Below, one piece after another: positions 1 through 36,067 of a DNA stretch of 36,067 nt (positions within the stretch are counted from its first letter, which is position 1; each line of letters starts with the position of its first letter). The stretch is from Methanomassiliicoccus sp. (GTDB lineage Archaea > Thermoplasmatota > Thermoplasmata > Methanomassiliicoccales > UBA472), in the NCBI GenBank assembly GCA_004525545.1, contig SPCU01000004.1, positions 1 through 36,067 on the forward strand, read 5' to 3'. The notes under the pieces are model-generated. The model was not told where the DNA came from, ran no database searches, and saw only the letters and a program-made list of their open reading frames with translations. A program made the position numbers and the translations under genes.

Positions 1-2332
1 AGTATCTACAGTCATAGAATGCGGTGGCTCCGATGACGGTGACGCTGCCGGGGATGGTCACGGAGGTCAATGAATGGCTGAAGGCGAACGCTCCATATCC
101 GATAGTCGTGACGCTGCCGGGGATGGTGAACGCCCCGCCCCTGGTGCATGGATATTGAATCAGAGTGGTGATTTCTTTATCGTAGAGCACGCCATCGATG
201 CTGGCGTAGTTGGGGTTCTCTGGAACGACATTGATCGCGGTTATGGATGAACTGTCGAACCACGACCCAAAGGCGAATGCCGATTCCCCGATGGTTGTGA
301 CGGTGCTGGGGATGGTCACGGAAATGATGTTGGTGTTATCCTCGAAGGCGCGGTCACCAATGGCGACCACGGGACATCCTCCCAGAATTGAGGGGATGGT
401 TACATCACCTCCATCACCGGTGTAGCCAGTGATGGTAGCATCTCCGTCAGTGACGGTGTAGGTATAGTCCTCAGGAATGTAAGCCCCCATGATGAGGCCG
501 TTGAACGATCCACCGGGAGCGGGGAAGTTGGATGCGTAGTAGGCGTGGCCTTGCAGCCCCCCGTTTGCATCAAGGATCCAATAGGGACCTACGGAAGTGG
601 GTTGTTCTAGCCCGAGGAACGTCATGGAGGTGAGAGAGGAGCACCAGTAGAACGCGGCTTCCCCTATGGTGGTGACGGTGCTGGGGATGGTCACGGAGGT
701 GAGGGAGGAGCACTCTGCGAACGCCATGTCTCCGATAGTGATGACACCTTCAGAGATGGTAACGGAGGTGAGGGAGGGGCAGTAGTAGAACGCGGAGTAT
801 CCGATGTTGATGACGCCCTCAGAGATGGTAACGGAGGTGAGGGAGGGGCAGTAGAAGAACGCATAGTCTCCGATGGTGGTGACACCCTCAGAGATGGTAA
901 CGGAGATGAGGGAGAGGCAGTAGGCGAACGCATAGTCTCCGATGGTGGTGACGCTGCTGGGGATGGTCACGGAGGTGAGAGAGGAGCACCAGTAGAACGC
1001 GGAGTATCCGATGTTGATGACGCTCTCAGAGATGGTAACGGAGGTGAGGGAAGAGCAGTCATAGAACGCGAAGTCTCCGATGATTGTGACACCTTCGGGT
1101 ATTGTAACGGAGGTGATGATGTGGTTGCTCTCGAACGCGGCGTAGCCTATGGCGATGACCGGGAAGCCTCCCAGGGTGGGGGAGATCTTGGCCGCTCCGC
1201 CCGGGCCAATGTAGCCGGTGATGGTGGCCTTGCCATCGGTCACGGTGTAGGTGTACTCAGGGATGTACTCGCCCATGATGAGCCCGCAGAAGCTTCCTCC
1301 CAGCAAGGGGAAGTTGGAGGAGTAGTAAGCGTGGCCGCGGATGGTCGAAGGTGTGTCAAGGATCCAGGAGGAGCCTACGGAAGACGGTCTGGTGAGTCCA
1401 TGGAAGTTTATCGAGGTGAGCGAGGTGCAGTAGTAGAACGCCTCGCTGCCGATGGAAGTTACGCCGCTGCCGATTGTGATCGATGACAGGGCGGACCTTG
1501 AGAACGCATGGTCGCCTATGTTGGCGACGCCATCAGGGATGGTGATGGAGGCTAGGGATGTGCACCGGTAGAATGCATAGCTGCCAATGGTGGTGACGTT
1601 GTCACCGATGGTGACGGAGTTCAGGTTGTAACAGGACATGAACGCGTAGCTGCCGATGGAGGTGACCCCGTTGCCGATGATGACGGAGGTGAGGGATTGG
1701 CATTCGTCGAAAGCGAAACTGCCGATGTTGATTACATTGTCACTTATGGTGACGGAGCTCAGGGCGGAAAATGCGAAGGCGCCATCTCCAATGGAGGTGA
1801 CGCTTTCGGGTACAACGAAATGCCCGAACCCTCCAGAATAATGGGTCAATATGGCTAGGTCCTTGCTGTAAATAACTCCGTCCGCACTAGCGTAGCTCGG
1901 ATTGTCTGGATCCATATTGACAGCGGTCAGGGCGGAACACCCAGCGAACGCGTAGGATTCGATGGAGGTGACACTGCTGGGGATTGTGATGGAAGTGAGG
2001 GATGTGCAATATACGAAGGCGGAATTTCCTATCGTGGTGATCCCGCTGCCGATGATGACGGAGGTCAGGGAGGTGCCGTAACCGAAAGAAAATGCATCAA
2101 TGGCCACGACCGAATATCCACCTAGAGTTGCGGGGATGGTGACCGCTCCACCCGGCCCGGTATAGCCCGTAATTGTTGCTTGTCCGTCTGCCACGGAGTA
2201 TTCGAAATCACCTTCGGTTGCCGCGGACAGGTCGCCCGGCACCATTGTGGTCAATGCTATCAGCACGAACAAAACTATTATACCTAATAATCCAAAACGA
2301 ACAAATGGACTAACTCTGACTGATCCATGCAT
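1..2332 (-). CDS. BspA-like leucine-rich repeat (LRR_5) surface protein, C-terminus truncated by window edge
   Basis: Manual minus-strand translation from ATG at 2332: MHGSVRVSPFVRFGLLGIIVLFVLIALTTMVPGDLSAATEG (signal peptide-like), then many repeats of the type TSVTIGDNVTTIGSYAFYRCTSL. Frame checked near 2332-1600, near 960 and at the left edge (..AFYDC..). Absent from the ORF track because no stop lies inside the window. Confidence 0.88.
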   Translation of the reverse strand, partial: MHGSVRVSPFVRFGLLGIIVLFVLIALTTMVPGDLSAATEGDFEYSVADGQATITGYTGPGGAVTIPATLGGYSVVAIDAFSFGYGTSLTSVIIGSGITTIGNSAFVYCTSLTSITIPSSVTSIESYAFAGCSALTAVNMDPDNPSYASADGVIYSKDLAILTHYSGGFGHFVVPESVTSIGDGAFAFSALSSVTISDNVINIGSFAFDECQSLTSVIIGNGVTSIGSYAFMSCYNLNSVTIGDNVTTIGSYAFYRCTSLASITIPDGVANIGDHAFSRSALSSITIGSGVTSIGSEAFYYCTSLTSINFHGLTRPSSVGSSWILDTPSTIRGHAYYSSNFPLLGGSFCGLIMGEYIPEYTYTVTDGKATITGYIGPGGAAKISPTLGGFPVIAIGYAAFESNHIITSVTIPEGVTIIGDFAFYDCSSLTSVTISESVINIGYSAFYWCSSLTSVTIPSSVTTIGDYAFAYCLSLISVTISEGVTTIGDYAFFYCPSLTSVTISEGVINIGYSAFYYCPSLTSVTISEGVITIGDMAFAECSSLTSVTIPSTVTTIGEAAFYWCSSLTSMTFLGLEQPTSVGPYWILDANGGLQGHAYYASNFPAPGGSFNGLIMGAYIPEDYTYTVTDGDATITGYTGDGGDVTIPSILGGCPVVAIGDRAFEDNTNIISVTIPSTVTTIGESAFAFGSWFDSSSITAINVVPENPNYASIDGVLYDKEITTLIQYPCTRGGAFTIPGSVTTIGYGAFAFSHSLTSVTIPGSVTVIGATAFYDCRY

Positions 2333-2582
2333 ATCGCGCCCCCCCCTGTGAATGATGATCCGCTCTCTTTTTACGACTTAGGCGGACTACGGACTTTTTT
2401 GCCCGTGAATATATTTCTACACCCTTATTCCGAATATATAGATTGTCATAATTTAGAGCGAAATTTGGAAATCATGTACGCGATTTTGATTATAATATAA
2501 TTAATAAATAATATAATGGCTGGCGGATCAGCTTTAAATATAGATTCATTTAGCACGTTGGATGACCGATCCATGGGCCTCC

Positions 2583-3368
2583 TCAACGTATCTTCCGACG
2601 GAACACCAGTATGCTGGCGGTCAGACTGATGGCTGCGATGATGCTTATCGCGATTAACGCGTTGCCTATCTTATCCCAAACGAAACCTTCGATTATCAGG
2701 CTCTGGAAGGCCTGCGCTACATAGGTGAAGGGATTGACCTTCGCCACCTCCTGCACCCATGCTGGAAGAAGTCCCAGGGGCATCACTGCCGCGGACAGGA
2801 ATAGCAGGGGGAAGGTAGTGAGGAGCCCGACCGACAACGTGGTCTGATCACTCTTGGTGGTCAGCCCTACGAACAAGGAAATGCCTGACCAAGCCATCCC
2901 AAAGGCCGCTGACAGGATCAGGATCATGAATACCCCAAAGAGCCCCGAAGCGATCTCCACCCCTATCGCCACTCCGATGAGCAATATGATCACAACTTGA
3001 ACCACGATGGTGATGGCGTCACTGAACAACTTGCCGAAAAGGATAGCTGATTTGTTTATTGGCGCCACCCTCATCTTGTCCATGAACCCGCTCTCCAGGT
3101 CGTTCACGAGACCTAGCCCGGCGGCGAGGGCCGAGGATGTTATTGTTTGGATGACGACCGCGGCGGTGAAGAAGGTAACATAGCTGGCTGTGCCAGTTAG
3201 TTGTTTGAAATTCGGGATGTCCCCGATGGCTGAGAAAGCTTGTGTGAATAGAAGGAACCACACTAGCGGTTGTATCAGCGAGAAGAAGATGAATATCGGT
3301 TGACGGACCAACTTGGTGTTCCATCGACGGAAGATCGCCGCGGTCTCCGATACCCATTCCATCATCAT
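2583..3368 (-). CDS. ABC-2 type transporter permease (DrrB-like)
   Basis: 261 aa polytopic membrane protein with ABC-2 motifs (FFSLIQPLVWFLLFTQAF, DLESGFMDKMRVAPI); overlaps the upstream ATPase by 4 bp. Confidence 0.9.
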   Translation of the reverse strand: MMMEWVSETAAIFRRWNTKLVRQPIFIFFSLIQPLVWFLLFTQAFSAIGDIPNFKQLTGTASYVTFFTAAVVIQTITSSALAAGLGLVNDLESGFMDKMRVAPINKSAILFGKLFSDAITIVVQVVIILLIGVAIGVEIASGLFGVFMILILSAAFGMAWSGISLFVGLTTKSDQTTLSVGLLTTFPLLFLSAAVMPLGLLPAWVQEVAKVNPFTYVAQAFQSLIIEGFVWDKIGNALIAISIIAAISLTASILVFRRKIR

Positions 3369-4390
3369 GGCCTCTTCCCCCTTTTCCCCCAGCCGCGTCC
3401 CTTGACCGCCCCTTTTCTTTCGACCACGTTAAGGGCCCTCCCTGTCAGCTTGAGGAAGACCTCGTCGAGGGTCGGTCCAGATAAGGTAAGTTGGTCTATC
3501 TGTACGCCTATGCCGTCCAATAACCTGACCAATTGTGGTATTATGGCCGATCCGTTATGGGCCATGACCGTCAGTCCTTTATCCCCGCTGATCCCGACCG
3601 AGCACAGGCCGACCTCCTTCACCCCCTCCATCTTGGCGATTACGGTGGAGGCCGTCTCGCAGGCCTCCGGGTCATCGGACCTGACGCTTAAGGTGATGAT
3701 ATCCGCTCCGATCCTGGCCTTAAGTTCCAGAGGGGTCCCTTCGGCCACGATCTTCCCTTGGTCCACGATGCACAAGCGATCGGACAGACGATCGGCCTCT
3801 TCCATGTATTGGGTGGTCAGGAATATGGTCATGCCCTGGCGATTAAGCTCGGCGATATATTCCCAGATGTCCTGACGGCTCTGGGGGTCCAAGCCGGTGG
3901 TCGGCTCGTCCAGGATCAGGACCTTGGGGTCGGATACAAGTGAGGACGCTAGATCCAATCGCTTTCGCATACCGCCGGAGAACGTCTTCAACCTTCTATC
4001 GGCCGCCTCCTGAAGCTTCACCGTTTCCAGAAGTTGTTCCACCCTCTGAATGGCCTTTTCTTTGGGGATGTGATGGAAGCTGCATTGCAGTAAAAGGTTC
4101 TCCCGAGCGGTGAGGTCGTCGTCAACCCCTACTTCCTGGGAAGAATAACCGATGATGCGCCTCACCGCGGCCTGGTCCTTGTCTATGTCTAGGCCATCGA
4201 TAGTAGCTCGCCCGGATGTTTTTTCGAGCAATGTTGTGAGGATCTTGATCGTGGTGCTCTTTCCAGCACCGTTGGGACCGAGGAACCCGAACACCTCCCC
4301 CCTGTGCACGCTGAAGGAGATCCCATCGACCGCCAGTATGTCCTTGTTATAGATCTTGCGCAGGTCCTCGACAACGATGATATCCTCCAC
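3365..4390 (-). CDS. ABC transporter ATP-binding protein (DrrA-like)
   Basis: Walker A GPNGAGKSTT, signature FSGGMRKRLDLA, Walker B VLILDEPTTGLD. Confidence 0.95.
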   Translation of the reverse strand: MEDIIVVEDLRKIYNKDILAVDGISFSVHRGEVFGFLGPNGAGKSTTIKILTTLLEKTSGRATIDGLDIDKDQAAVRRIIGYSSQEVGVDDDLTARENLLLQCSFHHIPKEKAIQRVEQLLETVKLQEAADRRLKTFSGGMRKRLDLASSLVSDPKVLILDEPTTGLDPQSRQDIWEYIAELNRQGMTIFLTTQYMEEADRLSDRLCIVDQGKIVAEGTPLELKARIGADIITLSVRSDDPEACETASTVIAKMEGVKEVGLCSVGISGDKGLTVMAHNGSAIIPQLVRLLDGIGVQIDQLTLSGPTLDEVFLKLTGRALNVVERKGAVKGRGWGKRGKRP

Positions 4391-4530
4391 TTTATTTCCC
4401 CCCCAGAGCCCGCGGGTTATAGTAAATCAATCTGACTACCAGACTATATTTCGATTTCGGTGATGATTTCAGAGTAGATAGCGGGGAACCAAGATGCCGT
4501 GGACCAGGCCGCTTCAACGCCTCAACGCTT

Positions 4531-4683
4531 TTATCGACCTTTCTTCGCAATTTCCGATTCCTTTACCGCCATCTCGACCACGCGGTTGATAAAGAAGTCC
4601 ACCACGGTCCCGCTGCTTATTATCGCTCGGTGACCGCCCCCTTCATTTGACGGGATCAACGAGTCACCGTGGTCGCAGACCAT
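4531..4683 (-). CDS. possible small protein or gene remnant downstream of TerC
   Basis: MVCDHGDSLIPSNEGGGHRAIISSGTVVDFFINRVVEMAVKESEIAKKGR has protein-like composition; no clear SD; internal to the listed 72 aa ORF. Confidence 0.25.
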   Translation of the reverse strand: MVCDHGDSLIPSNEGGGHRAIISSGTVVDFFINRVVEMAVKESEIAKKGR

Positions 4684-4697
4684 AGCGGCGTATCGGT

Positions 4698-5720
4698 TCA
4701 CTTGTCCCCTGGGCCTTCGTTTTCCTGAAGGCTCGTCAGGGCGGGGCATGACTCAGTCTGGACCTCGGCCACCACCGGGCAGACCCCGGTGCGCCTGGTC
4801 ACGATGACCGAGGCGATCATGGAGATGCCCAGTATCAGCACGATGATCGCCAAAGACGCAAGTACTGGCAGGTGAACGTAGTGGGCCACCAGCATCTTGA
4901 CCCCCACGAAGGTGAGGATCGCGGCCAGACCGTACTTGAGGTAGCAGAACAGGTTCATGACGTGCGAGAGCGAGAAGTATAACGACCTGAGACCGAGAAT
5001 GGCGAACGCATGGGAGCTGAACACGATGAACGTGCTGGTGGTGATGCCTAGAATGGCGGGAATCGAATCGACAGCGAAAACGATGTCGGTGGTCTCCACT
5101 ACCAGCAGGGTAATGAACATCGGTGTGGCCCAGAGGATGACCTTTCCCTTTCCGTTCGGCTTGCGGACGAAGAACTTGTCGCCTTCGTAATCCTTGGTGA
5201 CCGGAAGGAACCTGCGGAAGAACCGGACCATGACGTTGTGCTCGGGCTCCACTTTCTCCTTCTCTTTCTTAATGGCCATCCTAAGCCCGGTGATGACCAG
5301 GAAGGCCCCGAAGATATAGAGGATCCATTCGAACGATTCTACCAATGATACTCCGACCAATATGAAGGCCAGCCTGAACCCCAAAGCACCCAGGATGCCC
5401 CAGAACAGCACCTTATGCTGATCCTTCGCTGGAACGCAGAAGGAGCCGAATATCAGGATGATGATGAATAGATTGTCGACACTGAGCATGAGCTCCATGA
5501 GGTAACCGGTAGTGAACTCAAGGCCAGCTTGCGAACCTATTGAGAGATAGATGCCGATATTGAACACGATAGCGGCGCCGATGAAGAAGGCGACCTGTAT
5601 CAATGCCTCCTTGGGTTTGATGACGTGTGCCTTGCGGTTGAACACCCCCAGGTCTAAAATTAAAAGGCTCGTGATACTGATGATGAATATTATCCATGCC
5701 GTGCCGGTCACTGCTGTCAA
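4698..5720 (-). CDS. TerC/Alx family integral membrane protein
   Basis: TerC hallmarks: ELMLSVDNLFIIILIF, VVETTDIVFAVDSIPAI, FAILGLRSLYF. Confidence 0.93.
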   Translation of the reverse strand: MTAVTGTAWIIFIISITSLLILDLGVFNRKAHVIKPKEALIQVAFFIGAAIVFNIGIYLSIGSQAGLEFTTGYLMELMLSVDNLFIIILIFGSFCVPAKDQHKVLFWGILGALGFRLAFILVGVSLVESFEWILYIFGAFLVITGLRMAIKKEKEKVEPEHNVMVRFFRRFLPVTKDYEGDKFFVRKPNGKGKVILWATPMFITLLVVETTDIVFAVDSIPAILGITTSTFIVFSSHAFAILGLRSLYFSLSHVMNLFCYLKYGLAAILTFVGVKMLVAHYVHLPVLASLAIIVLILGISMIASVIVTRRTGVCPVVAEVQTESCPALTSLQENEGPGDK

Positions 5721-5929
5721 GGGCTTTGTCCATCCTGAGTAGGTTTTAGGCGCCCTACTCCCCGTTGATATATATTTTTATTTGAAAAGAACAGAAAACA
5801 GTATGAGGAGTTTTGGGTGTTCTGACGCTCAAGCACAAAGACTTCGCAGGATCTCTATGTTAAGACTCATGATAAGGCGGGCTCGGGGATCGAGAGGGCG
5901 ATGCGGATAAGTTTGATCGGGAGGAACGA

Positions 5930-6082
5930 ATGAAGTTCAATACATCCCGGAGGCTCGATCTGCAAGAACTGAAAAGAAATTCGAGATATCTAGATATAAT
6001 TGAATTAAATCCCGGCGGGAGCACTGTTCCATCCTGCAAAACAACAGATTATGGACCCTCATTGCGAATTATTAGACGGTAA
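5930..6082 (+). CDS. candidate 50-aa small protein
   Basis: ATG preceded by GGGAGGAACGA (SD); MKFNTSRRLDLQELKRNSRYLDIIELNPGGSTVPSCKTTDYGPSLRIIRR, TAA. Below the size cutoff of the ORF track. Confidence 0.3.
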   Translation: MKFNTSRRLDLQELKRNSRYLDIIELNPGGSTVPSCKTTDYGPSLRIIRR

Positions 6083-6201
6083 CGACTTTTTATTATTTTT
6101 GGTGAAATTTAACATTTGAATTTTTATAAATAAATTATATTTATCCTCAATTGTATTATATTCTGTTGGTGACATTAATAGGCTGGTAAGAGGAGGAACG
6201 A

Positions 6202-7170
6202 ATGAGAATGGACGCCAGGATTATGGTCACGGGAGGAACGGGGCAGATCGGTTCTGAGCTTACCTTGGAGCTGAGGAAGCGTTACGGGAACGAGAACGTC
6301 CTGGCATTGGGGCACAGTCGGAAACCGACCGGTGATCTGCTAGAGAACGGCCCCTTTGAAAAGGCGGACATCAGGGACCGGGAGAGACTAGAGACGCTGA
6401 TCGAGGAGTACGAAATTGACACCGTGTACCATTTGGCGGCGGTACTATCGGGAGTTGGCGAAAAAGACCCTCAGTTCGCCTGGAACCTCAACGTGAACGG
6501 GATTATCAATGTACTCGAGATAGCACGCAAGCGCAACATCAAGGTCTTCTGGCCCAGTTCCATCGCCGTCTTCGGCAACAACTGCCCGCAGGACAATACC
6601 CCTCAGGATACAGCGCTCCAACCCACCACCATGTATGGTGTCACCAAGGTAGCTGGTGAACTGCTATGCGATTATTACCACCGCAAGTATGGCGTCGATG
6701 TACGTAGCGTTCGTTACCCCGGCATCGTCAGCGCGGAGACCATGCCCGGCGGAGGCACCACCGATTACGCGATCGCCATCTTCTATGGGGCGGTACGCAA
6801 TAACCATTACACGTGTTTTGTACGTGAGGACACCGTGCTACCGATGATGTACATGCCCGATTGCATCAACGCTGCCATCGACATCATGAAAGCTCCGGCG
6901 GAAAGCATCAACACTCGCCTGGGCTACAATCTCAACGGTACCAGCTTCTCCGCCGGGGACCTAGCAAAATTAGTTGCCGAACGAAGTCCCGGTTTCAGGA
7001 TCGAATATAAACCGGACTACCGTCAGGCCATCGCTGACTCTTGGCCTAACTCCATGGACGATTCGCTCGCCTCCAAGGACTGGGGCTGGAAGGTGGAATG
7101 GGGGTTGGACCGCATGGCCGACGACATGTTCGCCCGGCTACGCAAACGCAAGGCCGACGGCCATCTTTAA
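6202..7170 (+). CDS. NAD-dependent epimerase/dehydratase family protein, probable SDR-type L-threonine 3-dehydrogenase
   Basis: GGTGQIGSEL Rossmann motif, YGVTK catalytic motif, SAETMPGGGTTDYAIAIFY; upstream of 2-amino-3-ketobutyrate CoA ligase; GAGGAGGAACGA SD. Confidence 0.87.
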   Translation: MRMDARIMVTGGTGQIGSELTLELRKRYGNENVLALGHSRKPTGDLLENGPFEKADIRDRERLETLIEEYEIDTVYHLAAVLSGVGEKDPQFAWNLNVNGIINVLEIARKRNIKVFWPSSIAVFGNNCPQDNTPQDTALQPTTMYGVTKVAGELLCDYYHRKYGVDVRSVRYPGIVSAETMPGGGTTDYAIAIFYGAVRNNHYTCFVREDTVLPMMYMPDCINAAIDIMKAPAESINTRLGYNLNGTSFSAGDLAKLVAERSPGFRIEYKPDYRQAIADSWPNSMDDSLASKDWGWKVEWGLDRMADDMFARLRKRKADGHL

Positions 7171-7229
7171 ACCGGTCGGTGCAAAGATTAAATGGCCATT
7201 GAATCGCTCCATCACTTGGAGATGTTTAC

Positions 7230-8423
7230 ATGAGAGATCCGAATTCGTTCCTCAAACAGGAGTATCAGGACCTGGTCGACCAAGCCTTGGACTGGAGGAT
7301 CGCTAAGCTGCAGGGGGCTAGCACCCCCTGGTGTAATGTGGACGGAAAGAGGGTGCTCATGTTCTGCTCCAATAACTACCTCGGCCTGAGCAACCACCCA
7401 CACATGAAGGAACTGGCCAAACAGGCCGTGGACTCCCATGGCGTCGGCTCCGGTTCCGTGCGCCCGATAGCGGGCACCATGGACATACACCTGGAACTGG
7501 AGGAGAGATTGGCCAAGTTCAAGGGGGCGCCGGCCTCGCTCGTGTACCAGACCGGCTTCGCCGCCAACGCCGGACTTATACCACAATTGGTTGGAAAGGG
7601 TGACCTTATCATCTCCGACGAATTGAATCACGGCAGTATCATCGACGGCGTACGCTTATCGACCGCCGAGAGAACCATATACAGACATTGCGACGTCGCC
7701 GATCTGGCATTGAAACTTGAGGAAGCGGAGATGAAGCAACCTAGCTACCGCCGTATTCTCATAATCACCGATGGCGTGTTCTCCATGGACGGAGACATGG
7801 CCCCGCTGGACCAGATAGCCAAGCTTGCCAAGGAGCACGGTGCCATGCTCTATGTGGACGATGCCCATGGCGAAGGTGTGCTGGGGGAAGGAGGACGCGG
7901 GATCGTCTCCCATTTTGACCTGGACCACAACAGTGTACAGGTGGAGATGGGGACGTTCTCGAAAGCGTTCGGCGTCGTTGGCGGCCACATCTCCGGCTCA
8001 ATTGACCTCAAGAACTTCGCCCTGAACAGATCCCGCACCTGGCTTTTGAGCGGCTCGCACCCTCCGGCGGTGGCCGCCGCCTGCATAGGGGCGATAGACG
8101 TCCTGGAGAAGGAACCGCAGCATGTGCGCAATCTCTGGGAGCGTACCAAGTATTTCCGGAAGGCGATGCAGGACCTGGGCTTCGACACCGGGAGGTCCGT
8201 TACGCCGATCATCCCGATCATGGTCGGCGACAGCACCAAGGCAAAAAAGCTGAGCGAACGGCTTTACCAGGAGAGCATCTTCGCCTTGCCTATCGTATTT
8301 CCCATGGTGTCGAAGGATAAGGCGCGCATTCGCACCATCATGAACGCTGCGCTCAGAGAGCAGGACCTTGACTTCGCCATCGGCAAGTTCGAGAAGATCG
8401 GAAAGGAACTGCACATCATTTGA
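7230..8423 (+). CDS. kbl: glycine C-acetyltransferase (2-amino-3-ketobutyrate CoA ligase)
   Basis: MFCSNNYLGLSNHP, DELNHGSIIDGVRLS, YVDDAHGEGVLGEGGRG, TFSKAFGVVGGH: alpha-oxoamine synthase family; adjacent to TDH-like SDR. Confidence 0.9.
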   Translation: MRDPNSFLKQEYQDLVDQALDWRIAKLQGASTPWCNVDGKRVLMFCSNNYLGLSNHPHMKELAKQAVDSHGVGSGSVRPIAGTMDIHLELEERLAKFKGAPASLVYQTGFAANAGLIPQLVGKGDLIISDELNHGSIIDGVRLSTAERTIYRHCDVADLALKLEEAEMKQPSYRRILIITDGVFSMDGDMAPLDQIAKLAKEHGAMLYVDDAHGEGVLGEGGRGIVSHFDLDHNSVQVEMGTFSKAFGVVGGHISGSIDLKNFALNRSRTWLLSGSHPPAVAAACIGAIDVLEKEPQHVRNLWERTKYFRKAMQDLGFDTGRSVTPIIPIMVGDSTKAKKLSERLYQESIFALPIVFPMVSKDKARIRTIMNAALREQDLDFAIGKFEKIGKELHII

Positions 8424-8852
8424 ACGTTATCGCGGAAGAATACGGTGGTCGAAAAGGTGTGCGGTCTTACCTTAATCCAATATATTATTTTACTTGTCCT
8501 TTGAACGTCGATCGTTCGTCAAATGAAGGCGTTGCCGCATGGCTTAAAACATCGCTATTTTCCATCGATCTTGTGTCTATTTTTATAAGGTATATGCTTA
8601 TATAATGGACGAAAAACAAACAAATGCACTAGTGTTTTGATATTTACTCAATATGTGTCTAATAAATTCCTTTAAAAACAACAAGTATCTACCTTGCCCA
8701 CTTTAGGCAGCAGGACAGGCCGCAGAAACACGTTGAGAGATGCGGTGAACCTGGCCATCTGGTAGCTTGACAGCATATCGACCCCGGAGACCGACCCATC
8801 AATTGCAACGTGTCCCGCCGTTCGTGACCTGTTCGTCAAGGAGAGAAGCATT

Positions 8853-9146
8853 ATGGAAGCCAATATCAACGGCCGCGGCATCGCCCCCGGTCATTTCAAC
8901 GCCAAGGTAGAAGCAATTCATGGTCTAGCTAAGGTGCTGGACTCGCTTTGGATTCCAGACCTAAGAGTGGTCGCCGGCACCGTCCTGCTGTTCGGCCTGG
9001 GCAGCTTTCTGGGCCGTCAAATGGGGGATGGTAACATCCGTACCGGATAGGTGATGATCGGCATGGGGATGCTAATGCTGTTCGTGATCATCGTCCTGGG
9101 TGGATTAAAATGCCTATGTGATCTGGATCACCCGATGATGCTATGA
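8853..9146 (+). CDS. small two-TM membrane protein ORF with in-frame TAG at 9048-9050 (candidate readthrough); conventional ORF ends at 9050
   Basis: SD AAGGAGAG upstream of ATG; MEANINGRGIAPGHFNAKVEAIHGLAKVLDSLWIPDLRVVAGTVLLFGLGSFLGRQMGDGNIRTG-[TAG]-VMIGMGMLMLFVIIVLGGLKCLCDLDHPMML-TGA. Confidence 0.4.
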
Positions 9147-9179
9147 CAAGTTATTTGACATCACAAGCGCAAGTACAGT

Positions 9180-9734
9180 ATGGTTGTCGATATGCACGCC
9201 TACAACCTTCTGGTGACCTTTCACCATAATCAGAAAGGTCATGCCGAGCAAGAGGTCAGGGAACGAATGAAGGACCTGGGAGCTTACGTGGAGAAGCTGG
9301 ACCTGTGTGACGTGGAGGGTGTCTTCCTGGCACAGGTCGGTGGAATGGCCAGAGTTCTAGTTTCCCAGCTTAAGCGCATGTGCCAAGAGGACCCGTCGCA
9401 GTTCCTATACACTCATCACTGGGTGCCCATTGAGATATGGGTGCCCTCAAAGATCGAGGAGCTGCGTTCCACCGCCATCGAACTGGGCCGGGGAATAGGA
9501 GAGAACGAGACCTGGATGATGCATCTGCACAAGCGTCACTTCGAGGAGCACCATGACGAGCTGATCGTTCAGCTGACCGACCCCCTGAACCGGGGACAGG
9601 TGGACCTGGAGGACCCAGACAAGATCCTGGCAGTGGAGATACTGGGCAAGAATTCCGGATTATCCCTGCTGAACCGCCACGAACTGCTGGATGTGAACAA
9701 GGTCAGGGTCGCCTCGGGATCGGGCAAGATCTGA
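9180..9734 (+). CDS. THUMP domain-containing protein (Tan1-like)
   Basis: 184 aa; MHAYNLLVTFHHNQKGHAEQEVRERMKDLG..HHWVPIEIW resembles archaeal THUMP/Tan1 proteins. Confidence 0.65.
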   Translation: MVVDMHAYNLLVTFHHNQKGHAEQEVRERMKDLGAYVEKLDLCDVEGVFLAQVGGMARVLVSQLKRMCQEDPSQFLYTHHWVPIEIWVPSKIEELRSTAIELGRGIGENETWMMHLHKRHFEEHHDELIVQLTDPLNRGQVDLEDPDKILAVEILGKNSGLSLLNRHELLDVNKVRVASGSGKI

Positions 9735-9942
9735 GACCGGGCCAAAGAAGTTCCCACTTGAACCAATAGCGATAGCTTTAATCGGATATTATCCCAAACA
9801 GATACCGTCGAGCTTCGGCCCAGATATCCACGAGACATTTGTACATTTATTCCCCTATTCTTTAGACAATGATCTGATTGTCGGGGCCATAATATAAAGG
9901 GCGGTTCAAATAATAATGGAGAGGGACCGCAATCTATAATAA

Positions 9943-10185
9943 ATGGTAAAAAATCTCCCGATGTTCATGGTATCCCCTCAAGTGGAGAAATTATTCAACT
10001 CATTGATGAGAGGCGGGATCGTCTCAGAGGACAAGGCGGTCAGCGCCGAGAAGGCCACCTCCCTGTCCAAATTGCCTAAGGCCCAATGCATGAACGCCAT
10101 CCAGGAGCTCAAGAAGACCGGCGTCCTGAAGGATAAGAGAAATAACAATTCCGTCTATTACTATCTGGTAAAGACATCATTGTGA
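9943..10185 (+). CDS. winged-helix DNA-binding protein
   Basis: 80 aa with SLSKLPKAQCMNAIQELKKTGVLKDKRNNNSVYYYLV (wHTH-like recognition helix and wing). Confidence 0.5.
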   Translation: MVKNLPMFMVSPQVEKLFNSLMRGGIVSEDKAVSAEKATSLSKLPKAQCMNAIQELKKTGVLKDKRNNNSVYYYLVKTSL

Positions 10186-10278
10186 GCCCATCTGGGATAC
10201 CATCCTAAGATACCTCTTCCGTTCGGATATCGTTCTGTACTCTTTTTCTGCGATCTTGTTTCGTCAGACGAAAGGATT

Positions 10279-11598
10279 ATGCCATATTCCGACATGCCAT
10301 TGTCTATCATGGACGCCGTGGAGCTAGCCGCCAAGAACGCCAACGAGGCGTCATACCGTCTGCAGAGCCTGTCCCAGGCCGTTAGAAACGAGGCCCTACA
10401 GGAAATAGCATCCGCCCTTTCCGATAACGCCGACATCATCATTGATGCCAACGAGGCCGATCTACGGGAAGGGGAGAAAGCGGGACTGGGGAAGGTCCTC
10501 CTCAAACGATTGCGCTATGACCGTTCCAAGATCGAGGAGTCCGTGGAATCCCTGCGCTCATTGATAAAACAGGAGGACCCCATTGGCAGGATCGTATCTC
10601 GCATGGAGTTGGATTCTGGCCTAATTTTGGAAAGGGCCACCTGCCCCATTGGCGTAATCGGCGTCATCTTCGAATCCCGCCCGGAGGCCTTGGTGCAGAT
10701 ATCGTCGCTGTGCCTGAAATCCGGTAACGCCGTCATCCTGAAGGGTGGTTCTGAAGCACATAATACGAACGAGGCGTTGGCCAAGGTCATCGTGAAAGCG
10801 GTGGTCGATGTGGACCAGCGGTTCGAGGGAGCGGTCCAGCTGCTCTCCACCAGGGAGGAGGTCAACAAGCTGTTGGCTATGGACCAGTACGTCGACCTCA
10901 TCATTCCCCGTGGCTCCAACCAGTTGGTGAAGTTCATCCAGTCGCATACCAAGATCCCTGTCCTGGGACATGCTGACGGTATCTGCCACACCTACGTGGA
11001 CGAGAAGGCCGACCTGGAGATGGCCCTGAGGGTCTGCCTCGACTCCAAGGTACAGTATCCCGCCGTCTGCAATGCCATGGAAACTTTACTGGTCCATGAG
11101 AACGTCGCCCTGAGCTTCCTGCCGGCCATGGCGGAGCTATACGATCGGGCGGGAGTGGAGCTGAGGGGAGATGCATCCGCTCGTAGCATCGTTGAAATGA
11201 ACGAGGCTACGGACGACGATTGGACGAAGGAATACAACGACCTCGTCCTGTCCATAAAGGTCGTATCCTCTTTGGATGAGGCCATCACCCATATCAACTG
11301 CTATGGTTCGCACCACACCGACGCCATCATCACCAGCGACGAGCGTAGCGCCCGGCACTTCATGGACGAGGTGGATTCCTCGTCGGTCATGTGTAACTGC
11401 TCAACACGGTTCGCTGACGGATACCGCTATGGGTTGGGGGCAGAGGTAGGCATCAGCACCAATAAGACCCATGCCCGCGGACCGGTCGGACTGGAAGGGC
11501 TGACAATCTACAAATACCGCCTAACCGGCTCCGGACACATCGTGGCCGATTACTCTGGGGAAAAGGGAAGGTCGTTCACTCACAGGAAATTGCTATGA
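10279..11598 (+). CDS. proA: glutamate-5-semialdehyde dehydrogenase (gamma-glutamyl phosphate reductase)
   Basis: CPIGVIGVIFESRPEALVQISSLCLKSGNAVILKGGSEA, VPVLGHADGICHTYVD-type motif, KTHARGPVGLEGLTIYKY C-terminus. Confidence 0.97.
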   Translation: MPYSDMPLSIMDAVELAAKNANEASYRLQSLSQAVRNEALQEIASALSDNADIIIDANEADLREGEKAGLGKVLLKRLRYDRSKIEESVESLRSLIKQEDPIGRIVSRMELDSGLILERATCPIGVIGVIFESRPEALVQISSLCLKSGNAVILKGGSEAHNTNEALAKVIVKAVVDVDQRFEGAVQLLSTREEVNKLLAMDQYVDLIIPRGSNQLVKFIQSHTKIPVLGHADGICHTYVDEKADLEMALRVCLDSKVQYPAVCNAMETLLVHENVALSFLPAMAELYDRAGVELRGDASARSIVEMNEATDDDWTKEYNDLVLSIKVVSSLDEAITHINCYGSHHTDAIITSDERSARHFMDEVDSSSVMCNCSTRFADGYRYGLGAEVGISTNKTHARGPVGLEGLTIYKYRLTGSGHIVADYSGEKGRSFTHRKLL

Positions 11599-12695
11599 GG
11601 GACATCAGCGTCACGCGCGTCGTCATAAAGATCGGGACCAACACCATTTGCGGTGAGGACGGACATGTCGATTCCGAATACCTGGACGGCGTGGCCCGAC
11701 AGGTGGTCGAGCTGGAGAAGCTGGGCGTACAATCGATCATAGTCACTTCCGGTGCCATCGGTTCTGGCAGCAGCGAACTTGGTCTGGACGAATCGCAAAA
11801 GGACATTGCCCATAAGCAGGCCTGCGCCGCCGTGGGTCAGGCGGCCCTCATGCTCACCTATCGTAAGGTCTTCGCCGGATACGGAAAATCTGTCGGCCAA
11901 TTACTGCTCACTTACAACACCTTCTCCGACCGCAAGGTGTATCTCAACCTGCGCAAGACCGTGGACACCCTTTTCGGGTTAGCGGTGGTCCCGGTGATCA
12001 ACGAGAACGACGTGATCTCCACGGATGAGATCGGCGATACCTTCGGGGACAACGACAAGCTTTCCGCACTGGTCGCCAGCAAGGTGGATGCCGACCTTCT
12101 TCTAATGCTAACGGACGTTGACGGCCTCTACGACCGCAACCCTGACACCGACCCGGACGCTCATTTCATTCATACGGTGGATGAGATAACCAAGGACATC
12201 GAGATGATGGCTGGGGACGGGCGCAACGGACGTTCAAAAGGTGGAATGAAAAGCAAGATAAACGCCGCCCGGATCGCTATGGGCTCGGGCTGTAACACGG
12301 TCATCGCCAATGGGCGGACGGAAGATGTCATCCTGCGGGTTGTGCAGGGCGAGGATATCGGCACCCTGTTCTCAGCTCATTCCATGTACTCCAACCGGGA
12401 GAGGTGGATCCTTTATGCAAGCCCGAGGGGCAAGATCTCCGTGGACGCCGGAGCCGAGGAGGCCCTCAAGAATGAGGGGAGCTTGCTGCCATGCGGAATC
12501 ACTGCTGTGGAAGGTCGCTTCAAAGAGGGCGACGTAGTTCGCCTAGGGACCTTCGCAAAGGGGGTCGTGAACTTCCCTTCCGGAGAGATAATGCAGCTCA
12601 AGGCCGCCTGCGAGAAGGAGAAGAAAGAAGGTAATGGTAAAGTGCGCAACGGCAGCGTGGTCGTTGACCATTGCAACATCGTGTTCCACGATTGA
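11595..12695 (+). CDS. proB: glutamate 5-kinase with C-terminal PUA-like domain
   Basis: VVIKIGTNTICGEDG, VTSGAIGSGSSELGL, FGDNDKLSALVASKVDADLLLMLTDVDGLYD; overlaps proA stop by ATGA. Confidence 0.95.
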   Translation: MRDISVTRVVIKIGTNTICGEDGHVDSEYLDGVARQVVELEKLGVQSIIVTSGAIGSGSSELGLDESQKDIAHKQACAAVGQAALMLTYRKVFAGYGKSVGQLLLTYNTFSDRKVYLNLRKTVDTLFGLAVVPVINENDVISTDEIGDTFGDNDKLSALVASKVDADLLLMLTDVDGLYDRNPDTDPDAHFIHTVDEITKDIEMMAGDGRNGRSKGGMKSKINAARIAMGSGCNTVIANGRTEDVILRVVQGEDIGTLFSAHSMYSNRERWILYASPRGKISVDAGAEEALKNEGSLLPCGITAVEGRFKEGDVVRLGTFAKGVVNFPSGEIMQLKAACEKEKKEGNGKVRNGSVVVDHCNIVFHD

Positions 12696-12758
12696 GCATC
12701 CTAAGAACGTATCGATGAGGAGTAAGCTTTACTGATAGTCCCATGCATAGGGTCATGC

Positions 12759-13949
12759 ATGGAAGTGAGGAAGCTTCTGTCCAGATGGTGGTTCGTCGCC
12801 CTGGTGTCCCTGGCAATTGGCATCCCGGCGACATTACTGGTCCTATCATTGGCCTGGCGATCCGTCATCCCTTCTATGTTGTCAGAGGGTCCCTCGGCCT
12901 ACCGTTTGCTTTTCATGATCTCCTTTTTCATGATCTACGCTGGGTATCTCATCTCGTTCATCTGCTTGTTCCTCACCTTTGGGCCCAGGCATGTTATCAA
13001 TGGAGGGCGTTTTCTCGGACCGGACGACCTGGTCCGTGCCGGTTACCAGGTGGCCAGAAGGAAAGGCTCGTTCGATGTTCGCGTGGCCAAGTACTCAGTC
13101 TTGAGAATTTACGAAGGAGAACGTACTTTCCGTTGCCTACCTACATCGACCGCCCTATGGGCCCTCGTGATCGTGTTCATGTCCGGTCAGCTAGTGGTCT
13201 TCGCCTTTCCCATCATCCTGTACGTCCATAATAGATGCTGGAAAGGGTTGGAGGCCGTGATCGTTGAGGAAGGCGGCTCCTCCGCCCATGATGAGAGAGA
13301 TGTAGCGGACATGGTCGAGGACAGCTTGATGGGGGCGTACCTACTGGCCAGGGAAGCCGCGAACATCAAGCGGTCGGCGTTCCATGACCATGTCATTATC
13401 ATAGTGGTATTCGCTCTGGCGTCCTGGGTGGCGCTCTTGGCCCTCAGCGTCCAGGACATTGTTGGTGACCGTTCGTTTCAATGGTTGGGACTTGGGACAT
13501 TGCTCATAGCCGTCGTCGCCATCACTGGTGCGCTCATCCTACAGAAACGGAGCATGGAGGAAGTGAAGCGCGAGGAGAGATGGGCGGAGAGACTACTTTC
13601 CGCCATCAGAAAGGAGGACGGGGTGGGCTCACCCATTGAACTTCTGCTCTGTGCCTGTAATGAGGTCCCTAGATGGCTCGCGGTGCAGCGCAAGGGGATC
13701 TGGTTTCGTGAACCGGGCAAGACCCTGCTGATCTTCATCCTGCTCTACTTGGGGGTGAGCGCGGTCTTGCAGTACAACTCCATATGGTGGGGGTTCTTAT
13801 TATTCGGCCTGATCTGCCTGGCCATTGGCACTTTTCTGTTCTTGAAGCATATCATTAGCGCCGGGTTCGAATCACGGGATATGGTCAGGGAATGGGACCG
13901 CAGGATCAGCGAAATGGACTCACTTCTGGAACCGGGACAGGAGCGCTGA
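12759..13949 (+). CDS. hypothetical multi-pass membrane protein
   Basis: 396 aa with several hydrophobic segments; no family recognised. Confidence 0.7.
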   Translation: MEVRKLLSRWWFVALVSLAIGIPATLLVLSLAWRSVIPSMLSEGPSAYRLLFMISFFMIYAGYLISFICLFLTFGPRHVINGGRFLGPDDLVRAGYQVARRKGSFDVRVAKYSVLRIYEGERTFRCLPTSTALWALVIVFMSGQLVVFAFPIILYVHNRCWKGLEAVIVEEGGSSAHDERDVADMVEDSLMGAYLLAREAANIKRSAFHDHVIIIVVFALASWVALLALSVQDIVGDRSFQWLGLGTLLIAVVAITGALILQKRSMEEVKREERWAERLLSAIRKEDGVGSPIELLLCACNEVPRWLAVQRKGIWFREPGKTLLIFILLYLGVSAVLQYNSIWWGFLLFGLICLAIGTFLFLKHIISAGFESRDMVREWDRRISEMDSLLEPGQER

Positions 13950-13954
13950 AGATC

Positions 13955-14224
13955 ATGGATCGCCCGGACCTCTATGTCGTGGCTAGGATTCTTGAGAGAC
14001 TCTGGCGGGAACCTTCACCCATGCTCAGGACCCGTCTTCAGGTGGCCGTTGGTACAAATTATGACGTATTCAGCAGGTATCTGGAATGGATGTGCGAGAG
14101 GGGTATGACCTACCTAGTGGAGGAGGACGGGCACCAGAAGGTGCTCCTCACCGATGAGGGGCGGGAAACGTACCGCAGGATCGTGGTATGGATAAACGAG
14201 GTCGTACATGGAAAAATGGGATGA
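13955..14224 (+). CDS. small winged-helix transcriptional regulator-like protein
   Basis: Likely start at 13955 (MDRPDLYVVARILERLWREPSPMLRTRLQVAVGTNYDVFSRYLEWMCERGMTYL..LTDEGRETY), typical archaeal wHTH pattern; start moved downstream of the track start, which overlaps the upstream gene. Confidence 0.72.
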   Translation: MDRPDLYVVARILERLWREPSPMLRTRLQVAVGTNYDVFSRYLEWMCERGMTYLVEEDGHQKVLLTDEGRETYRRIVVWINEVVHGKMG

Positions 14225-14242
14225 ACGGTTATTAAGGTGTTT

Positions 14243-14373
14243 TCAAAGGCCCAGACCCTTGCGCTTGGACCAGATGTGATTGTGCACGGCATACGTGGTT
14301 TTCACCTCGCCCTTTTCCGCGTTAAAAAGTCCCCCGGTGACGTCCTGATGTCCGGGGTCGGTAACTTAACCAT
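14243..14373 (-). pseudogene. possible frameshifted small gene
   Basis: MVKLPTPDIRTSPGDFL in one frame, then NAEKGEVKTTYAVHNHIWSKRKGLGL-TGA in the -1 frame, joining at a T5 run (14324-14328). Confidence 0.25.
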
Positions 14374-14509
14374 GTCCTTGCCTCGGAAAAGACCGGTGCG
14401 CCTGCGGAAACGCCTTTGGATGCAGTGTCATTTTGTCCGTTGAGGATAGGAAGAATAGGGGGCGCCCCATTACTGGATGGTATCCATGTCAGTTCATCAT
14501 CACCGTGGC

Positions 14510-15574
14510 TCAGGAACGTTCCGCCGAACGGAAGGTCAGCTCGAAGCGAGCGCCGCCACGACGATCGTTGGATACGGATATGCTACCTCCGTAGCGTTCC
14601 ATGGTCCTCCTGACGAGGTAAAGTCCGAGGCCAGTGCCTTTGCTCTCCCCATAAGCCACCCCTTCCATGAAAATGCGACCTAATTGATCAGGGGGTATGC
14701 CGATGCCGTCGTCACGAACGACCAATGTGGCCTTCCCCCCATCCTGATGGATGGAGAACTCCAGTGATTTGGCCTGTCCGTGTTTCTTGGCATTTCGCAC
14801 CAGGTTCTCGATGATCGCCACCAGCGCCGGGTCCGCCAATACCATGGCCTCGCCTCGCAACGTGAAGGGCATGTCCAGCGACGGAAGCACCTTGCTGATG
14901 ATCTTGGTCAGACTGGTGACGGTCATGTCGCTGCGAGAGAGCAGGAAATTGTCCAGGTCCCTCATCTGGGAGATGATGCTCTGCATGCGCTGAAGCGAGG
15001 TCTGGGCCCGCAATATATCGCGTTCCCGGTTGTTGATCATGTAAAGCTCCAATGAGGAGTTGATCACCATAAGCTCGTTGGCGATATCGTGACGTAGTAT
15101 CTTATTGGCCACTCCAAGAGATTCGGACAACTGCGATAGCTGGGCCCGGGATTCGTTGAGTTCCTGTGTGTGATGGATATTGGACAACGCCATATCCAAA
15201 GCATCCTGGATGGTCATAACAAGAGGGATCATGGAGTTCATGCGACTAGGATCGTTGGCTCCATCCATTATCAACAACCCGATGCGCTTTCCCTTATTTT
15301 TCAACGATAGAACGAAGCCTTTCTTTGAAGGCATGAGCTTGATGACCTGGTCGGGAAGCAGACGCGTCTCGGCGGTCCAGACGCCGCAATCCCCATAGAT
15401 ACCATTGTGCGGCCCTCCCTCGGGGACGTAACATATCTTCTCAGGATGGAATGTACCGGCCACCATATCCAAGACCGCATGGATGGCCGATTCCTCATCC
15501 TCGGCCCTCTGCAGCGTTCTTAAAAGGTCCAGGAAAAGAGAATAAGAATGATTGACGTCCTCAATGGAGTTCAT
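14510..15574 (-). CDS. sensor histidine kinase (HATPase_c), N-terminal GAF-like sensor
   Basis: N box ENLVRNAKKHG, G1 DDGIGIPPDQLGRIF, G2 GTGLGLYLVRRTMERYGG; HisKA-like LRHDIANELMVI. Confidence 0.88.
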   Translation of the reverse strand: MNSIEDVNHSYSLFLDLLRTLQRAEDEESAIHAVLDMVAGTFHPEKICYVPEGGPHNGIYGDCGVWTAETRLLPDQVIKLMPSKKGFVLSLKNKGKRIGLLIMDGANDPSRMNSMIPLVMTIQDALDMALSNIHHTQELNESRAQLSQLSESLGVANKILRHDIANELMVINSSLELYMINNRERDILRAQTSLQRMQSIISQMRDLDNFLLSRSDMTVTSLTKIISKVLPSLDMPFTLRGEAMVLADPALVAIIENLVRNAKKHGQAKSLEFSIHQDGGKATLVVRDDGIGIPPDQLGRIFMEGVAYGESKGTGLGLYLVRRTMERYGGSISVSNDRRGGARFELTFRSAERS

Positions 15575-15645
15575 GGAATATCCCGGAAAAATACGTCTCG
15601 CATATTAAATGGTTCGATTTGCATTTAGTTTATTGAAAATATTGA

Positions 15646-15960
15646 TTACTCCACACAGGTGCTTTCCTTGATCCAATCGAGATATGGCAAATGACCGTCG
15701 GCGATGCGGTATCGGACGATGCATGGCACTTCATAAGGGTGCATTTCCAGAACGGCGCGCTCTAGCTCCTTGTAGCGTTCTTCTGCCACCTTGAAAAGCA
15801 TGGCCACCTCGTCATCCTCCACGATCTTTCCCTTCCAACGGTAGGTGGAGTCGACCGCCCAATAATTCACGCATGCCGCTAGTCTTCGTTCCACAAGTGA
15901 GCGGCCTATCTTTTTCGCGGTGGACATGTTCGGTACGGTCACTAGCACCGAGGAGTACAT
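15646..15960 (-). CDS. cutA: divalent-cation tolerance protein CutA
   Basis: VERRLAACVNYW, YRWKGKIVEDDEVAMLFKV, HPYEVPCIV: CutA1 family. Confidence 0.95.
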   Translation of the reverse strand: MYSSVLVTVPNMSTAKKIGRSLVERRLAACVNYWAVDSTYRWKGKIVEDDEVAMLFKVAEERYKELERAVLEMHPYEVPCIVRYRIADGHLPYLDWIKESTCVE

Positions 15961-16046
15961 GCTATGTCATGAACCGCGGTGATAATCAAGGATATGGAAA
16001 AATAGATGCCCGGGTCCTCGGGCGAAAAAGGTATTGTGAAGGGGTT

Positions 16047-18617
16047 TCAGGCCGCCTTACGCTTGGCCCTGGCCTTGGCCCATATCACCAGGAAGGCCGG
16101 GAGCACGAACACCGATGCCACAAAACTGTAGGTGATGGCGATGGCGGTGATCAGACCGAACTCCTGTATTGGGGGGAGTATGGAGAAGGCGATTATGCCG
16201 AACCCTACCACCGTGGTCATCGCCGCGCCCAACAGGGACACACCGGTTTTGCCCACAGCGTTGTCGACGGCCATCTCGATGTCCTCATGCTCATGGATCT
16301 CCTCAACGAAGCGATGGGTGATGTGTATGCCATAGGTCACTCCCATTCCGACGGTCAGAGAGGCGATCATCAGGGTCATGACGTTCATGGGAATGCCCAC
16401 AGAGTACATGGTGCCCCACATCCAGACGACACAGAGAGCCACCGGTATAGTGGCCAACGCGCCCAATACGTAGGAACGTCGGAGCAACCACATGACCAGG
16501 GTCATTATGAGCAATGATGCCACCAAAGTGGTTATCAGGGACTGCGTCTGGCTGGCATTGAGCTCCTTCATTATCATCTGGGTCAGTATGATCTCGCCGG
16601 TGACCACCGCGGTCAACCCGGCATCCTTTATAGGCTGCACGGCCACATTTAGGTCCCCGTTTAGCTGCTCGATCTGTGCGCCTTCCAGGTTAGGGTCGAT
16701 GTTGACCGTTAGGACCGATGTGTACCCTTCATCACTGGGGATCAGTACCTGGACCATGGACGCTGCCGACCCTTCACCCATATACATCATCCCGACCAGG
16801 ACGTTGACCTCCGTAACAGTGGCCGACGAACGGATATGGGCGGTACCACCAGAACTTTCGAAGACCCCGTCATACATCATGGCGAACGTTTCGTTGTAGT
16901 TCGGGTCCACATAACCAGGACCGGTAGAATCGGTGGCGAAATCGTACATCACCGAGAGGAAAGAGGATACGTCTGCGTTCTCTCCATGGAGAAGGACGCC
17001 TTCAACATCGGCCATAGCGATTATCGATGATTCCATGGCGATTATCGATGATGGGTCAGTTAGCTCACCCTTGACCAGCACCTGGGCGGTGGAGCCACTG
17101 GTGATGTTGAATTCGTTAGACAGGAAATTTATGTCCTTGGCCTCATCCATGGTCTCGGGCAGGAAATCGTTGAGATTGAAGATGGTCTTCAGGCTGATCG
17201 CGCCGTAGCCAGCCGCTGCCGTGACCAGAAGGGCGACCCCTATTACGGCCCAGGGGGCCTTGTGGGTCATCTTACCTACCGCACTGTTGAAACGGCCTGC
17301 GCTGAACCTGCTTTGAACCTTCTTCTGGTAGTGCTTGCTTTCCTTCCCCTTGCGTTCGTTGCGAGCGTCCCTCAATACCTTAGTGGCAGGGATCAGCATG
17401 ACCATGACCACGAAGCTGGATATGATGCCTACCGCGGTCAATATGCCGAACTCGGCAATGGCTTGCATAGAGGAGGTGACGTTGGATAGGAAGGCGATGA
17501 CGGTGGTGACGGTAGCCAGGACCAACGCCTCCCCCACGGAGAGCATGGTCTTCTTGGTGGCCGACTGCGGATCCTCGCCCGCGGCCCTCTCCTCCCGATA
17601 TCTCATGACCAAGTGGATGCTGTAATCTATTCCAAGACCCAAGAGAATTATGGGCACGATCATGGTCATGGGGTTGAACGAGAAACCCAGGGCGGTGCCG
17701 AAGCCGTACATCCAGATGATAGCGATACCCAGTCCCATCAGACCTATGAAAGTGTCTAGGAGATCGCGATAGATCAGCAGCAGGATGACCACTATGGCCA
17801 GCACGGCGATGGGGAACAGATTGCTGATGGAGTCCATGGCGACGGTCATGATACTATCGTTGATGATGGCCATTCCCAGGACCGAGATGATCGCCCCCTC
17901 TCCACCTGTGCCCATCTCTGTCTTCAAAGCTTGCTCCAGGTCCAAGGCTGGGATGGTCACGTCCACCTGGTCCTTGCTGAAGCTGTAGAGCACTAGGGCA
18001 CCCTTGGCCTCGGGGGAGGTGGAGCTCGGGTCGAAATCGGCAGTGAACATGCGGGGAAGGAAGGTCTTGACCTGCACCGGAGTATCCGGAGAGGCCAGCA
18101 GCTCGTACAATACCCCTTTGAGCATGGAGGTATAGGTGACCCCCATAAGCTTGATCAGGTTATCATAGGTAGGAACCTGTGTCAGCCCTGTGACCTGTGC
18201 CACCTGAGTTTCGTTCATAGACATAAGCATGGCACTGGCGATCATGTCCACAGGGCTTATGACCGATGAATAGGGGTTGATCGAGGCGGTACTTAGGTAG
18301 GATACCAGGGTGGTGTTCCCCATGACCGCCGCTTCAGCCTCTAGGACGTCCAGGAAGGCCCTCTGGGTGATCATGTCGCCCTCTGCACCTTTCACCAACA
18401 CGGTGATGCTGTAGTCCAAGGCGAACGTCTCGGATATCTCCGAGCTTGCCATGGACACCTCATTCTCCGGCATGAAATCGGAGTTCGCGAAGCTGCTGTT
18501 AATGCCGTTAAAGGCTACTGAAAACACCGATAGGGCGGTGATCATCAGGATTATAAGTATGGAGACTAGAGGACGTTTGCCAACAAACCCCCCCAAAGAA
18601 CTAAGGGTCTTGCTCAT
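16047..18617 (-). CDS. MMPL/RND superfamily transporter (HAE3-like)
   Basis: 856 aa, two TM bundles with GLGIDYSIHLVMRYREE and GMGVTYGIHITHRFVEE repeats and two large extracellular loops. Confidence 0.9.
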   Translation of the reverse strand: MSKTLSSLGGFVGKRPLVSILIILMITALSVFSVAFNGINSSFANSDFMPENEVSMASSEISETFALDYSITVLVKGAEGDMITQRAFLDVLEAEAAVMGNTTLVSYLSTASINPYSSVISPVDMIASAMLMSMNETQVAQVTGLTQVPTYDNLIKLMGVTYTSMLKGVLYELLASPDTPVQVKTFLPRMFTADFDPSSTSPEAKGALVLYSFSKDQVDVTIPALDLEQALKTEMGTGGEGAIISVLGMAIINDSIMTVAMDSISNLFPIAVLAIVVILLLIYRDLLDTFIGLMGLGIAIIWMYGFGTALGFSFNPMTMIVPIILLGLGIDYSIHLVMRYREERAAGEDPQSATKKTMLSVGEALVLATVTTVIAFLSNVTSSMQAIAEFGILTAVGIISSFVVMVMLIPATKVLRDARNERKGKESKHYQKKVQSRFSAGRFNSAVGKMTHKAPWAVIGVALLVTAAAGYGAISLKTIFNLNDFLPETMDEAKDINFLSNEFNITSGSTAQVLVKGELTDPSSIIAMESSIIAMADVEGVLLHGENADVSSFLSVMYDFATDSTGPGYVDPNYNETFAMMYDGVFESSGGTAHIRSSATVTEVNVLVGMMYMGEGSAASMVQVLIPSDEGYTSVLTVNIDPNLEGAQIEQLNGDLNVAVQPIKDAGLTAVVTGEIILTQMIMKELNASQTQSLITTLVASLLIMTLVMWLLRRSYVLGALATIPVALCVVWMWGTMYSVGIPMNVMTLMIASLTVGMGVTYGIHITHRFVEEIHEHEDIEMAVDNAVGKTGVSLLGAAMTTVVGFGIIAFSILPPIQEFGLITAIAITYSFVASVFVLPAFLVIWAKARAKRKAA

Positions 18618-18643
18618 GTGATCACTTCTAAGATATTGACAGT

Positions 18644-18913
18644 TTAATTCATCATGTCGTTCAGCATGCCGTGTATCAGCCAGACGTCCAATGGACCGAC
18701 GAGACCGTCCAGCTTCTTTGGAGCATCCGTGCCCAGGGGAAGTTTCTGACTGATCCCCTTGGATGGCGGATCCGACCTGATAAGGGAACGGACCACGCCC
18801 CCGATCTGATATTCCTCGAAGTAATAGTCCAGCATCTCGGGGTCGGGAACGATGAAATTACCCGCCCTCCAGCGCCGCGGTCGATTGATGACGTTCAATA
18901 ACCTCGAGGACAT
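18644..18913 (-). CDS. hypothetical protein (89 aa) upstream of the MMPL gene
   Basis: Intact minus-strand ORF 26 bp upstream of the MMPL start; no family recognised. Confidence 0.5.
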   Translation of the reverse strand: MSSRLLNVINRPRRWRAGNFIVPDPEMLDYYFEEYQIGGVVRSLIRSDPPSKGISQKLPLGTDAPKKLDGLVGPLDVWLIHGMLNDMMN

Positions 18914-19032
18914 GATGTCAGGCAGATAAGGGAGCGTATTTTAACGTATCGTCGCTCCCTCTGTCGAATTGAAATGACCCTCGTCTGTAAGTCGATTTTA
19001 CAATAAAAGTAGTGATGATAGATCATAAAAGA

Positions 19033-20145
19033 TCAGAATAAAAGCTCCCCACGGACCTTACGGCGGAGCTCCAGACTCCTCTCGAGCAGTTCTGGCAAGT
19101 TGTCCTTGTTCAACCGTCGAACCTGCGGTGGTGCTTCAGGGAAGAGCCGGAAGCATTCTCTTAGCAGGTAATCGTGAACCATTCCTGATTGTCGCAGAGT
19201 ATCATGCCCCCATCCTTCGACCAGTTCAAGGACGCCTTCCCGTCCGGAGCGATAGAATATCTCTGCCAGCATTGAGGTGACGATGGTGTTGTCGGAGGTG
19301 ATCGCAAACTCCGCCTCCCTCAGGGCGTTCTGGTTACCATTGAAGGCGACGGCAAGGCCACCGCTGCGTCTCACTACCTGCAGGGCGCGTGCATCCGTGA
19401 TCCCATCGCCCACGTACATGCAGTCCTCCAGGGGAACGCTCAACCGCTTGCATATCTCCACGACCGAGGTAGCTTTCTCATCTCCGCCCACCGGGTTCAC
19501 CTGAGATATGAACTGATATGAGGAAAGGTCGGTCATCTCGTTCCAGAATATCTCCTCTAGACGCTTGACGGTAATACGGTCCTCCTGCTTGAGGTCCCGA
19601 ACGTGGCGAACGTTGGGCGGGATGTTCACCAAAGGCATGCGGACGATCTCCTGAGCCAGGGTGCGTAGGGTTTCCACCTCCCACTCGTCCACCTCGAACA
19701 TGTCCATGCTCAGGCGGGTGCAGAAGGCGTTCTCGAAGGGGAATCTTATCTCATCGCAAGCCGCCCCCACGTAATGCTCGTAACTGGTGCTGACGATAAA
19801 GCTGGACATGAACTCCTGCACGTAGCGCATGGTCTTGTCCGCCCCTGGTACGATCTTCAGTCCCTCGCGAGAGAGCCTCAGCAAGGAAGAGTCCGTGGCC
19901 CCGTACGCTTTTAGGAAAGGCAATATCAGCCGCAAAGTGTCCCCGGCCTTGATGCCGTCCTTGCGCGAAACGTTCGCCAGCACATCCTCGAAACGGCTGA
20001 TGACCCTATACAACCGATCGCCGTTCTCCACAATGCTGGAGGTGACCTGATAGGCATTGTCGTTGGTGGTGATCGGGCCTTGTAGATCGGAGACGAATAT
20101 CTTGCCCTCGAAAGGCATCACCTCATCCATCAAGTCGAACTCCAT
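19033..20145 (-). CDS. HAD-superfamily hydrolase-like protein
   Basis: IFVSDLQGPITTND (motif I-like), SSFIVSTSYEHYV (motif II-like), EDCMYVGDGITDARAL (motif IV). Confidence 0.78.
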   Translation of the reverse strand: MEFDLMDEVMPFEGKIFVSDLQGPITTNDNAYQVTSSIVENGDRLYRVISRFEDVLANVSRKDGIKAGDTLRLILPFLKAYGATDSSLLRLSREGLKIVPGADKTMRYVQEFMSSFIVSTSYEHYVGAACDEIRFPFENAFCTRLSMDMFEVDEWEVETLRTLAQEIVRMPLVNIPPNVRHVRDLKQEDRITVKRLEEIFWNEMTDLSSYQFISQVNPVGGDEKATSVVEICKRLSVPLEDCMYVGDGITDARALQVVRRSGGLAVAFNGNQNALREAEFAITSDNTIVTSMLAEIFYRSGREGVLELVEGWGHDTLRQSGMVHDYLLRECFRLFPEAPPQVRRLNKDNLPELLERSLELRRKVRGELLF

Positions 20146-20264
20146 GTGTTCACCCCCACGTTAGCACCTATCAGTTTGGGCATGATATCGAGATTCCTTA
20201 TTAATTAACACCTTCTATTTGCTAAAATTGGCATCGCTACCACCTGTAGACCTTTGATGACCAT

Positions 20265-21224
20265 CTAGAACAGGTGCTCCGATACCGTTTTGGCCTGGTC
20301 GCCCACCTGGCATTTCATTATGGGAAGCCCAAGGTCCTTTAGGCCGTCCTCGACCTCCTTCATCCCCCTAAGCGGACAGTTGACGTAGACGGTAGCGCCA
20401 GTATCTATGGAGAAATAACAGTTCAGCCCTTCGTACCTTAGCTCCTTGACCCTGGCCATGATCCTCAGGGTCTCCGGTCTCCATAGCAGCATCTGATCGG
20501 AACCGGTCATGGTGATGCTGTGCAGGACCAGCGTATCCTTCTCTGCCAGCTCTCCAACGAGGTCCACGTCCCCGGAGGAGATTGCCGACAGCATTTGCTC
20601 CAGCGAGGCGTTGACCGTTTCCAGACGGGCCTGGAAGAAGGGCGAGGTGACCACTTCCCGGTGGGCGGTGTCGGTGATCTTGTATGCCGGTACGATCACC
20701 GCCAGGATGCCCATGTCCATATCTTTGGATGAGGCGACCATTTCGGAGTAACTGCTTTCATCATCCACTCCGGCATGCCAGAGGGAGAAACCACCGGTCA
20801 CCGCCCGGGCGGCCGAACCGGCTCCGCGGCGGGCATAACGGGAGATCTCCTTCAACGGCATATCCAATGATAGAGCCTCATCACATGCCAAGGCCAGAGC
20901 GGCGAATCCCGAGGCCGACGCCCCCAGACCGATGTTGGACTGGAAGTTGTTGCGGGAGATCATGCGCATCCCCCCTTTCTCCCCCGCCAAATGGCGCAGC
21001 GGGTCCACCACCGCCATTATCCGGACCATCTCTTGGGGTGATGCCTTGTGACCGTCGAACTCGGCTCTGTCCTCCCCCTGCTCGAATTCTACGGTGGTGT
21101 GGGTGGCCAAAGGGGCGGTGCAGACCGAAATGGAATCGTGGAAAGGGAGGCGCAGCCGTTCGTCCCTCAGCCCGTGATACTTGATCAAACCCTGTATCGG
21201 ATGGGCGATGGCGGAAGCTTTCAA
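20265..21224 (-). CDS. GHMP kinase-fold protein of the (di/bis)phosphomevalonate decarboxylase / mevalonate 3-kinase family
   Basis: LIKYHGLRDERLRLPFHDSIS, SNIGLGASASGFAALALA, GAGSAARAVTGGFSLWHAG, CYFSIDTGATVYV correspond to MvaD-family motifs; ends in TAG. Confidence 0.75.
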   Translation of the reverse strand: MKASAIAHPIQGLIKYHGLRDERLRLPFHDSISVCTAPLATHTTVEFEQGEDRAEFDGHKASPQEMVRIMAVVDPLRHLAGEKGGMRMISRNNFQSNIGLGASASGFAALALACDEALSLDMPLKEISRYARRGAGSAARAVTGGFSLWHAGVDDESSYSEMVASSKDMDMGILAVIVPAYKITDTAHREVVTSPFFQARLETVNASLEQMLSAISSGDVDLVGELAEKDTLVLHSITMTGSDQMLLWRPETLRIMARVKELRYEGLNCYFSIDTGATVYVNCPLRGMKEVEDGLKDLGLPIMKCQVGDQAKTVSEHLF

Positions 21225-21233
21225 TCGATCACC

Positions 21234-21638
21234 TCAGATGTCGAAGACCACACGTACCAGGGGCACGGATGGGTCCACTAACAGCATATGATAGGTGATG
21301 GCCTTGATTTCTTTCTTGGGGTCGTGCCTCTGAGGGTCGAAACTCTCCCCCCACGCATGGCAGACGACCTTCAGATCGTAAAAGCGAACTTCGAATCTGG
21401 AAAATACCATCCCTGTGACATCGAAGACGAAGAGCAGCTCGGAGAGAAAGTTGTACAACATGGACTCGTGGTCGTGTCCCTCGACCTCGATCACCCTCTC
21501 CTCCCTGGGACTCACCGTGCTGGCGTCGAGAATTTGATCCGTGAGGGCAAAGGCGGCGTTGGCAAAGCATTCCTCCAGATCGTCGCCGAACGCCTCCACC
21601 ATCACGTCTGCGGTGTGGTCCAGAGTGCGATACTTCAT
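21234..21638 (-). CDS. archease
   Basis: MKYRTLDHTADVMVEAFGDDLEECFANAAFALTD..; KAITYHMLLVD; VVFDI C-terminus. Start placed at 21638; the track ORF start at 21806 lies near the divergent nadX start. Confidence 0.93.
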   Translation of the reverse strand: MKYRTLDHTADVMVEAFGDDLEECFANAAFALTDQILDASTVSPREERVIEVEGHDHESMLYNFLSELLFVFDVTGMVFSRFEVRFYDLKVVCHAWGESFDPQRHDPKKEIKAITYHMLLVDPSVPLVRVVFDI

Positions 21639-21816
21639 AGATATGGCATGACGGCACCGATAATTAACCATGCGCGAACTCGAGGCCGTTGCGGGACCGG
21701 TGTTCTTCATAGAACCTTTGCGAGCGCATCCCTGCTTATAACGCCAGAAAAAATGGTCATCGAACCTGCTGGAGCAGGGGGACAAGGTTATATCGGGGTT
21801 CACCAATTATGCGCCG

Positions 21817-22635
21817 ATGCGACTCCTCATCATCGGCAGCGGGGCCATCGGCACCACCCTGTCCAAGGCTATCCAGGAAATGGAAGAGATCGATATCTTC
21901 TACATCACTGATAAGAACGAGGACCGGGCTCGGAAGATAGCCGATGAATGCCGCAAGGCCAAGTTCATATCTCCCACCGACGAGAGCATCAAGGCGCATC
22001 TTAAGAACGTGGACCTGGTGGTCGAGGCCGCCTCCCAAGAAGCGGTGATGCACTACGTGCCCATCGTCCTTGGCATGGGGGTCGATGTCCTGGTGATGAG
22101 CGTGGGCGCCTTCGCCGACGACGATACCCGGGAAAGATGCTTCAACGTGGCCAAGAGAAAGGGAGGTCGGCTTTTCGTTCCGTCGGGAGCCATCTGCGGA
22201 ACTGACGGGTTGCACTCCGCCTCATCCGACGTAATCGAGAGCGTAGAGCTGGTATCGACCAAAGGGCCGAAGAGCTTCCAGGATAATGACTACTTGTTAT
22301 CCAAGGGGGTCGACGTCGATTTATTGAAAAAGAAGACCGTTCTTTTCGAGGGACCGGCCAGGGAGGCCGTGATGCACTTCCCCAAGAACGTGAACGTGTC
22401 GGCTACCATCTCCCTTATCGGAATAGGATTGGACAAGACCCACGTGAAACTGGTCTGCGATCCCCATAGCGATTGCAACACTCACCGCCTGGAAGTGAAG
22501 GGGGAGTTCGGTCACATCGTCTGTGAGACCGACAACCTCCCATTTCCCTCCAACCCGGCCACTAGCTATCTAGCGGCGTTATCCGCGATGGCGGCCATCA
22601 GACGCATCGCAGGGAACGTGTGGATAGGCATCTGA
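21817..22635 (+). CDS. nadX: L-aspartate dehydrogenase (NadX-like)
   Basis: LLIIGSGAIGTTL, VEAASQEAVMHYVPIVL, LFVPSGAICGTDGLHSAS, LIGIGLDKTHVKLVCDP. Confidence 0.87.
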   Translation: MRLLIIGSGAIGTTLSKAIQEMEEIDIFYITDKNEDRARKIADECRKAKFISPTDESIKAHLKNVDLVVEAASQEAVMHYVPIVLGMGVDVLVMSVGAFADDDTRERCFNVAKRKGGRLFVPSGAICGTDGLHSASSDVIESVELVSTKGPKSFQDNDYLLSKGVDVDLLKKKTVLFEGPAREAVMHFPKNVNVSATISLIGIGLDKTHVKLVCDPHSDCNTHRLEVKGEFGHIVCETDNLPFPSNPATSYLAALSAMAAIRRIAGNVWIGI

Positions 22636-22672
22636 GAACATTCCTATATACGCCTATTTCCCTTCAGCATTT

Positions 22673-23773
22673 GTGAGCGGGATGAATGAAAGGATCAGAT
22701 GGATCTTCTCCAATTGCCAGGACGGCCTGGACGCCATCGTTATCATGAACGCCGAAGAGCCACTGTTGGATGTGGCCTTCCCTTACATCACTTGCACGAA
22801 GGCCGGACTTTTCGAAGGATGTCTGGGGGTGATCACCCCCGACGGCCGCTCGACCATCATCACCTCCGCTTTGGAGGAGACCTCGGCTCGTGGAGGAAAG
22901 AGCGAGGTGCTGATATACCGCACCCGCAAGGAAAGGGATGAACTGGCCTCCGGCTTCATGAAGAAGTTCCGCACGGTGGGAGTGAACGGGCAGGGCATCA
23001 CCCATGCCAATTACTTGGAGATCGACCGGCTGACACCCAACGCCGAACTGCTGGACGTGAGCAAGGGCCTGGAAACATCCCGTTTAATAAAGGATAGGGA
23101 TGAGATAGACCGGATACGCCGGGCGTGCGGGATCGCCTCCCGGGTGGCGGATGATATTCCAGGCTTATTGAGGAAAGGAATGACAGAGTACGAGGCAGCG
23201 GCGGAGATCGATTATCGTATGATGAAGTTGGGAGCCTCTGGAACGGCCTTCGGTACCAACGCCTCCTTCGGCGCCAGCTCGGCCGAGCCTCATCACGGGG
23301 CGGAGGACATCGTTCTGAAGGAGGGACATGTGGCCTTGTTCGATTTCGGATGCAAGGTCGATGGATACTGCTCCGATATCACCCGCACCTTCTTCGTGAA
23401 TGAAGTGAAGGACTGGCAGGAACACATGTATCAGGTGGTTCTGGAAGCACAGGGAGCGGCCTTGGCGACCATCAAGGCCGGCGCCAACGGCAAAGATGTG
23501 GACGCGGCCGCCCGTAAGGTCATCGACGCCAGCGAGTTTAAAGGGCTGATGGTCCACTCGACCGGTCATGGATTGGGCTTATCGGTGCATGATGGGGGCC
23601 GGATGGCCCTCGATCATGACTTCCTGTTGAAGGAGGGCATGGTGCTGACGGTAGAGCCGGGGGTTTATATCGCAGGGCGAGGAGGGGTTCGCATCGAAGA
23701 TGACGTCCTGATCACAAAGGACGGGTACGAGATGCTCACAGACGCCTCTAAGGAAATGAAGGTGATCACATGA
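22673..23773 (+). CDS. Xaa-Pro aminopeptidase/M24 family metallopeptidase
   Basis: ALFDFGCKVDGYCSDITRTFFV, HSTGHGLGLSVHDGG, VLTVEPGVYI: M24 metal-binding motifs. Confidence 0.93.
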   Translation: MSGMNERIRWIFSNCQDGLDAIVIMNAEEPLLDVAFPYITCTKAGLFEGCLGVITPDGRSTIITSALEETSARGGKSEVLIYRTRKERDELASGFMKKFRTVGVNGQGITHANYLEIDRLTPNAELLDVSKGLETSRLIKDRDEIDRIRRACGIASRVADDIPGLLRKGMTEYEAAAEIDYRMMKLGASGTAFGTNASFGASSAEPHHGAEDIVLKEGHVALFDFGCKVDGYCSDITRTFFVNEVKDWQEHMYQVVLEAQGAALATIKAGANGKDVDAAARKVIDASEFKGLMVHSTGHGLGLSVHDGGRMALDHDFLLKEGMVLTVEPGVYIAGRGGVRIEDDVLITKDGYEMLTDASKEMKVIT

Positions 23774-25146
23774 TGGACCAGCTGGAAAGAGCGGTGGAGC
23801 GTATGAGAATGGAGGGGGCGGACTTCTGCGACGCCCGTTATCAAACCATCACCACGACCGGTGTGGCGGTGGTGGACGCGGCGGTCAAACGGATCTCCGA
23901 GGACCGCATGAGAGGAGCATGCCTACGGGCAAGGAAGAGGGGCTCATGGGGCTACGCCACCACCGTGGATGTGTCCAAGGATACTCTTTTGGAGGCGGCT
24001 GTCAAGGCCGTTCGAAACGCCAAGGCCGGAAACTCCTCGGGCAAGCTCATCCCGGACCTGGGCGGCGCCAGGGCCGATCTGAAGGCCAACGTTCAGATGC
24101 ATCCTTCCAAGGTAGGCATGGATGAGAGGGTGCAGGCGGCCCTGGACCTGGACCGGGCACAGAAGGTGGACCCTCGCATAGTCAATACCAATTCCATGCT
24201 GCGGGAGGAGGTGCGCCATAACCAGTTGGTAAGCAGCCATGACCGACAGTTGAGCTGGGAGGAGGTACGTTCCTCCCTAATGGTGGAGGCGGTGGCCTCG
24301 GAAGCAGGCCGAACCGAATTTTTTTATGACATTCGCGATGGTTCCAAGGGCTTCGAGCTGGTCAAGGCCACTGATCTGGAGACATTGGGCCGGAACACCG
24401 GGTTGGAAGCGCTCAAGATGCTCACCGCGGTGAAAGCCCCTTCGGGACTGGTCACCTGCATAACCGATCCCAGCATATCCGGGCTGCTGGCCCACGAGGT
24501 CATGGGGCACGCCTCCGAGGCGGACGAGATCGTCAAACGGCGTTCTTTCCTGACCGACATGGTGGGGAAGAAGGTCGGATCGCCCCTCATCACCATGGTA
24601 GACGATGGAACGGTGCCAGGAGCTAGAGGGACCGTTCCATTCGATGACGAGGGAACACCCTCATCGCGCACCACCATCATACAGGACGGGGTTTACCAGG
24701 GATACATGCACTCGCTGGAGACGGCGGCAGAAATGGGCACGAAACCGACAGGCAACGGCAGGGCGCAGGACTTCGGGCGGAGAGTTTGGGTGCGCATGAC
24801 CAACACCTTCTTCGAGAAAGGGGACCAGACCCTGGAAGAGATGATCGCCGACGTGAAGCTGGGAGTGCTCACCGACCGCATGATCAGCGGTATGGAGGAC
24901 CCGGTGGGCGGAGGCTTTGAGGCCAAAGCATTGCGAGGGTTCCTCATTGAGAACGGCCAGGTGACCAAGATGTTACGTTCGTTCACGCTGACCGGCAACG
25001 CCTTGGACATACTGGGGACCGGCGACGCCGTAGGCAAGAAGGTGACCCTGGACGGAGGCTACTGCGGCAAGGGCATCGAGGATTGGGTGCCGGTATCCTC
25101 CGGTGGACCGCATTGCCGTTTCAAGATCGTGCTGGGAGGTGACTGA
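23770..25146 (+). CDS. tldD: TldD family metalloprotease
   Basis: LLAHEVMGHASEADEI (HExxxH), GTPSSRTTIIQDGVYQGYMHSLETA, GMEDPVGGGFEAKALRGFLIENGQ. Confidence 0.92.
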   Translation: MMDQLERAVERMRMEGADFCDARYQTITTTGVAVVDAAVKRISEDRMRGACLRARKRGSWGYATTVDVSKDTLLEAAVKAVRNAKAGNSSGKLIPDLGGARADLKANVQMHPSKVGMDERVQAALDLDRAQKVDPRIVNTNSMLREEVRHNQLVSSHDRQLSWEEVRSSLMVEAVASEAGRTEFFYDIRDGSKGFELVKATDLETLGRNTGLEALKMLTAVKAPSGLVTCITDPSISGLLAHEVMGHASEADEIVKRRSFLTDMVGKKVGSPLITMVDDGTVPGARGTVPFDDEGTPSSRTTIIQDGVYQGYMHSLETAAEMGTKPTGNGRAQDFGRRVWVRMTNTFFEKGDQTLEEMIADVKLGVLTDRMISGMEDPVGGGFEAKALRGFLIENGQVTKMLRSFTLTGNALDILGTGDAVGKKVTLDGGYCGKGIEDWVPVSSGGPHCRFKIVLGGD

Positions 25147-26502
25147 ATGGACCTGGAGAGGATGTCCAAGAAGACGGTGCACAACGTCCTGGAGGAGGGA
25201 GCCAAGGAGGCCGAAGCCTACCTTGTGAGGGTGCGGTCGCTAACAGCTTACATCGACGACGATATGATCAAGAACTTAGAGGTGAAGCTGGACCAGGGAC
25301 TTTCGGTCAAGGTCTCCCTCAACGGTCGGTTGGGGCAGTCCAGCTCCACCATTTTCCACATGCGGGACCTGGAGGAATGCGGGGCGAAGGCGGTGGCTCT
25401 GGCGAAGTTATCCCGCCCCGATCCTTACTTCAAGAGGTTCCCGGGATTTCAGCATCCGAACGGTTCGTTGGATGTTTGCTCCGAAGACATCGTCAACGCC
25501 ACAAATGAAACGTTGAGGGACAAGGTCAACAACATTGTCAGCGCCGTCGGGGAAGGAGTGAGGATCCCCCGAGGACAGTTACGGGTGGCGGTCATCGAGA
25601 GGGCGCTGGCCAACTCCAATGGGGCGGCCTATCGCGAGATAGGCACCATGGCCTACGCCCATTTCACCTCCATGACCAACGGGGTAGATCCCGGTGAGGG
25701 GTGCGAGTGTTACTATTCTTCCGGCCTGTCCGCGCTGGATACCGAGGAGATGGGACGGAAGCTCCGGGCCAAGGCCTTGAACGCCCAAGGCGCCAAGCAC
25801 TACAAGGGCAAGATGACCGTGCCGGTGGTGCTGCCGCCAGAAGAGCTGGCGGAGATGCTGCTGGCCTCGGTCGGCTACTCGCTGGACGGAGAGAACGCCC
25901 TGCGGCACCGCTCCCCTTGGGGAGAAATGGTGGAGAAGGAGGTCGGCAATACCCTGGTGGACCTACAGGACCGGCCTTGGGACCCACGTTCCTCCCTATC
26001 TTGCCAGTACGATGACGAGGGCACTCCGACACGGGAAAGACCATTGGTCGAGAAGGGAGTGCTGAGAACGCTGTTGTACGACGCTTATCACGCCCAGATG
26101 GGCGGCGTGGTGGCGACGGGCAGTTGCATGAGGCGAGATCCTACCGATGCCCTGAACCTCTATCGCCGAGGCAGCGCCACCTTGCCCATCAACCTGACAT
26201 GGAGGGCGGGCAGGAGCAGCTTGGAGGATATGATCTCCGAGATGAAGGAGGGAGTGGTCATAGAAAAACTGGCCGCCCCGGATGTCAACAGCGTCACTGG
26301 CGGCTTCGCCCTGGAGGTACGCAGCGCCAAATATGTGCGGGACGGCCAGGTGGAGGGCCACATCGACCAGTGCCTGCTTGTGGGCAACTTCTACCAAGCG
26401 CTTAAGAAGGTGAGCGCGGTGGGCAGCGATCCGACCGTTCACGGAAATTGCATCGTGCCATCGGTGCGCTTTGACGACCTGGAGATCGTGGGCAGCGAAT
26501 GA
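25147..26502 (+). CDS. TldE/PmbA family protein
   Basis: 451 aa partner directly after tldD; PVVLPPEELAEMLLASVGYSLDGENAL, DDEGTPTRERPLVEKGVLRTLLYD, VNSVTGGFALEVR. Confidence 0.9.
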   Translation: MDLERMSKKTVHNVLEEGAKEAEAYLVRVRSLTAYIDDDMIKNLEVKLDQGLSVKVSLNGRLGQSSSTIFHMRDLEECGAKAVALAKLSRPDPYFKRFPGFQHPNGSLDVCSEDIVNATNETLRDKVNNIVSAVGEGVRIPRGQLRVAVIERALANSNGAAYREIGTMAYAHFTSMTNGVDPGEGCECYYSSGLSALDTEEMGRKLRAKALNAQGAKHYKGKMTVPVVLPPEELAEMLLASVGYSLDGENALRHRSPWGEMVEKEVGNTLVDLQDRPWDPRSSLSCQYDDEGTPTRERPLVEKGVLRTLLYDAYHAQMGGVVATGSCMRRDPTDALNLYRRGSATLPINLTWRAGRSSLEDMISEMKEGVVIEKLAAPDVNSVTGGFALEVRSAKYVRDGQVEGHIDQCLLVGNFYQALKKVSAVGSDPTVHGNCIVPSVRFDDLEIVGSE

Positions 26503-26505
26503 TCT

Positions 26506-26874
26506 TTAGGCCCTTTCCAGGGTGACGGAGGTCTTGTCGGAAAGTTTGGCCAGTCCCTTGAGGTCGCCCAACACCCTTCCCACCGGGCTCACCGGGGAGA
26601 ACGCTTCCGGCCTAGAGGTCGTGGAAACAGGCGTCTTGCCGAAGAAGAAACATAGGGCGTCCCCTTCCGGCCAGAAGGCCACTTCTCCCTCGTCCAAGAT
26701 CTTCTTCCCGTTCTCCAGCTCGCCGCTAACCGGGATGGCGAAATAGAACTCACCGCCCCATACGTTGATCTCTCGTTCCAACGGCAGTGACTCGTATATC
26801 TTCCAAGCGGTCAAAGAATCGTTCAGCTCGATCTCGAACTGTTCGTACCTTGTGCGCATCAAAATTCTTTCCAT
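26506..26874 (-). CDS. cyclophilin-like fold protein (TM1367/DUF369-like)
   Basis: FEIELNDSLTAWKIYESLPLEREINVWGGEFYFAIPV..WPEGDALCFFFGKTP. Confidence 0.8.
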   Translation of the reverse strand: MERILMRTRYEQFEIELNDSLTAWKIYESLPLEREINVWGGEFYFAIPVSGELENGKKILDEGEVAFWPEGDALCFFFGKTPVSTTSRPEAFSPVSPVGRVLGDLKGLAKLSDKTSVTLERA

Positions 26875-26920
26875 GCCCTCTCCCGGAAAGGGAAAGGGTG
26901 GAAGGGTGAAAAGGGTTTCG

Positions 26921-27910
26921 TCACTTCTTGATCTCGAAGAGGGCGCGTATCTCCGTGCCTACCTTCTCGACCTGGCTGTCGGCCTCGGCACTCTCCATGG
27001 CTTTCATCCTTGGCATGCCGGCCTTGGCGTCCGCCAACCATTCCTTGGCGAAGTCACCGGAACAGATGCGGTCCAGCATCTTCTCCATGGCCGCACGGCT
27101 CTCGTCATTGATGACCAGGTCCCTGGTGGTCAGCCCGCCGAACTCGGCGGTGTTGGAGACGCTTCTCCACATGTTCATCATGCCGCCCTGGTAGATCAGG
27201 TCCACGATGAGCTTGACCTCGTGGAGGCACTCGAAGTAAGCGATCTCCGGCTGGTATCCCCTCTTGACCAGGGTCTGGAAGCCAGCGTTGATGAGGGCGG
27301 TTACCCCGCCGCATAGCACGGCCTGCTCTCCGAACAGGTCGGAGGTGGCCTCCTCACGGAAGTCGGTCTCCAGGACACCGGCCTTGGTAGCCCCGATGCC
27401 CTTGGCCAATGCCAGGGCGAACTGTTTTGCCTTACCGGAGTGGTCCTGGTGCACGGCGATGAGCGCTGGGACGCCGAATCCTTCAACGAACACCTTCCGC
27501 ACCATGGGGCCCGGGGCCTTCGGGGCCATCATGATCACGTCCACGGTCTTGGGCGGGATGATCACACCGAAGGTGATGGAGAACCCATGAGCGAAATCCA
27601 ATGCCGCCCCATCCTTTAGGTTCGGCAGTATCTCCGAGTGGTAGACGTCTCCCTGCACCTCATCCGGGATGAGCACCATGACCACATCCGCGTCCTTGAC
27701 GGCGCCGGCCACGGTGTCCACTTTCAACCCGTTCTTCTTGGCTTCGACCCAGGACTTGCCGTCCTTGCGCACACCGACGGTCACGTCCAATCCGCAATCG
27801 TGCAGACATAGGGATTGAGCCCTGCCTTGGCTACCGAAACCGATGACCGCGACCTTCTTGCCCTTCAGGACGCCTAGGTCGGCGTCTGACTCGTGATAAA
27901 TCCTTGCCAT
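26921..27910 (-). CDS. ilvC: ketol-acid reductoisomerase
   Basis: VAVIGFGSQGRAQSLCLHDCGLDV, DLFGEQAVLCGGVTALI, YFECLHEVKLIVDLIYQGG; start set at MARIYHESD (27910). Confidence 0.97.
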   Translation of the reverse strand: MARIYHESDADLGVLKGKKVAVIGFGSQGRAQSLCLHDCGLDVTVGVRKDGKSWVEAKKNGLKVDTVAGAVKDADVVMVLIPDEVQGDVYHSEILPNLKDGAALDFAHGFSITFGVIIPPKTVDVIMMAPKAPGPMVRKVFVEGFGVPALIAVHQDHSGKAKQFALALAKGIGATKAGVLETDFREEATSDLFGEQAVLCGGVTALINAGFQTLVKRGYQPEIAYFECLHEVKLIVDLIYQGGMMNMWRSVSNTAEFGGLTTRDLVINDESRAAMEKMLDRICSGDFAKEWLADAKAGMPRMKAMESAEADSQVEKVGTEIRALFEIKK

Positions 27911-27973
27911 TTGATCACCGTTAGATGCATTGACGCATTTTATGCGCAATATTTACAATGTTCTACTCCACCA

Positions 27974-29653
27974 TTAGCATTTGTTCCAACGGCAGCGTTT
28001 GCGTAAGGTGCCTTTGTTACTAGCGACCCCTCCCGGCAGCATTGGGAGCATATCCTCCTCCGGGTCGGTGCGGATGTCCACCACGAACGGGACATCGGAG
28101 GCGAAGGCCCTCTTGTAAGCATCGCTAAGCTCGCTGGACCTCGTGACCGTCACGCCGTCCGCGCCGAAGGCTTGGGCCAGCTTTACGAAGTCGGGGTTGT
28201 TGCGCAGCTCGGTCCCGCTATAACGGCTGCCCCATTGGAGCTTCTGCCATTGTTTCACCATACCCAGCCAGCCGTTGTTGAGCAGACACACTACCACCGG
28301 CAGGTCCACGCTCATGGCCGTTGCCAGCTCTTGGAACACCATTTGGAAGCTACCATCCCCGGCTACGTCCACCACCTGTTTGTCGCGGTACGCGTACTTC
28401 ACACCGAGAGATGCCGGAAAGCCGAAGCCCATGGTGCCCATCCCACCCGAGGTAAGGAACTGATTGGGGTGCTTCAGGCGCATGAAGTGCGCGGCCCACA
28501 TCTGATTTTGTCCGACCTCCGTCACCACGAAGGCGTCCGGGTCAAGCGCCTTTCGTAGCTCCCAGATCGCTTTCTGTGGTTTTATTGGGTCCTCATCTAT
28601 GTCAATATCGCAAACGCAGCCGTCAAAGAGCTCCTTCACTCTTTTGCTCCAGGCCGAATCCCCTTTGGATTGGGCTAGCCCCTTGATCACGAGCTGCAGG
28701 CCCTTGCGGGCGTCGCCCACCAGCCTGACCCTGGTCCGGGGGTTCTTACCTGCCTCCATTGGATCGATGTCCAGGCGTATGATCTTAGTGTCCTTGGGCA
28801 TCTCGCCATCGTAACCGATGGTACGGTCGGAAAAGCGCGAGCCGATGGCGAACACCACGTCCGCCTCCAATAATGCCCGACGAGAGCACTCTCTGCCATG
28901 CATGCCCAGCATTCCCAGCGAGAGAGGATGGTCCTCAGGGATGATGGCCTTGGCCATTATCGTGGTGATCACTGGGGCGAACAGTATCTCGGCCAGACGC
29001 TGTACCTCGTTGGAAGCGTCAGCCCATCTGGCGCCGCCGCCGACCAGTAACACTGGTCTCTCGGCCTCGCGTAGTATCTTGACCGCCTCCATCACACCGG
29101 AGAGGTCTTCGAAAGGTGCGGGAACCGGGAACTCCTCGTTCAATTTGGATGGTTCTATTTGACCGTTCAACACGTCCACTGGAAGGTCGATATGCACCGG
29201 GCCCTTACGACCGTTGTTGGCGATGCCCATGCCCCTCTTGATGGCCTCGGGCAGATCATTCGGCCTCAGTACGCGATAGTTATGCTTGGTGATGGGCATC
29301 ATCAGACTGAAGATGTCCGCCTCCTGGAAGGCATTATTACCGATCATGCTGGTGGCCACTTGACCAGTGAGGACCATCATAGGGGATGAATCCGCATAGG
29401 CGGTCGCCACCCCGGTCACCAGGTTCGTAGCACCAGGTCCGGATGTGGCCAGGCATACACCGGTCTTGCCGGTCGACCTGGAGTATCCATCGGCCATATG
29501 GGCGGCGCACTGTTCGTGACGAACGAGGACGTGGTGTATGTCCGAATCCAACAGATCATCGTATATGGGAATGGTGACCCCGCCTGGATAACCGAAAATG
29601 ACGTCTACACCCTGCCCCTCGAGCAGTTCAAGAACAGCCTTCGAACCTTTCAT
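27974..29653 (-). CDS. ilvB: acetolactate synthase large subunit
   Basis: ThDP-enzyme hallmarks: FGYPGGVTIPIYD, VRHEQCAAHMADGYSR, SGPGATNLVTGVATAYADS, GDGSFQMVFQELATA; SD GAGGG upstream. Confidence 0.97.
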   Translation of the reverse strand: MKGSKAVLELLEGQGVDVIFGYPGGVTIPIYDDLLDSDIHHVLVRHEQCAAHMADGYSRSTGKTGVCLATSGPGATNLVTGVATAYADSSPMMVLTGQVATSMIGNNAFQEADIFSLMMPITKHNYRVLRPNDLPEAIKRGMGIANNGRKGPVHIDLPVDVLNGQIEPSKLNEEFPVPAPFEDLSGVMEAVKILREAERPVLLVGGGARWADASNEVQRLAEILFAPVITTIMAKAIIPEDHPLSLGMLGMHGRECSRRALLEADVVFAIGSRFSDRTIGYDGEMPKDTKIIRLDIDPMEAGKNPRTRVRLVGDARKGLQLVIKGLAQSKGDSAWSKRVKELFDGCVCDIDIDEDPIKPQKAIWELRKALDPDAFVVTEVGQNQMWAAHFMRLKHPNQFLTSGGMGTMGFGFPASLGVKYAYRDKQVVDVAGDGSFQMVFQELATAMSVDLPVVVCLLNNGWLGMVKQWQKLQWGSRYSGTELRNNPDFVKLAQAFGADGVTVTRSSELSDAYKRAFASDVPFVVDIRTDPEEDMLPMLPGGVASNKGTLRKRCRWNKC

Positions 29654-29682
29654 AAACTAATCCCTCATTTTTTTCAATAATG

Positions 29683-29710
29683 GAGGACGACCCCCTAACG
29701 GTACGTCCTC
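29683..29710 (-). other. leader hairpin immediately downstream of the leader ORF stop
   Basis: RNA GAGGACG(U)ACC-GUUAGGG-GGUCGUCCUC: 10 bp stem with one bulged U and 7-nt loop; followed by an A-tract, not a U-tract. Confidence 0.65.
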
Positions 29711-29712
29711 GA

Positions 29713-29751
29713 TCACAAAACAACAATCAACGTGAGCAAAGGCAAAAGCAT
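29713..29751 (-). CDS. candidate ilvB leader peptide MLLPLLTLIVVL
   Basis: ATG CTT TTG CCT TTG CTC ACG TTG ATT GTT GTT TTG TGA read directly; GGTGA SD-like element 10 nt upstream of ATG; 9 of 12 residues are Leu/Ile/Val. Confidence 0.5.
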   Translation of the reverse strand: MLLPLLTLIVVL

Positions 29752-29907
29752 CGATGTCGTCTCACCCGTGTTGTTGTTTGACACGGATTTACTTCATGAT
29801 AAACATAATATATAACAATATCTAAGATTAGGGCACTGGTCGGGAAATCGACTGGTAGTTGAAAAAGGATGGTCATTGAAAGCATGGACCAAAGAGGTGA
29901 GAACGCA

Positions 29908-30453
29908 ATGGAGGCGGTGAATGCACGGGACGGCATCGAGTTGCTGCCTCGTGATTCGCTTTGGACGAGGATGTTCTCCGAGGAAAGGGATCGATTGCTC
30001 AGTGCCCTGGGAGAGATGGTCCGAGGGATCGATCACGTGGGAAGCACCGCGGTTCCCGGCCTGGAGGCCAAACCGATCATCGACATCATGGTCTCGGTCG
30101 ACATACTGGAGCTTGGAACGGTGAAGGAGATTTTGGAGGATCTAGGATATCTACATGTTCCCATCGATGAAACGGGGCGGTTGTTCTTCCGTAAGGGTAT
30201 GCCCCGCACCCATCATCTGCATGTTGTGCGAAGAGGGAGCTGGGAATACTGGAAGCACCTGTTCTTCCGCGATAGACTTGTGGACAATAAGGACGAAATC
30301 CGGGAGTACGCCGCCTTGAAGATGGAATTGGCCGAACGCTTCCATCATGATCGGGAAGCTTATTCTAAAGGGAAGGAGGCTTTCATCGAAGGTCTGCTGG
30401 CCAAAGCGGTGTTGGAGCGATTGGTCCGCATCGATCGACTTTCAATCAGCTGA
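29908..30453 (+). CDS. GrpB family (UPF0157) nucleotidyltransferase-fold protein
   Basis: DHVGSTAVPGLEAKPIIDIMVSVD, HHLHVVRRGSWEYWKHLFFRDRL; start at 29908 supported by GAGGTGA SD. Confidence 0.9.
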   Translation: MEAVNARDGIELLPRDSLWTRMFSEERDRLLSALGEMVRGIDHVGSTAVPGLEAKPIIDIMVSVDILELGTVKEILEDLGYLHVPIDETGRLFFRKGMPRTHHLHVVRRGSWEYWKHLFFRDRLVDNKDEIREYAALKMELAERFHHDREAYSKGKEAFIEGLLAKAVLERLVRIDRLSIS

Positions 30454-30536
30454 CCGAGAGCGCCAAAGAAATATTATGCCAAGAGTCGTTGTCCAGGGAT
30501 ACCAGGAGGGTGTGTACCACGGACGCCAAGGAGATC

Positions 30537-31784
30537 ATGGAGCACGGAGCGCAAAGCCAACTTATTAACGACCCTCACGTCAAAAGGGTATGGGACCTGA
30601 TCAACGGTGACTCGCTCTTCAAGATGAGCGTTGACGACCTGGCCTCATTACGCCAATCGTTACGCCGGGAGTCCTTACAGTACTTCGCCAGACATAACCC
30701 CTACTACGCGGAACTTTTCGAAAGATTGGACATCGATCCGGCGAAGGCGACGCTGCACGATGTGGCCAAGCTAGCCATACCATCGGACATGCTGCGCGGG
30801 GAAGGACAGAAGAAGTTTCTCATTAGGGACCTGGAAGAGGGCGGGGAGACATTCTCCTCCAGCGGTACCACTGGTAAGGACCCGGTGCGCGTCTATCGTT
30901 CACCGATAGATCTGGCCATCATGCTCAAGGCCAACACAGATCTCTTCGAGTACGTGTACGGGGACCTGCTGAAGGAGGGAGAGGGCGTAGCGTTGTTCAT
31001 GGCCGCCCCCGAGCTCAGGTACAAGCTCAGCTTCGTAGCCTTCGTTCACCTGACATTGGAAAAGAAGGGCATCGAACTCCTTTATGGCATGGACCTGGAG
31101 AACAAGGACCAGGCCGGAACTCCCTGGCAGAAACTGGTGCCCAATAAGGAGAATCTGCTCAAGTTCCTCAAGTCAAAGAAGGAGCCGAAGCTCTTTTTCA
31201 CCGCTCCGGCGGGCGTACACCTCATGTGCCAGAAATTCGACGAGATGGGATACGGTAAGAAGCTGGCCTACAAGATGGCCTCGGGGGCACCCCCGGTGCG
31301 CCTGGGTAAGGGGGGCGTCATCGTCACCGGAGGGGGCAGTAAAGGCTTCGCCGACCTGCCAGAGTATCCCCGGTTGGTATCGAACGCCCAGAAGCATTTC
31401 ATTGCTCAGAACCGTAATGGAGGGGAGGGGAGCACCCCCTTCATGGACGTGCTGGGAATGACGGAGACGCTGACGGCGTTGATCGATCGGCACGGCGTCA
31501 TGGACAAGATGCCCCACCCTCTGTCGGAGGCGTTCATTCTCGATCCGCTGACCTTCGAACCGTTGGAAGGTGAGGGCAAGGAGGGAGTGCTGGGTATCTT
31601 CAACCCCTTTACCACATCCTGGCTGGAGGTGTTCTACCCCGGGGACATCATGTCCTGGCATTCTTCTGAGCGCTACTACGGAAAGGAGTTCGTGTACAAG
31701 CGCCGGCTCAGCGTCAAGGAGGGTTGGGACCTTCAACGCGCTTGCGGCGGCACCTTGGAAGAGATGATGACCAAAGGGCAGTGA
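30537..31784 (+). CDS. LuxE-like acyl-protein synthetase/acyltransferase
   Basis: GGETFSSSGTTGKDPVRVYRSP (adenylation P-loop-like), DVLGMTETLTALI, Cys 15 residues from the C-terminus (RACGGTLEEMMTKGQ) as in LuxE; start at 30537 supported by AAGGAG SD. Confidence 0.85.
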   Translation: MEHGAQSQLINDPHVKRVWDLINGDSLFKMSVDDLASLRQSLRRESLQYFARHNPYYAELFERLDIDPAKATLHDVAKLAIPSDMLRGEGQKKFLIRDLEEGGETFSSSGTTGKDPVRVYRSPIDLAIMLKANTDLFEYVYGDLLKEGEGVALFMAAPELRYKLSFVAFVHLTLEKKGIELLYGMDLENKDQAGTPWQKLVPNKENLLKFLKSKKEPKLFFTAPAGVHLMCQKFDEMGYGKKLAYKMASGAPPVRLGKGGVIVTGGGSKGFADLPEYPRLVSNAQKHFIAQNRNGGEGSTPFMDVLGMTETLTALIDRHGVMDKMPHPLSEAFILDPLTFEPLEGEGKEGVLGIFNPFTTSWLEVFYPGDIMSWHSSERYYGKEFVYKRRLSVKEGWDLQRACGGTLEEMMTKGQ

Positions 31785-31824
31785 GCGGCATCATTTAATT
31801 GGCAGGAAGGCCATTGCCTGGGCC

Positions 31825-33291
31825 ATGTGCCCCAAGGTAGCGCCGTTGCTTTTCGATCGTTCCCTGGAGAACGTACCAAGCGGCGGTAACGAGGATGTCA
31901 TGGAGCTCTCGCCCTCCGCCCTGGAAGAGCTGATCAGGTTGGCGCCTTCGGTGCAGGCCACACTGTCATCCGTCCCCATCGAGGAAAGATTGCAGGTAAT
32001 CGAGCAGATGGCCAGGCTCTGGAAGGACAAACTTGACCGCGGCGACCTGGACCACCTCAAAGATGAAATGGCCGCGTCCACCGGATACTCGCCGTCCCTC
32101 ATGGAGACCGAACTGTCGTTCGTGCCCGCGGTCCTGGGGGCGAGCAACATCCGCAAGAACCTGGAGGCGTCCGTCCAGGGTGGGGCGGAGGCCCTTTGCC
32201 GCTTCGTGGAGATGGACGAGACCGAGATGTTCCGCCACGTTCCGGTCGGTCCGGTGCTGATCATCAGTTCCGGCAACTCCATCGTTCCTACGCTCATACC
32301 GACGGTGATGTCATTGGTCACCGGCAACCTGACCATATTGAAGCCGTCAATAGCGAACTATCACGGGGTCACCGAGGTGTTCAAGCTCCTGTCGGAAGTA
32401 ACGGACGGTCCCGTCTCCAAGGCCATGAGGGACGCCTTGGTAGTGTGCTACTTTGGGCATGACTCCCCGTCGCTGAAAGCGGCGCTGGAAAAATTGCCCA
32501 TGGGCATGATCAACTTCTGGGGGGCGGAACCGGCCCGGACCATCGTGGCCAATATGGTGAACGGCAACCCACACCACCCGCGCTTCTTCGTCAACGGTCC
32601 ATTCACCGGCATGGCCTTGATCGAGGAGGGGGTGGACACGGTGCAAGCCGCGGACGATCTGGCACTGGATGTGGTGCTTTACGATCAGCAGCTGTGCTCC
32701 TCACCGACCTCGGCGGTCTTCATTGGTAGTTTCGAAGAGGCCAAGAAGTTCTTACGCACGGCCGGAGAGCGCCTGGACGATGTGGGTATGGAATTCCCCT
32801 TGCCTTTGGACCAGGATCGAATGTTCACATTACAGGGCGCTAGGCGGTACATACAGACAGAAGGGGGGACGGTCCTCTCTTCCAGGGAACCGGCCAACCC
32901 CTGGACCTTAGTACTTTCGAAGAGGAAGAGTTCCATGAACGGCCTGGCCGCCCAGTTCCCTAATTTCAACCTCTTCGTCAGGAGACGATTCCTGGAGATC
33001 GTGGTGGTGCCGGATGCCGATTCAGCCGTGGCTTTGCTGCGCGACCTGCCGGGACATCCTGCCTTCAGAGGCATCGACGGGGTGCAGAGCGTTGGACTGG
33101 CGGTGAATGAGAGCTCCAAGAAGGGGATCGTCGACCGATTGGTGAACGCCGGAGTGCACCGCATTCTGCCGCTGGGCGACATGTTCATGCGTGGCGCGGT
33201 GGAACCGTATGACGGTGTGCCCATGAGCTCGTTGTTCACCCGCATAGTGTATTGGCGTGGCAAGAACACCTCACCGGGGGAGCATCTTTGA
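31825..33291 (+). CDS. LuxC-like acyl-CoA/acyl-protein reductase (aldehyde dehydrogenase superfamily)
   Basis: VGPVLIISSGNSIVPTLIPTVMSLVTGNLTILKPS, YDQQLCSSPTSAVFIGS (catalytic Cys context), directly downstream of LuxE. Confidence 0.87.
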   Translation: MCPKVAPLLFDRSLENVPSGGNEDVMELSPSALEELIRLAPSVQATLSSVPIEERLQVIEQMARLWKDKLDRGDLDHLKDEMAASTGYSPSLMETELSFVPAVLGASNIRKNLEASVQGGAEALCRFVEMDETEMFRHVPVGPVLIISSGNSIVPTLIPTVMSLVTGNLTILKPSIANYHGVTEVFKLLSEVTDGPVSKAMRDALVVCYFGHDSPSLKAALEKLPMGMINFWGAEPARTIVANMVNGNPHHPRFFVNGPFTGMALIEEGVDTVQAADDLALDVVLYDQQLCSSPTSAVFIGSFEEAKKFLRTAGERLDDVGMEFPLPLDQDRMFTLQGARRYIQTEGGTVLSSREPANPWTLVLSKRKSSMNGLAAQFPNFNLFVRRRFLEIVVVPDADSAVALLRDLPGHPAFRGIDGVQSVGLAVNESSKKGIVDRLVNAGVHRILPLGDMFMRGAVEPYDGVPMSSLFTRIVYWRGKNTSPGEHL

Positions 33292-34265
33292 AGGTTCTGG
33301 TCACCGGGGCCACGGGCTTTCTGGGCGGGCACTTGATCAGGGAGATGGCCAAGGGGCCGCACGCACCTTTGTGCGCCTACCGCAAAGGCAGTGACACCCG
33401 ATCGATCGATGAACTGGGCCTGCCTAAGGTCAATTTCGATCTCACCGATCCAGCATCCATGAGCGAAGCGGTCAAGGGGGTGGACGCGGTGATCCATCTG
33501 GCAGCCTACTATACATTCACTGGCCGCAATGACCTGTACGAGAGTATCAACGTCCAGGGCACGCGGCGGTTATTGGAGGCCTGTCAAGAGAACGGGGTCA
33601 AGCGCTTCCTGTATTGCAGCAGCACCGAGGCCATGGGTCCGGTGGAACACCCCCCTGCGAACGAGGACGCCCCGTTGAACCCTCAGTACGAGTACGGAAG
33701 GTCCAAGGTCAAGGCCGAGGAACTGGTCAACTCATCCGGACTGGATTGGACGATACTGCGCCCTTCGGGGATCTACGGACCGAGCAATGTGGACGACGTC
33801 GCCTACTACTTCATCACCTCGTTCAAAGGCTTCGCCTCCAAGTTCATCATCGGCTCGGGGAAGAACTATATCCAGTTCGTGCACGTCAAGGACGTGGTCA
33901 AAGGGTTCCTGTTGGCATTGGACAATCCAACGGCCGTCACCAGAACCTACATCATCTCCCAGGCCAGGCCGTACACCTACGAAGAGGTGTATCGGCTCTT
34001 GGCCGATATATTCGGCCAACCAGAGCCTCGATGGAGGTTGAAGAAGAGGTTGGCCATCGCCCTTATGTTTCCTATCGAGGGATTCAACACCTTGATCGGT
34101 CGGGAGAACTTTCTTTATCGCCGGGAGACGGTGGAGAGCGTCACCAGCGATAGAGCATTCACCATCGACAGGGCCAGGCGGGAGCTGGGCTATGAGCCGG
34201 ATTATGACCTGCCAGAGGGCATGAGGGAGACGGTAGCCTGGTATCGGGAGAACGGCTATCTTTAA
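33288..34265 (+). CDS. NAD-dependent epimerase/dehydratase (extended SDR)
   Basis: KVLVTGATGFLGGHLI, YCSSTEAMGP, YEYGRSKVKAEELV; TTG start at 33288 overlaps LuxC stop, GGGGGAG SD inside LuxC end. Confidence 0.88.
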   Translation: MKVLVTGATGFLGGHLIREMAKGPHAPLCAYRKGSDTRSIDELGLPKVNFDLTDPASMSEAVKGVDAVIHLAAYYTFTGRNDLYESINVQGTRRLLEACQENGVKRFLYCSSTEAMGPVEHPPANEDAPLNPQYEYGRSKVKAEELVNSSGLDWTILRPSGIYGPSNVDDVAYYFITSFKGFASKFIIGSGKNYIQFVHVKDVVKGFLLALDNPTAVTRTYIISQARPYTYEEVYRLLADIFGQPEPRWRLKKRLAIALMFPIEGFNTLIGRENFLYRRETVESVTSDRAFTIDRARRELGYEPDYDLPEGMRETVAWYRENGYL

Positions 34266-34311
34266 AGCAACGGTTAAATCCCCTTTTCCTTTTTACCCCG
34301 ATGGTGAGAGA

Positions 34312-35268
34312 ATGGAGATGACCGTGGCCTGGCGCAAGATATTGAACCTGTTGAGGATAAGCTACACCTTGCCCTTCGTCATGGCCTCGGTGACCGGGGC
34401 CGCCTTCGCCTTGAGCGTGAGCGACGGGTTGCTGCTGGCGTTCCTGATCCCTCTTGACGTGTTCTTCCTGGCCATGTTCGTCAATATCTCCAATGATTAT
34501 TTTGACCACAAGAGCGGCACCGACGCCTCTCGCTTCCAATTTCGCACGCCTGAGCTGGAAGAGGCCCTCAAGGAGATCTATGACGAGAGGGTATACTGGA
34601 CAGGGAACACCTTCGATAAGGGCGAGGTAAGTGAAAGGAATGGGCGCATGATCATCGGCATCATCGCCCTGGGAGCCCTGCTGGTATCCATCCCCATCAT
34701 CATGCACGGCGGCTGGCTCGTGATCATATTGGGAGCGGTCGCGTTCTTCCTCTCCTACTTCTACACCGCCCCGCCTCTGAACCTGGGGGCGCGGGGATTG
34801 GGAGAGCTGGACGTGGGTATGTCATTCTTCATGATGTCCTTCTTCACATACTACGTCATCGTCCAGATATGGTCCTGGGAGATGTTCCTGATCGCTTTGA
34901 CCGTCGGTCTGACGGTCATGCTCATGCGCTTCGTGGACCAGATGTCCGGCTATAAGGCGCACCTTGAGGGCGGGGAGAAGGACTGGTGCGTACGATTGGG
35001 GTTGGAGAGAGCTGTCAGCGCCGTCGGCATATTATTGGTCGTGCTGTACGCTTTCTGCTTCGCCCTGATCTACTTCGACCCCTTGTACGTGGTTCTGTTC
35101 CTGACCCTGCCCATGAGCTTCGGTCTGATGAGGATGCTGCGGAACAAAGAGGATGATCTGCGTTTCATCCGACCGGCACCTCAGATGTTCAAGCTGGCAC
35201 TTGGCAATCAGATACTGATAATCATTTCGTTGATATTGCAAAGCGTCCTGCCATGGACAATATGGTAG
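34312..35268 (+). CDS. UbiA-family prenyltransferase
   Basis: NISNDYFDHKSGTD (NDxxDxxxD-type motif), many TM segments, SYFYTAPPLNLGARGLGEL; stop is TAG. Confidence 0.9.
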   Translation: MEMTVAWRKILNLLRISYTLPFVMASVTGAAFALSVSDGLLLAFLIPLDVFFLAMFVNISNDYFDHKSGTDASRFQFRTPELEEALKEIYDERVYWTGNTFDKGEVSERNGRMIIGIIALGALLVSIPIIMHGGWLVIILGAVAFFLSYFYTAPPLNLGARGLGELDVGMSFFMMSFFTYYVIVQIWSWEMFLIALTVGLTVMLMRFVDQMSGYKAHLEGGEKDWCVRLGLERAVSAVGILLVVLYAFCFALIYFDPLYVVLFLTLPMSFGLMRMLRNKEDDLRFIRPAPQMFKLALGNQILIIISLILQSVLPWTIW

Positions 35269-36067
35269 AGGGGCTCCCGCGTGTCACCAGGGAATATTCG
35301 CGCACGGCGTTGAAACCGCATTTCTTGCACGCCTCCCCTCTCATAGGACATCCGTAATGCTTGCTGCGGTCAGGCATAACGAACTCCGAGGCCCAGAAGG
35401 GGCACTTTTTCGAATAATCCTCTATCAGCAGTTCCTTCAGCGCCTTATTGGAGTTGAGGATGGGATAGCCTTCCTTCTTCAGGGCGGTGATCTCCTCCAC
35501 CGCCTTGCGCTTCTCCTCCAAGGTCAAGGTCTTTGATTCTGGCGGAGGGGTCAGGAAATTGATCATTAGGCCGTTGATATGCGGATTATCGCGGACTATG
35601 GAGGCCGTCTCCCTGATCCGGTCCTTGTTGTCGGGCATGACCACCATGTTGGCGAAGACATTGGGATGGTTAACATTCTCCAGGTTCTCCATCAACCTAT
35701 CATAGGTGCCGGGGCATCGGATTGTATCGTGCACCTCCTTCGGCCCGTCCAGAGAGACGGAGATGACATCGCTCTCCAGATAGAACACGTTGGTTCCGTT
35801 GGTAGTATAACCGGTAACGAAATAACCGATCTCCCTTCCCGCCTTGATGAGGTCCAGCAAGGTACGGTCCCCGTCGCTCCAGTGGGTCGGTTCTCCGCCC
35901 TCGAAGAAGAGTACGCGAGTGCCACGGTCGAACGAGGCCTTCATCTCCTCCAGGGCTGCTTCGTAGGATATGCTGTGCGGTTGGGGAATGAGCGGAAGGT
36001 TCTGGGCTATCTGACAGTGCTGGCACCTGAGATTGCACTGGTATGTGATGATCATGGTGTTGACCAG
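35222..36067 (-). CDS. radical SAM protein, probably truncated at its N-terminus by the window edge
   Basis: YQCNLRCQHCQ (CxxxCxxC), VLFFEGGEPTHW, ISVSLDGP; C-terminal Cys cluster CPFW..GCPMRGEACKKCGF. The frame continues upstream of the Met at 36055. Confidence 0.9.
   Translation of the reverse strand: MVNTMIITYQCNLRCQHCQIAQNLPLIPQPHSISYEAALEEMKASFDRGTRVLFFEGGEPTHWSDGDRTLLDLIKAGREIGYFVTGYTTNGTNVFYLESDVISVSLDGPKEVHDTIRCPGTYDRLMENLENVNHPNVFANMVVMPDNKDRIRETASIVRDNPHINGLMINFLTPPPESKTLTLEEKRKAVEEITALKKEGYPILNSNKALKELLIEDYSKKCPFWASEFVMPDRSKHYGCPMRGEACKKCGFNAVREYSLVTRGSPSTILSMAGRFAISTK

Follow-up and report, generated by a model that had tools for sequence, protein, structure and literature searches.

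Our analysis of a 36,067-nucleotide stretch of Methanomassiliicoccus sp. DNA (contig SPCU01000004.1; hereafter the window) identified three adjacent genes, encoding a LuxE-like protein, a LuxC reductase and an extended SDR, which we consider probably to form a carboxylate-reducing module of the Methanomassiliicoccales, the neighbouring UbiA and radical-SAM genes making up a second and independent unit. Conserved gene order, intact and invariant catalytic residues, purifying selection and the loss of the trio as a unit carry this reading, whereas the acyl transfer, the SDR reaction and the substrate that we propose below are drawn from the chemistry of the families. The features of the locus are as follows.

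30537-31784, forward strand: LuxE-like acyl-protein synthetase, assigned to a divergent clade (415 aa from ATG)
30858-30875, forward strand: SSGTTG adenylation motif of LuxE, residues 108-113 (S108, S109, G110 and T111 invariant in 19 orthologues)
31743-31745, forward strand: codon of LuxE Cys403 (RACGG), the proposed acyl-carrying nucleophile, invariant in orthologues
31825-33291, forward strand: LuxC acyl-protein thioester / acyl-CoA reductase (Pfam LuxC, 3e-31; PDB 7xc6_A, 1.5e-17)
32695-32697, forward strand: codon of the LuxC active-site Cys291 (QQLCSSPT), invariant in 20 orthologues and aligned with the equivalent Cys of 7xc6_A
33288-34265, forward strand: extended SDR (HpnA/OleD-like superfamily) with a TTG start (Pfam Epimerase, 3e-45)
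33693-33707, forward strand: YGRSK catalytic motif of the SDR, Tyr and Lys invariant
34312-35268, forward strand: UbiA prenyltransferase, MenA-like (Pfam UbiA, 2.4e-15)
35222-36067, reverse strand: radical-SAM protein, 5' end beyond the window (Pfam Radical_SAM, 1.2e-18)

The original prediction had named LuxE, LuxC, SDR and UbiA genes here, and all four open reading frames were found where it had placed them, together with the two junctions that it described: the TTG start of the SDR (33288-33290) and the TGA stop of LuxC (33289-33291) overlap as TTGA, and 46 bp separate the SDR stop from the UbiA start. These four genes are co-directional, and the radical-SAM gene is convergent with UbiA, overlapping its 3' end over positions 35222-35268. 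The true start of the LuxE-like frame is uncertain, in-frame starts being present upstream of the ATG at 30510 (GTG) and 30489 (TTG). The source genome (L001) is 98% complete, and its closest relatives bear the labels Methanomassiliicoccaceae or Methanomassiliicoccales, which places the host among the methanogens of this order.

LuxE occurs in 27 of the 147 genomes of the order Methanomassiliicoccales, spread over five families, and a close LuxC orthologue in 26. LuxE, LuxC and SDR lie side by side on one strand wherever the contig permits the check, the sole exception being a 99% complete genome (G126) that keeps LuxE-LuxC without the SDR; the linkage of the Lux pair to the SDR, already proposed from the window, is upheld. 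The gene order is also kept in named Methanomassiliicoccales genomes, which argues against a chance arrangement. No close relative of this LuxE was found in the remaining Thermoplasmatota among the 390 genomes searched, and the whole trio is present on a single contig (L007) that carries the label Methanomethylicia, as a result of either transfer or mis-binning. Values of dN/dS for LuxE, LuxC and SDR range from 0.05 to 0.22, the distant comparisons being rough since synonymous sites are saturated, and all three genes are thus maintained under purifying selection. In addition, family f5 and genera g3 and g6 of family f1 group together in the LuxC tree (support 0.89), in the SDR tree (0.995) and weakly in the LuxE tree (0.41), a pattern that would fit a joint transfer of the three genes without UbiA, although these groupings do not amount to a formal test.

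Searched against Pfam with a threshold as loose as E<=10, the LuxE-like protein finds nothing; neither of the curated LuxE models (PF04443 of Pfam and NF052244 of NCBIfam) recognises it, and PF04443 is touched by just one of 19 orthologues (E=0.003). Canonical LuxE proteins also occur in the order, one of them in the source genome itself, and comparison of their profile with that of the window family by hhalign gave a probability of 98.4% (E=8.7e-15, 342 columns). The profile of the window family finds the solved LuxE 7xc6_E in the PDB at 4.6e-5, and the canonical profile of the order does so at 3e-40. In the profile comparison Cys403 aligns with the C-terminal Cys of the canonical proteins, which corresponds to residue 364 of 7xc6_E when counted back from the end of the alignment; this residue we take to be the known acyl-carrying Cys of LuxE. 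On the other hand, the predicted structure of the window protein is mediocre (pLDDT 68.6) and, when used as a Foldseek query, it ranks PaaK ligases first (1.3e-9, TM 0.55), the solved LuxE being absent among the best 50 matches listed; in NCBIfam, a CoA ligase family and FlxY give weak matches. Such matches would be expected if the protein were a PaaK-like acyl-CoA (or aryl-CoA) ligase working with LuxC as a free acyl-CoA reductase, through an acyl-CoA instead of an acyl-enzyme intermediate. The window protein does share the adenylating-domain fold and the SSGTTG motif with phenylacetate-CoA ligase (PaaK), but it differs in a LuxE-like C-terminal region whose invariant Cys stands at the position of the canonical nucleophile, and its profile fails to match the PaaK-type domains of the order (0.4% in a control whose profile comprised only three sequences). 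We therefore rejected the assignment as a PaaK-type ligase and, given the Foldseek ranking, keep it as an unlikely rival. The comparison of predicted folds supports an adenylate-forming enzyme and does not separate LuxE from PaaK; because the profiles tie the protein to canonical LuxE and Cys403 coincides with its nucleophile, we assign it from sequence to a divergent LuxE clade. The LuxE call of the original prediction is thereby upheld in its homology and in the invariance of SSGT and of the C-terminal Cys, and departs from expectation in being missed by the Pfam and NCBIfam LuxE models.

LuxC exceeds its Pfam cut-off by a wide margin (109 bits against 21), as the SDR and UbiA do theirs, and the LuxC alignment profile retrieves the solved LuxC 7xc6_A; together with the invariance of Cys291 this agrees with the identity read earlier from the QQLCSSPT site. 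The NCBIfam LuxC equivalog of the luminous type scores below its cut-off with the window protein (41.9 of 750). The SDR shares superfamily and YxxxK motif with the extended SDRs HpnA and OleD but, by model scores, would belong to neither, falling well under both curated cut-offs (HpnA, its best NCBIfam model, 153.6 bits against 367.65; OleD, 123 against 580). Its nearest solved structure is 3wj7, a 'putative oxidoreductase' (4.9e-47), and since Tyr148 and Lys152 (alignment numbering) are in addition invariant, a role as aldehyde or ketone reductase is plausible. The precise reaction is nonetheless a guess, because the superfamily spans epimerases and dehydrogenases.

Seen in a single genome, the locus invites the reading that LuxE, LuxC, SDR and UbiA belong to one pathway, in which UbiA prenylates the product of acid reduction, or a derivative of it, to give a prenylated or quinone-like lipid, as the original prediction had it. 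The genes are contiguous and co-directional, this order is retained in 14 of the 27 carriers, all of families f1 and f2, and LuxE and UbiA, co-present in 22 genomes, occur together above chance over the 147 genomes (odds ratio 7.9, p=2e-5, a descriptive figure that ignores phylogeny). For a UbiA of this order, moreover, a role in serving an electron carrier that is lipid-soluble has been proposed (PMC4153887). The distribution of UbiA, however, speaks against a shared pathway. Orthologues are present in about 65 of the 147 genomes, mostly without LuxE (43 genomes), and in essentially all of these about 65 genomes a radical-SAM gene adjoins UbiA, convergent as a rule and on the same strand in G016. 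Among the five families that carry LuxE-LuxC-SDR, UbiA is a neighbour only in f1 and f2; in carriers from f4 and f6 the SDR is followed by unrelated genes, with UbiA on another contig, and altogether eight carriers have UbiA on a contig different from that of LuxE. The remaining five carriers are without UbiA, three of them 99% complete (G019 and G021, both of f5, and G126); profile searches in these five retrieved at most remote paralogues, against more than 470 bits in sister genomes. The association over the whole order arises because most f6 genomes are without both genes, and outside f6 it is not positive (15/5/23/2, p=0.21, again descriptive and ignoring phylogeny). As to the enzyme itself, the window UbiA has the NDxxD first motif of the MenA-type prenyltransferases of its family but differs from them in an altered second Asp-rich motif, where D209, H217 and E222 are invariant, and lies below the cut-off of all MenA models of NCBIfam; on these scores and motifs it would not qualify as a MenA.

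Natural deletions bear on the same question. In several f1 genomes the module has been lost between ilvB/GrpB and UbiA, with breakpoints that differ among them. LuxE and LuxC are gone and scraps of the SDR persist beside an open UbiA in at least four genomes: residues 154-337 with stops in G142, a frameshifted SDR in G146, residues 236-337 with stops in G137, and in G131 a LuxE scrap (residues 2-36) adjoining SDR residues 292-337. No module remnant was detectable between ilvB/GrpB and UbiA in G141 and G135. UbiA is open over its covered length in the deletion loci, although in G146 it is split across two contigs. Errors in draft assemblies might explain one such case but hardly all. The loss of the module beside a UbiA that stays open supports LuxE-LuxC-SDR being one functional unit and UbiA being independent of it. 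UbiA was accordingly ruled out as a module member on its distribution and these decay scars, and is probably just a neighbour; we hold the single-pathway reading to be distinctly unlikely. Conservation of synteny in relatives, taken as a whole, thus extends to LuxE-LuxC-SDR and stops short of UbiA, which with its radical-SAM partner looks like a separate, independently conserved unit that borders the module in one part of the order.

Within the three-gene module that we favour, LuxE would use ATP to convert a carboxylic acid to acyl-AMP and would load the acyl group on its C-terminal Cys403, from which it would be handed to Cys291 of LuxC. With NAD(P)H as reductant, LuxC would then turn the thioester into the aldehyde, and the SDR would act on this product, most likely reducing the aldehyde to an alcohol. 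Members of the bacterial-luciferase family (PF00296) were found in none of ten carrier genomes (the source genome and nine relatives), as anticipated from the lack of luxA and luxB in the window. A search of ten carrier genomes for a fatty-acid ketosynthase gave either nothing or matches of only 33-44 residues, which we read as thiolases. Since no convincing ketosynthase is present in these carriers, the substrate is unlikely to be a fatty acid made de novo, and the earlier suggestion that the substrate is not the usual myristate is probably right. One may go further and envisage an archaeon-specific LuxE-LuxC-SDR route from a non-fatty acid (e.g. isoprenoid or aromatic) to an alcohol or aldehyde, ending in some lineages in a membrane electron carrier or lipid of the Methanomassiliicoccales derived from UbiA and radical SAM, although in this full form the proposal is quite improbable. 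A role in butanetriol or pentanetriol tetraether lipids was set aside as an idea with no gene evidence. Outside the archaea, luxC/luxE genes are mentioned for bacterial flagellar glycosylation islands. If the SDR were a sugar epimerase or dehydratase, as the inclusion of sugar-nucleotide epimerases in its superfamily might suggest, the window module could, as those island genes may do, supply sugars or glycan building blocks that carry an aldehyde or alcohol modification; by eye, however, neither glycosyltransferases nor sugar-nucleotide genes are conserved beside the module across the carrier families, and we regard this reading as very improbable.

In any one genome the two units can be mistaken for a single cluster, and keeping them apart shows which genes to test for which product: LuxE-LuxC-SDR would account for one metabolite and UbiA with radical SAM for another, possibly the lipid-soluble electron carrier of the order. 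With the carboxylate-reducing module so delimited, the part of bacterial light production that reduces an acid turns up in methanogens as a conserved operon standing on its own; as its carriers show no convincing fatty-acid ketosynthase, both the carboxylate that it uses and the product that it makes would be uncharacterised ones.

Pairs of LuxE and LuxC are already known outside bioluminescence, and the window module has to be set against both these and the luminous systems. With the LuxE-LuxC fatty-acid reductase of luminous bacteria (7xc6) it shares adjacent luxE- and luxC-type genes, the adenylation motif, a C-terminal LuxE Cys that aligns with residue 364 of 7xc6_E and the QQxC active site of LuxC; it differs in a genome without the luciferase family or a convincing fatty-acid ketosynthase, in a LuxE that the Pfam and NCBIfam models do not recognise and in having an extended SDR as its fixed partner. 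The same order also harbours LuxE-LuxC-FabG and LuxE plus LuxC-PaaK modules, which likewise combine LuxE and LuxC with one more reductase or ligase and whose LuxE and LuxC match the Lux models of NCBIfam with scores under the cut-offs; frames open over about 820 aa that looked like possible LuxC-SDR fusions proved to be LuxC-PaaK fusions of this other LuxE-LuxC type. In these modules, however, LuxE is canonical, the additional component is a classical FabG-type SDR or a fused PaaK instead of an extended SDR, and identity to the window proteins is about 25-30%. The window module is a divergent LuxE-LuxC variant that, among the genomes searched, occurs only in this order apart from the Methanomethylicia-labelled contig, with an extended SDR as its fixed partner.

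The UbiA and radical-SAM genes that, in the window, adjoin the LuxE-LuxC-SDR module form a near-obligate pairing, found in about 65 of the 147 genomes of the Methanomassiliicoccales, in which the two genes are usually convergent with overlapping 3' ends.

34312-36067, UbiA on the + strand and radical SAM on the - strand: gene pair with orthologues across the order
23770-29653: tldD/pmbA pair, 122-aa ORF and ilvC-ilvB, upstream of the module

Deletion scars and SDR pseudogenes adjoin an open UbiA in four genomes, G142 (locus L139), G146 (L140), G137 (L141) and G131 (L142), and the breakpoints of these deletions differ among them. On the other side, much of family f1 keeps tldD/pmbA, the 122-aa ORF and ilvC-ilvB beside the locus, with or without the module. 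The ilvB gene is duplicated in G136, G135 and G126.

The module itself also occurs on a contig with a different label and, elsewhere, without its SDR.

L007:90-3818: LuxE-LuxC-SDR, on a contig labelled Candidatus Methanomethylicia
L044:8648-11612: LuxE-LuxC, in genome G126

The LuxE on L007 shows 67% identity, and its presence there reflects either mis-binning or transfer. G126 retains LuxE-LuxC without SDR, UbiA or radical SAM; both proteins form long branches, yet their active-site cysteines are present. Other LuxE-LuxC modules of the order include fusions of LuxC to a PaaK-like domain in G101 (L039), G031 (L040, with LuxE upstream of the fusion) and G087 (L042), and a LuxE-LuxC-FabG arrangement in G023 (L041). 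The window genome carries a second, canonical LuxE (L001, G000:C57), adjoined by a 325-aa protein which has no NCBIfam match and, by eye, looks transglutaminase-like.

The UbiA family (34312-35268 and orthologues) lacks the usual second DxxxD motif, the corresponding region being occupied by invariant D209, H217 and E222. Among 380 genomes of Thermoplasmatota searched, the radical-SAM family is, at this score level, restricted to the order. A putative lipid-soluble electron carrier has been discussed (PMC4153887), for which the UbiA/radical-SAM pair is a candidate.
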